A stretch of 64,000 bases of DNA from Dyella sp. RRB7 (GTDB lineage Bacteria > Pseudomonadota > Gammaproteobacteria > Xanthomonadales > Rhodanobacteraceae): assembly GCF_022761115.1 (NCBI RefSeq), contig NZ_JAKWJS010000001.1, positions 1 through 64,000 of the forward strand, given 5' to 3'. Every line of letters begins with the position of its first letter. Position 1 is the first letter of the stretch. The position numbers were made by a program, and so were the translations under genes. The notes beneath the pieces were generated by a model. The model did not search any database, was not told the origin of the DNA, and saw only the letters and a list, made by a program, of their open reading frames with translations. Below, one piece after another: positions 1 to 64,000 of this stretch.

Positions 1-106
1 GCAGAAATTGGCCTTGGCTGCTTAGCTCCACTTTTTACGTCCGCTAAAAGCGGGGGGATTACCGGATCACCCCGGCACGAACTATAACCAACACCAATAG
101 GCGGAC

Positions 107-1030
107 ATGACCCCAACTACTCCAACTAACCCAAGTGAACACAACCCCTTTCAACTTCGTCTTGAGGCCGCTGCCGAGGAAGGATTCAAGTTGCGTTGCA
201 CAACTGCGCAGAGCACATGCCTCGCCAGCGCGAAGAAGACTGTTGAGGCAATCAAACTTCTGGCCACCTTCAAAGATCTCCCGAAGGTCGTTCATGCATA
301 CAACGTGATGTATGAGCGGCTTGTAGCAGAAGAGATGTCTGTCCTGAGCAGCTTCCTATTGACCGACCCGGAGGTGGACAGCCGGCCGGCTTCGACCGAA
401 GTGCGGTCGGCCTTCGCCTCGCGTTTAGATGCAGTAACGAATTTCGTGCGCGCTCATTGGGCTACCAATGTCGAGACTTATCTACTAACGCAGGCGGTCT
501 ATCAGCAAGACGACCAGCGAAAGGAAGTGCTCGCAGCCAGATCCTCTGATCTTGAGGCACACATGCTCCAGGCGGCTTCCTGGCAGCGCGTTGACTTTGG
601 CAACAAAGCTGAGGCCATCCTGAGAGAAAGGGCGCAGTTTCAGCTAAGTCGCGCCACCACCTTAGCAACTCAAAGCATGGACCGATCAGCAGCTGCGACC
701 AAGAACCTGACTAAGGCCACAACCTGGATTGCATCACTGGCCCTCATTGCATACGGCTTACAGGCTTACTTTGCTTATAAACAGGCCGAGTACGCTAAGG
801 GAGCCCTATATGTAACGATGTGCTCTGGCACTCCGGTCAATTCGTTGCAGCTGCCGGATATCAAATGCCCGGAGCCTGTAAAGCAAAACGTGCCGCAGAC
901 GCCTCCCGAACAAACCCAGGGGACGAGTGCTGGGTCGAGTGACGACCGAGTCCATTCGCAGCCATCAACGTTCCCGGCGCCTGCTACAAGCGCCGCGGCA
1001 GCGCTGGGTCGGAAAGGTCAGGCAAGGTAG
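107..1030 (+). CDS. Membrane-anchored protein of unknown function beside the retron
   Basis: I do not recognise a family. The 307-residue product has a mostly helical, charged N-terminal region (about residues 15-205), one clear transmembrane segment at about 206-224, and a Ser/Thr/Pro-rich tail with two cysteines. There is no N-terminal signal, so the large domain probably lies in the cytoplasm with a C-terminal anchor. The ATG is preceded by AGGCGG. The stop is 95 bases before the retron ncRNA on the same strand, so it could belong to the same defence locus as an accessory or effector, but that is inference from position only. A 5-bp hairpin lies just upstream (near 45-57) and may end an earlier transcript. 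Confidence 0.65.
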   Translation: MTPTTPTNPSEHNPFQLRLEAAAEEGFKLRCTTAQSTCLASAKKTVEAIKLLATFKDLPKVVHAYNVMYERLVAEEMSVLSSFLLTDPEVDSRPASTEVRSAFASRLDAVTNFVRAHWATNVETYLLTQAVYQQDDQRKEVLAARSSDLEAHMLQAASWQRVDFGNKAEAILRERAQFQLSRATTLATQSMDRSAAATKNLTKATTWIASLALIAYGLQAYFAYKQAEYAKGALYVTMCSGTPVNSLQLPDIKCPEPVKQNVPQTPPEQTQGTSAGSSDDRVHSQPSTFPAPATSAAAALGRKGQAR

Positions 1031-1118
1031 TTGGTTGGCGGGAACGCGCTGCCGGTCGCGATCGGCAGCGCGGCACCAATGTCTGGTTACACCTTCCACA
1101 TCCAAGCCGGCAATCGAA

Positions 1119-1124
1119 TATGAT
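1119..1124 (+). promoter_or_regulatory. Possible -10 element for the retron ncRNA
   Basis: TATGAT lies directly before the first arm of the retron inverted repeat, so transcription could begin at or just inside that arm. No convincing -35 hexamer sits at 16-18 bases (TTCCAC at 1094-1099 leaves 19). Weak, offered only because retron transcripts begin near this arm. Confidence 0.25.
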
Positions 1125-1125
1125 G

Positions 1126-1227
1126 AAGGGGAGGAAGGGCGGCAGCGTTCATGGTTTTGGGGCGTGATTTCGCGTCCGCTGTAAAGTGACCACTTGCTTT
1201 CTGAACAAGGCCGCCCTTCCTCCCCTT
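1126..1227 (+). ncRNA. Retron msr-msd ncRNA (a1/a2 arms)
   Basis: A perfect 18-bp inverted repeat (1126-1143 and 1210-1227) encloses 66 bases. As in known retrons, the first arm (a1) is followed at once by AGC (1144-1146), whose G would be the 2'-5' branch site, and the second arm (a2) lies just before the reverse transcriptase. Inside are a closing stem GTTCA/TGAAC (1147-1151 with 1202-1206), a hairpin around 1156-1175 and AAGT-GACC-ACTT. The a1/a2 pairing and AGC are seen directly; the division between msr and msd is not determined. At 102 bases it is short for a retron RNA, with long arms. It should template the msDNA made by the adjacent enzyme. Confidence 0.75.
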
Positions 1228-2949
1228 ATGAATACAGCGCCCCCAGGGTCACAACAGCTCTTCCGTCTGGCTGACGTCAGGACAATTGACCAGCTAGCAC
1301 GTGCGCTCGGCGTTCCTCTGCAAATTTTTCAGGACGTCATTGCGTGCGAAGATCCCCAACAGATCTATGCCCTACACGCCATACCCAAACGCCATCCTCG
1401 AAACCCGGAGGATTACCGCATCGCGTGGGAGTGCCGGCAAGAACCCGTGGCTAGATCTCATAAGGCTGTGGCGCGAAGGCTAGATGACTTTGCTAGACGC
1501 CGACCGATCAGCTATCCGCATGCGGCTGTTCACGGCTACGTGCGAGGTGGTTCGACAAGAAGCAACGCCCAGCCGCACTGCGGCGCCCGTGTAGCTATTC
1601 GCGCCGACATTGAGAACTTCTTTCCGACCATTACGCTTGAGAGAATTGAAGCAATGCTGCGTACTATCGGTATGCAGGCTGCTCCCGCCAAGGCGCTTGC
1701 GCGCTTCGTGACAATCAAAGGCGCACTCCCACTCGGACTTGCAGAAAGTCCGGTGATCTCAAATCTTGTATGCCTAGGACTGGACAAGGACTTGCAGTCG
1801 TTGGCGGAAGAACGTGGCGTGAGGTATACGCGTTACGCCGATGACATCACTTTCTCTGGTGACGCAAATCTTCCAAGCAGGGAACAGCTTCGCGCCACTC
1901 TCGCAAAGCATGGCTTTCGGCTATCCGAGCGAAAATTCAGGAAATCCAAGCGCGGCCAGGCTCACTTTGTCACTGGACTAAGCATATCGGAGCGTGACTA
2001 TCCGCATGTGCCGCGTAAGCTAAAGCGGATGCTTCGAATGGAACTACATTTCTGCGAGCGATTTGGCATTGGATTTCATGCAGAAAAGATCAACGAAGAT
2101 TTCCGCAAAACTTATCTTCGCCTGGAGGGCATGGTCAAGTACGTAGCTTATATCGAGCGAAGGAAGTCGAAGGAGATAAACGACCAATGGCAACGCGTTC
2201 TTGCAGTCCATCGTGGTCCAACCTCGCACGCCAAGATTGAGTCCAGGAAGCGTGACGATCGGTTCGTTATCGCAGACGAAACTGAATTCACTGTTGATGG
2301 CGTTAAGTACCTAGCATTCTGCTGTGTCCGGATCGCCAACCTGGAAAGAGTTGAGGAGGCAATACAAATCCTTCTGGGTGACTACCTCACCAAGCCAGGA
2401 GCAAAGGGTGATTTAGATGTACTGCAGGCGGTGGGCATCCATTACACGGATGCGCACTTCGATCTTCGCACAAAAACCCTCGATTTGATGACTGATTTCC
2501 TTTCCTGGAGTGCATCAATACATTTCGCGCGCCTGGATAGCTCAAGCAAATACAAAGATACCTACCTCAAGCTCTTCGCCGACTCAATCAGACAGGAGCT
2601 CATCACTTCTGACGAGTGGACCTTACATATCCTTGTCGAGAGAAACGACAAGGTGAAGCTTCCTTCATTAACTCGGGTCATGGAAGCCGAATACCAGCGC
2701 GCGGCGACCGATGGCGCACGCCGTCCAAGTTCATTGCCTTCAGTTCAACGCGTTGAGAAGGCCAGTACATCATCACTTACTTTACCTGACTTCGTTCTCG
2801 CCACCTTTCGTAACTATGCGCAGCTCGTACCGGATGACCGCGTACTTGACTTTGAGCGCATTCGTGATCGTGTTCGGTATATACACGACGCTGACCGAGG
2901 CGTTTACTACACCCGCAAGAAGCCATTTGTCGGTATCGGCAGCGCATGA
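1228..2949 (+). CDS. Retron reverse transcriptase with C-terminal DUF3800-like domain
   Basis: Reverse transcriptase that would extend the branch G of the upstream ncRNA into msDNA. Visible hallmarks are NAxxH (residues 113-117), the palm aspartate in RADIENFF (D127), YADD (203-206) and the retron VTG motif (248-250). From about 345 a second domain starts with an IADE-type motif (D350, E351) and ends with a Leu/Asp/Phe-rich helix, resembling DUF3800 (RNase H-like) proteins; from memory this architecture matches retron type VII. The upstream in-frame GTG at 1186 lies inside the ncRNA, so I use the ATG directly after arm a2 (573 residues). No purine-rich ribosome site precedes it. Expected role: anti-phage abortive defence, with the fused domain as effector. 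Confidence 0.87.
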   Translation: MNTAPPGSQQLFRLADVRTIDQLARALGVPLQIFQDVIACEDPQQIYALHAIPKRHPRNPEDYRIAWECRQEPVARSHKAVARRLDDFARRRPISYPHAAVHGYVRGGSTRSNAQPHCGARVAIRADIENFFPTITLERIEAMLRTIGMQAAPAKALARFVTIKGALPLGLAESPVISNLVCLGLDKDLQSLAEERGVRYTRYADDITFSGDANLPSREQLRATLAKHGFRLSERKFRKSKRGQAHFVTGLSISERDYPHVPRKLKRMLRMELHFCERFGIGFHAEKINEDFRKTYLRLEGMVKYVAYIERRKSKEINDQWQRVLAVHRGPTSHAKIESRKRDDRFVIADETEFTVDGVKYLAFCCVRIANLERVEEAIQILLGDYLTKPGAKGDLDVLQAVGIHYTDAHFDLRTKTLDLMTDFLSWSASIHFARLDSSSKYKDTYLKLFADSIRQELITSDEWTLHILVERNDKVKLPSLTRVMEAEYQRAATDGARRPSSLPSVQRVEKASTSSLTLPDFVLATFRNYAQLVPDDRVLDFERIRDRVRYIHDADRGVYYTRKKPFVGIGSA

Positions 2950-3092
2950 TCTTCGCTCGATCACGAACCTTCAGCCGCCACATGACTGGCGCACCAAAGC
3001 TGAAGTACACGCTTTGCTTTGTCGCCTTCCCGTAAGCTCACTCCACCTATAACCAGAGGTCTCCGGGCAAACTAGCCCCAAGGAGACCCTCG

Positions 3093-3359
3093 ATGCGCAA
3101 GAGCAAGTTCACTGAGAGCCAGATCGTCACGACGTTGAAGCAGGTCGAAGGCGGCCGGCAGGTCAAGGACGTCTGCCGCGAGCTCGGTATTTCCGAAGCG
3201 ACGTACTACGTCTGGAAGTCCAAATACGGCGGCATGGAAGCCTCGGATGTGCAGCGGCTGCGGGATGTCGAGGCGGAGCACGCCAAGCTCAAGCGGATGT
3301 ATGCCGAGCTGGCGATGGAGAACCACGCGCTGAAGGATCTCATTGCAAAAAAGTTGTAG
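3093..3359 (+). CDS. IS3-family transposase OrfA
   Basis: Eighty-eight residues with the usual OrfA layout: an N-terminal helix-turn-helix (about residues 8-45, with an [14 protein letters not shown]-type recognition helix typical of IS407/IS1400 relatives) followed by a leucine-zipper-like coiled coil (about 52-85). It binds the element's terminal repeats and, when fused by frameshifting to OrfB, forms the active transposase. The reading frame ends three codons after the slippery heptamer at 3347-3353. Confidence 0.9.
3347..3353 (+). other. Programmed -1 ribosomal frameshift site
   Basis: AAAAAAG sits just before the OrfA stop. Slipping back one base places the ribosome in the OrfB frame, which is open from here through the upstream extension that reads [10 protein letters not shown] to the OrfB body. 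This is the standard expression mode of IS3-family OrfAB. Confidence 0.75.
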
Positions 3360-3391
3360 ACCCGGCGCACAAGCGCCCGCTTCTGGCTTGG

Positions 3392-4201
3392 TTGATGAGT
3401 CAGCACGGTTGGAGCGAGCGTCGGGCTTGCATGGTGATCGGCTTGTCGCGATCGACGGTGCGCTATCGGCGTCGACCGGATCGCGACGAGGAGGTCATTG
3501 CGCTATTGGCTGAGTTGGCGGAACGCTTTCCCGAACGTGGCTTTGACAAGCTGTTCCAGCTGATTCGACGCCGTGGCCTGGTGTGGAACCACAAGAGGGT
3601 ATGGCGCGTGTATTGCCTGATGCAGCTTAATCGTCGTCGGCGCGGCAAGAAGCGCGTGCCCAACCGGCACCCGCTGCCGTTGGTCGCTGGCGAACAGATC
3701 AACGGCAGTTGGTCGATCGACTTCATGTCGGACGCGCTATGGGATGGCCGGCGTTTCCGCACGTTCAACGTCATAGACGACTTCAGCCGCGAAGCGCTGG
3801 CGATCGAGGTCGACTTGAACCTGCCGGCGACCCGCGTGATTCGCACGTTGGAGCGCACCGCGGCGTGGCGAGGCTATCCGGCCAAGCTACGCCTGGACAA
3901 CGGCCCGGAGTTTGTCGCATTGGCATTGGCCGAATGGGCGGAGAGCAAAGGCATCGCCTTGGACTTCATCGAGGCGGGCCGCCCGATGCAGAACGGCTTC
4001 ATCGAGCGCTTCAACGGCAGCTACCGACGGGGCGTACTCGACATGCATGTGTTCCGCACCCTCAGCGAGGTTCGCGAACACACGGAGCAATGGCTAGCCG
4101 ACTATAACCGCGAGATTCCCCATGACAGCCTCGGCGGGCTGACGCCCGCCGAATTTCGTATCCAGAACGACCCGGCCACCTCCAGTTATTCGTGGCACTG
4201 A
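3392..4201 (+). CDS. IS3-family transposase OrfB (DDE integrase)
   Basis: The catalytic half of the transposase: an N-terminal HTH_21-like region followed by an rve integrase core. The acidic triad is visible as [15 protein letters not shown] and FIERFNGS, the last with the usual D-E spacing motif, then an [14 protein letters not shown]-type C-terminus. It carries out strand cutting and joining at the element ends. It is in the -1 frame relative to OrfA and the frame stays open back to the slippery heptamer, so the working product is probably an OrfAB fusion and the ATG given here is only an internal start. It looks intact. Confidence 0.9.
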
Positions 4202-4246
4202 TCTGAGGGTAGTCGACACACAGACTCCTAGAGATAGTATCGGTCG

Positions 4247-6199
4247 CTAGGCAACATCGAAGATCGAACTGGTGTGAATGGCATCGCCTTCAAAAAGGCC
4301 CAGCCCGCGTATGTGCTGCTCTGCTCGCGCAGGCTCACCTGTGAAGAGAACAACAGCTAGATCTTTCAATGCCCTTGTACAGCTCACATAGAAGAGACGA
4401 CGCGTTCGGTCTACGACGGTCTCTTCGCCTGCTTCTGAGTGCTTTACATCAGTGTCAGAAAGCACTTTGAGACCGAGATACTTTTCGTATGAAAATTGGA
4501 AGTGTGTGCTTTCAGCATCATCAAGGACGACAAGCACCCTGTTGAATTCCGCTCCCTTGATGCCTTGCTGGGTCCCAAATGGCGAGCGCTCCGAAATATA
4601 GGACTGATACGCCAAGAGCTGGCTAGCATCGCATTCCAGGAACGCATCCATTGAGGCCATTTCCTTTTCGGTCTCATCATCTTCCGGCGTATCGTCGATC
4701 GCATCGTCATCGGCAGGCGCGGCTTGTGTAGGCGTGACGTTGGCCGGATCCAAATAGGACACAAGCCTGGGGTCGAGGGTCAATAGTTCCGAGGCGTACA
4801 CCTTCCTCAGAAGATCACCAATCGTTGCTCCAGAATTTCCAACTATGCCTGCCGAAATTGAGGCAACGAGATCTCCAAGATCCTTCAGTCGTCCAGATAC
4901 GTTCACTTGGGAGAGCGAACTCTTGTCGAGAAGCAGTGAGTGCGCCCTGATCAACCGCATCACTTCGAGCTGCCGTCCGCTGGAATGAGCTATGGCGACG
5001 GGTATAAGAAACTTAACGCAGGGCGAGATGGGCCATGCCGTGCCGTCCAGAAAGCCATCCTTAAACGCCGACGGGGCCTTTGAATTGAGAGCGGTATAAA
5101 GATCTCCGAATCCCAACCGCTTTGCAGCCATCTGGTGAACAATGACGAGGAGCTTCACACGTTCGTGATCATGGACTCCGGGACGCCAATGATCGTCCCC
5201 CGTTCGCACCGCCATCCATTCTCGAACCTTAGCAAGGTTGGCATCCCGTGTATCGTCCGCGGGAAAAATGAAAAGGTGCGCGGAGCCTTCAGGCGTCCCA
5301 ACGACACCCTCAGGGCCGAGACGCTGACCAGGGACTTGAACAAGATCATCACCGGCGCGGCGGATAGCATTTGCGAGAGACAAAACCTTCTTTGAGCACC
5401 GGAAGTTTTCTGGTTTTGGTATGTCAGCCCAAGTAGGGTCGCCCTCAACTAATCCAATTCCGGTCGCGTAAATTCGCTGCATCGGATCTCCAAAGAAACC
5501 GAGGCAAAACGAAACATCCACCTCCCGCTCGACGATCTTTAGCGCCGTGACGACTTCGACAGTTGTGTCCTGACTTTCGTCAACGAACACGAAAGGGAAC
5601 TGACATGCGAGAAGAGTTCGAAAGAGGGGCCGTTCGGCAACGAAATGCGGCACGATCTTAAGTATGTCGTCGTGACCCAAGATTCCTTTTGCGTAGTCGC
5701 TGCCCGTCCCGTATCGAAAGCTTTTGACCGAGACGATTCGTTGAGACTGGCGACGCAGTCGCTCCAAGTCCCGAGCATCCTTTTCCTTAGTCCGCTGCTG
5801 GACTCTTGGCCCGTAGGTTGCCTGCTTCTCAGCAAGCGCTTCCATTTTTTCAACGATGCGCCCCTTTACCCATATGCGGATGTCATCTTGGAAGGGTTTG
5901 ATCAGGAGCCACATGAAGCTATGGATCGTCGAGACATGAACTAGCGGGTCGTTGCCTACGTCCTTCCAAATTTCCTCAGCCGCAATCTCCGTATAGGTTA
6001 CGCAGGCGATGCGCTGGCGCATTTTCCTCAAACGATCGCCGTGCAACTTGACGACAGACGACAGTCCTTTGATCAAAGAAGTAGTTTTACCGGAGCCCGC
6101 GCCGGCTTTCATTATGAAGCTGCGGGGTGGAACCTGCCCGAGGTAGCCTCGGAGATCAATGTCAGCCTGAGTGTCCGGCTTGTTTGCACGGCTAATCAT
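4247..6199 (-). CDS. gajB: Gabija-type UvrD-like helicase (GajB-like)
   Basis: Superfamily 1 helicase of 650 residues with Walker A AGAGSGKTT (residues 32-40), a CVTYTEIAAEEI motif Ia (66-77), VSTIHSF, Walker B VDESQDT (206-212) and C-terminal GIKGAEFNRVLVVLDDAE and FYVSCTRA motifs. Together with an OLD-family nuclease this is the two-gene Gabija arrangement, where the helicase partner acts with GajA against phage DNA. I chose ATG 6199: it overlaps the gajA stop by 8 bases and has AGGGAG six bases upstream inside gajA, implying translational coupling; the longer frame to 6265 lacks this. It is longer than well-known GajB proteins (about 490 residues). An acidic stretch (near 4660-4700) lies before the last motifs. 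Confidence 0.85.
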   Translation of the reverse strand: MISRANKPDTQADIDLRGYLGQVPPRSFIMKAGAGSGKTTSLIKGLSSVVKLHGDRLRKMRQRIACVTYTEIAAEEIWKDVGNDPLVHVSTIHSFMWLLIKPFQDDIRIWVKGRIVEKMEALAEKQATYGPRVQQRTKEKDARDLERLRRQSQRIVSVKSFRYGTGSDYAKGILGHDDILKIVPHFVAERPLFRTLLACQFPFVFVDESQDTTVEVVTALKIVEREVDVSFCLGFFGDPMQRIYATGIGLVEGDPTWADIPKPENFRCSKKVLSLANAIRRAGDDLVQVPGQRLGPEGVVGTPEGSAHLFIFPADDTRDANLAKVREWMAVRTGDDHWRPGVHDHERVKLLVIVHQMAAKRLGFGDLYTALNSKAPSAFKDGFLDGTAWPISPCVKFLIPVAIAHSSGRQLEVMRLIRAHSLLLDKSSLSQVNVSGRLKDLGDLVASISAGIVGNSGATIGDLLRKVYASELLTLDPRLVSYLDPANVTPTQAAPADDDAIDDTPEDDETEKEMASMDAFLECDASQLLAYQSYISERSPFGTQQGIKGAEFNRVLVVLDDAESTHFQFSYEKYLGLKVLSDTDVKHSEAGEETVVDRTRRLFYVSCTRALKDLAVVLFTGEPARAEQHIRGLGLFEGDAIHTSSIFDVA

Positions 6200-8507
6200 G
6201 CGCATCTCCCTGTTCAACTTCCTCAACAACAGGGCCAACACCGAGCAGCGCTGGCTCCAGCTCAATCCGTACTTCGTCCTTCAGCCAAACGAGTCCATCA
6301 CGAATGTAAGTCGGGACAAGCCAGTCATCCTCGTCTTCGGTAAGGACAGCAAGCGCGAATCGTGTTTTGTCGAAGCTCTTCCTAGACACCCTTTCATGAA
6401 GACCTTTGGCTAGAGCGTGAGGATCGGCAGCGCCCCCCTTTACAATCAAACCCACCTGTTTCCTGGCCTCCGCTTGAGACCATCCAGGGTTTTCAAGACC
6501 AAAGTCCTCTTCGAGAGTACGTCCACACAGTGTTTCAGTTGCTCCGTTCCACGTAACTGCACGCGCAGTCTGGTAAGCCACTCGGACCTTCGCGCCATCT
6601 TCAAGATCGTGCGTTTTCTCTGCCTCCGAGGCGCCAAGCAGGTGCTCAACTATGAGCATTCCGGGGAGCCATTTGATGAGCGTCTGGTTTGACGTCACAG
6701 CTCCCTGCTCTTGCGGCAAACAAGCTTTGCCGTACTTTGTCTTTCGCACTGGAGCTACAGACCCTTCAACTCCGCCCTCTGCCTCCGGTGTAGCTTGCCC
6801 AGGAGCACCCTCTTCCACATCAGCTGGAACCTCAAACTCGTCGACATCGCCGTCATCATCAACGGCAACACCCTCCGCAGGAACAACTAGAGCGACACTG
6901 TCTATGTCGGTGATAACGAGTGTCGTCAGGCCCAGAAACTCGATGAGAGACTGGAAGCGATGTCCGAAGGCGCCTCCGACTTCCAAAATGCAGAGACAAG
7001 CGGAACGCAAAGTCTTTGCTACCTTCCGAATCATGACTGGCAGGAGCAAGCGCTCAACATTACCCTCGACCAAGATAGCCGCATCTGAGAAGAACAAATC
7101 GCAATGGGTGAGCTTTAGATATCGCTCCAGAAAGTCTCGATCGTCCGGCTTGGCATCGTAAAATGCAGACAGATTGAGCACTTCAGTCAACTGCTCCGTG
7201 CCAATTTTCTTGCGCCTGAAGTAACGTATCGGCCTAAAACCTCGCTCATAAAGAATATGCGGCGAGTGTGTTGTGATAACTATTTGACTACTGAAAATAC
7301 TTCCGTCATCGCCTTCAATTTTCAACAGCTCCAGAATTTGGCGAATAAAAACCTGTTGAAGCTGCGCATGCAGGTGAGCCTCGGGTTCCTCCACAAAAAT
7401 CAGATGCAATGGCGGCCGATTCTCCGTGGACGCCCATCTGGCTTGGGCGTCCAGGATCTCGACAACCATATAGATGAGATTCTTGAATCCGAGCCCGTTG
7501 TAACTATCGGGAAGTGTGGCAGCGTCGTCGCCATCGCCAAGTTGATAGTGAACCCGAGCGTCCTGGCTCATGACGTGGGCAGGGTCCAGCGCCGACATGA
7601 TCTTCAGCCGGGGATTATTGATCCCGGGATAGCCCAGCTTGGCGAGTCGATCAAGAACTGGCTTGAATACCTCATCCAAGTGTAAGTTCAGCGCCTGCTC
7701 TGATTCGAATAGCGCCTTGAGGACCGTGTGATCGTCCTGCCGCTGACTGAGGTTACGCTTGTAGAAGCGACTCAGACGCTTTGATAGGTCCTCCGATCTG
7801 CCTCCGGCCTCTGGATTGGGGTCCGCGAGGTGTCGCTGTGCCCCCAGATTGTCGATCTGAATAAGTGACTTTAGGATCGCGCCGCCGCCGGGTTCTCCAC
7901 CCAATTCATCAGGGACGTAGTCACCGATTTCACGGAAGCCCTGGTCAAACTTCGTGCGATCCAATATGAAGTAGCGCAGCTCGAATGCGCTCTTAAACTC
8001 TCGTTCGAGATAGTCCGTCATGGATCGCGGCCAAGGAACATACTTCGACCCTTGGGGTAGTTCAGCAATCTGCTGAGCGCCGCTAGCCTTGGCCTCCTGG
8101 TAGGTTCGGATAAGCTCGACGAAGTCGCGCGCCGCCAAAGAGACACGGATTCCGACTTTGGTACCCTGCCACGCCGTACTTGGGAGCAAGGGGATCACCA
8201 GATATAGATCGGCTGCCGCAACCTCAAACCAGAGGTCAAGGTCTATGCTCGGAAGCGCAAAGCCCTCTGGAATCGGGTCGTCCAGATTGAAATTTCCGGC
8301 GTCATCGAATGCTTTCCAACATGATGAACTAAAATCGTAGAGGTTAAAGCGATCTTTTCCAGCTGCCATGAACGCATGAATGGCTTGAGTTGCTGACGTT
8401 TTACCGCTGTTGTTGGATCCTACGAAAATCGAAATGTCCCCATCCAGCTCGATATGAGCGTCCTTGAGGCGCCTGAAGTTTCTTAAACGATAAGAGTGAA
8501 TATGCAA
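6192..8507 (-). CDS. gajA: Gabija-type OLD-family ATPase/TOPRIM endonuclease (GajA-like)
   Basis: A 771-residue OLD-family protein. The SMC/RecF-like ATPase shows Walker A GSNNSGKTS (30-38), an NGLGFKNLIY signature (337-346), Walker B FVEEPEAHLH (371-380) and the TTHSPH switch (412-417). The TOPRIM nuclease follows with ILVEGNVE (478-485) and TDID (533-536). An acidic, low-complexity insertion of about 55 residues follows the DxD motif. In Gabija, GajA is the nucleotide-gated DNA-cutting subunit. The start codon is TTG at 8507, with AAGGAGG five bases before it. It overlaps and precedes the helicase gene, forming an operon. It is larger than the founding GajA (about 580 residues), so it may be a divergent class 2 OLD system. 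Confidence 0.88.
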   Translation of the reverse strand: MHIHSYRLRNFRRLKDAHIELDGDISIFVGSNNSGKTSATQAIHAFMAAGKDRFNLYDFSSSCWKAFDDAGNFNLDDPIPEGFALPSIDLDLWFEVAAADLYLVIPLLPSTAWQGTKVGIRVSLAARDFVELIRTYQEAKASGAQQIAELPQGSKYVPWPRSMTDYLEREFKSAFELRYFILDRTKFDQGFREIGDYVPDELGGEPGGGAILKSLIQIDNLGAQRHLADPNPEAGGRSEDLSKRLSRFYKRNLSQRQDDHTVLKALFESEQALNLHLDEVFKPVLDRLAKLGYPGINNPRLKIMSALDPAHVMSQDARVHYQLGDGDDAATLPDSYNGLGFKNLIYMVVEILDAQARWASTENRPPLHLIFVEEPEAHLHAQLQQVFIRQILELLKIEGDDGSIFSSQIVITTHSPHILYERGFRPIRYFRRKKIGTEQLTEVLNLSAFYDAKPDDRDFLERYLKLTHCDLFFSDAAILVEGNVERLLLPVMIRKVAKTLRSACLCILEVGGAFGHRFQSLIEFLGLTTLVITDIDSVALVVPAEGVAVDDDGDVDEFEVPADVEEGAPGQATPEAEGGVEGSVAPVRKTKYGKACLPQEQGAVTSNQTLIKWLPGMLIVEHLLGASEAEKTHDLEDGAKVRVAYQTARAVTWNGATETLCGRTLEEDFGLENPGWSQAEARKQVGLIVKGGAADPHALAKGLHERVSRKSFDKTRFALAVLTEDEDDWLVPTYIRDGLVWLKDEVRIELEPALLGVGPVVEEVEQGDAHD

Positions 8508-8679
8508 AGCAGCCTCCTTGCTATTTATTTTCTCTAACGTACAACGACCATTCGGCGCAGTCGATATATCAATCGGGGTCTACGTGCGTCTCCGAAGAAG
8601 TCGAGGCTGCCCGGGATTATGGCGGCGTTGCGGCGACAAGCTCTCGACGAAGCCCAACCCCAATTTGCTCGTCAGGTAG

Positions 8680-9141
8680 CTATTGGTTCGACAACCACGA
8701 AAATATCGTGGCATTGGGATTGCAATGGCTTGTCGGCTCGCGTTCTTTCCATCTACCCCAAACGGAAATGTCCAAGAAAAAGAAGAAGATCAGTGGAAGC
8801 ACACATAGAAGCCCCCGTCGAATAACGAGCTGAGCTGTCCGCCAACGGAAGGTCAATGACCAACTTGCAATAGCTGCGTAGCAGACTCCGAGGCCAGACG
8901 AGCACAGGCCGAGCGTGACCATGAGACGCCACCAGTGATTTCCACACGTGTAATACGACGTTGTAGCGAGGCTGCCAGCAATCAAAGTCAAGCCTGAAAC
9001 GCAGCTTCGCGTAAAATCCAGGAAGTCCTTGGATTTTGTTCTGATCCACCTATGCCGGAGTCCCGGGGAGGCGGCCAGAGCCCCCCGCAGATTCTTTAGA
9101 AAGCTACGAGCCCCCTCGTTGTGCGGTATTTCGTTCTCCAA
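8680..9141 (-). CDS. Possible small polytopic membrane protein upstream of gajA
   Basis: Open frame of 153 residues with a basic N-terminus (about 45 residues) followed by three hydrophobic stretches (roughly residues 47-62, 72-92 and 105-122). The residue pattern fits a real inner-membrane protein, but I recognise no family. It points the same way as the Gabija pair and ends about 170 bases before gajA, so it may be an added membrane component or an unrelated orphan. Overlapping frames on the other strand are shorter and less hydrophobic. Moderate to low confidence. Confidence 0.4.
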   Translation of the reverse strand: MENEIPHNEGARSFLKNLRGALAASPGLRHRWIRTKSKDFLDFTRSCVSGLTLIAGSLATTSYYTCGNHWWRLMVTLGLCSSGLGVCYAAIASWSLTFRWRTAQLVIRRGLLCVLPLIFFFFLDISVWGRWKEREPTSHCNPNATIFSWLSNQ

Positions 9142-9275
9142 GCCTCGCCCCCTTCAGTGGTTCTGCCAATCTTTTCGGCAGCACCGCAGATTTATTAACG
9201 TCCGGGCAAGAGCGTTTCCGAGATTTCGTCTAGGTGGTCACCAGGCCAGAATTTGCTGTCAGTCCAGAGCGGACG

Positions 9276-9355
9276 CCCCGCACGCGTACACACCTTGCTT
9301 GCCAAAGCGAGGTCACTCTTTATAAAGACAACGACTAAATCGTTGATCCTGCTAT
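9276..9355 (+). repeat. Copy 1 of a diverged 80-bp direct repeat
   Basis: Aligns with 12458-12538 over its length with about one gap. Best conserved are CCCC and TACACACYTTGCTTGYCAAAG at the left and CTAA plus TTGATC at the right. It contains a CAACGA-CTAAA-TCGTTG hairpin (9330-9346) absent from copy 2. It lies downstream of the TonB receptor gene. Confidence 0.5.
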
Positions 9356-9453
9356 GGGCACACGTACTCTGATCTTCGGCCGCAAGCAACGTGTGTACAT
9401 GACCTGTCCTTGCTGCACAGACTTTGGCTTTCAAAGCCACACATACTTTGCCG

Positions 9454-9474
9454 TCATGCCCATGATGGGCATGA
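9454..9474. repeat. Perfect 21-bp palindrome
   Basis: TCATGCCCAT-G-ATGGGCATGA reads the same on both strands apart from the central base. It is not followed by a T-run, so it looks more like a protein-binding site or a stem-loop than an intrinsic terminator. It lies 249 bases after the receptor stop. Confidence 0.45.
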
Positions 9475-9722
9475 CACCGATGCCCTACTCACTGCAACGA
9501 TCGATATTGCCAAGATCACACCTTGCGATTGGGGACCGCATCCCTTATGACGCCCCAGCGACAGCAGGACTTTTGCTATTGATTGTGGCCATTGCCGGAT
9601 TTCTGCCAGCGAACTGGCTTATTCATCGCCCTATCTCACCGACTACCTTCGTGCACGGACAACGATCTACTCACGAGGACCACAGCGAGCTCCAGGTGGC
9701 TGGAAGCTCGCTATGGTACGGG

Positions 9723-12173
9723 CTAGAAGCGGTAGGTCAAATCGACACCAACCGTGCGCGGCTGGTTGGTGACGATGCGATTGAATGCCGCGCTTGGCAG
9801 GCACTCTTGAAACAGGCTTTCCAGTTGAGCGCGCTTGTTGAACACGTTATTGGCGAACAAGGCAGCGTCCCAGCCGGCACTGGATTCAATGACCACTCGC
9901 ATATTGGTCAGATCATAGGCCGGCAGGCGGATGAACTTGCCATTCAACGAGTAGCCATAAGGGAAAGCCAGGGAATATCGATGGCTGACATATGCAGTCT
10001 CCAGCAGCGCCTTGAAGGTGTAGACGTTGGTGAGATTCTTGGAATAGTCGAGGATGACGTTTCCAGTCACGGGTGCCACGTCGGATAGCGTATGCGTTGG
10101 CGTGATTTGCCAGTGCACACCCGGATCCACCCATGCGTGGGTGTAGCTGCCGGAGATCGCCGCTTCGAAGCCGCCCCCAAGAATGGCGCGCGTTTCGATT
10201 TCGCCGCCATAGATTTCCGCGCGATTACCGTTGATGTTCAAGGCCCAGTCACCAGGGAGCGCTTCGAGCTGGATATCACGCCAGTTTTCGTAATAGACAC
10301 TCGCATTCACGGTCAGTCGGCGATCCAAGAACCGAGCCTTTTCGCCGATTTCGTAGCTCCACACCGAGTCAGGTTGGTAACTGGATGGCCATTTACCTCC
10401 GGAAAAGTCATACGGGGCGAACACCGCGCTCCAATAGGCCCCAGTGGTCGGATATCGGGCGTTGCCACCGCCCGGCCGTGAGCCCTTTGCCACAGTCCCA
10501 TAGACCATCAGGTCGTTGTTGAACTGATAGGCAAGATTGAATTTTGGGTTGAAGCCCTCACCTGACTGCGTGATAAGGCCAGAGTCGGATGGCGTCGCTG
10601 CCCCCAAGGCCGATCCCCAGCCGCTGATTACCGAAGAGAATCGATAATCGTAGTGGTAGAAGCGCACGCCGACATCGGCTTTGAGTTGACTACTGAAGTC
10701 GTATGTCGCATCGCCGAAGATCGCATACTGGATGAGTCGGGTCGGGGATTGCGCATCGAACCAATGAGGCGTCGTCGCCGGCGCGAAAGTACCGACGTCC
10801 ATGTAGGTCGAAGGATTCTCGGTTGTTCCGTTGAAATTCCAAGTGGCGGAGTAATTGCTAAAGAAGACGCCGCCAACCTCGTTCAATTTGCCGTCGCCCT
10901 TGGATGCGAAGCGAAATTCCTGACTGAATTGCTCAGAGGGATCATCTTCGTGGCCGTAGACCGCACCGCTTCCCGTAGGACCGTAATAGCCAGGATTGGG
11001 GAGGCCATAGTTTGAAGCATAGGTCGCCCCCGTATTCGGGTTATTGAAATCCTCGCTGGCATCTTCGGTTTGTGTCGATCGGCGGTGCCAATACGCGGTG
11101 CTCGAGGTCACGTCGAAGGCGTCGAAGCTGTAATTGACGTTGAGGCTGAAGATATTGATCTTGTCGGTCAGCGGTTCAGCGATATCGAAGGGCTGATAAT
11201 GCGCTTCGGTACCCGGAACGCTGTCATAGGCGCTGATGCCATCCTGCCGGCTGTTCTCGACAAAGAAAGAAGGCGTGATCGACAAACGGTCGGTCGGCTT
11301 CCAAAGCAAGGTGGCCCGAAATCCATCGAGCTGTTGGGCGTTCGAGCCGGGATATTCCTTTTCAATGGGGGCGGCTTCTACATCGCCGCGTATCGCGCCA
11401 TTGGTACTCACTAACGGAAACGGGTTGGCGACGATCCGATCGATCCAGCCACTGGTGTGTGATTCCGTCGCCACCAGACGAAGCGCGAGCTTGTCTTGCA
11501 TCAACGGAATATTGAGCATCACATTGCCATTGTGATTGAAACCTCCCCCGTCGGTTCCCGATAGCGTGCTCTGCGCCGAGCCACCGAACGCCGTCAGATC
11601 GGGTTGATTGGTGATCAATCGCACCGTGCCACCCATCGATCCCGAGCCATATAGTGTGCCTTGTGGTCCACGCAGCACTTCGACGCGACTCAAGTCATAC
11701 AGCGTGGGATCGATCACCACCTTGCCGTTTTGCGCCGCGGCCGGAGCGGTCAACGGAATGTCATCGAGATAAAAGCCGACCGTCGGCGAATTTCCGCCGC
11801 TGGATGTCATCCCGCGTAGTTCGATCTCGGTTTGGCCAGGTCCTTCGCTCTTCAGCGAGACGCCGGGCGTCGACTGCGCCAGAGTACTGAAGTTGGTGAT
11901 GCCGCGGTCCTGCAAGTCGTCGCCACTGACGGCCGTGATGCTGACTGGCGTCGTCTGAAGTGTGGAAGCACGCTTCTGCGAAGTTACCACCATTTCATCG
12001 AGCGTTTTCGCACCATCGGTAGTCGGGACAGTGGCCGACTGAGCATGCGCCTTCAGAGAGAAACCTGCTGCCGTAACGCACAATAAAGTGGCCGCCACTA
12101 TTTTTTTACTCGATCGCGCATTGGGTTTACGCGTGCATCCTCCGGTTCGCACGGCTCGATCGTGTCGCCACAT
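9723..12173 (-). CDS. TonB-dependent outer-membrane receptor
   Basis: Outer-membrane gated channel for energy-dependent import of a large ligand, possibly a ferric chelate. A TonB-box-like LDEMVVTSQKR stretch follows the signal peptide (hydrophobic core ending KAHAQ), then a plug domain with EIELRGM and VEVLRGPQGTLYGSGSMGGTVRLIT, and a 22-strand-type barrel ending in a terminal aromatic residue (LTYRF). The frame stays open to ATG 12326, which has a GGAG six bases upstream, but that start would bury the signal peptide about 90 residues inside; I prefer ATG 12173 (816 residues). It lies downstream of the aminotransferase/MFS pair on the same strand but is separated by about 600 bases. The substrate cannot be told from the sequence. 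Confidence 0.88.
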   Translation of the reverse strand: MWRHDRAVRTGGCTRKPNARSSKKIVAATLLCVTAAGFSLKAHAQSATVPTTDGAKTLDEMVVTSQKRASTLQTTPVSITAVSGDDLQDRGITNFSTLAQSTPGVSLKSEGPGQTEIELRGMTSSGGNSPTVGFYLDDIPLTAPAAAQNGKVVIDPTLYDLSRVEVLRGPQGTLYGSGSMGGTVRLITNQPDLTAFGGSAQSTLSGTDGGGFNHNGNVMLNIPLMQDKLALRLVATESHTSGWIDRIVANPFPLVSTNGAIRGDVEAAPIEKEYPGSNAQQLDGFRATLLWKPTDRLSITPSFFVENSRQDGISAYDSVPGTEAHYQPFDIAEPLTDKINIFSLNVNYSFDAFDVTSSTAYWHRRSTQTEDASEDFNNPNTGATYASNYGLPNPGYYGPTGSGAVYGHEDDPSEQFSQEFRFASKGDGKLNEVGGVFFSNYSATWNFNGTTENPSTYMDVGTFAPATTPHWFDAQSPTRLIQYAIFGDATYDFSSQLKADVGVRFYHYDYRFSSVISGWGSALGAATPSDSGLITQSGEGFNPKFNLAYQFNNDLMVYGTVAKGSRPGGGNARYPTTGAYWSAVFAPYDFSGGKWPSSYQPDSVWSYEIGEKARFLDRRLTVNASVYYENWRDIQLEALPGDWALNINGNRAEIYGGEIETRAILGGGFEAAISGSYTHAWVDPGVHWQITPTHTLSDVAPVTGNVILDYSKNLTNVYTFKALLETAYVSHRYSLAFPYGYSLNGKFIRLPAYDLTNMRVVIESSAGWDAALFANNVFNKRAQLESLFQECLPSAAFNRIVTNQPRTVGVDLTYRF

Positions 12174-12780
12174 TGCCGTATGGGAAGCCAATAGCTGCTT
12201 CCGGCTCCCCAACGCGATTGAAGGCACCAGAACGGATGCCTCACTGCCCTTCAAGACACCACGGAAATCGCTGCACCCATCACTGGTCGATTTCAAATGG
12301 ACTGCTGAATCAACCCGCCCACTCATCCCCTTCTCCCCATGTCAACCTGGATCGAAGTTAAAGTAGCGAGCTGTAAAGTTGCTGCAGCACAGTATCGGTG
12401 CAGCGTAATTACTTCGTAAAACCCGATGCCCCCATTTTTGAGTAGCCCGGTCGTATGCCCCACCTCGGTACACACTTTGCTTGTCAAAGTGCTTCTATCG
12501 CAGAAGAGGCTATTTGGCTAAGTGTTTGATCTAGTTATCGCGGCGCGTTGCCGGAGCAGCTTGCCAGAGGGCGAGTAATAGAGAATGACGTGGCGGCAAG
12601 CCATAGCTAGCTGCGCCGACGTCACTTCCTGCACCTCGGCCCCGTCCGCCCCAGAAGAGGCGACTACCGCTTCCGCCATGATCACCGAGCAGCGGCTCTC
12701 TTGCGGTTTTTTCGCCTTGAAGACTGCGACACCCGCGCACTTCCAGTCGTTGATGGAACGGCAGGAGATATGGGGACGTC
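12174..12780. other. Intergenic stretch before the TonB receptor gene
   Basis: Holds the possible N-terminal extension of the receptor (to 12326), copy 2 of the 80-bp repeat (12458-12538), and an open minus-strand frame (12518-12784) with no family features. Probably contains the receptor promoter. Confidence 0.4.
12458..12538 (+). repeat. Copy 2 of a diverged 80-bp direct repeat
   Basis: Matches 9276-9355. It contains ACACTTTG-CTTGT-CAAAGTG, a near-perfect dyad, and a CTTCT-ATCGC-AGAAG hairpin. It lies upstream of the TonB receptor gene, so the dyad could be an operator, or the two copies could mark the edges of an inserted segment. Confidence 0.5.
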
Positions 12781-14001
12781 TCAACCCCAGCCACTTTTCA
12801 CCGGCAACCTGCGCAGGGATACGGCCGTGCGTTCCAGCGCGTCGCAGAAGGCATCATCATCGTGCAGCGCGCTCAGCGCCAGGCGGACATAGTTCGCGCC
12901 GACCCCGCCAAATAACGCTCCGGGATGTACCAAAATTTTCGCGTCCTGAAGCAGATGGTCCGAGACTTGCCGGGAAGTGCCCAGGCCCGAGATGTCGAGC
13001 CAGATCATGAGTCCCGCCTGTGGCGGCCGAAAACGCACTCCTGCAATCGCACCAAGCATGTCGGCAGCATACTTGCGCCGTCGCTCATACTTCTCGATAT
13101 ACCCGGCGACGAAATCGCGATCGCGCAAGGCAGCGATGGCCGCCTCCTGCGCAGCGGTGTTGGTCGCCCCCAGGATATTGACCGCCGTTGCGTGCATGAC
13201 CTCCATGATCTCGGGCGCGGCCACCGAGTACCCGACACGAAAGCCGCTCATGGCCATTCCCTTGGACATGGAAAAGAGCGTTATGGTGCGCGCACGCATG
13301 CCTGGCAATGTGGCAAACGTCACCAACTCCCGGGCGTCGTAGACGGTGTCCTCGAACGCCTGGTCGACGATGGCCAGCAGGTCGTGCTCCAGTACGAGCG
13401 CGGCCAACCGTTCCAGCGTTTCCCGGCGATGAACCGTGCCCGTCGGATTGTTGGGCTGAGTGAGAATGATCAGCTTCGTCTTGGGCGTGATCCGCGCCCG
13501 CACCGCTGCCACGTCCAGCTCGAAATCACGATGAGGATCGAGCGGTACGGGCACGCTAATGGCGCCCATCAGCTCGGCGTTGCGGAAGTTGCTTGGATAG
13601 CTGGGAACGGGATTGAGCACCTCGTCACCGGGAGACAGGATCACCTGCATGGCCTGCCAGAGGCCGGCATCGGAACCTGGGGTAACGATCACCTCGCGGT
13701 CCGGATCGACTTCAAGGCCGTTGCGAGCGGCGAGTTTGGCGGCAATCTCCCGCCGCAAAACGGGCGAGCCGATGGGCAGGCTGTAGTGCGCGCCGTGCTG
13801 GTCCAATGCCGTCTTGGCAGCCGCAATGACATGCTCAGGCAGACAAGGGTCGGGAAAGAACGGATCCGCCCAACCCAACATCACATACCCTTCGGCCATT
13901 CTGTCCTGGAGCGTCTTGTAGTCAGCGCGCAGTACGGAGGCGAAATGCGGGTTCAACCGCGCGATGGGGGTCTTATCGGTCACGGATGGGCTCCTGCTCA
14001 A
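12781..14001 (-). CDS. PLP-dependent aminotransferase, class I/II
   Basis: Fold-type I aminotransferase of 406 residues, cytoplasmic. Visible features are the N-terminal YSLPIGSPVLRREIA segment, LTQPNNPTGTVH, VDQAFEDTVYD with the PLP-ring aspartate, and SMSKGMAMSGFRVGY with the Schiff-base lysine. The C-terminal VRLALSA arginine binds the substrate carboxylate. It resembles alanine or aspartate-type enzymes, but the amino donor and acceptor are not evident. The start overlaps the preceding MFS gene by 29 bases, so the two are translationally coupled; the transporter probably moves a substrate or product of this enzyme. Confidence 0.9.
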   Translation of the reverse strand: MSRSPSVTDKTPIARLNPHFASVLRADYKTLQDRMAEGYVMLGWADPFFPDPCLPEHVIAAAKTALDQHGAHYSLPIGSPVLRREIAAKLAARNGLEVDPDREVIVTPGSDAGLWQAMQVILSPGDEVLNPVPSYPSNFRNAELMGAISVPVPLDPHRDFELDVAAVRARITPKTKLIILTQPNNPTGTVHRRETLERLAALVLEHDLLAIVDQAFEDTVYDARELVTFATLPGMRARTITLFSMSKGMAMSGFRVGYSVAAPEIMEVMHATAVNILGATNTAAQEAAIAALRDRDFVAGYIEKYERRRKYAADMLGAIAGVRFRPPQAGLMIWLDISGLGTSRQVSDHLLQDAKILVHPGALFGGVGANYVRLALSALHDDDAFCDALERTAVSLRRLPVKSGWG

Positions 14002-15292
14002 CCCGCCATGACAGCAGGCCGAGCGCCACGACTATGGCGAGGGCGCACAGGCTGGCGATGCCAAGTCCGAGCCCGCCATCGCCGCCGCCCGGCATCAGGC
14101 GCGACAGCGCGACCACCCATGTCGGACCCAGCCCCATGCCGATGACGGCGCTACAGATGTTGCAAAGCGCGATGATCGTGGCGCGGTATTCATTCGCCAC
14201 GGCCTCGGACAAAAAGACGTTCGCGGCGACGAAAGCGGATACGGAACCGAAGACCCACAGGGCCGTGCCAGCCAACAAGGCGCTCGACGAGCCGGCCAGG
14301 AACAACGGCAGGCTCAGCAAACAGGCGCCATAACTCAGACGCATCGCCCAGATGCGCGCGGGCAGTCCACGCCGACGCGCGAAGTAATCGGCCAGCCAAC
14401 CGCTCGACAGACAGCCGGCGAGTCCACCGCACGCCAACATCAAGCCGATCAGTTGCCCGCCACTGTCGGGGTGAATGCCATAGGCTCGCTCAAGGTCGGC
14501 TGGCAGCCATGACAACAATCCGTAGTCGCCGGCCGCCACCACACCGACCGCCAAACAGGTTCGCACCACGCGCGCCCGATTCGCCACGCCGACGCGCGCC
14601 AACGTAATCAGACGCCGCGCGCCACGCAAGCCGTGTCGCGGAGGCTCGCGGACGCTCAGCAACAACAGACATAGCGGCAGCCCGGAAAATCCAGCCAAGA
14701 GCATGACATTGCGCCAGGCGGGCAACTCCTGCAGCAATGGCATATTGGTCAGCAACCCATGCTCTACACCGGCCAGCAGCAGCCCCCCGAGACTCAGGGA
14801 CAGTCCCCCGCCCAGCACGGCACCGATATGAAAGACGCTGAACGCCCGTCCGCGTTCCCGGGGCGGAAAGCTATCGGCGATCAGCGACGTCGCGGCCGGC
14901 ATCAGCACGGCCTGCCCCAGCCCGACCAACATGCGAGCTACAAGCAGTTGTGCGAAGGTCGTGGTTACCGCACAGGCTGCCGTCGCTGCACACCACAACG
15001 CCATGCCGGCGATGATCAGGTTGCGTCGATTCATGCGATCGGCAACGCGGCCCAGCGGCACGCCGAAAAACGCATACAGCACGGCAAAACCGCCACCCAT
15101 GATCAGGCTGACAGACCCATCGGTCAGGGCAAAATCGCCCAGGATGCTGCCCTCGACCAGGTTGATGATGTAACGGTCTCCATACGACAGGAGAGCGGCG
15201 AGCGACAGCATCGCAACGATGAACCAACGTGATACAACGCCAGGATAGCGATTCGCTTTCCGGGGAACGGCGACGTCTACCGATAGCGCCAT
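13973..15292 (-). CDS. MFS transporter
   Basis: Major facilitator protein of 439 residues with 12 predicted membrane helices. The first helix carries a YGDRYIINLVEG motif and the 2-3 loop carries GVPLGRVADRMNRRN, the family's GxxxDRxxRR signature. In the second half the 8-9 loop carries GWLADYFARRRG. It resembles organic-anion or sugar-phosphate type permeases (ACS-like). It is the first gene of a two-gene operon with the aminotransferase. The substrate is unknown; coupling to an aminotransferase suggests an amino- or keto-acid. Confidence 0.88.
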   Translation of the reverse strand: MALSVDVAVPRKANRYPGVVSRWFIVAMLSLAALLSYGDRYIINLVEGSILGDFALTDGSVSLIMGGGFAVLYAFFGVPLGRVADRMNRRNLIIAGMALWCAATAACAVTTTFAQLLVARMLVGLGQAVLMPAATSLIADSFPPRERGRAFSVFHIGAVLGGGLSLSLGGLLLAGVEHGLLTNMPLLQELPAWRNVMLLAGFSGLPLCLLLLSVREPPRHGLRGARRLITLARVGVANRARVVRTCLAVGVVAAGDYGLLSWLPADLERAYGIHPDSGGQLIGLMLACGGLAGCLSSGWLADYFARRRGLPARIWAMRLSYGACLLSLPLFLAGSSSALLAGTALWVFGSVSAFVAANVFLSEAVANEYRATIIALCNICSAVIGMGLGPTWVVALSRLMPGGGDGGLGLGIASLCALAIVVALGLLSWRVEQEPIRDR

Positions 15293-15406
15293 CAGCCGAT
15301 CGCCATCGCGGCCAAGTGGCCGAACCTGAGACTCAGGCCCGGGCCGGAGTGCGTGGACACATCAACATGAGGGAAGCGCCGGAGCTTCGTACCAGCGTCC
15401 AAGTAG

Positions 15407-15808
15407 ATGTTCGTGCCTGGATGGCGTCGCTTGCCTTCCGCCGTTGGAAGCCGGGAAATAACCATGGCTATGCCACCACCTTATGCTCGTAGTACGGGCG
15501 GAAGCGGTCGTCGAGGATGCAAAGCGTCCCGGTCGATCATCTGCCGTCCCCACGTGAAAATTGCAATGTCCGTCGCGGGTTGCGGATTCATCTTTCAGAT
15601 CATCGCCGGGTTGATGCTAGCTGTTCAGGTGAACGTTCGTTTCTCTGCCCTCGGGCTGGCCGTGTTCACCCTGCGGGCGTCGCTCATGCTCCTGGACTTC
15701 TGGCGACTGACCGGACCGGCGTACCGAACCGCCATCAGCGCATGGCAGACAAACCTCGAGCTGACTGGCACAGTGTTGAGCATAGGATTCCACTCAACCC
15801 ATCACTGA
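15407..15808 (+). pseudogene. DoxX-like membrane protein remnant
   Basis: Residues from about 54 onward read like the second half of a DoxX-family four-helix membrane protein: a helix with FQIIAGLMLAV, a second with LGLAVFTLRASLMLLDFW, then a polar TGPAYRTAISAWQTNLELTGT segment and a last helix. The N-terminal 50 residues are unlike DoxX, rich in Arg and Pro, so the first helix seems lost or out of frame. It ends 31 bases before the ABM monooxygenase gene, a pairing seen elsewhere for DoxX genes. Intact proteins of this family are about 130-150 residues. Confidence 0.4.
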
Positions 15809-15839
15809 CCTTTACATCTTAGAAGCAAATGAGGATGCC

Positions 15840-16139
15840 ATGAATTCCCCCACCGAAATCACAGTGGTCGCAAAGATCGTCGCCGCCCCCGGATTCGAGG
15901 CCCAGGTGGAGCAAGCGCTTATCGAACTGATCCCACCCTCGCGCCGTGATCCAGGCTGCCTGCAATACGACTTGCACCGCAGCACCGAAGCACCCCATGC
16001 GTTCATGTTTGTCGAGCGCTGGGAAAGCAAGTCACTGCTGGATGAGCACTTGGCTACCCCGCATCTCGCAGACTATCAGCGCAAGGTGGAAGGCATGATA
16101 GAAGCCTGGGAGCTAAACCTGATGGAGCGCATTGCTTGA
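15840..16139 (+). CDS. Antibiotic biosynthesis monooxygenase (ABM/YgiN-like) protein
   Basis: A 99-residue single-domain ABM protein. The ferredoxin-like fold is apparent from VVAKIVAAPGFEAQVEQAL, SRRDPGCLQYDLHRS and FMFVERWESKSLLDEHLATPHL, which are the characteristic sheet and helix segments. Members act as cofactor-free quinol monooxygenases or heme-handling enzymes in the cytoplasm. The ATG has TGAGGA seven bases upstream. It follows a DoxX-like remnant, suggesting a former quinone/redox operon. Full length for the family. Confidence 0.88.
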   Translation: MNSPTEITVVAKIVAAPGFEAQVEQALIELIPPSRRDPGCLQYDLHRSTEAPHAFMFVERWESKSLLDEHLATPHLADYQRKVEGMIEAWELNLMERIA

Positions 16140-16439
16140 ATGGCGGCGGCATCAACTTCACCTCACGCTGGAGACCATCCATGGCTGCTGCTCATACCCT
16201 AATGAACGGTCCGTTCAATGGATCGGCCCGGCTTGGTGCGGTTTGACGCCATACACCCGTCAGGCATGTTGCACAGGCTATCCGTCCGCTCGCGACGCAG
16301 GCGTGCACGGGTTCGTCGCCATGCGCGTCTCGCCATAAGTCCGGCAACCGTGCTTCGCGATATGTCAGCTGCATCTTCGCCGTAAGCTCTCGTGGGGGCT
16401 GTAATGCCAGCCTTGGGTAGGAAGCGAACATTCCCAGCC
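16140..16439. other. Intergenic stretch with one operator-like palindrome
   Basis: No gene is supported here. The only feature is the TGAACGG-T-CCGTTCA palindrome at 16203-16217. Confidence 0.5.
16203..16217. promoter_or_regulatory. 15-bp palindrome, TetR-type operator candidate
   Basis: TGAACGG-T-CCGTTCA is a perfect 7+1+7 palindrome of the kind bound by TetR/AcrR dimers. No TetR gene is adjacent, so the regulator is either elsewhere or was lost in the rearrangement that left the DoxX remnant. Confidence 0.35.
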
Positions 16440-16727
16440 TTACCTATGAGACTCCACTTGACGGCGGTTCGCCACGGTACGGAGCGCCTCACGATAGGCC
16501 TGCCCAGGAATCCTTGGATCGACTTTCCTCCACCAAGGCTTCGATATCCGGCGGGAAGAGCCACCTAGAATGCGCTCATACGAATGATAGATGTCTTCGG
16601 CGATGGCTTTTCGCCGATAGACCCGCATCGAGTTGTGAAGCTTGATTCTGCTGATCGCGATCCGGAAGGCTTGCGCCAACAGAAGCAAGGCGACCGCAGC
16701 AACGGTTGTCACAAACATGTCGGGCAT
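16440..16727 (-). CDS. Small single-pass membrane protein, hypothetical
   Basis: Ninety-five residues with one N-terminal hydrophobic segment (about residues 4-24) followed by a basic cytoplasmic tail. The ATG is preceded by GAGGGA at eight bases. No family recognised. It runs in the same direction as the LysR gene but ends before the LysR stop on the opposite side, so co-transcription with that gene is not implied. Confidence 0.42.
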   Translation of the reverse strand: MPDMFVTTVAAVALLLLAQAFRIAISRIKLHNSMRVYRRKAIAEDIYHSYERILGGSSRRISKPWWRKVDPRIPGQAYREALRTVANRRQVESHR

Positions 16728-16866
16728 CGATGCATTCCCTCTTCGATTCTTCCAGCTATCCCAAAGACGGCGGAGCCGAGCTTCGCATACTCAAGAATTC
16801 AAGAGCTGGTGACGCCTGTGGCGCTAATCAAGGGTGCACATGATCCATACCACTCAACTGCCAAGC

Positions 16867-17769
16867 TCACTCCTGGAACGGTCGCTCGCCCAATGATTCG
16901 ACCAGGTAATCCAGGAAGGAGGTGATCCGCGAGGACAGCGCGGTATTGCGATAGTAGACCGCGTTGATTGGCTGGCGGATATCCAGTGTCTCGCGCGGGA
17001 ACAATGGCACCAGGCGACCTTCCCGTCGGTCCTCGCGGGTCATGAAGTCGGCCAGGCAGACGATGCCTTCACCAGCCAGCGCCAGTTGACGCAATGTCTC
17101 GCCACTGGACGACGATACCGTCGGCTGGATGTGCAACTGGTCGTCGTTGCGGTCGCGCAGTGGCCAGTCGTTGAGCGATTCGGGCTGGTTGAAGCCCAGC
17201 AAGGCGTGATGAACCAGATCATCCACGCGCCGGGGCTTGCCGCGATTCTCCAGATAGGCCGGGCTGGCCAGCACGCGAATACGACTGCTGCCGAGCGGTC
17301 GCGCATGCAGGGTGGAATCCTTGAGCCGCCCGATGCGCACGGCGACATCGGTACGGCGCTCGATCAGGTCGGTGATGCCTTCGTTGCTGTTCAATTCCAG
17401 TTCCACGTCCGGGTAGCGGGCGCGATAGCCGGCCACCATCGGCACCACCACATGCAGCATGAACGGCGTGGCCGCATCCACCCGCAAGCGCCCGGCGGGG
17501 CGTTCCCGGCGGGCGGCCATCTGTTCCTCCGCATCCTCCACCGATTTCACGATCTGGCGGGCCCGCTCAAGAAAGGCGCGGCCTTCCTCGGTCAACTCCA
17601 GGCGACGTGTGGTACGTCGCAGCAACGTGGTCTGCAGCTTCTCCTCCAACCGCCCCAGGGTCCGGCTGGCGCCGGAGACGGTCTGGCCCAGCTGCTCCGC
17701 CGCCGCCGTGATGGAACCCGCGTCCATCACGGCGATAAAGGTCTGCAATTCATCCAGGGTCGTTTTCAT
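16867..17769 (-). CDS. LysR-family transcriptional regulator
   Basis: Three hundred residues: an N-terminal winged helix-turn-helix (residues 1-60, with GSITAAAEQLGQTVSGASRTLGRLEEKL) and a periplasmic-binding-like effector domain beginning near 90. The open frame extends far upstream as the antisense of the MFS gene, but the true start is ATG 17769, which gives the canonical LysR N-terminus. It is divergent from an MFS exporter 93 bases away, the standard layout in which the regulator controls both its own and the neighbour's promoter. The effector is unknown; relatives belong to the DsdC/CrgA-like group. Confidence 0.92.
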   Translation of the reverse strand: MKTTLDELQTFIAVMDAGSITAAAEQLGQTVSGASRTLGRLEEKLQTTLLRRTTRRLELTEEGRAFLERARQIVKSVEDAEEQMAARRERPAGRLRVDAATPFMLHVVVPMVAGYRARYPDVELELNSNEGITDLIERRTDVAVRIGRLKDSTLHARPLGSSRIRVLASPAYLENRGKPRRVDDLVHHALLGFNQPESLNDWPLRDRNDDQLHIQPTVSSSSGETLRQLALAGEGIVCLADFMTREDRREGRLVPLFPRETLDIRQPINAVYYRNTALSSRITSFLDYLVESLGERPFQE

Positions 17770-17771
17770 TA

Positions 17772-17786
17772 TTGAATTGAGATCAA
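17772..17786. promoter_or_regulatory. LysR-type binding site in the divergent promoter
   Basis: TTGA-N7-TCAA, fitting the T-N11-A LysR consensus, lies two bases upstream of the LysR start codon and about 75 bases before the MFS start. Probably the site through which the regulator controls its own gene and the transporter. Confidence 0.5.
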
Positions 17787-17862
17787 ATATGTTTTGTTTA
17801 TAGACGACTTTTTCGGCAAATGTAAGGCCACCACACTTCGCATCCTCTCCCCTTTTAACTGG

Positions 17863-19074
17863 ATGCCTGTCATGCCTATTGCCCTGTTGGCGCTGACCCT
17901 CAGCGCTTTCGCCATCGGTACGACCGAGTTCGTCATCGTTGGCCTGATTCCCACCGTCGCCACGGATCTGGCCATTACCCTGCCTTCGGCGGGTCTGCTG
18001 GTCAGCCTGTATGCGCTGGGCGTAGCCATCGGCGCGCCGGTGCTCACCGCGCTCACCGGCCGCATGCCGCGCAAGACGCTGTTGCTGGGACTGATGGCGT
18101 TGTTCACCATCGGCAACCTGGTGGCGTGGCAGGCGCCGGGTTACGAGTCGCTGATCGCGGCGCGCGTGCTTACCGGCCTGGCCCACGGCGTGTTCTTCTC
18201 GATCGGCTCCACCATCGCCACCAGCCTGGTGCCGAAGGAGAAGGCCGCCAGCGCGATTGCGATCATGTTCACCGGCCTCACCGTGGCGCTGGTCACCGGC
18301 GTGCCGCTGGGCACGTTCATCGGTCAGCACTACGGCTGGCGCGAGACCTTCCTGGCGGTGTCTGCGCTGGGTGTGATCGCCTTCATCGGCAGCCTGATCT
18401 TCGTACCCAACAACATCGCCAAGTCGGCGCCGGCCTCGCTGGCGCAGCAGGCCAAGGTGCTCAGCCAGCCGCGCCTGCTGATGGTCTACGCCAAGACCGC
18501 GATCGGCTACGGCGGTTCGTTCATCCCGTTCACCTTCCTCGCGCCGATCCTGCAGGATGTCTCCGGCTTCAGCGCCAGCTCGGTGGGCTGGGTGATGCTG
18601 GTCTACGGCGTGTCGGTGGCGGTGGGCAACCTGTGGGGTGGCAAGCTGGCCGACCGCCACGGTCCGATTCCGGCGCTGAAGATCATCTTCGCGCTGCTGG
18701 CCGCGGTGCTGTTCGCACTGACCTTCACCGCCCACAGCCAGTGGCTGGCGCTGGCCACGGTGTTGGTGTGGGGGGCAGTGGCTTTCGGCAACGTGCCCGG
18801 CCTGCAGGTCTACGTGGTGAAACAGGCCGAACGCTACACGCCGCAGGCGGTGGACGTGGCCTCGGGCCTGAATATCGCCGCCTTCAACCTCGGTATTGCC
18901 GGCGCGGCCTGGGTCGGTGGCCTGATCGTCGCGCACCTCGGCTTGATGTATACGCCATGGATCGGCGCCCTGGTGGTGCTCGTGTCGCTGGGCATCACCA
19001 CCTGGAGCGGCGTGCTCGACAAGCGCAACGGCTTCGACCCGCGTGCCGGCGGTTCGGTAGTGGTCGGCCACTGA
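17863..19074 (+). CDS. MFS efflux transporter (YdhP/AraJ-like)
   Basis: Drug:H+ antiporter-1 type MFS protein of 403 residues with 12 helices. Recognisable segments are FAIGTTEFVIVGLIPTVATDL in helix 1, GAPVLTALTGRMPRKT in the 2-3 loop and the motif-C segment LVTGVPLGTFIG in helix 5, typical of YdhP/YbcL-like efflux pumps. I start at ATG 17863 rather than 17794, since the added residues are polar and the shorter start gives a normal first helix. Divergent from a LysR regulator and followed 112 bases later by a luciferase-like oxidoreductase on the same strand, suggesting an inducible efflux and detoxification unit. Confidence 0.9.
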   Translation: MPVMPIALLALTLSAFAIGTTEFVIVGLIPTVATDLAITLPSAGLLVSLYALGVAIGAPVLTALTGRMPRKTLLLGLMALFTIGNLVAWQAPGYESLIAARVLTGLAHGVFFSIGSTIATSLVPKEKAASAIAIMFTGLTVALVTGVPLGTFIGQHYGWRETFLAVSALGVIAFIGSLIFVPNNIAKSAPASLAQQAKVLSQPRLLMVYAKTAIGYGGSFIPFTFLAPILQDVSGFSASSVGWVMLVYGVSVAVGNLWGGKLADRHGPIPALKIIFALLAAVLFALTFTAHSQWLALATVLVWGAVAFGNVPGLQVYVVKQAERYTPQAVDVASGLNIAAFNLGIAGAAWVGGLIVAHLGLMYTPWIGALVVLVSLGITTWSGVLDKRNGFDPRAGGSVVVGH

Positions 19075-19186
19075 GACGTATGGCGCGTCCGCCTGGGACT
19101 GAGTTGACGCATTCCCCCGCATGGCCGGCACGGCACCCACTCGCGCGACGCGCCAACATCATCCCCGATAACCCAAGGCAAGCACG

Positions 19187-20134
19187 ATGCATTCGCAGAT
19201 CAAGCAACTGACCCACGGTGGTTTCAGCATTGGTGTGGAGCTCCCGCTGGATAACGACTGGTCGCCCGATGGCGAGAAGCGTCGGCGGGATGCCGGTCGC
19301 GCTTTCGGCATCCCGGATATCACGCAGCATGCCGAGCGGGCGCGGCTGGCCGACCGCCTCGGCTTCCGCGCGCTGTGGGTGCGCGATGTGCCGGTCTACG
19401 ATCCGGCCTTCGGCGATGCGGCGCAGGTGTTCGAGGTCTTTACCTACCTTGGCTATCTCGCCGGCATTACCGAACGTATTTTGCTGGGCACTGCCGCGGT
19501 CGTACTGCCGATCCGCGAACCGGTGCTGACGCTCAAGTCGGCCGCCAGCGTGGACCGGCTCAGCCATGGCCGCCTGCTGCTGGGCGTGGCCAGCGGCGAT
19601 CGCCCGGTGGAGTACCCGCTCTTCGGCCGCGATTTCCAGCGACGCGGCGAAACTTTCCGCGAGCAGATCGCCATGCTTCGCGACTGGGGCGCCACGCAGC
19701 TGCCTGCCGGCATCGAGATCGTGCCGCGCCCGCAGGCCCCGCTACCGTTGCTGGTGGCCGGCCTGGCGCAACAGAGTCCTGCATGGGTGGGGCAGCACAT
19801 GGACGGCTGGCTGGCCTACCCCGGCACGCCGGACGATCACGTCCGCCGCGTCGCACTGTGGCGTCAGGCGGCCGGCGCGGACAAGCCGTATATCAGCTTC
19901 ATCCATCTCGACCTGGTCGACGATCCCAATGCGCCGCTGCAACGGCAGCGCTTCGGCGCGCGGGTGGGTCGCAACGGACTGATCGCGGAACTGCACGCCA
20001 TGCGCGATGCCGGCGTGCAGCACATCGGCCTGCACTTTCGCCGCAACGCACGCCCACTGGCCGAGACGATGCAGGAAATCGCCGAGTTCGTGCTGCCGCT
20101 ATTTCATCGTGATGCGATTAAACCGTTGGTTTAA
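19187..20134 (+). CDS. Luciferase-like (LLM) flavin-dependent oxidoreductase
   Basis: A 315-residue TIM-barrel protein of the bacterial luciferase superfamily. ADRLGFRALWVRDVP near the N-terminus, RILLGTAAVVLPIREPVLTLKSAASVDRLSHGR in the middle and GRLLLGVASGDRP are typical family segments. Such enzymes use reduced flavin (FMN or F420) for monooxygenation or reduction. It follows the MFS exporter on the same strand and may share its LysR-controlled promoter. The substrate cannot be inferred. Confidence 0.88.
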   Translation: MHSQIKQLTHGGFSIGVELPLDNDWSPDGEKRRRDAGRAFGIPDITQHAERARLADRLGFRALWVRDVPVYDPAFGDAAQVFEVFTYLGYLAGITERILLGTAAVVLPIREPVLTLKSAASVDRLSHGRLLLGVASGDRPVEYPLFGRDFQRRGETFREQIAMLRDWGATQLPAGIEIVPRPQAPLPLLVAGLAQQSPAWVGQHMDGWLAYPGTPDDHVRRVALWRQAAGADKPYISFIHLDLVDDPNAPLQRQRFGARVGRNGLIAELHAMRDAGVQHIGLHFRRNARPLAETMQEIAEFVLPLFHRDAIKPLV

Positions 20135-20268
20135 CGCGTGCAGCACCCAAGATCCGGGAACCAAGGCCCCCCGGGCACCTCTGGCAATCGGGAAAGGTCC
20201 GTTTTCGACGCCGATCTCATCCTCTTTGTCCATGCCTGCGGTTTCGCATGAATCGCCATGGAATCAGT

Positions 20269-21228
20269 TTATTTATAGGCCTTACCCATAAGGCGCCGCG
20301 AGCCGGGATATAGATGAACCGTGATGCCGATCAGGACATTGAGAACGGCGGCCGCCGTCATCCATGGGTTCTCGCGGTAAAAACCAAACACGAGGAAGCA
20401 GGAAAAGAAGAAAAAATGGAACCAGTAGGGTACCAAGCTGGTAATGGGAGCCTGCCGCCCGGCACTCGCAGGCCTCCGCTTCCGGCTGAAGATGACCCAC
20501 GCGATAAGCGCCAGCGCGAGGAGAATCAGCCGGCGCCCCGAGGTGAGGCCGGCATACTTGGTGAGGAAGGGAAATACGAAGGTTTCGGTCAGTACAAGAA
20601 CCCCCAGCGAGCAGGCGACGGCAAGCATGGCGACTGCGCCGAACCTCATCAACGCCCCCCTTCGGTACCGGCCCATCAAACGCTCGAAAAGCCTACTGAA
20701 GGCGGAGTAACAAAAGACTACCGTGATCCAACCGACGAAGTTGCCATAAGGAATCCCGAACCACTGGGCGGTCAGGGGATTCTCACTCTGCAAGTTCCAG
20801 TGCCAATGCCACATGTGGACGCGGTACGCGACTACATCCATGCTCAGGTCGATGTTCAGGGCAAGCAGCGTATCGAGAGCCGCGGCGGCCAATAGTGGCA
20901 GGCCCACTCCATCGCTGAAGAGCCGCGCCGTGTACATGATGATCGCCCAGCCGCACCCGATGCATAGCGGCACATCGTACGGCGCGCGACCCAGCATCAC
21001 CCAGAACTGGCCATAGGTGTAGTCGCCGCCCAGAACCTCAAAATATTCCAGTAAAAGGCCGAAGATCAGTCCGCCGAAAAGATACGAGAACGCCTGCCCC
21101 CCGATTCTCCGCGCATGAAGCAGGCAGAGAATCATCAAGACGTAGATGCTTATTTCAGTAGCCGGGAAAAGCCAGGCGGGCGCCATACCGTAGGGAATGC
21201 CGGGATACGGTAACGAAGCAGGGATCAT
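20269..21228 (-). CDS. CruF-like (Caroten_synth/DUF422) membrane protein
   Basis: Integral membrane protein of 319 residues with about eight hydrophobic segments. The segment YGQFWVMLGRAPYDVPLCIG, the ALDTLLALNIDLSMD helix and the WFGIPYGNFVGW motif resemble the carotenoid 1,2-hydratase-like CruF family (Pfam Caroten_synth). I saw no other carotenoid gene in the window. A TTG at 21234 precedes the ATG at 21228; GGAG lies six bases before the ATG, which I therefore use. Function as a carotenoid enzyme is family-based inference only. Confidence 0.6.
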   Translation of the reverse strand: MIPASLPYPGIPYGMAPAWLFPATEISIYVLMILCLLHARRIGGQAFSYLFGGLIFGLLLEYFEVLGGDYTYGQFWVMLGRAPYDVPLCIGCGWAIIMYTARLFSDGVGLPLLAAAALDTLLALNIDLSMDVVAYRVHMWHWHWNLQSENPLTAQWFGIPYGNFVGWITVVFCYSAFSRLFERLMGRYRRGALMRFGAVAMLAVACSLGVLVLTETFVFPFLTKYAGLTSGRRLILLALALIAWVIFSRKRRPASAGRQAPITSLVPYWFHFFFFSCFLVFGFYRENPWMTAAAVLNVLIGITVHLYPGSRRLMGKAYK

Positions 21229-21234
21229 GGGCAA

Positions 21235-21636
21235 CTCCAGTCGCGGCAGCTACAACTGAGGATCGGGGTTCGGCGCGTGGCCAGGGATTGGCACGCGCGA
21301 ACTGCGGCACTCTTTTATTGCATCTGAATCGAAGGCAGGACGTAGGTGCTTTGGGCAGCGTGACCCGCAGCGACTATAGACGCGGAGCATGATATAGCGT
21401 GAGTCAACCGCATCGACGCCGACTGCGACCAACCATCACGCCACCCCATGATGGACAGCGAAGCCGCGCGCCAAGGCGCCGCGAATCTTCACGCCCGCAA
21501 AACAACCATGAAGCCATTTCGTGAACAGGCTACGCCGACCATGCACGCATCAGCGTAGCCATTGATACGCATCAATATTGGCTCGACGCCCACGGGATAT
21601 CCCATCAACTCCCCCACCCACAAGCAAAGGGCCGGC
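21235..21636. other. Intergenic stretch between divergent genes
   Basis: Separates the CruF-like gene from the nitroreductase gene. No RNA or gene is recognisable; it must contain both promoters. Confidence 0.4.
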
Positions 21637-22293
21637 ATGAACACGCAACACGAAAACCAAACCGAACCGTCCGAAGCCGCTCATCCATCCGCCACGCCCT
21701 TTTCCAACGTGCCGCCGGAACAGTCGCCTGTTCTTCTGCCGCCGCCACAAAAGCAAGGCGGCATGCCGCTGTTCGATGCGCTGATGCTTCGCCACTCCAC
21801 CCGTGAATACACCAGTCAGCCGTTGTCGCCGCAGACCCTGTCGAACTTACTATGGGCGGCGTTTGGGGTGAATCGACCGGGCGGCGAGCGTACCGCAGCC
21901 TATTGGCGCCACGTCATGGTGCTGGACCTCTATGTCGTAACAGCTGACGGCGTATGGATCTATGACGCACCCAACCATGCGCTCGCCCCGGTCCTGAAAG
22001 GCGATCTACGCGGACAAACCGGCCTGCAGGACTTCGCCGCCTCGGCGCCCCTGGACCTGGTTTATGTGGCTCATGGCGAACGCATGACCGAGATCGATCC
22101 CGAGGAGCGCCATCTCTACGCGTCGGTGGATGCGGGATTCATCGGCCAGAATGTTTATCTCTTCTGTGCCTCGGAGGGGCTCGCCTCGGTTTTTCGAGGA
22201 AGCGTGGACTGCTCGAAACTCGCCGCCGCACTTCAACTGCAAGCGCAGCAATTCGTGACTTTCGCGCAGACTGTGGGATATGCGAAGAAATAA
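21637..22293 (+). CDS. Nitroreductase-family protein (SagB/ThcOx type)
   Basis: A 218-residue nitroreductase fold protein. RHSTREYTSQPLSPQTLSNLLWAAFGVNRP is the FMN-binding N-terminal segment, and DAGFIGQNVYLFCASEGL is the conserved helix of the SagB-like group. The first 40 residues are a Pro/Ser-rich linker not typical of soluble nitroreductases. Likely an FMN-dependent NAD(P)H oxidoreductase acting on nitro or quinone compounds. Upstream in-frame ATG 21562 adds residues unlike the family, so I use 21637. It lies directly before the fluoride riboswitch. Confidence 0.85.
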   Translation: MNTQHENQTEPSEAAHPSATPFSNVPPEQSPVLLPPPQKQGGMPLFDALMLRHSTREYTSQPLSPQTLSNLLWAAFGVNRPGGERTAAYWRHVMVLDLYVVTADGVWIYDAPNHALAPVLKGDLRGQTGLQDFAASAPLDLVYVAHGERMTEIDPEERHLYASVDAGFIGQNVYLFCASEGLASVFRGSVDCSKLAAALQLQAQQFVTFAQTVGYAKK

Positions 22294-22370
22294 TCGACAG
22301 CCATCCGGCTTGGCCCTGGAGCAGCCGCCATTGCGCCGCACCAGGCGCACACGCTAACCTTCGCGCCACG

Positions 22371-22424
22371 GAGATGGCATTCCTCCGCGAACCGCCGACA
22401 AGATCGGCTGATGATGCCTACGAG
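22371..22424 (+). promoter_or_regulatory. Fluoride riboswitch (crcB motif)
   Basis: GGAGATGGCATTCCTCC, then GAACCGCC and GGCTGATGATGCCTAC, reproduce the crcB RNA: a 5' hairpin (GGAG/CTCC) with the conserved GATGG, a central hairpin, and the 3' strand of the pseudoknot with TGATG-CCTAC. Its 3' edge overlaps the left arm of the following terminator (22415-22457), so ligand binding should block termination. The regulated gene is the CLC-type transporter at 22505. Confidence 0.9.
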
Positions 22425-22457
22425 CCCCTGGACAGGGATGCCGTAGGCATTTTTTTG
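22415..22457 (+). terminator. Intrinsic terminator of the fluoride riboswitch
   Basis: ATGCCTACG (22415-22423) pairs with CGTAGGCAT (22443-22451) and is followed by seven T residues (22451-22457). An inner GCCCCTG/CAGGG stem lengthens the hairpin. The left arm uses bases of the riboswitch pseudoknot, the classic fluoride-controlled antitermination design. Confidence 0.9.
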
Positions 22458-22504
22458 CGTACGCTTTCCCGGTCCAGGTTTGATGACTTCAAATCTGGAA
22501 AGCT

Positions 22505-23809
22505 ATGAAACGCGTTTCTCTACCCGAGCAGGCAGCCATGCTGCCCCTGCTTGGACGCTGGCTGATGCTTTCGGCCGTGGTCGGTGGCTTGGCTGGTAGT
22601 GCTTCGGCACTTTTTCTGTGGACGCTGGATTGGGCCACGCAGCAACAGACCAGCCATGCCTACATGCTCGCCTTCCTGCCTGTCGCAGGGCTTGTCATGG
22701 GTTGGGTTTATCACCGCATCGGCAAGGATGTCGAAGGCGGCAATAACCTGCTCATCGACGAAATTCACGACCCCAAGACGATCGTGCCGAAACGGATGGC
22801 GTTTCTCATCTTTGCCGGCACTGTCGTTACTCACCTGTTCGGTGGCTCCGCCGGGCGAGAGGGAACCGCCGTCCAGATGGGGGGTGCGTTGGCGGATCAG
22901 GTCACCCACCGCCTGGGCCTGGGCAAGGACGACCGTCGCATCCTGCTGATGGCAGGTATCAGCGCCGGCTTCGCATCCGTCTTCGGCACGCCGTTGGCTG
23001 GCGCCATCTTCGGCCTGGAGGTGCTGGCCATCGGTAGATTGCGTTACGACGCTCTACTGCCATGCATCCTGTCGGCAATCATGGCCGACGAAGTAACCCG
23101 CCACTGGGGTATTCACCACACGGTCTACGTCATCCCTCATGTGCCACCTCTCGAAGTAGTCGGTCTGCTTTCGACCGCCTTTGCCGGGATCTGCTTCGGC
23201 ATCCTCGGGATGCTGTTCGCCAACACGACCCATGCCTTGGCCGCGGCATTCAAGCGCTGCATCAAGTATCCGCCACTGCGCCTGTTCGTCGGCGGCGCCA
23301 TCGTTTCCATGGCGGCCTATCTGCTCAACAGCCGCCAATACCTGGGGCTGGGCATACCGACCATCCAGGCTGCCTTTGAGCATCCCTTGCCGGCATACGA
23401 CTTCGGCGGAAAGTTTGCATTCACCACCGTGACGCTGGCCTCGGGATTCAAGGGCGGCGAAGTCACACCCCTGTTTTTCATGGGAGCCACATTGGGTAAC
23501 GCTTTGAGCTATGTCCTGCCCCTGCCGATTCCGGTTCTGGCGGGCATGGGGTTTGTCGCTGTATTCGCCGGCGCCGCGAATACGCCATTGGCATCCACGG
23601 TGATGGCGATCGAATTGTTTGGGCCGCAGATCGGGGTGTATGCCGGCATGGCCTGCGCAATCGCGTATCTCTTCTCCGGTCACACGGGCATCTATCGCGC
23701 CCAGCGCGTGGGCCATGCAAAGCATGCCTCCTGGCCAGAAGGCATTCGCCTGGCCGACATCCCCGCTCAAAGGCGCGCTGACCGCGCCTCCGCAACCAGA
23801 CAACCGTGA
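22505..23809 (+). CDS. CLC-type fluoride/proton antiporter
   Basis: A 434-residue CLC-family membrane protein. Residues 114-121 read GSAGREGT; the GREGT form is typical of the fluoride-exporting CLC-F branch rather than of chloride CLCs (GREGP). Other CLC landmarks are GISAGFASVFGTPLAGAIFGLE and the C-terminal GAANTPLASTVMAIELFG. It exports cytoplasmic fluoride against protons, protecting enolase and other targets. Expression is under the fluoride riboswitch and terminator immediately upstream. The ATG at 22505 is 48 bases after the terminator T-run. Confidence 0.9.
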   Translation: MKRVSLPEQAAMLPLLGRWLMLSAVVGGLAGSASALFLWTLDWATQQQTSHAYMLAFLPVAGLVMGWVYHRIGKDVEGGNNLLIDEIHDPKTIVPKRMAFLIFAGTVVTHLFGGSAGREGTAVQMGGALADQVTHRLGLGKDDRRILLMAGISAGFASVFGTPLAGAIFGLEVLAIGRLRYDALLPCILSAIMADEVTRHWGIHHTVYVIPHVPPLEVVGLLSTAFAGICFGILGMLFANTTHALAAAFKRCIKYPPLRLFVGGAIVSMAAYLLNSRQYLGLGIPTIQAAFEHPLPAYDFGGKFAFTTVTLASGFKGGEVTPLFFMGATLGNALSYVLPLPIPVLAGMGFVAVFAGAANTPLASTVMAIELFGPQIGVYAGMACAIAYLFSGHTGIYRAQRVGHAKHASWPEGIRLADIPAQRRADRASATRQP

Positions 23810-24165
23810 TGCCAGCCCATGAATGACACCACGGAGAAACTCACTGCCCTACGCCTGTCCTTTCACCATTCGGCCACTGTCGCGCCACGTACGTTCAGGC
23901 ATCGCCTGAGCAAGCCCACAGCTGCCTCGCATCTACTAAAAAGCTCGCATCAGGAAGGCATTGAGCCGGTGGACAGGAAGAGCAAGCTATGTGGCTTATC
24001 GACCAATCGCTGCGCACATCTCGAAAATGTCAGGGCGCTATTTATGCCTTGCGAGGCAGCGATGAAGTCAGCCTAAGCATGAGGCTTGGCCGCCTTGATA
24101 CGAGGACGTTTCCGGCAGGCGCTTGCGCAGGGGATACATCTTGCATCCCTTGCCAAGGCTAGGCA
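23810..24165. other. Intergenic stretch, no supported gene
   Basis: A plus-strand open frame (23819-24076) begins just after the transporter stop but has a basic, low-complexity composition and no family features; I regard it as noise. Confidence 0.5.
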
Positions 24166-24513
24166 TCACCCTCTTCCCATCGAAAAGATCGGCTCGAAGC
24201 AGCCGAGGATGAGCCGCTTGGCATCGAACGGTGGTTCGTCTGAAGTGTCCAGACTCCCATCCTCGTGCATCTTCGCTTCGGCCGCGTAAAAGCTCGCCTT
24301 GTCTGGCCAGATTTGCCAGGTGAAGACGATCTTCTCGCCACCTTTCGCCGCGACGGCGCGCCGGAAGTCGGTCTGCTTGCCATCGGGGACGAAATCCTCC
24401 CAACACTCGACAATCTCCAGACAGCCATGGTCCTTGAAGATCTTCGCCCCGTTCTCGGCCCACCTGCGATAGGCGTCCATCTTGTCTTCGGGCACGGGTA
24501 TAACTAGGCCGGC
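24166..24513 (-). pseudogene. DUF1428 family protein, 5' end missing
   Basis: The frame reads AGLVIPVPEDKMDAYRRWAENG, WEDFVPDGKQTDF, IVFTWQIWPDKASF and RLILGCFEPIF, the standard DUF1428 (YbaA-like) sequence of a dimeric ferredoxin-like fold of unknown function. Family members begin about eight residues before VIPVP with a start codon, but here the frame has none; the upstream bases instead continue into a PRC-barrel remnant on the other strand. The ATG 24480-24478 or a GTG at 24498 could start a shortened product. Confidence 0.6.
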
Positions 24514-24844
24514 GACGGATGGGGATATCGATCACGTACACGACCTACTGGTCGACGAAGACACATGGTCCCTTCGATACCTCATCGCAAGTACACGCAA
24601 CTGGCGGGGTGGACATCAGGTGCTGATCGTTCCGCAATGGATTACGGGCGTCTCCTGGGCCGAGAGCAGGGTGTTTGTCAGCCTGACGCGACAGCAGGTA
24701 AAGGATGCCCCAGCCTACGATTCAACGACGGCGCTTGATCGCAAGCGGGAACAAGAGATCTACAGGCACTATGGCCGGGATGGCTATTGGGATGCGGCGA
24801 CACGCCACCAAGTGCTTTCCCCCGAGCCAAAGAACTACCTTTGA
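24482..24844 (+). pseudogene. PRC-barrel protein remnant, 5' end missing
   Basis: The frame from about 24512 reads TDGDIDHVHDLLVDEDTWSLRYLI, then VLIVPQWITGVSW and an LDRKREQEIYRHYG tail, the second PRC-barrel and C-terminus of two-barrel PRC proteins common in Proteobacteria. The normal first barrel and start codon are missing; the only initiator in frame is a TTG at 24482 that lies in the coding strand of the opposite gene. It faces a likewise truncated DUF1428 gene. Confidence 0.6.
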
Positions 24845-24951
24845 TGCCGAAGCCATCCCCGGTTTGAGCCACGCCATGCCGGAAGTGTTCGAGCCAGCCG
24901 GTGCAGATGCGCCGAATGAAAATTCGGATACGGCGCGGATTCACCCGCCGA

Positions 24952-26271
24952 TCACTTTCCCCAGGTAACGAACATGATGATCGCCGCCGCCCCCATGGCG
25001 GCCGTCGCCAGCCAACCAAAGAGCTGAAGAAACCAGGGTAGCGTGAATTCGCCCATCACCTTGGTCCGGGAGCTCATCAACATCATGACCACCATCAACG
25101 GCACGGCGACCACGCCGTTGATCACGGCGCTCCAGTACAGCGCCTTGATGGGGTCCAGCGGCGTGAGATTCAGTGCCATGCCGGCAACGCTCGACACAAT
25201 CAGCACGCCATAGAAAAATTTCGCCTTGCCCGGTTTGTTCTCCAGCCCCGCGCGTTGGCCAAAAGCGCCGGACGCCGCATACGCCGTCGCGCCTGCCAGC
25301 ACGGGAACCGCCAACAGACCGGTACCGATGATGCCCGCTGCAAACAGACCAAAGGCGAGCCTTCCGGCCAATGGCCGCAACGCCTCGGCGGCGTCGGCGG
25401 AGGACTTGATATCGGTCTTGCCGTGCGCATGAAGCACCACGGCGGCGGTGAGGATGATGAAGAAGGCGACCGCATTCGAAAAGATCATGCCCACGCTGGT
25501 GTCGATGCCTATGCGCTGCAGCGCGGCACGCGCCTGCGATGGCATCTGTTTCAACGGTATTCGTCCGCTCTGCGGCCCCATCTCTTCAACCTCCTGCGAG
25601 GCCTGCCAGCAGAACAGATAGGGGCTGATGGTGGTGCCAAGCAAGGCCACGATGCCAACGGCATACGTGGCATTCTTTTCGATCGGCGGGATGACGATGC
25701 TCTTGAGAACAGCCCCCCATGGCACATGGATCACCAGCACCGTTGCCACATAGGCGAACAGGCTGAGGGTGAGGAACTTGAGGATGGGCGAGTAGCGCGA
25801 GAACGGAATGAATATCTGCAGCAGCAGCGATACCAGCGCAAATACCGCCGCGTACACCAGCGCGGGGCCACCTATCAACAACGTCAAGGCCGCGCCCATG
25901 GCACCGATATCCGCCGCGAGGTTGATGACGTTGGCGACAACGATGGAAACAACCAATCCGTAAACCAGGGCCTTGGGATAGTACGTGCGTATCCCATTCA
26001 TCAAGCCCTGGCCAGTCACCCGGCCGATGCCCGCGCTGATGGCCTGTATCGCGATCATCAGCGGTATGGTCAGCAGGATGCACCAGAGCATGCCATAGCC
26101 GAAGGCCGCCCCCACCTGCGAGTAGGTGGCGATACCACTGGGATCATCGTCGGCGGCACCGGTAATCAATCCGGCGCTTAGGCGACGCCATATCGGCGTC
26201 CCTGGGCCGCCTTCCTGCGCGACCACAGGCTCGACGGCGGCCGTTCTCTCGGTGCCCAGTGACATCAGCAA
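24952..26271 (-). CDS. NRAMP-family divalent metal transporter, non-canonical
   Basis: Inner-membrane protein of 439 residues with about 11 helices and the NRAMP fold pattern. In canonical Mn/Fe NRAMPs helix 1 carries DPGN and helix 6 a metal-binding Met in MPH. Here helix 1 reads DDDPSG (41-46) and the helix-6 region TISPYLF (214-220), so the Asn and Met ligands are absent. That suggests a different ion, such as Mg or an unknown substrate, as in described NRAMP-related magnesium transporters. The region downstream on the plus strand holds other metal-linked genes (RcnB-like, MgtC). Confidence 0.85.
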   Translation of the reverse strand: MLMSLGTERTAAVEPVVAQEGGPGTPIWRRLSAGLITGAADDDPSGIATYSQVGAAFGYGMLWCILLTIPLMIAIQAISAGIGRVTGQGLMNGIRTYYPKALVYGLVVSIVVANVINLAADIGAMGAALTLLIGGPALVYAAVFALVSLLLQIFIPFSRYSPILKFLTLSLFAYVATVLVIHVPWGAVLKSIVIPPIEKNATYAVGIVALLGTTISPYLFCWQASQEVEEMGPQSGRIPLKQMPSQARAALQRIGIDTSVGMIFSNAVAFFIILTAAVVLHAHGKTDIKSSADAAEALRPLAGRLAFGLFAAGIIGTGLLAVPVLAGATAYAASGAFGQRAGLENKPGKAKFFYGVLIVSSVAGMALNLTPLDPIKALYWSAVINGVVAVPLMVVMMLMSSRTKVMGEFTLPWFLQLFGWLATAAMGAAAIIMFVTWGK

Positions 26272-26477
26272 TTACCTGGTTACAGTCGTATCGTTGCCCC
26301 AGCGGCTGGATAGCCGCTGCCCTCCTGCTCGATCAGAGTATGCACCAAGTACTCAAGGGCAACATCAAAGGCTCACAGAGCGTGATCAATATTCTCTCGA
26401 ATTTGCCGATCGGCAAACCACACGGCGTCGCCAAGGCGCACCGGCCACGTCACGGGCTTCTCAGGGTAGGTACGCGC

Positions 26478-26876
26478 TCAATGCCAATGATCGTATTCCG
26501 CCCGGGTTACGCCACGGCTTCCCTTGTGCGCCAGATGAAGATAGTCATTGGCCAGGGGCGAATACGCTTCCGCTTCGGACTCGCTGATAACGCCATCATG
26601 GTTGGTGTCCAAGGCGTTGAATGATGGACGAGGGGCATCGGGCGTCGCGGGCGCTTGCACGGAGCGTACGGTCAACTGGCTGCCGGCTCCGTCATTCTCT
26701 TGGGCGACGGCTACGACATCGGCCTGCGGATTGGACAGATCGATCGCGTTGCCCGATGCGTTCGATGAGATTCGGACCGGCGGGCCGGCGTCACTACGCT
26801 GCGGTGCAGCCTGGATGCTTGCGGCAGCGATGCTCGATGCAAGCGCGACAAGGATGAGATGGGCAAGTTTGTTCAT
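26478..26876 (-). CDS. Secreted EF-hand protein
   Basis: A 132-residue protein with a signal peptide (cleavage near residue 23, after AAS-IQA) and one clear EF-hand loop, DTNHDGVISESEAE, near residue 90; a second, degenerate loop may lie at the C-terminus. Probably a periplasmic calcium-binding protein. The ATG has GGAGAA upstream. The low-complexity middle resembles other proteobacterial EF-hand small secreted proteins. Confidence 0.8.
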   Translation of the reverse strand: MNKLAHLILVALASSIAAASIQAAPQRSDAGPPVRISSNASGNAIDLSNPQADVVAVAQENDGAGSQLTVRSVQAPATPDAPRPSFNALDTNHDGVISESEAEAYSPLANDYLHLAHKGSRGVTRAEYDHWH

Positions 26877-27273
26877 GATGGTTCTCCGGAAGTCACGTGA
26901 TTGCTCCAGGACTACGCCGCGGCCGTCACCACGCCCATGTCGCTGAAGCGCGTATCAACATGGAAGTCCGATGACGCTTGCGATACTCGGCGCCACCTCC
27001 GTGGCGACGACCGCCGGTGAGGCCCAAGGGCCACACCCATGCCCGCCTCTCAAAGGACGGAGTCGGATATCGCCAACGCAGGGAGCGGGTACATGCATGA
27101 TTGACCAGCAGGTCCCATCTGTATGTACGATGCAACACACATCATGCCGATCGGCGCGCAGGCCAATACCGCGGCCCACGTGAATCGATGCGCATAGACG
27201 GGAAGAAGCGAATCACCGCGACGAGAGTCCTCAGGACGGATCGATAGCCATCCTGAAGATGATCCATGGACGC
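26877..27273. other. Intergenic stretch, no supported gene
   Basis: Overlapping short frames on both strands show no family features. Nothing recognisable. Confidence 0.5.
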
Positions 27274-27600
27274 CTAATGACTGAGCGCGATTCCCGTGAT
27301 GACGCCAGTAGTGATTGCAACCAGCAAGAAATCGCCATTGTCACTGCGAACCCAGTTATAACCGCGCGGCGGCTCGCGCAAATGCTCGGATCGCCAGTCC
27401 GACACGACATAGCGGTTGTCACGATATTCGCCGGGGATGGTGCCGCCCTTCCTATACCAACCTTCATGAGCGCCCCGGTCATGCATCACGGCATTGCCCT
27501 GATGCTGTTCATTATCGCCGCGGTGGTCATCTTGCTGTGCGAAAGCCGTACTGGATAGCAGTAGCGCGGCACATAGAGCGAGAGCGAGTTTCGTTTTCAT
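27274..27600 (-). CDS. RcnB-like periplasmic protein
   Basis: A 108-residue protein with a signal peptide (ends STAFAQ) and the RcnB-type C-terminal pattern: WYRKGGTIPGEYR, YVVSDWRSEHLREPPRGYNWV and a final hydrophobic LLVAITTGVITGIAL segment. RcnB proteins act in nickel/cobalt homeostasis with the RcnA efflux pump; no rcnA is seen here, so the role is uncertain. It has an AAAGGA site before the ATG. The His- and Gln-rich stretch after the signal may bind metal. Confidence 0.82.
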   Translation of the reverse strand: MKTKLALALCAALLLSSTAFAQQDDHRGDNEQHQGNAVMHDRGAHEGWYRKGGTIPGEYRDNRYVVSDWRSEHLREPPRGYNWVRSDNGDFLLVAITTGVITGIALSH

Positions 27601-27882
27601 GATGTGTGTCCTTTGTCAAAGCCGGACTTGTAGCGAGGCCACAAGTCAAGGGCAGCGGCAAATGTCGGAGCACGCGCCTGCTCGGAGGCTAGACCGTACC
27701 GAAGGCATGACTGCTGCTTGCTCAGCATGGGCGTGCAGTGCCTGCGTATCTGTGCGGTGAACAACACAGGACTTACCGTCGCGGTCCGCCTTTGTGTCGA
27801 AACGCCGGAATCGCCGTAACGCCTGCGTCTTGTCGAAGGCGCTCGCTGGCTGGCGAACTACCGTACTTGACAGACCCACCGC
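27601..27882. other. Intergenic stretch, no supported gene
   Basis: Short frames only. Nothing recognisable. Confidence 0.4.
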
Positions 27883-28116
27883 TCAATGTTGCAAGCGGTC
27901 TCTCTTGAGCGGCTGCCCTTCAGCCGCCGAACGCCAGGCACACGCCTGGCAGCCGCACCCACCCGCGCAGGGATCGACACAGACAGGCCTGCATCGACAC
28001 GGCACAAGCCGGGATGCACCCTTGCGCACCACAAAGAAGTCGGCGATATCGAAGTAGCCACCCGTTGATGGATAGCGGAGCTGGCCTTCGCCGGTCGGCT
28101 CGGAATGCGCTGTCAT
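27883..28116 (-). CDS. Possible small cysteine-rich protein
   Basis: A 77-residue frame whose ATG at 28116 has GAGGGG at six bases. The middle carries a cluster of cysteines (CRCRPVCVDPCAGGCGCQAC: eight Cys in 20 residues), which could bind metal in a neighbourhood of metal genes. No family is recognised and the C-terminus is basic and nondescript. A speculative call. Confidence 0.3.
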   Translation of the reverse strand: MTAHSEPTGEGQLRYPSTGGYFDIADFFVVRKGASRLVPCRCRPVCVDPCAGGCGCQACAWRSAAEGQPLKRDRLQH

Positions 28117-28329
28117 AGGAAGCCCCTCAGATAGGCATTCATCATACGACCGCATCCGTTACTTATTCAGTGGGCGGCCGCCGGCGGTGCGCGGATGCCA
28201 CTGACAAAGTCCACCATGGCCTTCATCACGTCGCCTGCCCTGGGTCGAATACGGCCAACGTTTCCGCTTATGCATTCTGTGCACATAGGGCGGCTGCATA
28301 GTCCGTCGTGCTGACATGAACCACCGAGC

Positions 28330-29028
28330 ATGAGGGTGTCAGACGTGATCAGTTTCTACGAAACGGTTTTGCGACTGCTCGCGGCGGCCCTGTGCGGCGC
28401 CGTCATCGGGGTGAACCGGAGCCGGCTGGAATGGGCCGCCGGCATGCGCACCCATATGCTGGTCAGCTTGGCTATCATCGTCTCCGCCTATGGATTCCAG
28501 CACGCACTGACCTATGAACACGTGGTGCTCGATCCCTCTCGCATCGCCGCGCAGGTGATCAGCGGCATCGGTTTCCTGGGCGCCGGCACCATCCTGTTTT
28601 TACAGCGAGAGCAGGTGGTCAGAGGACTCACTACCGCCGCGGGCCTGTGGGCCGTGGCGGCCGTGGGCTTGGCCGCTGGCGCCGGGCTGTTTGCGGCGGC
28701 GTTCACCACCACAGCCATCTTGTGGATCATCCTGGCCTTGCTCAAGCCGCTGGAGCATCGCTTCGTGCGCCCGCGCGGCCAGCACACGGGAATCATGATC
28801 GAACTGGGCTCGGGCGCCACGCTGGCCGCCATCGAGCATGTCCTCGACGATTTCCATGTACCTATCCGGCAGATGCGCTTGCGCCGTGCCCCCGATGGCC
28901 TGGACAGCGTCGACGTTCGATTCGCCTTGCAGGTCGATTCGGCCAAGCTGACCGACATGGCCGATGCCTGCCGCAAGGTCGACGGCGTGACGCAGGTACA
29001 AATCACCCTGCCTGGCCGGCAGCCATAA
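28330..29028 (+). CDS. MgtC/SapB family protein
   Basis: A 232-residue protein: four or five N-terminal helices (residues 8-135) with LLAAALCGAVIGVNRSRLEWAAGMRTHMLV and SGIGFLGAGTILF, the MgtC signature, followed by a soluble ACT-like C-terminal domain (about 155-230). MgtC proteins affect survival in low magnesium and acid, partly by acting on the F-ATPase. In the same neighbourhood as an atypical NRAMP protein, which together may form a magnesium-related group. No Mg riboswitch was seen upstream. Confidence 0.88.
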   Translation: MRVSDVISFYETVLRLLAAALCGAVIGVNRSRLEWAAGMRTHMLVSLAIIVSAYGFQHALTYEHVVLDPSRIAAQVISGIGFLGAGTILFLQREQVVRGLTTAAGLWAVAAVGLAAGAGLFAAAFTTTAILWIILALLKPLEHRFVRPRGQHTGIMIELGSGATLAAIEHVLDDFHVPIRQMRLRRAPDGLDSVDVRFALQVDSAKLTDMADACRKVDGVTQVQITLPGRQP

Positions 29029-29151
29029 GCCAGGCCAGCGCCTGCGGCAGGAAACGTGCGGGTGGGCCAGCATTGCCATGGCTTGCGCGCCCATGGCAGT
29101 GGCCAGGAGTTGATGCCGCGCACGCGCCCCATCAATGTCCTGCGCAAACCC

Positions 29152-30744
29152 TCAAAGGTTGTCCGCCGCGGTACGCGGCGAGGCCACGGCAAGCAACGCC
29201 AGCACGATGGCCAACACCAGGTAAGCCCCCGTGAACTGCCAGACCAGCTGGCGCTGCGCCTCATCCAGCGACCACGGCAGATAAACGCCGCCGCTCAGCT
29301 GCACCGAATGGATGATGCCGAACACGCTCAGCGCGCCGCCCAGCAGCAATACCCCGGTAGCGCGCCAGGGCCGGCCATCGATCAACGCCACCAGGAAGCT
29401 GGCCCAGATCATCGAGGTAATGATGAAGCCGTTGCCGAGGACGGTGATCACCGCCAGTTCGGACATGCCATGGCTGCGGTCGGCGAACAATGCCGCGAAG
29501 CGGTCGCTCGCCACGTAGGTGGGATCACTGAGCTTGATCGTCACCATGCGTGCAATGGCGGGGAAAAAGCTGAACACCACGGCAGCCGCATAACGCATCG
29601 GCGTGGCTTCGAATGCCTGCACGGTGATGCCAATGGCCACGAAAACCAGGATCGGCGCCAGCACCGACAACGGCAGCAGCTCGACCAGATTGGATAGGTA
29701 ACCGAACACGCCACCAAGACCAATCACCAGCCCGGTCAGCAAGGTGTAGCCGCTGCGCGCGCCCATCGCCTTGTAGGACGGCTGGCCGATATAAGGCGTG
29801 GTCTGCGCCACGCCGCCGCAAAAACCCGCCACGAGGGTGGCCAAGGCCTCCACCAGAAGGATGTCCCGCGTGCGGTAGTCATCGCCCGCGGCGCGTGCGC
29901 TTTCGGTGACGTTGATACCGCCCACCACCATGAGCAGACCGAACGGCAGGATCAACGGCAGATACGGCGTGGCCGCCGCCAACCCGTTGAGCCATTGCAA
30001 GGTCGGCCACGGCAGCGCAAAACGCCACTGCCAGGCGACCGGCGGGTGATAGCCATGGCCCAGCCAACCCAGTGGGCCGAGTCCGTAGTACAACAGCGCG
30101 GCGACCACGAATGCCACCAGCACTCCGGGCAACCCCAACGGCATGCGCGCCCGCGCCACCAGCGCGTACAGCACCACGCCCAGGCCGGCAAAACCCACCA
30201 GCGGCACCTTGAGTATCTCGATCAGCGGAAAAAAGCCCATCAGCACCAACGCGATACCTGCGATGGAACCGAGCAGCCCCGCACGCGGCACATGTCGTTG
30301 CACCATGCCACCAAAGAACGACAGCACAAACTTGAGCACGCCCATGATGACCAGCGACGCCATGCCCAACTGCCAGGTGGCGATGGCGGCGTCATGCTCG
30401 CCCAGGCCGCCCTGCTTGAAATGCACAAAGGCCGGGCCGAGCACCAGCAACGCCATGCCTATGCTGGTGGGTGCATCCAGGCCCAACGGCATGGCCGTGA
30501 CATCATCGCGGCCAGCGCGTCTGGCCAGCCGACGCGCCATCGCGGTATAGGCGAGGTTGCCTAGCAGCACCCCGAACGTGGTTCCCGGGAACATGCGCAG
30601 GAATACGATATCGGCGGGAAAGCCGAAGATGCCGACCAATGCCGTGGCAAGGAAAGCCATGATCGACAAGTTGTCGACCAGCAGGCCAAGAAAACCGTTG
30701 AGATCACCAGGCGAAAACCAGCGTTGCGGGCGCACTGCACTCAT
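29152..30744 (-). CDS. NCS2/xanthine-uracil-type permease
   Basis: Inner-membrane transporter of 530 residues with 12-14 helices. DNLSIMAFLATALVGIFGFPAD and GGVAQTTPYIGQPSYKAMGARSGYTLLTGL resemble the AzgA/uracil-permease superfamily core; the last part is a 2-helix extension. Substrate unknown, possibly a purine or another small organic solute. Start ATG 30744 follows the lipoprotein stop by one base, so the two are translationally coupled. The pair is divergent from a TonB-dependent receptor, suggesting outer-membrane entry followed by inner-membrane uptake. Longer start 30936 would overlap the lipoprotein gene and is rejected. Confidence 0.8.
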   Translation of the reverse strand: MSAVRPQRWFSPGDLNGFLGLLVDNLSIMAFLATALVGIFGFPADIVFLRMFPGTTFGVLLGNLAYTAMARRLARRAGRDDVTAMPLGLDAPTSIGMALLVLGPAFVHFKQGGLGEHDAAIATWQLGMASLVIMGVLKFVLSFFGGMVQRHVPRAGLLGSIAGIALVLMGFFPLIEILKVPLVGFAGLGVVLYALVARARMPLGLPGVLVAFVVAALLYYGLGPLGWLGHGYHPPVAWQWRFALPWPTLQWLNGLAAATPYLPLILPFGLLMVVGGINVTESARAAGDDYRTRDILLVEALATLVAGFCGGVAQTTPYIGQPSYKAMGARSGYTLLTGLVIGLGGVFGYLSNLVELLPLSVLAPILVFVAIGITVQAFEATPMRYAAAVVFSFFPAIARMVTIKLSDPTYVASDRFAALFADRSHGMSELAVITVLGNGFIITSMIWASFLVALIDGRPWRATGVLLLGGALSVFGIIHSVQLSGGVYLPWSLDEAQRQLVWQFTGAYLVLAIVLALLAVASPRTAADNL

Positions 30745-30745
30745 C

Positions 30746-31195
30746 TCAGAACGACACCTCAGCGGGCTGGGTAACGCGCAGTACCGATTGGTCGCCGGTG
30801 CGCTGCTTCCAGGCCGCGCGTATCGCCTCCACCTTGGCGCGATTGGCGGCGGTATCCGGGTAATCGACGACCAGCATTTTCGAACGCAGCCGCTCCGGTG
30901 CTGCCTGCCCCTTGCCCTGCCACTGGCCGTATACATCGACGACGCTCAACCCATCCGGGAAACGCGGCGTCACCTCGGTATCGAGAAAGTCGCGCCAACG
31001 CTGCTCGCTGACGCCGTTGGCCGGGTCATCGGCAATGCCGAGTCCGAAATACAACCGCGTATCCACCCAGCCCTGCGCCTGGGCGGGATGCGCCACATCA
31101 CCCTGCAAGGTAGCCGAGGTCGGCGCGACGGCGGCCGCACAACCCGAAAGAAGCGCTACCGCCAGCACGGTCGGCGCAAAACGCAAATGCCCCAT
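30746..31195 (-). CDS. DUF3574 lipoprotein
   Basis: A 149-residue protein with a lipoprotein signal (LALLSGC-type lipobox, VALLSGC at 16-22) and a DUF3574 domain: TRLYFGLGIADDP, SEQRWRDFLDTEVTPRFPDGLSVVDVYGQW and SKMLVVDYPDT. Function of the family is unknown; it is probably attached to the outer membrane facing the periplasm. Start ATG 31195 has AAGGAA at five bases; the longer frame to 31288 lacks a signal. First gene of an operon with the permease. Confidence 0.85.
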   Translation of the reverse strand: MGHLRFAPTVLAVALLSGCAAAVAPTSATLQGDVAHPAQAQGWVDTRLYFGLGIADDPANGVSEQRWRDFLDTEVTPRFPDGLSVVDVYGQWQGKGQAAPERLRSKMLVVDYPDTAANRAKVEAIRAAWKQRTGDQSVLRVTQPAEVSF

Positions 31196-31543
31196 GGCTA
31201 TTTCCTTATGATTATTTGGACATCTATACGCATAAAGCAAAAAACATCTTTCGACGTTCGCAAAGTATTGACAACATATATTGCGCAATGCAACAAATAA
31301 CTGCCGGCCGCGACTCGGGCTGCGCCCACTGCCAGCAGTACCCTGGGGACCAGGCTAGTTGAACATGACGCACCACACGCTTGAGAACCCGCACGCGCCG
31401 CATGGCATCACCATGCGGCGATGTTGCCTGGGCTTGAGCCCCTAGCCGCCGCTTCATCCCTCCGTCCGTCTTCATCCCCTATCACGTTCGGCGCAGCCAT
31501 GGCGGCTTGCGCGACGGATCGTTGCACGCATAAGGAACCAAAC
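31196..31543. other. Divergent promoter region, TonB receptor and DUF3574 operon
   Basis: No gene. It contains a perfect -35-like TTGACA (31268-31273) without a clear -10 on the plus strand, and an ATTGCGCAAT palindrome (31280-31289). Both divergent transcripts should start here. Confidence 0.4.
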
Positions 31544-34000
31544 ATGTCGCTTCGTCACGATGCATGGCCGCGCGCCCGCCTGCTTGCTGTTGCCGTCGCC
31601 AGCGTATTTGCTGCGTCACCGGCCCAGGCACAGTCGCTGCCCGCCGATAAGCAGGCCACGACCCTGGACCAGGTCGTGGTCACCGGCGTCCGGGCAAGCA
31701 ACCGCACCTCGCTGGACTCGCCGGTGCCGGTGGACGTACTCACCGAGCAGGACCTGCGCAGCGCCGGTGCCGTCAATGGCGAGCTGGGCGCCGCGCTTGC
31801 CGTGCTGCTGCCGTCGTTCAATTTCCCGCGCCAATCCAACTCGGGCGGATCGGACCATGTGCGCGCCGCGCAGTTGCGCGGCCTGTCGCCGGACGAAGTG
31901 CTGGTGCTGGTGAACGGCAAGCGCTTTCACACCTCGGCGCTGGTCAACACCGACACCAAGATCGGCAACGGCACGACGCCCGTGGACTTCAATGCCATCC
32001 CCATCAGCGCCATCAAGCGCATCGAGGTATTGCGCGATGGCGCGGGTGCCCAATACGGCTCCGATGCGATTGCCGGCGTCATCAACATCATCCTCAAGGA
32101 TACGCCCAAGGGCGGCGAGGTGACGGCGGACTATGGCGCCTACCATACGCACTTCAGCCCGACCGACCGCGAGATCACCGATGGCCAGGGCGGCTATGCG
32201 GCCGCCGACTTCGGCACCACGCTGGGCGGCACCGGCTTCTTCCATGCCGGCGTGGAAACGAGCCACCACGCCGGCACCAATCGCGCGGGTGACGACACCG
32301 TGCCGGATTTCATCGCCGATCCGACCCCGGCCAACCTCGCCCTGCGGGGACAACGCAACTATGCGGCCGGCGATCCGCCCAACGAAAGCTACAACGGCTG
32401 GCTCAACAGCGAACTGCCGTTGAACGAGCATGCCAGCCTGTATTGGTTCGGCACTTATACGCAGCGGCATACCATCGGCGACAACTATTTCCGCTATCCC
32501 GACAGCGATGCGAACGTGCCGTCGATCTATCCGGATGGCTATCTTCCGCAATCCATTGGCCACAACCGCGACGCCCAGACCGCCGGTGGCATACGCGGCA
32601 CGCTGGGCGAGTGGAGCTACGACGGCAGCTTGAACTGGGGCAGGAACGCCTTCGACTACGACCTCAGGGATTCGCTCAATGCCTCGCTGGGCGCGGCAAG
32701 CCCCACCTACTTTCACATCGGCAGCTATGCCTTCAACCAGGGCACGGCCAACCTGGATGCCAGTCGACAGTTCGAAGTGGCGGGACGACCGCTGAGCCTG
32801 GCGCTTGGCGGCGAGTATCGCTATGAAAACTTCAGCACCGGCGCCGGCGACCCAGCGTCCTACGCGGTGGGTCCCATCGATGCACCCGCCGGGGCGCAGG
32901 CCGGCGGCGGCCTGCAGCCGCAGGACGCGGCCAATCTTTCGCGTCGCGTACAGGCGGCATATGCCGAAGTGTCCAGCGATATCACCGACGCCTTCTTTGC
33001 CGACGCCGCCGGACGCTACGAGCACTACAGTGACTTCGGCGGCAACTGGAGCGGCAAGCTGAGCGCGCGCTGGGAATTCACGCCCGGCTTCGCGTTGCGC
33101 GGCGCCGCTTCCAACAACCTTCGCGCGCCATCGCTGAGCCAGATCGGCTATGAGGCCACCACCACCGGCTATGGCGCCGATGGCAAGCTCGTCACGGGTC
33201 GCATCCTGTCGGTCAACGATCCACTGGCGCGCGACCTGGGCGCGCAACCGCTGAAACCGGAGAAATCGCGCAACTTCAGCCTGGGCATCACCGGCCAGCT
33301 GGGCAGCGCGTTCGACTTCTCCCTCGACGCCTATCAGATCGCCATCGATCACCGCGTCACCTTGTCCGAGACGATCGACAACGATGGACTGGAGCAGTAC
33401 ATCCAGCAGAATTTCGGCGTGGCCGGCGTGCAGAGCGTGCAGTTCTTCACCAATGCGGTGAATACCATCACGCGCGGCGCCGAACTGGTAGGCAATTACC
33501 GCACCTTGGTCGTCGATGGCAACCTGCTGCTTACCCTGGCCTATAGCCACAACAACACGCAGATCCGCAGCGTGGAGGCCACGCCGGCGGCGCTCATCGC
33601 GGCCGGCGCGGATAACGTGCTGTTCGGCGTCGAAGCGCGCAATACGCTGACCGATGCCGCACCGCGCCAGCGCGGCAGCTTTACGGCCAAGTGGGACAAC
33701 AAGCACTGGGGCCTGCTTGCCCGCGTCACCCGCCAGGGCGCCACCACCCGCGTGTTCGATTTTGGCGACGGTTACATCCCGACGCAGACCTACGTGCCAC
33801 GCTTCCAGCTGGATGCCGAGGTCGAGTATCGCGTGACGGATCGGCTCAGCTTTGCGCTGGGCGGCGACAACATCACCAACCAGTACCCCACCCGCTCCGA
33901 CAGCGACATCAACTACGGCGGCAATTTTCCGTACGACGTGATCTCGCCGATCGGCAGCAACGGCGCGTACTGGTACGGACGGGTGCGCTACACATTTTGA
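31544..34000 (+). CDS. TonB-dependent outer-membrane receptor
   Basis: An 818-residue receptor with a signal peptide (ends AASPAQA), a TonB box like TLDQVVVTG, a plug domain with QLRGLSPDEVLVLVNGKRFH and IKRIEVLRDGAGAQYGSDAIAGVINIILK, and a barrel ending VRYTF. It resembles the siderophore/organic-nutrient receptors abundant in Xanthomonadales. Start ATG 31544 has AAGGA at seven bases. It is divergent from a lipoprotein and an NCS2-like permease, so it may import a substrate that the permease then takes across the inner membrane. Substrate unknown. Confidence 0.92.
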   Translation: MSLRHDAWPRARLLAVAVASVFAASPAQAQSLPADKQATTLDQVVVTGVRASNRTSLDSPVPVDVLTEQDLRSAGAVNGELGAALAVLLPSFNFPRQSNSGGSDHVRAAQLRGLSPDEVLVLVNGKRFHTSALVNTDTKIGNGTTPVDFNAIPISAIKRIEVLRDGAGAQYGSDAIAGVINIILKDTPKGGEVTADYGAYHTHFSPTDREITDGQGGYAAADFGTTLGGTGFFHAGVETSHHAGTNRAGDDTVPDFIADPTPANLALRGQRNYAAGDPPNESYNGWLNSELPLNEHASLYWFGTYTQRHTIGDNYFRYPDSDANVPSIYPDGYLPQSIGHNRDAQTAGGIRGTLGEWSYDGSLNWGRNAFDYDLRDSLNASLGAASPTYFHIGSYAFNQGTANLDASRQFEVAGRPLSLALGGEYRYENFSTGAGDPASYAVGPIDAPAGAQAGGGLQPQDAANLSRRVQAAYAEVSSDITDAFFADAAGRYEHYSDFGGNWSGKLSARWEFTPGFALRGAASNNLRAPSLSQIGYEATTTGYGADGKLVTGRILSVNDPLARDLGAQPLKPEKSRNFSLGITGQLGSAFDFSLDAYQIAIDHRVTLSETIDNDGLEQYIQQNFGVAGVQSVQFFTNAVNTITRGAELVGNYRTLVVDGNLLLTLAYSHNNTQIRSVEATPAALIAAGADNVLFGVEARNTLTDAAPRQRGSFTAKWDNKHWGLLARVTRQGATTRVFDFGDGYIPTQTYVPRFQLDAEVEYRVTDRLSFALGGDNITNQYPTRSDSDINYGGNFPYDVISPIGSNGAYWYGRVRYTF

Positions 34001-34153
34001 AAGCGGCGCCGGCCGTTGCCCTCGTTGCGGACCGGATCAACGACTGCTGCCAGCGGTTGTCAGCACAGGTGAACGCGAAGCGGTCCGCCGGGTAGGTTTC
34101 GCCGGCTTCCGCAGGCATCATGGATGCATCGTTCCCCTGCCCCGGCTGCGTCC

Positions 34154-35038
34154 ATGTCATCACGCTCCATCGTTGCTCCGGTCGCGCTTGCGGTCGGCCT
34201 GCTGTTGATCAGCATGGTTTCGTACCAATGTGGCGCATCGCTGGCCAAGCACCTGTTTCCGCAGGTCGGCGCGCAGGGCGCCACCGCCTATCGGCTGGGG
34301 TTCAGCGCGCTGATCCTGCTGATGTGGCGGCGACCATGGCGCCGGCTGGGCAGCCCGCGCGACTGGCGCGTGCTATGGGGCTATGGCCTCGCGATGGGGG
34401 CGATGAACCTGGTGTTCTATATGTCGCTGCGCACGATCCCCCTGGGCATCGCGGTGGCGCTGGAATTCACCGGGCCGCTGGTGCTCGCCCTGCTCGGTTC
34501 GCGCCGGCTGCTCGACTTCGTCTGGATCGCGCTGGTGGTGGCCGGACTGGCTCTGTTGCTGCCGCTGCGCGAGCAAATGCATGGACTCGATCCGGCCGGC
34601 GTGCTGTATGCGCTTGCCGCGGGCGTGGGCTGGGCGCTGTATATCGTGCTGGGGAAGAAGGCAGGTGCTGCCTATGGCGCGGATGCCGTGACGCTGGGCA
34701 CCTCGATCGGCGCCTTGCTGGCGATCCCGTTCGGTGTCGCGCATGCCGGCGGCGCACTGCTGTCGCCAGCGTTGCTGCCCTATGCGCTGGGCGTGGCAGT
34801 GCTCAGTTCGGCCCTGCCGTATTCGCTGGAGATGGTCGCACTGACCCGGCTGCCCGCGCGCACGTTCAGCACCTTGTTGAGCGTGGAGCCGGCCATCGCG
34901 GCGATTGCCGGCGTGGTGTTGCTCGGCGAGCAGCTCAGCGCGCTGCAATGGCTGGCCATCGTGGCGATCATGGTGGCGGCGGCCGGCACCGCATTGAGCG
35001 TGCGTCGCCCCACGTTGACCGAGCCGCTGGCCAACTGA
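34154..35038 (+). CDS. rhtA: EamA-family (RhtA-like) exporter
   Basis: DMT-superfamily inner-membrane protein of about 294 residues with ten helices in two EamA repeats. RTIPLGIAVALEFTGPLVLALLGSRR and LSSALPYSLEMVALTRLPARTFSTLLSVEPAIAA match the RhtA (threonine/homoserine exporter) subgroup. ATG 34124 gives a longer product; I use 34154, where the first helix starts sooner. The symbol is a family-level assignment. It stands between the TonB receptor gene and an unrelated membrane protein. Confidence 0.82.
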   Translation: MSSRSIVAPVALAVGLLLISMVSYQCGASLAKHLFPQVGAQGATAYRLGFSALILLMWRRPWRRLGSPRDWRVLWGYGLAMGAMNLVFYMSLRTIPLGIAVALEFTGPLVLALLGSRRLLDFVWIALVVAGLALLLPLREQMHGLDPAGVLYALAAGVGWALYIVLGKKAGAAYGADAVTLGTSIGALLAIPFGVAHAGGALLSPALLPYALGVAVLSSALPYSLEMVALTRLPARTFSTLLSVEPAIAAIAGVVLLGEQLSALQWLAIVAIMVAAAGTALSVRRPTLTEPLAN

Positions 35039-35300
35039 GCGTCGCCCACAAGTGCGGCGGCAGCGACGCGCCCGGCTGGGAGTGGGGTTAAAGTAGCGCG
35101 GGTGGCGTTCGGGCCAGGCGCCCGGGGATGGAGGCTTCGATGAACCTTCGATCGCGCGAAACCGGCTGTACCGATGGCGACGATATCGGCGCAGCCCCTT
35201 TCACACGCCGCGTGCGAGCGTCATCAACATCTTCTTTTTTTCGACCTGGGTAGCTGTTTGCTCCGCCGCGCCGGAACTCATCTGGCAGGGCTTTCTTACG
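35039..35300. other. Intergenic or upstream coding stretch
   Basis: The frame of the following membrane protein is open back to about 35163 (reading a hydrophobic INIFFFSTW stretch) but has no ATG, GTG or good ribosome site in that part. Either the first helix starts at a weak codon here, or the 5' end carries a frameshift. Confidence 0.4.
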
Positions 35301-36008
35301 GTGATCCATCATTTCAGCTGGATCACCGTATGGTCGGCGGTTCTGGTCGGTTCCATCGTGGCCTTCTTCGTGGAGCCGTTGACGGAGCGCCTGCGAAACC
35401 TGAGCCTGCAACTCTCGCACCGACATAAAACTGCCACGCACGCCACCCTATCGGCTTTCGCTTTTGCCGTGCTGGCGGTCCTCGTGCATGAGGCCATCAC
35501 CAGCTACGTGCTGGCCGCCAAGACCAGCGAACACGCCAGCGACAGTCTCTTTTCGGCGATATCGGTGGTCTTCCAGTGGGCGTGCATTCCGTTCATGACA
35601 ACCATCGCGTGGTTCTGCGCCTATGGCCGGTGGTGGATCGGCCTGCTCGCACTGCTGCTGGCCTTGCTGGCCATCGCGCTGGTGGGCGTGGTCTTTGAGT
35701 GGGACATCCAGGACATCCTCACCACCGCCATTCCCTGCACGTGCATTCTCCTGGTCGGCTTTGTCCATATGCGCAAGCACCTTGACCAGCAGGTGCTGTC
35801 CCGCTGCGCCCTGCTGACGGCCGCCATCGCATTGATATGGCTGGTCTCGGCGGGGTTGCTGCAACTCATCCTTTCGCTGTTTGCGCCGAAGGGCATGTAC
35901 GTCTACACACGGATCGAATACGTGATCGATGTTCGCTTCTACCTGGGCTGGATCATTGGACTGGCCGTCGCCCCCAGGCCGGCGGTTTCGCATGCCGCCG
36001 GGGCCTGA
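35301..36008 (+). CDS. Polytopic membrane protein of unknown function
   Basis: About 235 residues with six hydrophobic segments (roughly 7-25, 46-66, 84-98, 104-122, 128-142, 160-186) and a last one near 212-225. No family recognised. The start is uncertain: GTG 35301 is used, but the same frame continues upstream through a hydrophobic stretch, so the true protein may have one more helix. It ends about 195 bases before a SLOG-SLATT fusion gene on the same strand, with a GC-rich hairpin between them (near 36099-36121), so the two may or may not be transcribed together. Confidence 0.6.
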   Translation: MIHHFSWITVWSAVLVGSIVAFFVEPLTERLRNLSLQLSHRHKTATHATLSAFAFAVLAVLVHEAITSYVLAAKTSEHASDSLFSAISVVFQWACIPFMTTIAWFCAYGRWWIGLLALLLALLAIALVGVVFEWDIQDILTTAIPCTCILLVGFVHMRKHLDQQVLSRCALLTAAIALIWLVSAGLLQLILSLFAPKGMYVYTRIEYVIDVRFYLGWIIGLAVAPRPAVSHAAGA

Positions 36009-36203
36009 GCTGTGAACGCATGGCACTCCCGCGCGGGTGGCGCGACAGCTCAATAAATATGACTCGCGCCACATTTTGCGTGATAGGCTTGGCCGGTCCG
36101 GGCCTGCGCGCCCGGGCCAGCGGCGCTTGATCTTCAGACCGGTGTATGGGGATTTCCCGGCAAAGGAATGCGTGACCTCGTGCAGGTTCGCTCGGAGGCT
36201 GCC

Positions 36204-37880
36204 ATGACTCCTCTGGTTGTCGGCGTCACCAGCCATCGCAATATTGCCGCCGCCGAGATCGAGCCGATCCGGCAACGCGTGCGGGACTTCTTTGCCCAAC
36301 TGAAACGCGAATTTCCCTCGCTGCCGCTGGTGGCGCTGTCGTCGCTGGCCGAGGGCGGCGATCAGCTGTTTGCCATCGAGGCGCTGGCCGCGGGCGCACA
36401 GCTGGTGGTGCCGTTGCCGCTGCCGAAGGATCTGTACCTCGATGATTTCGCCGAGCCGGCCGTGCGCGGCCGCTTCGAGGCGCTATGCGATCGCGCGCAA
36501 CTCATCCCGCTGCCGCTGCTGAAAGGACAGACGCGTACCACCATCGCATCCCATGGCCTGGCGCGCGACCGCCAATACGCGAAGGCCGGCGTCTTTGTCG
36601 CCAGCCACTGCCATATCCTGATGGCCATTTGGGACGGCAAGGATTCGGGCCGGCTCGGCGGCACGGCGCAGATCGTCAGGTACTACCTCAGCGGCTCCAT
36701 GCCAGGGCTGATCGAACGCCATCGCGAGGCGCGGCATGTGCTCGGCGTGGGCGACGAGCATCTGCTCTATCACATCGTCTGCTCGCGCGAGGGCGCCGAT
36801 GCCAGCGTTGCCGCCGGCCTGTCCGCCTTGCAGACCATGTGGCGCACCGGCGACACCGTTTCGCCCGACCCCGCCATGCCTGCGGAATTCCGGCAGATGT
36901 TCGAGCACATGGCCGAGTTCAATGCCGATTGCGACAAATACAGTGACGACATAGCGGAGGCGGCGCGTGCGCATCATGAGCCTCATACGGCGGAGGACGT
37001 CAATCGCCTGTTCCGTGCGGCCGACTGGTTGGCCATCCATTTCCAGAAACGCGTGCTGCTGGCCCTGCGCTCGACCTACACCCTGGCGGCGCTGATGGGC
37101 ATCGCCTTTACCTTCTATGCGCACCTGTCCGAACAGAACAACCTGATCTACATGTTCCTCGTGCTGTTTGCGACCGGTGGCTTTGTCGCCCTGCTCGCCC
37201 GCCGCCGCCAATGGCATCGCAAATACCTCGACTACCGCGCGCTGGCGGAGGGCTTGCGCATACAGTCGTACTGGCGCCGCGCGGGCATCTCGACCCACAG
37301 CGAGCATGAATTCGCCCATGACAATTTTCTGCAGAAGCAGAACATCGAGCTTGGCTGGATCCGCAACGTCATGCGTACCGTGGGCCTGCATCCGCCGCCG
37401 CGACCCGCGCCCGATGCGCTGCCCCAGGTGATTGCGGAATGGGTGGGCGAATCGGGCAAGAGCGGGCAGCTGCACTACTTCGAGCGCAAGACCATCGAAC
37501 GCACCGGCCTGCACCACATTACCGAAACCATCGGCTCCATCAGCCTATGGGTGGGCATCGCCATCAGCGTGTTCCTGGCCATCTTTGCGCTAAGGCTGGC
37601 GGAAGCCACCAAGACCACGCTGGTCCTGGTCATGGCGGTGCTGTCCATCATTGCCGCCGTCAGGGAGGCCTATGCCTACCGGAAGGCCGACAAGGAACTG
37701 ATTCGGCAGTATCGCTTTATGCAGCGCATCTTCAGCGGCGCGCGCGCCGCGCTCGACCGCACCAATGACCCCAGCGAGCAGCGCGACATCCTGCGCTCAC
37801 TGGGTGATGCCGCGCTCACCGAACATGCGGAATGGACCCTGATGCACCGCGAGCGCCAGGTGGAGCACAGCAAGCTGTAG
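36204..37880 (+). CDS. SLOG-SLATT fusion, candidate nucleotide-sensing membrane effector
   Basis: A 558-residue fusion. The N-terminal SLOG domain has PLVVGVTSHRN (3-13), a SSLAEGGDQLF nucleotide-loop segment (46-56), LPLPKDLYLDDF and ILMAIWDGKDS with LGGTAQIV. Four helices follow in two pairs (about 289-307, 314-334 and 445-464, 470-488); after each pair comes a charged SLATT-like segment with the YRALAEGLR-type motif (344-352). SLATT proteins are predicted pore-forming effectors in conflict systems, and SLOG domains bind or cleave nucleotide ligands, so this may sense a second messenger and permeabilise the membrane. ATG 36204 has GGAGG at five bases; the upstream ATG 36168 is weaker. Role is inferred. 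Confidence 0.8.
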   Translation: MTPLVVGVTSHRNIAAAEIEPIRQRVRDFFAQLKREFPSLPLVALSSLAEGGDQLFAIEALAAGAQLVVPLPLPKDLYLDDFAEPAVRGRFEALCDRAQLIPLPLLKGQTRTTIASHGLARDRQYAKAGVFVASHCHILMAIWDGKDSGRLGGTAQIVRYYLSGSMPGLIERHREARHVLGVGDEHLLYHIVCSREGADASVAAGLSALQTMWRTGDTVSPDPAMPAEFRQMFEHMAEFNADCDKYSDDIAEAARAHHEPHTAEDVNRLFRAADWLAIHFQKRVLLALRSTYTLAALMGIAFTFYAHLSEQNNLIYMFLVLFATGGFVALLARRRQWHRKYLDYRALAEGLRIQSYWRRAGISTHSEHEFAHDNFLQKQNIELGWIRNVMRTVGLHPPPRPAPDALPQVIAEWVGESGKSGQLHYFERKTIERTGLHHITETIGSISLWVGIAISVFLAIFALRLAEATKTTLVLVMAVLSIIAAVREAYAYRKADKELIRQYRFMQRIFSGARAALDRTNDPSEQRDILRSLGDAALTEHAEWTLMHRERQVEHSKL

Positions 37881-38247
37881 CAAACCAGTAACAGCCCTGG
37901 GCAGCGGCCGGGCGGCGCGGGCCGCTTCATTCGATATAGACATCATTTCGGTAAAAGTACCCATTTAGGGGAAGCGTTTTCGCGCAAGTCTGTCTAGCCT
38001 GCACAGTCAGGCCGAGGTCGCATGGCTTACACCGTTCCCGACACCAACGCCGACCATGCCGCATGAAGTGTTCGGCGTGAACAAGGACACCCGCCAATGG
38101 CGCTGCCTTCGTTTTCTTCCTCCGGCGGCCGGGTTGGCTGGAGCGAACGGCGATCTCCATCGAGCACAGGCGCAGCGCGCCCGACCGGCAGGAAGTGAGC
38201 ACAGCAAGACGACATTCCGGATCAAGTCCACATGAGGAGGCACGGCC
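37881..38247. other. Intergenic stretch
   Basis: No gene is supported. Nothing further recognisable except the GAGGAGG ribosome site of the hydrolase gene at its end. Confidence 0.5.
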
Positions 38248-39249
38248 ATGAGCAACATCGTAACGAGTGATGACGTTAGCCAGTCCCGCCGCAAGGTCGT
38301 AGTGGGCACGGCTGCCGCGGCCGCCGCCGCGGTGGCCATGCCGCTTTTATCGGCAGCCAGCCATGCAGGCGCCACTGCTTCAGCAACAGGTTCACACACG
38401 GCCTCCGGAGGCGCGCATATGGGCAGCAGCAAAATCACCACCAAAGACGGCGTGGACATTTTCTACAAGGACTGGGGCACCGGGCAGCCGATCGTGTTCA
38501 GCCATGGCTGGCCGCTGTCGGCCGATGACTGGGATGCCCAGCTGCTGTTCTTCCTCAGCCACGGCTATCGGGTGATCGCGCATGACCGGCGTGGCCACGG
38601 TCGATCGACCCAGACCGCCGATGGCAACGACATGGACCACTACGCCGCCGATCTCGCCGCACTGACCGAAGCCTTGGACCTGCGCAATGCGATCCATGTC
38701 GGCCATTCCACCGGCGGCGGCGAAGTGGCGCGCTACGTGGCCCGCCATGGCATGGAGCGCACGGCCAAGATCGTGCTGATCAGCGCTGTTCCGCCGATCA
38801 TGGTCAAGACCAAGGACAACCCGGACGGCACGCCGCTGGAAGTGTTCGACAACTTCCGCGCGCAGCTCGCCGCCAATCGGGCGCAGTTCTATCTGGACAT
38901 CCCCACCGGCCCGTTCTATGGCTTCAACCGGCCCGGCGCGAAGGTATCCGAAGGCATCATCCGCAACTGGTGGCGTCAGGGCATGATGGGCGGCGCCAAG
39001 CCCCAGTACGACTGCATCAAGGCATTCTCGGAAACCGACTTCACCGAGGATCTGAAAAAGATCACGCAACCGGCACTCGTGCTGCATGGCGACGATGACC
39101 AGGTAGTGCCCTATAAGGACGCTGGCGTGCTGTCGGCCAAGCTGCTGAAGCACTCGACGCTGAAGATCTACCCCGGGTTCCCCCACGGGGCGCTGACCAC
39201 CCACGCCGATGTCATCAACGCGGACATGCTCGCCTTCTTCAAGAGCTAA
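38248..39249 (+). CDS. Tat-exported alpha/beta hydrolase (chloroperoxidase/arylesterase-like)
   Basis: A 333-residue protein. A Tat signal ([19 protein letters not shown]...) is followed by an alpha/beta hydrolase fold: [20 protein letters not shown], nucleophile elbow GHSTGGGE, an acid in [11 protein letters not shown] and the histidine in [10 protein letters not shown]. This is the perhydrolase/non-heme chloroperoxidase type that often acts as an esterase. It would work in the periplasm. ATG 38248 has GAGGAGG at ten bases. A GC-rich hairpin lies just after the stop. Confidence 0.88.
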
Positions 39250-39264
39250 CGATGTGATCATCCT

Positions 39265-39294
39265 GGCCTCTCCGCCCACAGCGGCGGAGGGGCC
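39265..39294. terminator. Hairpin terminator between convergent genes
   Basis: GGCCTCTCCGCC pairs with GGCGGAGGGGCC around a 6-base loop, with one mismatch. It lies between the hydrolase stop and the end of the convergent AI-2E-family gene, so it can serve both. There is no T-run. Confidence 0.5.
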
Positions 39295-39351
39295 ATCGCT
39301 CCCGCGTACCCCGGCCGTGACGGGCAAACACCGGCCCTGTCAAGGGCTCAC

Positions 39352-41271
39352 CTACGGTTTCGCCGCGTCCGTGGGAAACCGTGCGATCGCCTGCTGCGCC
39401 GCCGCCTCGAACGAACCCACCACTTCATTGACGTCGGCCTTGATGGCGACGGGTTCTTCGCGTGGGGCCAGCAGTTCCGGCAGCAATACGGCCACGATGC
39501 ATGCGCCGGGGAAGCGCTTGCGCATGTCATGCGCCAGGTCGTCGCCAGCTTTCTCCCTGGCCGGATCGGCGCTGACGATGTAGAGCATGGAAACGGCGTT
39601 GGGCGTCAGCTCCGGATGCGGCTCGGCCGCGAAGGCGGCGAGGTCCTCGATGGAAAGGTGACGCGCATCGATATGCAGGTCGCGCAGGATGCGGGTGAGG
39701 ATTTCCGTGGCCAGTTCGTCAGCCATCGAGCCTAGCCCGATACAAAGCACCACCGACTCCGGCGCCACCTCAAGCGGCCCCTGCCAACGCCCACTGACAT
39801 CCTCGCGATGTTGGCGCAGGCGACGTCCAATGCTGGCATCGTCGAGCACCGAGGTGCGGCGGTGCCAGCGGGACCATTTGCGTCCCTCGCTGCCCAACGC
39901 CTCGATCACCGCCACGATGGCGCTGCGAACACCCATTTGCTGTTCACGGGTAATGGCGCTGCGCGCCAGGTCGATGCGGGCAAGCTGCATGGCGGGCAGC
40001 AACACCAGATCACAATAAGCCGCAAAGGATTTGCGCTTCAGGAAAGTGCGGGCCTCGGCGATGATCTCTTCGGAATCACCGGAGAGCGCACGCTGATAAA
40101 GCCGCTGGGGCATCGTCAACGCAGGCGCATCGCCGAGCAGGATGCTCAGCAGGTCCAGCGCCTTCACGTGCCGGCCCGCCACCACCAGGCACAGCGTCAG
40201 CGGCGTGGACATGATCAGTCCCACCGGCCCCCATAGCGAGCTCCAGAAGATCGCCGCCACCACCACCGCCAACGGCGACAGGCCGGTGGTGTGACCATAA
40301 AGCAGCGGCTCGACCACCTGCGACACCACCACTTCGACCACCGCATACAAGGCCAGCGTCATCAGCAACAGCGTCCAGCCCGGCACCACCGCCGCCGCGA
40401 ACACCGCCGCCAGCACCGCCACCAGCCACACCCCCACATACGGCACAAACCGCAGCGCCGCCGTCAGCACGCCCCACAGCGGCGCATTGGGAACCCCGAT
40501 GAGGACCAGGCCCAGCCAGATCGCCACGCCAACGCCAACGTTGACCGAGAAGGTGGAAACGAAAAAGCGCGACAGGCGCTCGCCCGCATCGTTGATCGCC
40601 GCGGTGGTGGCGCGCAGGTCCGTGCCACCCGCCAGGCGGATGAAACGGTCACGCAGGGACTCGTGCTCCAGCAACACGAAAATCAGCACCACCAGCACGA
40701 TGCCCGCGGTCTGCAGCGGAATCCACGCGGTGGAAAGGATGCGCGTGACCACCGCCATCGGCGTGGTCGGCGCATGCGCTTCCGTCGTTAGGTTGTTTGT
40801 ATTTGCCGCAGGGGCGACCAGGTATGGCGGCGCACTGCTCGCTGCCAGCGGCGGATAGGTGTCGTGCACCTCGGCCTGGCTGATCACCTTGCCGACCTCG
40901 CCCTGCATCGCCTCCATGCGCCCCAGCGTCATCGCGCGCAGCGTCTGCACCTTGGCATGGATGGTCGCCTCGTACTGCGGCAGGCTGCGGGCCATGTGCA
41001 CCATCTGCGAGCCAATCACCGTGGTCAACCCGCTCACGATGACCACCAGCGCCAGCACGGTGACCATCACCGAACCGGTATGCCCCAGACCGATGCGCCG
41101 GTACAGCCGGATCCATGGCGCCATCAGCAGGCTCAGGAAAAGCGCCAGCGCGACGGGCACCAGCACCTCGCGCCCGAAGTACAGCAACGCCAGCACGGTG
41201 CCGGCCGCCACGATGATGATGGGACGCTGGCTCGGCGAACTGGCGGGCGACGCGTGTATTTCGGAAGACAT
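39352..41271 (-). CDS. AI-2E family (PerM-like) transporter with soluble C-terminal domain
   Basis: A 639-residue inner-membrane protein. The first 360 residues are the UPF0118/PerM core with about eight helices, including the GVLTAALRFVPYVGVWLVAVLAA and LTLALYAVVEVVVSQVVEPLLYGHTTGLSPLAVVV motifs. The remaining 280 residues form a soluble tail with a Rossmann-like VVLCIGLGSMADELATEILTRILRD segment, like a B12- or nucleotide-binding fold; such tails are not part of the normal 350-370-residue proteins. Reported relatives export AI-2 or take part in sodium/proton exchange. The tail suggests cytoplasmic regulation. It converges with the hydrolase. Confidence 0.85.
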   Translation of the reverse strand: MSSEIHASPASSPSQRPIIIVAAGTVLALLYFGREVLVPVALALFLSLLMAPWIRLYRRIGLGHTGSVMVTVLALVVIVSGLTTVIGSQMVHMARSLPQYEATIHAKVQTLRAMTLGRMEAMQGEVGKVISQAEVHDTYPPLAASSAPPYLVAPAANTNNLTTEAHAPTTPMAVVTRILSTAWIPLQTAGIVLVVLIFVLLEHESLRDRFIRLAGGTDLRATTAAINDAGERLSRFFVSTFSVNVGVGVAIWLGLVLIGVPNAPLWGVLTAALRFVPYVGVWLVAVLAAVFAAAVVPGWTLLLMTLALYAVVEVVVSQVVEPLLYGHTTGLSPLAVVVAAIFWSSLWGPVGLIMSTPLTLCLVVAGRHVKALDLLSILLGDAPALTMPQRLYQRALSGDSEEIIAEARTFLKRKSFAAYCDLVLLPAMQLARIDLARSAITREQQMGVRSAIVAVIEALGSEGRKWSRWHRRTSVLDDASIGRRLRQHREDVSGRWQGPLEVAPESVVLCIGLGSMADELATEILTRILRDLHIDARHLSIEDLAAFAAEPHPELTPNAVSMLYIVSADPAREKAGDDLAHDMRKRFPGACIVAVLLPELLAPREEPVAIKADVNEVVGSFEAAAQQAIARFPTDAAKP

Positions 41272-41397
41272 GGATAAACCCCTGGCCCATGGCGGTCAGC
41301 CCGATGAGAGCGGCGCAGCCGCCGGGCTGGGCAGAGCATAGCCTTGCGCGGTCGACATTGTGTGGACGAATGGCCTGCCGCCAGTCGCCAGACGCAT

Positions 41398-41432
41398 CAC
41401 GGCCCGGGCGTGACCTGCACGCCCGGGCCGTG
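41398..41432 (-). terminator. Long hairpin after the M28 peptidase gene
   Basis: CACGGCCCGGGCGTG and CACGCCCGGGCCGTG are perfect 15-bp arms with a five-base loop, 12 bases after the peptidase stop. Without a U-run on the minus strand it may act as a weak terminator or an mRNA-stabilising stem. Confidence 0.55.
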
Positions 41433-41443
41433 GGCGGTGTCGC

Positions 41444-43093
41444 CTAGTTGGTTTTCTGGCTGCCGGGATGGGACACGAAGCGCGGCGGCGTGGCCTCGTC
41501 GGCGAACTGCCAGGCACTCAGATAAGCCAGCCTGAGGATCTTGGCCATCTTCGGATAGTCGATCTTGTCGGCGGTGTCGCTGGGGTGGTGATAATCCGGA
41601 TGGAAGCCGGTGAACCACCAGAACGCCGGCACGTTGTGCAACACGAACGGGAACTGGTCGGAGCGGAAGAACACGTTGAGCGCGTATTCGTGATCGAAGC
41701 GGTCGTCCAGCACCAGGCCCACCTGCTGGTTCGCCGTGGCCACCGTGTGCTGGTAGTCGGGGCTATAGGCCGCACCAATCAGGTTGAGGCGATTGCTGGT
41801 ATCGGCCGGCACCTGGATCAGGCCATCGGTCTGGGCGCTGGGCTGCTCGTCGCGGCCGATCATGTCGAAATTGATCATGGCGCGGGTGGTGTCCAGCGGG
41901 CGCAACGGATGGGCGGCGAGGTAGTACGCACCCAACAGGCCACGTTCCTCGGCGGCGAATACCGCGAACAGGATCGAGCGCTTGGGCTTGGTGGGGTTGG
42001 CCGCGAACGCGCGGGCCAGGGTCACCACGCCGACCGTGCCCGAGGCATTGTCGTCCGCGCCGTGCCAGATCTTGCCGTCGCTTTCGCCATCGTGATCGTG
42101 GTGCGCACTGATGATGACGGTTTCCGGCGCCAGCTTGGGATCACTGCCCTCCACCAGGCCCACCACGTTCCACGTCACCGCTTCGCGGCGCGAGCTGTTG
42201 TGCAGGTGCAGGCTGATGGCCGTATCGGGCAAGGCCAGTGAATGATTCTTGAGGTCCTTGTCGATGGACTGCTGCAGCGCCGCCGGCGTGCTGCCGCTGG
42301 TCGCCAGCAGCTGGCTGGAAACATCGGCCGAGATCACCATGCTGGGGATATGCAGCGGATTGTCGACCAGCGCCTGCGCCGGGATCGGATGGGCCGCGTG
42401 CTCGGTCTGGTGGCCAATGCGGGCGCGAACCTCCTGCGCGGAAGGATGGTTATGCGACGGCTCGGGCGCGATCAACACCGCCACGGCGCCGTGCTCCTGC
42501 GCGTTGAGCACCTTGACGTAGCCGGTGGCATAGCGCGTATTGCCGGTGCCGTTGAAGATCGAACCGGCATCGGTCTCCTGCGGCTCATGATCGAACACCA
42601 GCACCACCTTGCCCTTGACATCCAGGCCGGCGTAATCGTCATAGCCAAGTTCCGGCGCGGTGATGCCATAACCGGCGAACACCACCGGCGCCTCGACATC
42701 ACGATCCTCGGGGAATGCGCCGGATACCTCCGGACTTTTCCACTCGATGCTCTTGCCCGCGCGCTTGAGTGCAAGCCGGGTGGCCTGGGCATCGGGCCGG
42801 TATTCGACCAGCGGCACCGCCTGCAGATAGCTGGGCTTGCCCTGGGCATCGGTAGCCACCGGCTTGAGTCCGGCCTTGGCGAATTCCGAGGCGATCCACT
42901 GCACGGCAACGTCGTCACCGGGCTGCAGCGAAAGGCGGCCATCCAGGGCGTCGGAGGCAAGAAAACCGATGTCGGCACGCAGGTCGGCGTCGCGAATCTG
43001 CGCCAGGCCGGGCTGCTCGGCGGAAGGCGTGGCGGCTAGCGCCGTGGCGGACACGCTCGCGGCAAACGCGATGGCGAGGAAGGTACGATGCAT
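41444..43093 (-). CDS. M28-family metallopeptidase with PA domain, secreted
   Basis: A 549-residue secreted zinc peptidase. A signal peptide (ends ATALAA) precedes an N-terminal region, a PA-like insertion (about 135-290) and the M28 catalytic core with zinc ligands H331 and H334 region, D347/D348 (GADDNASG), E382/E383 (AAEERG), D410 (NFDMIGRDE) and a C-terminal PDYHHPSDT histidine. It would cleave N-terminal residues from peptides in the periplasm or outside. The start ATG 43093 gives the signal peptide; the longer frame to 43162 does not. Followed by a long hairpin. Confidence 0.92.
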   Translation of the reverse strand: MHRTFLAIAFAASVSATALAATPSAEQPGLAQIRDADLRADIGFLASDALDGRLSLQPGDDVAVQWIASEFAKAGLKPVATDAQGKPSYLQAVPLVEYRPDAQATRLALKRAGKSIEWKSPEVSGAFPEDRDVEAPVVFAGYGITAPELGYDDYAGLDVKGKVVLVFDHEPQETDAGSIFNGTGNTRYATGYVKVLNAQEHGAVAVLIAPEPSHNHPSAQEVRARIGHQTEHAAHPIPAQALVDNPLHIPSMVISADVSSQLLATSGSTPAALQQSIDKDLKNHSLALPDTAISLHLHNSSRREAVTWNVVGLVEGSDPKLAPETVIISAHHDHDGESDGKIWHGADDNASGTVGVVTLARAFAANPTKPKRSILFAVFAAEERGLLGAYYLAAHPLRPLDTTRAMINFDMIGRDEQPSAQTDGLIQVPADTSNRLNLIGAAYSPDYQHTVATANQQVGLVLDDRFDHEYALNVFFRSDQFPFVLHNVPAFWWFTGFHPDYHHPSDTADKIDYPKMAKILRLAYLSAWQFADEATPPRFVSHPGSQKTN

Positions 43094-43236
43094 GGCTACT
43101 CCAGGTGGCGCGGAAGCGCGGACGTCTACATGACGAACGCTCCGAGGGTGCCATGCGGGCATCGCCAGGGCAAACCCACATGCCGGCGGACGGGCGCACG
43201 GCGCTCGAAGATGCGCCGTGCTTCCCCATGCCGCGA

Positions 43237-44031
43237 TCAGACCACCGAGCGCACCACGCCGCCATCGACGCGCATGGCGGCACCGGTGGTGGCCGACGCC
43301 TGCTCGGACGCCAGGTACACGGAGAGGTTGGCCACTTCCTCCACGGTCGCCAGGCGCTTGATCAGCGAGGTGGGGCGATGCGTCTGGATGAAGTCGCGCT
43401 CCACCTCGGCCTGCGTCACGCCCTGCTCGGTGGCGATCTTGCCGAAGAACTCGTTGACGCCCTCGGAGCGGGTCGGCCCCGGCAGAATGGCGTTCACCGT
43501 CACGCCGGTGCCGGCCAGCGTTTCGGCCAGGCCACGGGACACCGCCAGTTGCGCGGTCTTGCTCATGCCGTAATGCACCATCTCCGCAGGAATCTGCACG
43601 CCCGACTCGCTCGACACGAACTGGATGCGTCCCCAGCCTCGCTTGGCCATGCCTTGCGCGTAGTGCCGCGACAGGCGCACGCCGCTCAGCACATTGACCT
43701 CGAAGAAGCGCAGCCAGTCGCTGTCCGGAATGTCGAAAAACGCCTTGGGCTCGAAGATGCCCAGGTTGTTGACCAGGATGTCCGCCTCGGGAACCTGTGC
43801 GATAAGTTGCTGCGCACCTTCGAGCGCGCCCAGGTCGGCGGCCACGCCGCTGAGCCTGGCGCCGGCCACCGCTGCCGTCACCGTCGCCATGGCTTCATCG
43901 ACGCGCGCCTGGGTACGGCCGGTGACAACGACATGGGCGCCGGTTGCGGCAAGACCACTGGCGATGGCGAGGCCGATGCCCGCCGTTGAACCGGTAACGA
44001 TGGCCGTGCGGCCGGTCAGGTCGATATGCAT
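43237..44031 (-). CDS. SDR-family oxidoreductase
   Basis: A 264-residue classical short-chain dehydrogenase/reductase. GSTAGIG is the nucleotide-binding turn, NNLGI follows, then SSESG (catalytic Ser) and YGMSK (Tyr and Lys), with PGPTRSEGV near the C-terminus. NAD(P)-dependent oxidoreductase of unknown substrate; the extended C-terminal tail resembles fabG-like and 3-hydroxyacyl or sugar reductases. ATG 44031 has GGAG at seven bases; a second ATG six bases upstream leaves no room. Single gene between the peptidase and the ParB-like gene. Confidence 0.9.
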   Translation of the reverse strand: MHIDLTGRTAIVTGSTAGIGLAIASGLAATGAHVVVTGRTQARVDEAMATVTAAVAGARLSGVAADLGALEGAQQLIAQVPEADILVNNLGIFEPKAFFDIPDSDWLRFFEVNVLSGVRLSRHYAQGMAKRGWGRIQFVSSESGVQIPAEMVHYGMSKTAQLAVSRGLAETLAGTGVTVNAILPGPTRSEGVNEFFGKIATEQGVTQAEVERDFIQTHRPTSLIKRLATVEEVANLSVYLASEQASATTGAAMRVDGGVVRSVV

Positions 44032-44165
44032 GCACATTCTCCAGGTGGCATCCGGGGATGCGTTGAAACACTTCAGCTGACGTGGCGGCAGCGGCTCGCC
44101 GATCCAAGGGTACGTCAGGTGAAAAGAGTCACTTTACCGATGGGCTGCCAGGCGACCGGCCCGAG

Positions 44166-44996
44166 TCAGGCGTCCGCGGTTGCCATGCCCTCCTGCAGCG
44201 CCAGCAGCTGCTGGCGCAGCGCTTCGTTCTCGGCGGTGAGCTCGGCTACGCGACGGCGCAGCCGATCCAGCTCGCTTTCCTCCGCAGGTTCCTGCGCGGC
44301 GGGTTCCTTGGGCGGCTTGCGGCGCGACTCGCGTACGCGCTTGGCCACCTGCTTCAGCTCGTCGCTGCCGGCCATGGCGGCGGCGCGTTGCTCCTCCGCA
44401 GGCAGCGTGGCCACGACGGCAGCGGCATTGATGGAAAGCATGCCGGACTTCACCGCGGCCACCACTTCGGGCGCGGCCTGCTTGTGGATTTTTTCGATCA
44501 GCACCACCTGGTTGTTGCTCAGGCGTGCTTCGCGGGCGATGGCCTGGCGGCTGGGCAGCGACGAAGACGCCGTGGCGGCGGGCGCCGCTGCCTCCACCCT
44601 GGCCTCATCGGCTGCTTGCGCGGCCTCCTCGGCGAGGGCTGGCGTCTGCTGCAGCTCCTGCGCACGGGCACGACGCTCCGCCAGGATCTCGCGCTTGCGC
44701 AAGGCGAGCACGCCACGCTGGAAGTCCGACACGCTGCGCCGCCCCAGGTGTTGCTCGATCATCCACAGATGCACGTCTTCCATGGACTGGAAGCGCGTGT
44801 TCTGCACCGTCTGGAACGGCAGGTCGTGCTTGCGGCAGATGCCGTAGCGGTTGTGGCCATCCACCAGGATATTGCCCCACAGCACCAGCGCATCGCGGCA
44901 GCCCTCGGCGAGCAGGCTGCGTTCCAGCGCCTCGTACTCGTCCGGCGTCAGGGGATCGATATAGGCCTTGAGTTCTTCGTTGACGACAATGTCCAT
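44166..44996 (-). CDS. ParB-like nuclease-domain protein, orphan
   Basis: A 276-residue protein whose N-terminal 95 residues carry a ParB/Srx-like domain: YIDPLTPDEYEALERSLLAEG, WGNILVDGHNRYGICRKHDLPF and MIEQHLGRR. The rest has an Ala/Glu-rich linker, a helix-turn-helix-like region (about 150-200) and a final coiled coil (about 240-270). It is not next to parA or rep genes, so it is not a normal chromosome-partition locus; it may be a regulator or plasmid-derived remnant. Start ATG 44996 begins the domain; no strong ribosome site seen. Confidence 0.75.
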   Translation of the reverse strand: MDIVVNEELKAYIDPLTPDEYEALERSLLAEGCRDALVLWGNILVDGHNRYGICRKHDLPFQTVQNTRFQSMEDVHLWMIEQHLGRRSVSDFQRGVLALRKREILAERRARAQELQQTPALAEEAAQAADEARVEAAAPAATASSSLPSRQAIAREARLSNNQVVLIEKIHKQAAPEVVAAVKSGMLSINAAAVVATLPAEEQRAAAMAGSDELKQVAKRVRESRRKPPKEPAAQEPAEESELDRLRRRVAELTAENEALRQQLLALQEGMATADA

Positions 44997-45124
44997 GTGG
45001 GCGGGGTCACGGAAAGGGGGCGGCATTGTAGAGAAGCCGCGCCACGAGTGCCCCATCCGATGACGATGGGCTTGCGTCGGGCCCGCACCGGTCTGCTAAG
45101 TTGCGGCTTCCTTGCCTTGGACGG

Positions 45125-46078
45125 ATGCCCATGGAAACCAAGCCTCGCCTTATCGCCGCCCTGTTCGGCCTCACCCTGCTTGGCGCCACGGCCCTGTCCG
45201 GCGTGCATGCGCAAGCCTCGGCAAACACGCCCACGCCGAAGGAACTGCTGGGCAAGTCCACCGCGCAGGAATGGCGCACGCCCGACCCGCAGAACCTGCT
45301 GGTGATGCAGCTGCCGCAAGGCCAGGTGCTGATCGAACTGGCGCCGGACTTCACGCCACTGCATGTCGCCAACATCCGCACGCTGGCCCACGAGCATTAT
45401 TTCGACGGCCTGGCGATCGTGCGCGTGCAGGACAACTTCGTGACCCAGTGGGGCGACCCGCAGAGCGACGACAACGGCGACAAGAACAAGCTCAAGCCGC
45501 TGGGCACCGCCAAGGCCACGCTGCCGCCGGAGTACACGCGCCCCTTCGACGCCAGGCTGCCGTTCACGGCGCTCGCCGACGGCGACGTATATGCGCCCGA
45601 GGTGGGCTTCTCCGAAGGCTTCCCGGTGGGACGCGACCAAGCCAGCGGACAGGAGTGGCTGGCGCATTGCTACGGCATGGTCGGCGTGGGCCGCGACATC
45701 GATCCGCAGACCGGCAGCGGCAGCGAGCTCTATGCAGTGATCGGCCAGGCCCCGCGCGGGCTGGACCGCAACCTCGCCGTGGTCGGTCGCGTGCTGCAGG
45801 GCATGGAGTATCTCTCCGGTCTGCCGCGTGGCACCGGGCCTTTGGGTTTCTATGAGAAGCCGGCGCAGCGCGTGACGATCCACTCGGTGCAACTGGCCTC
45901 CGACCTGCCCGCGGCGAAGCGTCCCGCCATCGAAGTGCTGCGCACGGATAGCGCCACGTTTGCGGCACTGGTGGATGCCAAGCGCAACCGTCGCGACGAT
46001 TTCTATCGCCAGCCGGCCGGCAAGATCGACTTGTGCAGCATCAACGTGCCGGTGCGGGAAGCCAAGCCCAAGCCATAG
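45125..46078 (+). CDS. Cyclophilin-type peptidyl-prolyl isomerase, exported
   Basis: A 317-residue cyclophilin with an N-terminal signal (ends SGVHAQA). The core has YFDGLAIVRVQDNFVTQWGDPQ, with the catalytic arginine and glutamine, and a following MVGVGRDIDP segment, with a long insertion (about 120-190) compared with small cyclophilins. It would speed up proline isomerisation in periplasmic folding. ATG 45131 is an alternative start six bases later. A hairpin follows the stop. Confidence 0.88.
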   Translation: MPMETKPRLIAALFGLTLLGATALSGVHAQASANTPTPKELLGKSTAQEWRTPDPQNLLVMQLPQGQVLIELAPDFTPLHVANIRTLAHEHYFDGLAIVRVQDNFVTQWGDPQSDDNGDKNKLKPLGTAKATLPPEYTRPFDARLPFTALADGDVYAPEVGFSEGFPVGRDQASGQEWLAHCYGMVGVGRDIDPQTGSGSELYAVIGQAPRGLDRNLAVVGRVLQGMEYLSGLPRGTGPLGFYEKPAQRVTIHSVQLASDLPAAKRPAIEVLRTDSATFAALVDAKRNRRDDFYRQPAGKIDLCSINVPVREAKPKP

Positions 46079-46103
46079 GCAGCCGCCCCCACTCGACCTG
46101 CAG

Positions 46104-46124
46104 ACGCCGGCCTCGTGCCGGCGT
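46104..46124 (+). terminator. Hairpin after the cyclophilin gene
   Basis: ACGCCGGC-CTCGT-GCCGGCGT, perfect 8-bp arms 26 bases after the stop, followed by a moderately T-rich stretch. Probable terminator. Confidence 0.55.
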
Positions 46125-46184
46125 TCGCGTTGTTGGCGGCTGCTGTCGGCAAACCCTCATGGGACGCACTTGCCGGCGCCCAGC

Positions 46185-46222
46185 ATTTAGATATATCGTT
46201 TTACAAATAGATATATCTAAAT
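46185..46222. promoter_or_regulatory. Palindromic operator of the yqjI-like regulator
   Basis: ATTTAGATATATC and GATATATCTAAAT are perfect 13-bp inverted arms with a 12-base AT-rich spacer, 11 bases before the regulator's start codon. The position over the likely promoter suggests autorepression by the PadR-type protein; YqjI in E. coli binds its own promoter and that of yqjH in this way. Confidence 0.75.
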
Positions 46223-46232
46223 AAACCCGCGA

Positions 46233-46787
46233 ATGCGTCCATCCCATCGAGATACCCAACGACACCCGCACGGCGGCGACTTCGCCGGCTGGGATGGCGC
46301 CAGCGGCGGCGGTCGGCGCGGTGGCGGCCGCCTGCTCGGCCATGGCGACCTCAAGCTGCTGTTGCTGGCGCTGATTGCCGAGCAGCCGCGCCACGGCTAC
46401 GAACTGATCCGCCTGATCGCCAGGATGTTCCACGGCCGCTACACGCCCAGCCCCGGCGTGATCTATCCCAGCCTGACCCTGCTGGAAGAACTCGGTCATA
46501 TCCAGGTGGAACAGGAAGGCAGCCGCAAGCTCTACGCCATGACCGCGCCGGGGCGTGCCTTCCTTGCCGACAACCGCGATGCAGTCGAGGCGATGACGCT
46601 GCGTACACGCCATGCAGCACGCACGGCGGCGAAGATGGCCTTGCCCCCGGCGGTACGCGAGGCCATGCATGCGGTGAAACACGCCCTGCTCACGCGCGGC
46701 GACACCTGGAATGCCGCCGAGGCACGGCGCGTGGCCGCCCTGCTGGAGCACGCGGCCCAGGCGATTGCCAGCCCAAGCGACGATTGA
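46233..46787 (+). CDS. yqjI: PadR-family transcriptional regulator (YqjI-like)
   Basis: A 184-residue regulator. The His/Gly/Arg-rich N-terminus (about residues 1-34) resembles the metal-binding tail of YqjI, followed by a PadR winged helix (GDLKLLLLALIAEQPRHGYELIRLIARMF, PSPGVIYPSLTLLEELGHIQVE) and a helical dimerisation tail. In E. coli YqjI is a nickel-responsive repressor of the yqjH ferric-reductase gene. The same order and a 13-bp palindrome upstream support that role. No ribosome site, so the mRNA may be nearly leaderless. Confidence 0.82.
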   Translation: MRPSHRDTQRHPHGGDFAGWDGASGGGRRGGGRLLGHGDLKLLLLALIAEQPRHGYELIRLIARMFHGRYTPSPGVIYPSLTLLEELGHIQVEQEGSRKLYAMTAPGRAFLADNRDAVEAMTLRTRHAARTAAKMALPPAVREAMHAVKHALLTRGDTWNAAEARRVAALLEHAAQAIASPSDD

Positions 46788-46822
46788 ATCCCACTGCCCT
46801 TTCCCCAGTCGAGAGATGCCCC

Positions 46823-47617
46823 ATGACCCGACACGTCCACACCATGCAGCGCCACACCGTCGTGCTGCGTGAGATCGAAGTACGGCGCGTGGAGCGCCTC
46901 TCGCTGCATATGCAGCGCGTGATTTTCGGCGGCGAGGCCCTGCGCGGCTTCCTCAGCGCATCCCCGGACGATCACGTGAAACTGTTCTTTCCCAACAGCC
47001 AGGGGCAACTGGTGCTGCCCACGCCGGGCGAGGGACGACTCGAATTTCCCGAGGGCGTCGAACGCTCGCCGATGCGCGACTACACGCCGCGCCGTTACGA
47101 CGACGAACTCAATGAACTGACGATCGATTTCGTATTGCACGGCGATGGCCCCGCTTCCGGCTGGGCGGAACAGGCACGGCCCGGCCAGCGCATCGGTGCC
47201 GGCGGCCCGCGCGGCTCCTTCATCGTGGCCAATGACTTCGATCATTACGTGATGATCGGCGATGAAACGGCACTGCCGGCCATCGGTCGCTGGCTGGACG
47301 AACTGCCCTATGGCGCGCACGCCATCGTATTGGCCGAAATACCCGGCAGCGGCGATCGGCAATCGCTGAGCTCGCAAGCCCAGGTCGATTTCACCTGGCT
47401 CGAACGCAACGACGCCGATGCCGCTTCCAGCCAGCGCCTGGAACAGGCGCTGGAACAACTGCCCACGCCGACGGGCGATACCTTCTGGTGGATTGCCGCC
47501 GAATCGGGCCGCGTCCGCCGCATGCGCCAATACCTTACCGACGAGCGCGGCATCCCCAAGGATTGGCTGCGCGCCACCGGCTATTGGAAGGCCGATGGCA
47601 CCGAGGATGACGCGTGA
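46823..47617 (+). CDS. yqjH: Siderophore-interacting ferric reductase (YqjH-like)
   Basis: A 264-residue SIP/ViuB protein. MRDYTPRRYDDELNELTIDFVLHG is the FAD-binding segment, GAGGPRGSFIV and GDETALPAIGRWLDELP the pyridine-nucleotide part, and FWWIAAESGRVRRMR the C-terminal motif. It uses NADPH to reduce and release iron from siderophores in the cytoplasm. ATG 46823 has GAGAG upstream, 35 bases after the regulator stop, so the two form an operon under the same operator. Confidence 0.9.
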   Translation: MTRHVHTMQRHTVVLREIEVRRVERLSLHMQRVIFGGEALRGFLSASPDDHVKLFFPNSQGQLVLPTPGEGRLEFPEGVERSPMRDYTPRRYDDELNELTIDFVLHGDGPASGWAEQARPGQRIGAGGPRGSFIVANDFDHYVMIGDETALPAIGRWLDELPYGAHAIVLAEIPGSGDRQSLSSQAQVDFTWLERNDADAASSQRLEQALEQLPTPTGDTFWWIAAESGRVRRMRQYLTDERGIPKDWLRATGYWKADGTEDDA

Positions 47618-47729
47618 CGGGCATGAATTCTTGCTGAGCAAGCACCGCCATCACCACATAAATTTGCCATCGGCGCGGTTATGAGTGGACACAACGACCG
47701 GCCCGCGCCGGTGCATGCAGGAGATGGCG

Positions 47730-49898
47730 ATGGCATGGCCCCGCCGACGATGGTTGTGGTTTGTCTACGTGCCGCTGGCCATCGTGCTGTTGTTGATCGT
47801 GGTGCTGCTTGTCGTCATTGCCACGTTCAACTGGAACCGGCTCAAGCCCGTTATCGATGAACACGTCAGCCAGGCCATCGGGCGCCCTTTCGTCATCCAG
47901 GGCGAGCTGAGCGTGACATGGGCGCGTGAGCGCCATGCAGGTGGCCTCGCTGCATGGGTCCCCTGGCCCATGCTGGAAGCCCGCGACGTCACCATGGCCA
48001 ATCCCGACTGGGCGAAACAACCCCGCTTCGCCGAGCTCGACGCCGTGCGTTTCCAGCTGGCGCCGTTGCCGCTGCTGTGGCGCCACATCGAGATTCCCAC
48101 GCTGTACCTGGTGCATCCCCGTATCGACCTGGAGCGCGACGCCCAGGGACGCACCACCTGGGATCTCAAGCTCGCCACCAGCACGCAGCCGTCGACATGG
48201 ACACTCGACCTGCATGCCATCGGCTTCGACCGTGGCCATATCGCGCTGGACGATGCCCTCGACCGGATGCAATTGCAGGTGGCGGTGGAACCGCTGCAGC
48301 GTGCCATCGCCTACGACCAGATCGTCGCCGAACAGTCGTCCGACGCCCGCGAACAGGCCGGCAAGACCGTCGGCGCCGATGCCCGCAAGATGCTTGCCAG
48401 CGAAGCCAACGACAATCGCTACACGCTCCGTGGCACACGCGCCGTCTATCAATTTGCCTGGCAGGCCGAGGGCAGTTACCAGGGCGCCCCGATCCATGGC
48501 CAAGGCAAGACCGGCGGCGTGCTTGCCCTGCAGCAGAACGATCAGCCGTTCCCGGTGCAGGCCGATGTGCATGCGGGCGACAATCACATCGCGCTGGTGG
48601 GCACATTAACCGATCCGCTGCATCTGGCGGCGCTGGATATTCGCCTGTGGTTCTCCGGCACCAGCATGGCCAAGCTCTATCCGCTGACCGGCATCACCCT
48701 GCCCGATACGCCGCCTTACGCCACCGAAGGCCATCTCACCGCGCAACTCAAGACCGGCGACAGCCACTATGCCTATGACCACTTCCGTGGTCGCGTGGGC
48801 GGCAGCGACCTGGCAGGCGACCTTGCCTTCGCCACGGGCGGGCCGCGGCCCAAGCTGACTGGCGACGTCACCTCGCAGCTGCTGCAGTTCACCGACCTGG
48901 CGCCACTGATCGGCGGCGGCTCCAACGCGCAAAAGCAACAGCGCGGCGATGTCACCACGCAGCCCGTGGACAAGGTGCTGCCGGTGGAGCCCTTCCGCAC
49001 CGACCGCTGGCGCGCGATGGACGCCGACATCACCTTGCATGCCGCGCGCATCACGCGCGATGCGCAGCTGCCCATCGATGCCGTATCGACCCGCGTGGTG
49101 ATGGACAACGGCGTGCTGCAGTTGGACCCGCTCGCCTTCGACCTGGCCGGCGGCAAGGTCAACGGCAAGCTGCGCCTGGACGGCAGCAAGTCGCCGATGC
49201 AGGGCACGATCCGGCTGGGCGCGCGCCATCTCAAGCTCAAGCAGTTGTTCCCCGGCTTCGAGGCGATGCGCACCAGCCTGGGCGAAATCAACGGCGATGC
49301 CGCGCTCGATGCGTATGGCAATTCGGTCAGCGCGTTGCTGGGCTCGTCCAGTGGCGAGGTGAAGCTGCTGATGAATGACGGCGCCATCAGCAAGACATTG
49401 CTGGAAACGGCCGGCCTCAACGTGGGCAACATCATCATCGGCAAACTGTTCGGCGACAAGACGGTGAAGATCAACTGCGCGGCCTCCGACCTGACCGCCA
49501 GCCATGGCCTGTTCCAGACGCGCCTGTTCGTCTTCGATACCGAAGACGCGGTAATCAATGTCGATGGCACGGTCAATTTCGCCAATGAGCAACTCGACCT
49601 GGATGTGCGGCCCCATTCCAAGGGGGTGCGCGTCCTGTCGCTGCGCTCGCCGCTCTACGTCAAGGGCACGCTGAAGAACCCCGACGTGGGCGTGCAGCCG
49701 GGGCCGCTGATCCTGCGCGGCGGCAGCGCCGTGGCCCTGGCGGTGGTCGCGCCGGTGGCCGCCTTGCTGCCGTTGGTCGTCGCCAGCAAGGGCGACCCCG
49801 ACAACACCTGCGCCACGGTGCTCCAGCAGATGCGCGTGCCACCCAAAACCCAACCCGCACCCGCGATCGCCACGCCACGGCCCGCCACGCGGCACTGA
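47730..49898 (+). CDS. AsmA-family protein
   Basis: About 722 residues: one N-terminal membrane anchor (FVYVPLAIVLLLIVVLLVVI) followed by a long periplasmic beta-rich domain with the AsmA start (TFNWNRLKPVIDEHVSQAIGRPFVIQGEL) and the C-terminal AsmA_2 region. AsmA-like proteins are bridge-type lipid-transfer or outer-membrane-biogenesis proteins. CAGGAG lies six bases before ATG 47730; ATGs at 47715 and 47724 are also in frame. The C-terminus ends in a Pro-rich, cysteine-containing stretch. Confidence 0.87.
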   Translation: MAWPRRRWLWFVYVPLAIVLLLIVVLLVVIATFNWNRLKPVIDEHVSQAIGRPFVIQGELSVTWARERHAGGLAAWVPWPMLEARDVTMANPDWAKQPRFAELDAVRFQLAPLPLLWRHIEIPTLYLVHPRIDLERDAQGRTTWDLKLATSTQPSTWTLDLHAIGFDRGHIALDDALDRMQLQVAVEPLQRAIAYDQIVAEQSSDAREQAGKTVGADARKMLASEANDNRYTLRGTRAVYQFAWQAEGSYQGAPIHGQGKTGGVLALQQNDQPFPVQADVHAGDNHIALVGTLTDPLHLAALDIRLWFSGTSMAKLYPLTGITLPDTPPYATEGHLTAQLKTGDSHYAYDHFRGRVGGSDLAGDLAFATGGPRPKLTGDVTSQLLQFTDLAPLIGGGSNAQKQQRGDVTTQPVDKVLPVEPFRTDRWRAMDADITLHAARITRDAQLPIDAVSTRVVMDNGVLQLDPLAFDLAGGKVNGKLRLDGSKSPMQGTIRLGARHLKLKQLFPGFEAMRTSLGEINGDAALDAYGNSVSALLGSSSGEVKLLMNDGAISKTLLETAGLNVGNIIIGKLFGDKTVKINCAASDLTASHGLFQTRLFVFDTEDAVINVDGTVNFANEQLDLDVRPHSKGVRVLSLRSPLYVKGTLKNPDVGVQPGPLILRGGSAVALAVVAPVAALLPLVVASKGDPDNTCATVLQQMRVPPKTQPAPAIATPRPATRH

Positions 49899-49950
49899 TC
49901 CGCATCGATGGGCGTTGGCGCCGCTAGAATGCGCTGCCCCCTTCCCATCG

Positions 49951-50889
49951 ATGCGCCCCATGCAAGCCGCCACCCAAGCCCGCTGGCAGATCCATTTCTG
50001 CGTCCTGCTCTGGGGCTTCACCGCCATTCTCGGCAAGCTGATCACCCTGCCCGCGTTGCCGCTGGTGTGGTGGCGCATGCTGCTGGTGGTGGCCGCGCTG
50101 TTGCTGATGCCCAAGGTGTGGCGTGGGCTCAAGGCGATGCCATGGCGATTGCGCTGGGCCTATGCCGGCATCGGCGTGCTGGTGTCGCTGCACTGGCTCA
50201 CCTTCTATGCCGCCATCAAGCTGGCCAATGCCTCGGTGGGCGCCACCTGCATCGCGCTGGGGCCGGTGTTCCTGTCGCTGATCGAACCATGGATCGCGCG
50301 CCGCAAGTTCGATCCGCGCGAATTGCTGATCGGCGTGGCGGTGGTGCCCGGGGTGGCGATGGTGGTGGGCGGCGTGCCGGTGACCATGCGCCTGGGCATC
50401 GCGGTAGGCACCCTGTCGGCGTTGCTGGTGGCATTGTTCAGCTCGTACAACAAGCGGCTGGTGGAGCACGGCGACCCACTCACCGTGACCTGTATCGAAC
50501 TGGGCACCGGCACCGTGTTCCTCACCCTGCTGGCACCGCTGCTGCCGCACGTGGGCCCGGCCTTCGTGCTGCCCAGCGCGCACGACGCGCTATTGCTGAC
50601 GCTGTTGTCGTTCGGCTGCACCCTGCTGCCGTTCGCGCTGGCGCTGGTGGCGCTGCGCCACCTGAGCGCGTTCGGTACCCAGATGGTGACCAACCTCGAA
50701 CCGGTCTATGCGATCGTGCTGGCCATCGTGCTGCTGGGCGAGCAACGGGAATTGGACGGCTGGTTCTATGCCGGCGTCGCGGTGATCCTGGCGGCGGTCT
50801 TCATGCATCCGCTGCTCGGTCGCCCGTCCGCCCAGCCCTCCCAGCCCGAGCTGCTGGGTACGGCCGAAAGTCATAGCGTGGTGGAATAA
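49951..50889 (+). CDS. EamA-family DMT transporter
   Basis: A 312-residue inner-membrane protein with ten helices in two EamA repeats, including LHWLTFYAAIKLANASVGATCIAL and LVALRHLSAFGTQMVTNLEPVYAIVLAIVLLGE. Likely an exporter of metabolites; substrate unknown. ATG 49960 is an alternative start. It shows no signal upstream other than a GC-rich end of the AsmA gene. Followed 69 bases later by the antiporter gene. Confidence 0.85.
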   Translation: MRPMQAATQARWQIHFCVLLWGFTAILGKLITLPALPLVWWRMLLVVAALLLMPKVWRGLKAMPWRLRWAYAGIGVLVSLHWLTFYAAIKLANASVGATCIALGPVFLSLIEPWIARRKFDPRELLIGVAVVPGVAMVVGGVPVTMRLGIAVGTLSALLVALFSSYNKRLVEHGDPLTVTCIELGTGTVFLTLLAPLLPHVGPAFVLPSAHDALLLTLLSFGCTLLPFALALVALRHLSAFGTQMVTNLEPVYAIVLAIVLLGEQRELDGWFYAGVAVILAAVFMHPLLGRPSAQPSQPELLGTAESHSVVE

Positions 50890-50958
50890 GCCCGCCGAAA
50901 GCCTAAAGTACGCCGGAATATTCGCGCTGGTTGTTCAAACCTTGCCGGGGTGCACGCG

Positions 50959-52071
50959 ATGAAGCTAAGTGACGTGCAGTCGCTCGCCAGGGCCGAATGG
51001 TTCCTCGTGCTCAGCCTGGCCAGCTGCATGGCCTTCCTGTGGTTTGGCACCCCGTTGCTGGCGGGCCTCGACCGGTGGCCGCAGCTCTGCCTGGTCTTCG
51101 TCTGGCTGTTCGTGGTCATTCTCGGCTCGGCGCTTGCGGTGGTACGCCATGCCGAGCATCTCGCCGAACGGCTGGGCGAGCCCTACGGCACGCTGATCCT
51201 TACGCTGTCGATCACCACCATCGAAGTCATTAGCATCACTGCCGTCATGCTGCACGGCGACAACAACCCGACGCTGGCGCGCGATACCTTGTTCGCGGTC
51301 ACCATGATCATCCTCAACGGCATGGTGGGGCTGTCACTGCTGCTGGGCGGCTGGAAGCACCACGAGCAGCAGTACAACCTGCAAGGCGCCAATGCGTACC
51401 TGGGCGTGGTGATCCCGCTCGGCATCCTCGCGCTGGTGATGCCGGATTTCACCACGACCACGCCGGGCCCCACGCTTTCCTTCGCCCAGGAAACGTTCCT
51501 GTCGATCATCTCCGTCGGGCTCTACATCTCGTTCCTGGCCTTGCAGACCAAACGCCATCGATCCTATTTCGCGGGAACAGCCGAAGGCTTGCACGCATCG
51601 CCTCGCCCAGCGTCATTGCACGGGCTGCCCACGCATATCGTGCTGCTTGTCGCCTATATGGTGCCGGTGGTGTTTCTGGCGGAAAAGCTTGCCCATCCGG
51701 TGGACTACGTAGTGGAAACCATGGGCCAGCCGGCGGCCCTGGCCGGCCTGGCCATGGCGGTGCTGGTCGCCACACCGGAAGCCGTCGGCGCGGTGCGCGC
51801 GGCGCGTGCAAACCAGATGCAGCGATCGGTGAATATTTTTCTCGGCTCGGTGCTGTCGACCATCGGCCTCACCATTCCTGCCGTCCTGATCATCAGCCAC
51901 GCCACCCTGCATCCCATCACGCTGGGACTGCAGCACACGGACCTGGTGCTGTTCCTGCTGACGCTCGCGCTGTGCCTGGTGACCTTCTCCAGCGGCCACA
52001 CCAATATCCTGCAAGGTGGCGTGCACCTGATCCTGTTCCTCTGCTACCTGTTCTTCATGTTCCAGGGCTGA
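50959..52071 (+). CDS. chaA: ChaA-like calcium/cation:proton antiporter
   Basis: A 370-residue CaCA-superfamily antiporter with 11 helices. The two inverted repeats are recognisable through their acidic motifs, ILTLSITTIEVISITAVML and GLAMAVLVATPEAVGAVRAA, the latter followed by NIFLGSVLSTIGLTIPAVL. It exchanges Ca or Na/K for protons. The stop overlaps the 3' end of the convergent LysR gene by 17 bases. Confidence 0.88.
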   Translation: MKLSDVQSLARAEWFLVLSLASCMAFLWFGTPLLAGLDRWPQLCLVFVWLFVVILGSALAVVRHAEHLAERLGEPYGTLILTLSITTIEVISITAVMLHGDNNPTLARDTLFAVTMIILNGMVGLSLLLGGWKHHEQQYNLQGANAYLGVVIPLGILALVMPDFTTTTPGPTLSFAQETFLSIISVGLYISFLALQTKRHRSYFAGTAEGLHASPRPASLHGLPTHIVLLVAYMVPVVFLAEKLAHPVDYVVETMGQPAALAGLAMAVLVATPEAVGAVRAARANQMQRSVNIFLGSVLSTIGLTIPAVLIISHATLHPITLGLQHTDLVLFLLTLALCLVTFSSGHTNILQGGVHLILFLCYLFFMFQG

Positions 52072-52954
52072 GGAATTCACGCAGATAGTCGATGAAGGCC
52101 CGCACCTTCGCGGAGGGCTGCCGGCCGGGATACACCGCGTAGATGCCGCACTCTGGCAATGCGTATTGCGCCAGCAACACGACCAGCCGGCCCTCGCGCA
52201 CGTCGTCGGTCACCAGGTAGTCGGGCAGGATGCTCACGCCGGCGCCATGCAGCACCAGCGCACGCGCCGCCGCCACGTTGTTGGCCTGGGCCACCGGGCG
52301 CACGCGCACCGTGCGGCGCGACCCGTCGGGCGCGTTGAAGGTCCAGCGCAATGGCGAGGACAGCAATGTCAGCGCCACCCAGTCGTGTGTCGCCAGGTCG
52401 CCCAGCGTGCGCGGCGCGGCATGCCGCGCCAGATAGGCCGGCGAGGCCACCACCAGCTGGCGGAATCCGCCCAGGCGCGCCGAGCGCAGATCCGAGTCAC
52501 GCAGTCGGCCCATGCGTATGGCCAGGTCGAAGCGCTCGGCGATCAGGTCACTCACATGGTCGGTGAGCACCAGATCCACCTGCAGCTGCGGATGCATGCG
52601 CATGAACTGGGCCAGCGCGGGCGCCACTACCGGCGTGCCGTAGTCACCGGTGGCAGTCAGCCGCAAGGTGCCGCTGGGCATCTCCTGGCTGCGGCCCACC
52701 TGCTCGATGGCCGCTTCCGCCTCGGCGAGAATGCGCACGCAGGCCGCGTGAAAAGTATTGCCCGCCTCGGTCAGCGTCATGCGACGCGTACTGCGCAACA
52801 ACAGGGTGACGCCAAGCTCGCGTTCCAGCCGCGCCACGTGCTGGCTGACCATCGCCTTGGTCATGCCCAGCGTCTCGGCGGCAGCCGTAAACGAGCCGGC
52901 CCGCACCAGCGCCACGAAAACCGCCAAGCGGTTGAGATTGACCTCGCTCGCCAT
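52055..52954 (-). CDS. LysR-family transcriptional regulator
   Basis: A 299-residue LysR protein with an N-terminal HTH (GSFTAAAETLGMTKAMVSQHVARLERELG) and an effector domain from about 90. It belongs to the DsdC/PgrR-like subgroup. It is divergent from an NAD(P)H-binding protein gene, with a dyad (52961-52987) between them that would be its operator. The C-terminal end overlaps the chaA gene by 17 bases. Confidence 0.9.
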   Translation of the reverse strand: MASEVNLNRLAVFVALVRAGSFTAAAETLGMTKAMVSQHVARLERELGVTLLLRSTRRMTLTEAGNTFHAACVRILAEAEAAIEQVGRSQEMPSGTLRLTATGDYGTPVVAPALAQFMRMHPQLQVDLVLTDHVSDLIAERFDLAIRMGRLRDSDLRSARLGGFRQLVVASPAYLARHAAPRTLGDLATHDWVALTLLSSPLRWTFNAPDGSRRTVRVRPVAQANNVAAARALVLHGAGVSILPDYLVTDDVREGRLVVLLAQYALPECGIYAVYPGRQPSAKVRAFIDYLREFLSPGT

Positions 52955-52960
52955 ACCACC

Positions 52961-52987
52961 TCACTGTCAAGCAAGACTTTACAGTGA
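52961..52987. promoter_or_regulatory. Dyad operator between LysR and the NAD(P)H-binding gene
   Basis: TCACTGT-N13-ACAGTGA, perfect 7-bp arms, six bases before the LysR start codon. The position in the divergent promoter suggests LysR binding and control of both genes. Confidence 0.55.
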
Positions 52988-53122
52988 ATTCCCATTTGAT
53001 GCGTTTATCCGCGCCTATCGATTGGCGCATGCTTGCCGCCTGTCAACGGCGCTGGCGAAGCTTTCACGTTCCCCGCGACATCGTCTGCCGATATCCCCCG
53101 CCCCCCAAGGAGAACAACCGTT

Positions 53123-53764
53123 ATGAAGATCGCCCTGTTCGGCGCCACCGGCCATGTGGGCCACGCCATCCTCGACGAAGCCCTCGCGCGCGGCTACGAC
53201 GTGACCGCCATCGTGCGCGACCCGTCGCGCCTGGCGGCCCACGATGCCCGCCTCAAGGTCGTCACTGGCGACGTGTCCAAGCCGGAGAGCTGGCTCGATG
53301 CGGTGCGCGGTGCCGATGCCGTGGTCGCCAGCCTGTCGGCGCGACGCGATGGCACGCCCCACGGCATCCCGGCCCATGCCTCCACGCTGCTGGACAACCT
53401 GCCGCGTGCGGGCGTGAAGCGCCTGCTATGGGTGGGCGGCGCCGGCTCGCTGGAGACCGCTCCGGGCGTGCGCGTCATCGACGATCCGCATTTCCCCGAT
53501 GCCTGGAAGCCCGAAGCCACCGGCCAGGCCAAGGCGCTGGAGGTTTTCCGCGATAGCAAGTCCGAGCTGGAATGGACGTATATCAGTCCGGCCGCCCTGC
53601 TTGATGACGGCCCGCGCACCGGCAAGTATCGCGTGGGCGGCGACCAGCTGCTGGTCGATGCCGACGGCAAGAGCCAGATCAGCGTGCCGGATTACGCCAT
53701 CGCCCTGCTCGATCGCATCGAGAAGAACGACGCACGCCGGCACCGCATCACGGTTGCCTATTGA
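53123..53764 (+). CDS. NAD(P)H-binding SDR-fold protein (atypical, YwnB/YtfG-like)
   Basis: A 213-residue Rossmann protein with GATGHVGHAILDEALARGYDVTAIVRDP as the dinucleotide-binding motif, then GADAVVASLS and LWVGGAGSLE, and a C-terminal VGGDQLLVDADGKSQISVPDYAIALLDRIE segment. It resembles atypical SDRs (NmrA/YwnB) that act as quinone or flavin reductases or as redox sensors. ATG 53123 has AAGGAG 12 bases upstream. It is controlled by the divergent LysR regulator. Confidence 0.87.
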   Translation: MKIALFGATGHVGHAILDEALARGYDVTAIVRDPSRLAAHDARLKVVTGDVSKPESWLDAVRGADAVVASLSARRDGTPHGIPAHASTLLDNLPRAGVKRLLWVGGAGSLETAPGVRVIDDPHFPDAWKPEATGQAKALEVFRDSKSELEWTYISPAALLDDGPRTGKYRVGGDQLLVDADGKSQISVPDYAIALLDRIEKNDARRHRITVAY

Positions 53765-53823
53765 TCGGTGGCGTCGCATGACGGATCGCCGAGGCCGTCC
53801 GTCATGCGACATGCACGATCGCC

Positions 53824-54759
53824 TCAGAACCAGAACCTGACGCCGGCCAGCCAGGTCGTCTCGCGCGCATGCAGGTCAAGCGCACCCGGCACGTTGTCGT
53901 GGCTTCCAAAACGGCGCGTCCAGTTCACGCCGACATAGGGAGCAAACTTGCGACTGAACTCGTAGCGCAGCCGCAAGCCCGCCTGCAGATCCGACAGGCC
54001 GGACGAGATGCCGCGTTGCGGGTCATCCTTGCCGTAGAGATTCAACTCCAGCTTCGGCTGCAGGATCAGTCGCTGGGTGAAGCGCAGCTCATAGCTCGTT
54101 TCGAAGCGGGCGGCCGTGCGGCCTTGCTCGCCCACGTAGAAGGTGGCCTGCGTTTCGAACCAGTACGGCGCAAGGCCCTCCACGCCCAACGCAGCCCATG
54201 ACCGGTTGGGGCCCTGGCCGAAATCCTGCCGCGCGCCGACCTGCCAATCCCAGAAGCTGGTCCAGGCGTGGCTCCATAGCGCTTCGAGGCGACCATCCTG
54301 GGTGCCATCGCTGCCACGCTCGCCCTCGGTCTTGAGCCACAGGCGGTTGACGTCGCTGCCCCACCAGCCTTCGGCTTCCCAGGCGGTCGCGTAGTCGCCG
54401 GAGGTGCTGGCACTGCGCTCCAGCCGATCCATCAACAGCATGCTTCGCGTTCCCGCATCATCCATCTGCATCACGTCGGCCATCTGCGTCGGCGACATGG
54501 CGGGCGGCGCCATTTGCGGCGGCGGTGGCGGGACATGGTCATTGGGGGGCAGCGTATTGCCATCCATGGCGGCGTCGTGACCCGCATGATTCATCGGCGG
54601 GTTGTCGCCATGGCCCGCATGGGGATCGGTCTGCGCACTGCCCATGGGCATCGACATGCCCGGCATGGCATCCATACCCATGCTTTGCGCCAAAGCAGCG
54701 CACGGCAGCGCCAGCCACGCGATAGCCAGGGCGCGTGTGCGATAGCGGCGGATGTTCAT
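53824..54759 (-). CDS. copB: Copper resistance protein B (outer membrane)
   Basis: A 311-residue CopB: a signal peptide (ends PCAALAQ), a Met/His-rich copper-binding stretch (MGMDAMPGMSMPMGSAQTD) and an outer-membrane beta-barrel with NRLWLKTEGERG and a C-terminal aromatic residue. It binds copper at the outer membrane in the copLAB system. ATG 54759 overlaps the copA stop by four bases, so it is translationally coupled. The open frame continues far upstream as an artefact of the copA antisense. Confidence 0.92.
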   Translation of the reverse strand: MNIRRYRTRALAIAWLALPCAALAQSMGMDAMPGMSMPMGSAQTDPHAGHGDNPPMNHAGHDAAMDGNTLPPNDHVPPPPPQMAPPAMSPTQMADVMQMDDAGTRSMLLMDRLERSASTSGDYATAWEAEGWWGSDVNRLWLKTEGERGSDGTQDGRLEALWSHAWTSFWDWQVGARQDFGQGPNRSWAALGVEGLAPYWFETQATFYVGEQGRTAARFETSYELRFTQRLILQPKLELNLYGKDDPQRGISSGLSDLQAGLRLRYEFSRKFAPYVGVNWTRRFGSHDNVPGALDLHARETTWLAGVRFWF

Positions 54760-56507
54760 GCCACCACCACCTCGCGGAACATGCCCGCCTCCATGTGATA
54801 GAGCAGGTGGCAGTGATAGGCCCAGCGCCCCATGGCGTCCGCGCTCACGCGGTAACTCACGCGCTGCGCCGGTTGCACCACGACGGTGTGCTTGCGCACC
54901 TGGAAGGCGCCGTCGGGCGATTCCAGCTCGCTCCACATGCCATGCAGGTGGATGGGGTGGGTCATCATGCTGTCGTTCACCAGCACCACCCGCACGTGCT
55001 CGCCGTGGCGCAGGCGCAGCGGCTCGGCGGCGGATGCGCGCGTGGCATCGAACGACCACAGGTAGCGCTCCATATTGCCGGTGAGGCGCAAGGTCAGCTC
55101 GCGATCCACGCGTGGCGAGATCGGCGCATCGACTGCGTGCAGGTCGGCATAGCTGAGCACGCGCCGGCCGTTGTCGCGCAGGCCCACGCCCGGATCGTCG
55201 AGGTTGCTGCGCGGCGTGGCCACGCGCATATCCACTTCCGGCCCGGTTTTCAGCACCGGCGCGGGTGCCTCGTGCCCCATCGGCAGCGCGTCCATGCCTG
55301 GCATGCCCATCATCTCCATGCTTTGCATGGCGTGATGCATCCCGCCGTGGTCCATCACGCCCATCATGTCGCCCATGCTGAGCAACGGGCGCGGATCGAC
55401 GGGGGGCACGTCGGCGACCAGCCCCACGCGCGGCGTCAAGGTCGCGCGGGCAAAGCCGGAGCGGTCCATGCTCTGCGCAAAAATGGTCCAGGCGCGATCG
55501 GCCGAGGGCTGCACGATCACGTCGTAGGTCTCGGCCGAGCCGATGCGGAATTCGTCCACCGTTACCGGCTCGATCGCCTGTCCGTCCGCCGCCACCACGG
55601 TCATCTTCAGCCCGGGGATGCGCACGTCGAAGAAGGTCATCGACGCGCCGTTGATAAAGCGCAGGCGTACCCGCTCGCCCGCTTCGAACAGCCCCGTCCA
55701 GTTGGCCGCCGGCGCATGACCGTTGATCAGATAGGTATAGGCAGCGGCGGAGACATCGGCAAGGTCGGTGGGGTCCATGCGCATGCGGTTCCACATCTGC
55801 CGCTGCGCCAGCGCCTGCGCGATGCCATCGCGGCCAGCGTCGCGCAGGAAATCGCCCACGGTGCGCTTGCCGACGTTGTAGTAGCCGCTCTGCTTCTTGA
55901 GGTTGGCGTAGATGGTTTCCGGATCGGTATCGGTCCAGTCGCTCAGCAACACCACGTAGTCGCGCTGCACGGCATGGCGCTCGCCGTCGCGCGGCTCGAC
56001 CACGATGGGGCCGTACAGGCCCGTCTGCTCCTGGAAACGCGAGTGGCTGTGATACCAGTACGTGCCCGCCTGGTTCACGGTGAAGCGATAGACATACTCG
56101 CCACCCGGCGGAATGCCATCGAAGCTCAGCCCGGGCACGCCATCCATGTCGGCCGGCAACACGATGCCGTGCCAATGCACCGAGCTGGTGGCCGGCAAGC
56201 GGTTGCGCACGCGTATCGTCACCGTCTCGCCCTGCCGCCAGCGCAACAGCGGCGCGGGCAGTTGCCCGTTCACCACCGTGGCAATGCGGCGACGCCCGGT
56301 GAAATCCACCGGCAGCTCGCCGATCTCCAGTTCAAAATCATTGCCGCGCAGTTCGCTGCGCGGTGCGGCGGCCTGGGCCAGCGCGTTGCCACGCCACAAC
56401 CCGAGCCCGGCGGCCACGCCACCCAGCGCCAGCCCTTGCACGAAACGCCGACGCGGCAGCTGAAAGCCGCGCGGTTCTTGCTTGTCCATCTTCGATGACT
56501 CCGTCAT
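54756..56507 (-). CDS. copA: Copper resistance multicopper oxidase
   Basis: A 583-residue multicopper oxidase. A Tat signal (RRRFVQGLALGG, residues 19-30) is followed by three cupredoxin domains. Copper ligands are seen in HWHG, HSHSRF, HPIHLHG and the C-terminal HCHLLYHMEAGM. A Met-rich loop of about 50 residues (SMGDMMGVMDHGGMHHAMQSMEMMGMPGM) lies between domains 2 and 3 and would bind copper. It oxidises Cu(I) in the periplasm. Middle gene of copL-copA-copB. Confidence 0.95.
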   Translation of the reverse strand: MTESSKMDKQEPRGFQLPRRRFVQGLALGGVAAGLGLWRGNALAQAAAPRSELRGNDFELEIGELPVDFTGRRRIATVVNGQLPAPLLRWRQGETVTIRVRNRLPATSSVHWHGIVLPADMDGVPGLSFDGIPPGGEYVYRFTVNQAGTYWYHSHSRFQEQTGLYGPIVVEPRDGERHAVQRDYVVLLSDWTDTDPETIYANLKKQSGYYNVGKRTVGDFLRDAGRDGIAQALAQRQMWNRMRMDPTDLADVSAAAYTYLINGHAPAANWTGLFEAGERVRLRFINGASMTFFDVRIPGLKMTVVAADGQAIEPVTVDEFRIGSAETYDVIVQPSADRAWTIFAQSMDRSGFARATLTPRVGLVADVPPVDPRPLLSMGDMMGVMDHGGMHHAMQSMEMMGMPGMDALPMGHEAPAPVLKTGPEVDMRVATPRSNLDDPGVGLRDNGRRVLSYADLHAVDAPISPRVDRELTLRLTGNMERYLWSFDATRASAAEPLRLRHGEHVRVVLVNDSMMTHPIHLHGMWSELESPDGAFQVRKHTVVVQPAQRVSYRVSADAMGRWAYHCHLLYHMEAGMFREVVVA

Positions 56508-56571
56508 TCACGCCCGCGAGGCGGACACGTCAAGCCGGCCGACAGGTCGGCCTTTCATAGCGAACGGAGCG

Positions 56572-56925
56572 TCAGGCGACCGGTGGCCGCAAGGGAGGTT
56601 CGTAGAGCGGTTGCGGCGCCGCTTCCCGATAGACCCGCCAATGCGGGCCTGGGGGCGACGACGGCGGCAGCTGCTGCGCCAGCAGCGGTGGCACGCTGGC
56701 GGTCACGTGGGCACAGGCACCGTCCGACGCCGGCGAGGCCGGATGGCCCGGCGCATGGTCGGGTGAGCCCATGGCGTGAGCCATGCCCATGCCCGCCGAA
56801 TCGCCCATCGATGCACAGCAGCCCTGCTGCGCCCAGGCGACGCCGGCCAGCGTCAGCCACGCACACAGCGCCAGCGCGAACAGGGCGCGACAGCGACGCA
56901 GGCGATGGAACAGGCGGCAGGACAT
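56572..56925 (-). CDS. copL: CopL-family copper-binding protein
   Basis: A 117-residue protein with a signal peptide, QGCCASMG, a Met/His-rich GMGMAHAMGSPDHAPGH segment and the YEPPLRPP C-terminus typical of Xanthomonas CopL. CopL is needed for copper-inducible expression of copAB. It is the first gene of the operon, 64 bases before copA. Confidence 0.85.
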   Translation of the reverse strand: MSCRLFHRLRRCRALFALALCAWLTLAGVAWAQQGCCASMGDSAGMGMAHAMGSPDHAPGHPASPASDGACAHVTASVPPLLAQQLPPSSPPGPHWRVYREAAPQPLYEPPLRPPVA

Positions 56926-57021
56926 GCCCCGAGCATAGCCAGCCTAGGCAGCCCGGCTCAACTCTGGAGCAGGCTCCACGCAAGCTACGCCTATATACTT
57001 GCCCACCCACCGGTGCCCGCC

Positions 57022-57903
57022 ATGAACTATCGCCACGCCTACCACGCCGGCAATTTCGCCGATGTCCTCAAGCACTCGGTGCTGTTTGCGCTGATCGAAG
57101 CGCTGCAGACCAAGCCCACGCCGTTCGGTTTTGTCGATACGCACGCCGGCAGCGGCTGCTATGCGCTGGACGGCGTCGAGGCGGGCAAGACCGGCGAATA
57201 CAAGGATGGCATCAACCGGCTGCTGTTCCCCGACCTGCACCAGTCCAGCGGGCACACCGCCGCTTTGCCGCCGCTGTTGCGCCGTTGGCTGGACGCGATT
57301 CTCAAGCTGCCCGGCAACGAGCACGGCCTGAAGCTGTATCCGGGCTCGCCGTTGCAGGTGGCACAGGCCATGCGCGACATCGACAGCGCACAGCTGTGCG
57401 AGCTGCATCCGGAAGAAGCCACGCGCCTGCGCGAGCTGTTCCACCACGACCCGCGCGTGCATGTGCACCAGCGCAACGGCTACGAGGCGCTCAAGGGGCT
57501 GCTGCCGCCGAAGGAGAAGCGTGGCCTGGTGCTGATCGATCCGCCCTATGAGGCACAGGAAGCCGAGTATCGCGTGATCGAGCAGGCGATCAAGGCAGCG
57601 ATGCTGCGCTGGCCGACCGGCGTCTACGCGGTGTGGTATCCGATCAAGCTGCGCAGCCAGGTGCAGCCATTCCATCGCTGGTTGCAGCGTTGCGGCGCAC
57701 GGCGCGTACTGCGCGCGGAGCTGCTGGTGCATCCCGACGATTCGCCGCTGCGCCTCAACGGCTCGGGCATGGTCATTCTCAATGCGCCCTGGAAACTCGA
57801 CGACACCTTGCGCGAGCCGCTGCACGCCATGGCCCGCCTGCTGTCGCAAGAACGTCCTGCGCAATGGCGGCTCGACTGGCTGGTGGAAGAAACCGCCAGC
57901 TGA
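57022..57903 (+). CDS. rlmJ: 23S rRNA (adenine-2030-N6)-methyltransferase
   Basis: A 293-residue RlmJ. The N-terminus NYRHAYHAGNFADVLKH is characteristic, with FVDTHAGSGCY as the SAM site and LIDPPYE as the catalytic motif IV. It methylates A2030 of 23S rRNA. The open frame starts farther upstream (56776), but the family N-terminus fixes the start at 57022. Divergent from copL. Confidence 0.95.
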   Translation: MNYRHAYHAGNFADVLKHSVLFALIEALQTKPTPFGFVDTHAGSGCYALDGVEAGKTGEYKDGINRLLFPDLHQSSGHTAALPPLLRRWLDAILKLPGNEHGLKLYPGSPLQVAQAMRDIDSAQLCELHPEEATRLRELFHHDPRVHVHQRNGYEALKGLLPPKEKRGLVLIDPPYEAQEAEYRVIEQAIKAAMLRWPTGVYAVWYPIKLRSQVQPFHRWLQRCGARRVLRAELLVHPDDSPLRLNGSGMVILNAPWKLDDTLREPLHAMARLLSQERPAQWRLDWLVEETAS

Positions 57904-57995
57904 ATGCCGGGCGGCGTCCAGCCATGCCGCCTACCGCCGTCGTGGCGCGCCCGCTAAGCTCGCAGCGTTCACGCTTGCGACACCGGAGTTCAGCC

Positions 57996-58514
57996 ATGTC
58001 CCACCGCCTTGCCGTTGTCCTGATGCGCAGCGCCCTGCCGGCCAGCCTGCTGGCGCTGGCCGCCTGCGCCCCGGCGCCCATCTACAAGCCCACGGCCAAC
58101 ACCGTGGCCACCGCGCCCAACATGGTGGCGCAGGCACCGGAGCGTTACGCCAACGCCGACGTCATCTGGGGCGGCCGCATCGTCGAGGTGCGCAACCTCG
58201 CCGATCGCAGCGAAATCGAAATCGTCGGCTACCCGCTGGACAGCTCGCAGCGTCCCAAGGCGGACGGCAACGGTGGCTGGGGTCGCTTTATCGCGGTGAT
58301 GCCCGGCTACGTCGAATCGTTCGACTATCCGACCGGCTCGCTGATCACCCTCGCCGGCCGCATCACCGGCAGCCGTGCCGGCAACGTGGGCCAGGCCAAC
58401 TACGTGTTCCCCCTGGTCAACGTGGCGCAGTCGCACGTGTGGACGGCGGCGGAGATGCAGAGCGGCAAGTCCAACGTGAGCTTTGGCCTGGGCGTCGGCG
58501 TAGGCATCCGTTGA
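57996..58514 (+). CDS. Slp-family outer-membrane lipoprotein
   Basis: A 172-residue lipoprotein (signal LLALAAC, lipobox LAAC) with an Slp domain: VIWGGRIVEVRNLADRSEIEIVGYPLDSSQRPK and FIAVMPGYVESFDYPTGSLITLAGRITGSR. Slp proteins are outer-membrane lipoproteins induced in starvation and acid stress. Gene lies 92 bases after rlmJ on the same strand. Confidence 0.9.
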   Translation: MSHRLAVVLMRSALPASLLALAACAPAPIYKPTANTVATAPNMVAQAPERYANADVIWGGRIVEVRNLADRSEIEIVGYPLDSSQRPKADGNGGWGRFIAVMPGYVESFDYPTGSLITLAGRITGSRAGNVGQANYVFPLVNVAQSHVWTAAEMQSGKSNVSFGLGVGVGIR

Positions 58515-58560
58515 TCGCGTACGCCGACTACACTGCAGCCTTCGTCCATGGGAAGGCACG

Positions 58561-59469
58561 ATGTCCGGTCACGCCAATTCGCTGAAGGCGATCCTGCTCG
58601 CCCTCGGCGCCAATTTCGCGATTTTCCTGAGCAAGCTGGTGGCCGCCCTGCTCACCGGCTCCGGCGCCATGCTGGCCGAAGCGGTGCACTCGCTGGCCGA
58701 CTGCGGCAACCAGGGCCTGTTGCTGCTGGGCATGCGCCAGGCGAAACGGCCGCCGTCGAATGAGTACCCGCTCGGCTGGGGCCGCGCGCTGTATTTCTGG
58801 TCGTTCCTGGTGGCCATGCTGCTGTTCAGCGTCGGCGGCATGTTTTCCATCTACGAAGGCATCCACAAGCTCAACCACCCCGAGCCCTTGAAGTGGCCGT
58901 GGCTGGCCATCGGCGTGCTGGGCTTCGGCGCGGTGGCCGAATCCATCTCGATGCACGGCTGCCTGAAGGAAGTGAACAAGGCGCGCGATGGCCGCAGCCT
59001 GTGGCGCTGGTTCCACGAGACGCGTTCCAGCGAATTGCTGGTGATCTTCGGCGAGGACCTTGCCGCCCTGTTCGGCCTCAGCGTGGCGCTGGTGGCGGTG
59101 CTGGCCACCATGATCACCGGCAATCATCTGTACGACGCGATAGGCACCATCGTCATCGGCGTGTTGCTGGTGATCGTGGCGGTGGCCGTGGCCAACGAGG
59201 TGAAGGCGCTGCTGATCGGCCAGGGCATCGAGCCGAAAAAGCGCGAGGCCCTGATCGACTTCATCAATGCCCGTCCGGAAGTGGATGTGGTGCTCAACCT
59301 CATCACCCTGCAGATGGGCCCCGACGTGATGGTCGCCGTCAAGGCGCGCATGGCGCCGGCACCGGACCAGTCCGCCCTGATCGAAGCGATCAACAGCGTG
59401 GAACGCGCCATGAAGGGGCAATTTCCGGATATCCGCTGGAGCTTCTTCGAGCCGGACGTCACCGACTGA
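58561..59469 (+). CDS. Cation diffusion facilitator family transporter
   Basis: A 302-residue CDF protein with six helices (FIFLSKLVAALLTGSGAMLAEAVHSLADCGNQGLLLLG) and a C-terminal cytoplasmic domain. The helix-2 HSLADCGNQ motif and the EDLAALFGL helix 5 form the metal-binding core; the CGNQ variant resembles the SLC30A9-like group more than FieF. Zinc or iron export is likely. Its stop overlaps the VOC gene's stop by 11 bases (convergent). Confidence 0.88.
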   Translation: MSGHANSLKAILLALGANFAIFLSKLVAALLTGSGAMLAEAVHSLADCGNQGLLLLGMRQAKRPPSNEYPLGWGRALYFWSFLVAMLLFSVGGMFSIYEGIHKLNHPEPLKWPWLAIGVLGFGAVAESISMHGCLKEVNKARDGRSLWRWFHETRSSELLVIFGEDLAALFGLSVALVAVLATMITGNHLYDAIGTIVIGVLLVIVAVAVANEVKALLIGQGIEPKKREALIDFINARPEVDVVLNLITLQMGPDVMVAVKARMAPAPDQSALIEAINSVERAMKGQFPDIRWSFFEPDVTD

Positions 59470-59851
59470 GCTGCAGCAGATCCCACTTGTTGCCGTAGAG
59501 GTCCTGGAACACCACCACGGTGCCATAGGCTTCCTCGCGCGGCTCTTCGCAGAACACCGCGCCGGCGGCTTGCATGCGCCGGTAGTCGCGCCAGAAATCA
59601 TCGGTGTGCAGCAGCAGGAAGACCCGGCCACCGGTCTGATCGCCCACGCGCGCACGTTGCTCGGGTGTGCTGGCCTTCGCCAGCAACAGGCGCGTCTCGC
59701 TGGCGCCCGGCGGCGCCACCACCACCCAACGCTTGCCGGCCCCCATGTCGGTATCTTCCAGCAGGGTGAACCCCAGTACCTGGGTGTACCAGGCGATGGC
59801 TTCGTCGTAGTCGGCCACCACCAGGGCGACGCTTCCAAGGTGTTGCTTCAC
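59459..59851 (-). CDS. VOC-family (glyoxalase-like) protein
   Basis: A 130-residue VOC protein in one glyoxalase/bleomycin resistance fold: VALVVADYDEAIAWYTQVLGFTLLED, WVVVAPPGASETRLLLAKA and VVVFQDLYGNKWDLLQL. Function uncertain (metal-dependent lyase or oxygenase). The start overlaps the stop of the YjbR-like gene by four bases (ATGA), so they form an operon; the end overlaps the CDF gene. Confidence 0.88.
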   Translation of the reverse strand: MKQHLGSVALVVADYDEAIAWYTQVLGFTLLEDTDMGAGKRWVVVAPPGASETRLLLAKASTPEQRARVGDQTGGRVFLLLHTDDFWRDYRRMQAAGAVFCEEPREEAYGTVVVFQDLYGNKWDLLQLSR

Positions 59852-60237
59852 TTGTTCTGCTCCATGGGCCAGGGCCCCAGTTCCGCCTGCAACTTCTTGG
59901 TGAGCTTCGCCCGCACCAGTGCATAGGCGGTGCGAATCAGGGCTTCCAGTTCGGCGGTGGGAAAACGTTGCGGCTCGGTCACCGAAATCCAGTGCGACCG
60001 CGCCAGGTAAGGGGCCGGAATGATACCGGGCTGGTCGGTCAGTTCCAGAAAGCGGTCGTCTTCCACTTTGAAAAACAAGCGACCGTTTTCGCTGCTATCC
60101 ATCGGCGTGAGCACGAACATCTTGCCGCCGACGCTGAAGACGAGTTCGTGGCCCCATTTGATGTCCCGCGTCACACCCGGCCAATGGCCGCACAGGGCTT
60201 CCAGCTGGGCGGCGGTCATGCCCTTGCTCGCTGCCAT
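59848..60237 (-). CDS. MmcQ/YjbR-family protein
   Basis: A 129-residue YjbR-fold protein with WPGVTRDIKWGHELVFSVGGKMFVL and the FFKVEDDRFLELTDQPGIIPAPYLARSHWISV core. The family has a double-stranded-DNA-binding-like fold of uncertain function. ATG 60237 gives the family start (MAASKGMTAAQLEALC). Upstream of and coupled to the VOC gene. Confidence 0.87.
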   Translation of the reverse strand: MAASKGMTAAQLEALCGHWPGVTRDIKWGHELVFSVGGKMFVLTPMDSSENGRLFFKVEDDRFLELTDQPGIIPAPYLARSHWISVTEPQRFPTAELEALIRTAYALVRAKLTKKLQAELGPWPMEQNK

Positions 60238-60412
60238 GGTTTTCACTCTCCTTCGACGCCCGGGTCGGCGCGATAGCGCATTCTGGGCCGGGCTGGTCGC
60301 AGCGCCCACCGGCAGCCGGCCCTGCAGGCAATGCAGTGCGACATAGAGTCATACGGAAACGCGCCCTGAAAGGCTTTTTGTTCATGTTGCAGTGCACACA
60401 ATACGCTAAAGT

Positions 60413-61021
60413 ATGGACATGACTCCCGCCATCGATCTCTCCGCATTCCGTCACGCTGCCGTGCCCCCGCGCAGCAACGAGCGTTTTGCCCGCCCCCATC
60501 TGGTGCGCCTGCCCAAGGGCGAGCTGGTGCAGACCCATGATGGGCGCGAGCTGCGCCTGCGCAGCATCGAGCCGGGCGATGTGGACGCGCTCAAGCGCCA
60601 GTTTCGCCGCCTTTCGCCGGAAGACATCCGTCGCCGCTTCCTGCACGCCATGGGTGAACTGCCGGAGCCGATGGCTCAGCGGTTGTGCCGGCTCGATCCG
60701 GAGATCGAAACCGCCTTCGTGCTGATGGACGAAACGGTCAAGCCCGCCGAAATGCGTGGCGTGGGCCGCATCTACGTGGACCTGGCCGCCAACAGCGCCG
60801 AGTTCTCCGTGCTGGTGGAGCACGACTGGACGCGGGTGGGCCTGGGCGCGTTGCTGATGCAACGGCTGGTGGATGACTGCCGCCGCCGTGGCCTGGGCGA
60901 AATCTGGGGCTATGTGCTGCTGGAAAACCGTCCCATGCTGCAGCTGTGCAAGGAGCTGGGCTTTACCCGCCGGCTGATTCCGGACGAACCGGGCACCGCG
61001 CAGATCTCGCTGCAGCTCTGA
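60413..61021 (+). CDS. GNAT-family acetyltransferase
   Basis: A 202-residue GNAT protein: LRLRSIEPGDVDALKRQFRRLSPEDIRRRFLHAM, VGRIYVDLAANSAEFSVLVEHDWTRVGLGALLMQRLVDDCRRRGL and MLQLCKELGF. The VGLGALLM region is the acetyl-CoA pyrophosphate loop. Resembles the C-terminal acetyltransferase domain found in Pat-like protein acetylases, though alone here. ATG 60419 is an alternative start. A hairpin follows the stop. Confidence 0.88.
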   Translation: MDMTPAIDLSAFRHAAVPPRSNERFARPHLVRLPKGELVQTHDGRELRLRSIEPGDVDALKRQFRRLSPEDIRRRFLHAMGELPEPMAQRLCRLDPEIETAFVLMDETVKPAEMRGVGRIYVDLAANSAEFSVLVEHDWTRVGLGALLMQRLVDDCRRRGLGEIWGYVLLENRPMLQLCKELGFTRRLIPDEPGTAQISLQL

Positions 61022-61050
61022 CTCCCTACCCAGGCTCCCCGATGTGAACC

Positions 61051-61074
61051 ACCGCCCCGGCTTGCCGGGGCGGT
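61051..61074 (+). terminator. Hairpin after the GNAT gene
   Basis: ACCGCCCCGG-CTTG-CCGGGGCGGT, perfect 10-bp arms, 29 bases after the stop and before the mfd start. No T-run, so its strength is uncertain. Confidence 0.6.
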
Positions 61075-61138
61075 CGCGTTACACTTGCCCGCTTTCCCGG
61101 CGCGGCCCGATGGCTGCGCTCCTGAGTGCAGCGTCCGC

Positions 61139-64000
61139 ATGGCCCATACGATCCCTCACCCGCCCCTGCCCACCAGCCCCAAGCAGCGTCGCTACTGGAC
61201 GTCGCCGCACGGCTCCTCACGCGCCCTGCTGGTGGCGGAAGCCGCCCGCTCGCACGAGGGCTTGCTGGTCGCCGTCACGCGCGACACCCAGCGCGCCCAC
61301 GCGCTGGAAGACGAGCTGCGCGTGTTCGCGGGCAACCTGCCGGTGCTGCATTTCCCGGACTGGGAAACCCTGCCCTACGACGTGTTCAGTCCACATCCGG
61401 ACATCGTCTCGCAGCGCATCGCCACGCTTTACCAGTTGCCCAGCACCCAGCGCGGCGTGCTGGTGGTGCCCATCGCCACGCTGATGCAGCGCATCGCCCC
61501 GCGCAGCCATATCACCGGCGCCGGCCTGATGGTGAAGAAGGCCCAGAAGCTGGACCTGGCCGCCGAGCAACGCCGGCTGGAAGCGGCCGGCTACCGCAAC
61601 GTGCACCAGGTGGCCGAACCGGGCGACTTTGCCGTGCGCGGTGCACTGATCGACATCTTCCCGATGGGCGCGGCCGAGCCTTATCGCATCGAGCTGTTCG
61701 ATGACGAGGTGGAATCCATCCGCAGCTTCGATCCGGAAACGCAGCGCTCGCAACAACAGGTGGAGCGCATCGAGCTGCTGCCCGGCCGCGAATTCCCGCT
61801 GACCGAGAACGCCGCCAAGGATTTCCGCACGCGCCTGCGCGAGCGCTTCCCCATCGACGTGCGCCGCTGCCCGCTCTACCAGGACATGAAGGAAGGCGTG
61901 ACGCCCGGCGGCATCGAGTATTACCTGCCGATGTTCTTCGAACAGACCGCCACCCTGTTCGACTACCTCGCCGACAGCGCCGTGTTCCTGCTGGGCGAAG
62001 GCGCGCTAGATGCGGCCGAACAGTTCTGGACGCAGACCGGCGAGCGCTACGACCAGCGCGCACACGACATCGAGCGCCCGGTGTTGCCGCCGGCCGAGCT
62101 GTACCTGCCGCCGGAACTGCTGCGCGAACAGCTCAACAAGCGCCTGCGCGTGGAGCTGGTCGAAAGCGGCCACGAGCATGCGCTGCCCAGCGGCACGCAA
62201 CCGGCGCCGGAGCTGCCGCTCAACCGCAAGGGCGAGGAACCGGGCACCTCGCTGCGCCATTTCCTCGCCAACTATCCGGGGCGCGTGCTGATCGCCTCCG
62301 ATTCGGCCGGACGACGCGAGGCGCTGATCGAGCAGCTCGCCGGCACCGGCCTCAAGCCGGATACCGTGGAAGGCTGGCAGGGCTTCCTGTCCGGTGGCGA
62401 CAAGCTGCGCCTGGCAATCACCATCGCGGCGCTTGAACAAGGCTTCGCGCTCACCGCCCCCGCCATCACCGTGCTCACCGAACGCGAACTGTTCGGCGAG
62501 CGCGTGCGCACGGAACGCAAGCGCCGCCGTGGCGCGGCGCGCGATCCCGAAAGCATCATCCGCGATCTCACCGAGCTGACCATCGGCGCACCGATCGTGC
62601 ACGTCGACCATGGCGTGGGCCGCTACCAGGGCCTGGTGTCGATGGAGCTGGGCGGCATGGAGGGCGAGTTCCTCACCATCGAATACGCCAAGGGCGACAA
62701 GCTCTACGTGCCGGTGGCGCAGCTGGGGCTGGTGAGCCGCTACACCGGTACCGCGCCGGAGCTGGCGCCACTGCATTCGCTGGGCGGCGACGCCTGGGAA
62801 CGCGCGCGCAGGAAGGCCGCCGAAAAAGTGCGCGACGTGGCAGCCGAGCTGCTCGCCATCTATGCCCAGCGCGAGGCGCGCGGCGGCGAGTCGTTGCCGA
62901 TCGATCGCCAGTTGGTGGAAGAGTTCGGCGCCAGCTTCCCATTCGAGGAAACGCCCGACCAGTTGCAGGCGATCGACGCGGTGCTCGGCGACCTGGCCGC
63001 GCCGCGCGCGATGGATCGCGTGATCTGCGGCGACGTGGGTTTCGGCAAGACCGAGGTGGCATTGCGCGCGGCGTTCGCCGCCGCCACCGCCGGCCGCCAG
63101 GTTGCCGTGCTGGTGCCGACCACCCTGCTCGCCCAGCAGCACTACCGCAACTTCGCCGACCGCTTCGCCGACTGGCCGGTGCGCGTGGACGTGCTGTCGC
63201 GCTTCAAGTCGTCCAAGGAAGTGAACGAGGCACTCAAGCGCCTCGCCGACGGCCAGATCGACGTGATCATCGGCACGCACAAGCTGCTGCAGCCGGAGAT
63301 CAAGTTCAAGAATCTCGGCCTGGTGGTGGTGGATGAGGAACAGCGTTTCGGCGTGCGCCAGAAAGAACAGCTGAAGAAGCTGCGCGCCGAGGTCGACCTG
63401 CTCACCATGACGGCCACGCCGATTCCGCGCACGCTCAACATGGCCATGAGCGGCCTGCGCGACCTGTCGCTGATCGCCACGCCACCGGCGCATCGCATGG
63501 CGGTGCGCACGTTCATCGCGGCGTGGGAGCCGGCGCTGATCCGCGAGGCGTTCCAGCGCGAGCTGGCGCGCGGCGGCCAGGTGTACTTCCTGCACAACGA
63601 AGTGGACACCATCGAACGCACCACGCGCGAGCTGCAGGAACTGATTCCCGAAGCGCGCATCGGCGTGGCCCACGGCCAGATGCCCGAGCGCGAGCTGGAG
63701 CGCGTGATGGCGGATTTCCACCGGCAACGCTTCAACGTGCTGGTGTGCACCACCATCATCGAAACCGGCATCGACATTCCCACCGCCAACACCATCATCA
63801 TCAACCGCGCCGACCGCTTCGGCCTGGCGCAGTTGCACCAGCTGCGCGGACGCGTGGGACGTTCGCACCATCGCGCCTACGCCTATCTGGTCGTGCCCGA
63901 TCGCAAGGCGATGACTGCCGATGCGGAAAAGCGCCTGGAAGCGCTGGCCTCGCTGGAAGAACTGGGCGCCGGCTTCACCCTGGCCACGCACGACCTGGAG
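61139..64000 (+). CDS. mfd: Transcription-repair coupling factor, 5' 954 codons (cut by window edge)
   Basis: The frame runs off the right edge without a stop: 954 codons of an expected about 1150. UvrB-homology domains come first, then the RNA-polymerase-interaction domain ([11 protein letters not shown]) and the RecG-like motor: Walker [13 protein letters not shown] (about residue 630), DEEQRFGV (about 731), [10 protein letters not shown] and [22 protein letters not shown] with [15 protein letters not shown]. Mfd pushes stalled RNA polymerase off damaged DNA and recruits UvrA. It is unlikely to be in an operon with the GNAT gene because a hairpin separates them. Confidence 0.96.

Follow-up and report, generated by a model that had tools for sequence, protein, structure and literature searches.

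A divergent type VII-A1 retron with little room for an msd in Dyella sp. RRB7

Retrons are in use both for defence against phages and for making DNA inside cells. In the 64 kb of Dyella sp. RRB7 DNA analysed here (the window), an RNA element of 102 nt (1126-1227) is followed directly at its 3' end by a reverse transcriptase (RT) fusion gene (1228-2949), both on the forward (+) strand and 1.1 kb into contig 1 of the 4.08-Mb genome. The question raised by this locus is whether so short an RNA and a single gene make up a retron, and what its RT would then have left to copy. If the reading given below is true, the combination of hardly any room for a hairpin with an RT and an RNase H-like domain in one protein would mark how far a retron can be reduced in size and would call for a different way of sensing phages. 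As a self-contained cassette of less than 2 kb, the element is well suited to testing.

The fusion protein and the unit that carries it

The gene (1228-2949, +) was delimited from its open reading frame, a PADLOC model and the alignment of relatives, and encodes 573 aa. ATG 1228 was taken as the start because the conserved sequence begins shortly after it, and since the frame from GTG 1186 is closed upstream of the ATG in the copy L001. The retron-type RT of the original prediction, recognised there by NAxxH, YADD and VTG, was recovered in the first part of the protein (1228-2220, end approximate) with NAQPH at 1564, YADD at 1834 and VTG at 1969. Six full or near-full members were collected, the window included: L001 from a Rhodanobacter MAG (81% identity to the window protein), L005 from the same genus (58%), L024 from an Aminobacter plasmid, L025 from a Rhizobium plasmid and L023 from a viral contig with its start missing (35% each). 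NAxxH, YADD (YSDD in L025) and VTG were retained in all six proteins. A profile of the six, compared with solved retron RTs, matched Ec86 best (1.9e-35), and NCBIfam Drt models gave 19-27 bits versus cut-offs of at least 200.

The PADLOC model RT-DUF3800_VII-A1, described as a single gene, covered residues 14-568 of the protein with model positions 7-575 of 577 (1.7e-154); the next types were RT_VIII (4.7e-66) and RT_VII-A2 (3.4e-56). This nearly end-to-end match upholds the earlier placement of RT-DUF3800 fusions in type VII. Within the catalogued type VII-A1, the element is a new and divergent member. It shares with that type almost the full length of the model, and its RNA core with the Aminobacter and Rhizobium plasmid copies, which have the top model scores; its protein differs from both at 35% identity and groups with L001 and L005 instead. 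Among the papers searched, none combined retrons with DUF3800 and none dealt with type VII by title.

The C-terminal domain (2233-2946, +) carries the invariant residues D350/E351 (2275-2280), H405 (2440), E471 (2638) and D521 (2788). Taken alone it matched the PADLOC VII-A1 model at 4.6e-42 and the DUF3800_VII model at 2.9e-7. Its resemblance to DUF3800, part of the original prediction, held for the PADLOC match and for an RNase H-like predicted fold, and failed for the Pfam model: five C-terminal domains gave no listed match to DUF3800 (PF12686) at E up to 10, in a search whose HMMER filters drop most weak matches. In hhalign against small, shallow sets of true PF12686 proteins the probabilities were 1.2% and 0.4%, Pfam and NCBIfam had no name for the domain, and a PDB sequence search with the C-terminal profile gave nothing credible (best E 0.18). 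The predicted structure of the domain pointed in Foldseek to RNase HII as the best match, with five matches below 0.001 and low TM-scores by query (0.34-0.45); full-length structure prediction was poor (pLDDT 64.7, pTM 0.43). If the alignment is ungapped from the first residue, the acidic pair DE of the first strand (residues 15-16 of the model, offset 8) falls where RNase HII has its DE. Likeness to nucleases of the DUF3800 and RNase HII fold thus lies in the RNase H-like predicted fold and this first-strand DE, and the difference in the missing direct match to PF12686 or the small PF12686 sets. DUF3800 is described, in the available text of PMC10910872, as an RNase H fold with a catalytic rearrangement. 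By fusion, acidic residues and predicted fold, the C-terminal domain is probably the effector.

In the Rhodanobacter MAG the element is flanked by a DUF2069 gene on one side and a gene for an AidB-type acyl-CoA dehydrogenase on the other. Around this insert (locus L126) homology to relatives ends upstream by 11308 (L129, L130), near 11265 in most, and is back downstream from 13198 (L139, L141). The insert of about 1.9 kb (11309-13197) contains the RNA (11358-11463, covariance-model flanks included), the gene (11461-13182) and nothing else, and therefore the unit looks self-contained. It took the place of most of another gene, of which the start is left and which is thioesterase-like by eye only. 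In four of the 19 relatives compared (L131, L133, L136, L144) just 36-189 bp separate the same flanks. Some other relatives carry different genes between the same DUF2069 and AidB-type flanks, so this may be a variable site. A separate effector gene, deemed unneeded in the original prediction, was indeed absent from this one insert with visible bounds; there the fused domain must consequently be the effector, if any exists.

The RNA element and its room for a template

An inverted-repeat search delimited the two arms on the + strand, a1 (1126-1143) and a2 (1210-1227, abutting the start codon), and a1 was also traced by arm covariation. The arms are fully complementary, as expected from the perfect 18-bp arms reported before, and form the sole perfect 18-bp inverted repeat with a loop of up to 100 nt in the window. 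Shuffling the window 20 times by dinucleotides produced a single 14-bp repeat in total, a control in which the 18-bp length itself was left uncounted. Folding of the whole RNA gave z = -6.45, with none of 200 shuffles equally stable. The signal comes mostly from the arms, because the 65-nt core by itself was ordinary (z = -0.88; 34 of 200 shuffles equally stable).

Each of the five loci that include upstream DNA, namely the window and four relatives from Gamma- and Alphaproteobacteria, has the same RNA directly before the gene. Its shared layout runs from the first arm over GC, 5-8 nt, GG, a stem-loop GGCGYGA/UCGCGYY, a variable stretch, ACCACUYGCU and a variable part to the second arm. The conserved stretch ACCACTTGCTT (1189-1199, +) occurs once in the window versus 0.01 matches expected. 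AGC follows the first arm at 1144-1146 (+), as noted before, with G1145 as the candidate branch G read from the sequences. The five loci have AGC, AGC, CGC, GGC and UGC at this place, that is, GC throughout after a variable base, and the AGC context is not conserved; in L025 the candidate branch G may be paired inside the arms. With conserved flanking arms that covary and GC behind a1 in 5/5 loci, the retron-type RNA beside an RT gene that had been proposed gained support.

In the RNAalifold consensus (alignment A2) 89.0% of cells were paired, versus 80.9% in shuffles. Its covariation score was 0.300, versus 0.180 (sd 0.029) in shuffles, of which 0/500 scored as high, and at most 0.132 in slid versions of the alignment. 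Further pair types showed no excess (14 versus 14.0). The consensus was derived from and tested on the same five sequences, which favours the structure. With arm ends set by hand and the 10 innermost positions compared, cognate arms paired at 10, 10, 9, 10 and 8 positions, and 20 non-cognate combinations at 3-10; non-cognate values of at least 8 came from the window with L001 (9, 10) and from a2 of L025 with a1 of the window and of L001 (8, 9). A covariance model from the five loci was run on 42 sources and recognised the element in 7, which are the five loci with two duplicated. As these matches arise by construction, the information lies in the lack of others: zero matches on the + strand of the other 35 sources, L023 among them, the remaining matches being three weak ones to the antisense strand of the element itself. 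Among 49 genomes the model gave two matches, both adjoining this RT. A scan of viral contigs for the RNA pattern found none.

The comparison with covariance models proposed at the outset was run against Rfam, where the RNA matched no family at gathering scores. A permissive Rfam scan assigned the element to microRNA-hairpin families only, and the sequence just upstream to two microRNA models and a plasmid antisense model, all far under gathering scores and rejected; no DUF3800 RNA family was among the matches listed.

A promoter-like pair, TCCACA and TATGAT (1119-1124) spaced by 18 nt, lies just before the RNA (1095-1124, +; 9/12 matches, shuffle mean 0.1). The RNA start predicted from it is about 1131, and thus some 5 of the 18 arm bases may go untranscribed, so that the working a1 would be 13 nt (1131-1143) rather than 18. 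The same scan at the same threshold found no such pair in four relatives; by eye, TATGAT, TATAAG and TATGGT precede a1 in L001, L024 and L025, which is weak evidence. At the other end (1210-1230) a2 meets the RT start codon with zero spacing and without a purine-rich ribosome site, and a1 carries GGGGAGGA. From these features together, the RNA fold may control RT translation.

In the msr-like core (1153-1191, +), GGUU (1153-1156) pairs with GACC (1188-1191) and so encloses stem-loop 1 (1160-1177) and a stem-loop 2 (1178-1187) that is weak. Between stem-loop 2 and a2 this leaves 22 nt (1188-1209, +) as room for an msd template, or 32 nt (1178-1209) without stem-loop 2; across the five loci, the lengths counted from ACC are 21, 20, 22, 19 and 22 nt. 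Five sequences underlie the core structure, and two of them adopt another fold around the conserved stretch. Stem-loop 2 dominates the local folding of three, the window, L001 and L024 (probability about 0.55, 0.45 and 1.0), and is displaced in L005 by a 7-bp hairpin around CCAC and in L025 by a 4-bp hairpin around ACCACUUGC. The window can form the L005-type hairpin (probability about 0.17), the largest possible in its template stretch. If real, it would be a very small msd hairpin, in a room of 32 nt that is still less than half of that in Eco2.

According to the available text of PMC12405507, Retron-Eco2 has one RNA stem-loop after the branch G, which ends at nt 42, stops copying at nt 52 and has a 67-nt msd with a single long hairpin. 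For Eco8, the corresponding text of PMC12887533 gives two RNA stem-loops ending at nt 61, a stop at nt 73 and a cDNA of 75 nt with two hairpins. By our own arithmetic on these partial accounts, with the template assumed to begin beside a2, the distance from stem-loop to a2 is about 76 nt in Eco2 and 86 nt in Eco8 versus 22 nt here, and stop spacings as in Eco2 or Eco8 would leave 13 or 11 nt to be copied. Eco8 resembles the present element in an msr whose branch G is followed by two RNA stem-loops and then by a single-stranded stretch; it differs, as far as that source describes it, by a separate OLD effector and by two DNA stem-loops in an msd of about 75 nt. The unusually small msDNA of the original prediction is supported, as a prediction, because only 22 (or 32) nt lie between the msr-like stem-loops and a2. 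The stretch actually copied may be this short, and the nearly absent msd would be the unusual point of this retron. Retron hosts were found by ssDNA running at 40-180 nt, as given in the accessible part of PMC12548924; a product of the predicted length would be missed by such a survey.

Proposed mechanism and rival explanations

We consider it somewhat more probable than its negation that the locus is a complete type VII-A1 retron, in which the short RNA primes from G1145, a cDNA of about 11-32 nt is made, the resulting complex restrains the fused RNase H-fold nuclease and phages trigger abortive infection. Anatomy, conservation, the single-gene insert and the fold prediction were computed here; priming, cDNA, inhibition and abortive infection would follow the example of other retrons, chiefly Eco2. 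Transcription from a promoter immediately ahead of a1 would give the short RNA, whose arms would pair and expose the branch guanosine. The RT domain would bind the stem-loop core, prime from the 2'-OH of G1145 and copy only the short stretch next to a2. In the branched RNA that results, the cDNA would measure about 11-32 nt and would in large part remain paired in the RT. As a ribonucleoprotein of RT, RNA and very short cDNA, the complex would keep the nuclease inactive until a phage factor attacks or strips the RNA, the cDNA or their hybrid; the freed nuclease would cut nucleic acid and stop the cell before phage release. The closest model is Eco2 (Ec67; RT-Toprim), which, in the available text of PMC12405507, likewise joins RT and nuclease effector in one protein with an a1/a2 ncRNA and a branch G, and differs by Toprim in place of an RNase H fold and by a 67-nt msd with a long DNA hairpin versus at most 22-32 nt. 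There Toprim by itself is an RNase and toxic, the full fusion lacks this toxicity and a phage nuclease is the trigger; by the same logic, the RT with RNA and cDNA bound would hold the RNase H-fold domain in check here. In the same text a DNA hairpin is proposed as the phage sensor of retrons. A bolder version, which we regard as possible but doubtful, is that type VII-A1 retrons are almost without msd: their RTs would make a cDNA stub of about 11-32 nt, largely RNA-paired inside the RT and without a long DNA hairpin as phage sensor, and the stub hybrid, mimicking an RNase H substrate, would lock the fused nuclease, with disturbance of the hybrid as trigger.

The strongest rivals are an RNase H for template removal and a system that makes no cDNA, both of which we judge unlikely and to the same degree. 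As a dedicated RNase H, the fused domain would trim template RNA during cDNA synthesis in place of the host enzyme, with defence or any other function coming from elsewhere. RNase HII as best Foldseek match and the position of the first-strand DE (if ungapped) suit this idea, as does the RNase H activity used in retron maturation according to the available text of PMC12887533; it is opposed by the one bounded insert, in which nothing else could be the effector, and by the toxic C-terminal domain that Eco2, another single-protein retron, has in the part of PMC12405507 at hand. PADLOC, moreover, keeps a separate DUF3800_VII model, and type VII-A2 encodes DUF3800 apart from the RT. If instead no msDNA were made, the RNA would be a structural cofactor or an antitoxin-like RNA on an RT domain that serves as RNA-sensing scaffold. 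The little template room without a long msd hairpin speaks for this, and so does the conserved sequence with which the would-be copied stretch begins in 5/5 loci, the msd being usually variable. DUF3800 has also been seen with putative ncRNAs, by the accessible account in PMC10910872. Retention of YADD/YSDD, NAxxH and VTG in 6/6 proteins argues against this rival, together with the GC after a1 in all five loci, which is like the primed UAGC of Eco1 in the available text of PMC11754653.

Repeated copying or extension of a short template, as in some DRT systems, would give a DNA product longer than its template. The conserved short template-like stretch and the DRT8 gene beside the Aminobacter copy are in line with such a product, which we nevertheless consider very improbable, as the RT scores fall in retron types and the Drt scores far below their cut-offs. 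That a chance hairpin precedes a decayed RT gene, as the contig edge and an IS copy near by might suggest, is hardly credible in view of the intact frame and motifs and of an RNA conserved with compensating arm changes in distant relatives.

Distribution and genomic neighbourhood

Type VII-A1 was rare in the collections searched. One search for relatives gave three loci, one of them full-length, and an RT-level match was present in 10 of 61 genomes, full-length in two (the window's own and G002). Of 181 matching plasmid records 2 were covered to at least 80%, of 40 matching phage records none to 80%; a search of phages with the C-terminal domain gave no match, and viral contigs contributed one 5'-truncated copy. 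The C-terminal domain was carried by only the six known copies among all loci collected, including the best 80 of 244 RT relatives. The PADLOC model matched in 1/369, 2/20, 3/233 and 1/398 genomes of four sets, the window's own genome being among the matches of each, and in 1/397 (partial, a 377-aa frame) and 0/327 of further sets. The viral-contig copy (L023:1-150) has neither the first ~72 residues nor the RNA; the sequence before it looks, by eye, like the beginning of an IS3-type OrfA read from the other strand.

The retron lies in a low-GC island at the contig start, with GC contents of 0.53 for the retron and 0.53 for a Gabija pair versus 0.64 for the chromosome stretch in which both stand. 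The pair comprises GajB (4247-6265, -; PADLOC 1.3e-251) and GajA (6192-8507, -; 5.3e-288), separated from the retron by an IS3-type element (3093-4201). The upstream gene for a 307-aa protein (107-1030, +) was considered as a partner and rejected, being no upstream neighbour in L126, L125 and L024; by eye the protein shows a hydrophobic stretch, and searches with Pfam, NCBIfam and PADLOC gave it no match. With the neighbours of the window, L001, L005 and L024 copies compared with families, defence-gene neighbours were found in three loci, and a PDC-S60 candidate lies near the L005 copy. The neighbours of L001 are housekeeping genes by Pfam, so linkage to defence genes is not general. Directly upstream of the Aminobacter VII-A1 retron, a DRT8 RT gene (L024:2058-3647, PADLOC 1.8e-136) brings two defence RTs side by side. 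Farther along the window, a fluoride riboswitch (22361-22427, +; Rfam RF01734, 54.9 bits) stands upstream of a CLC-type channel gene (22505-23809).
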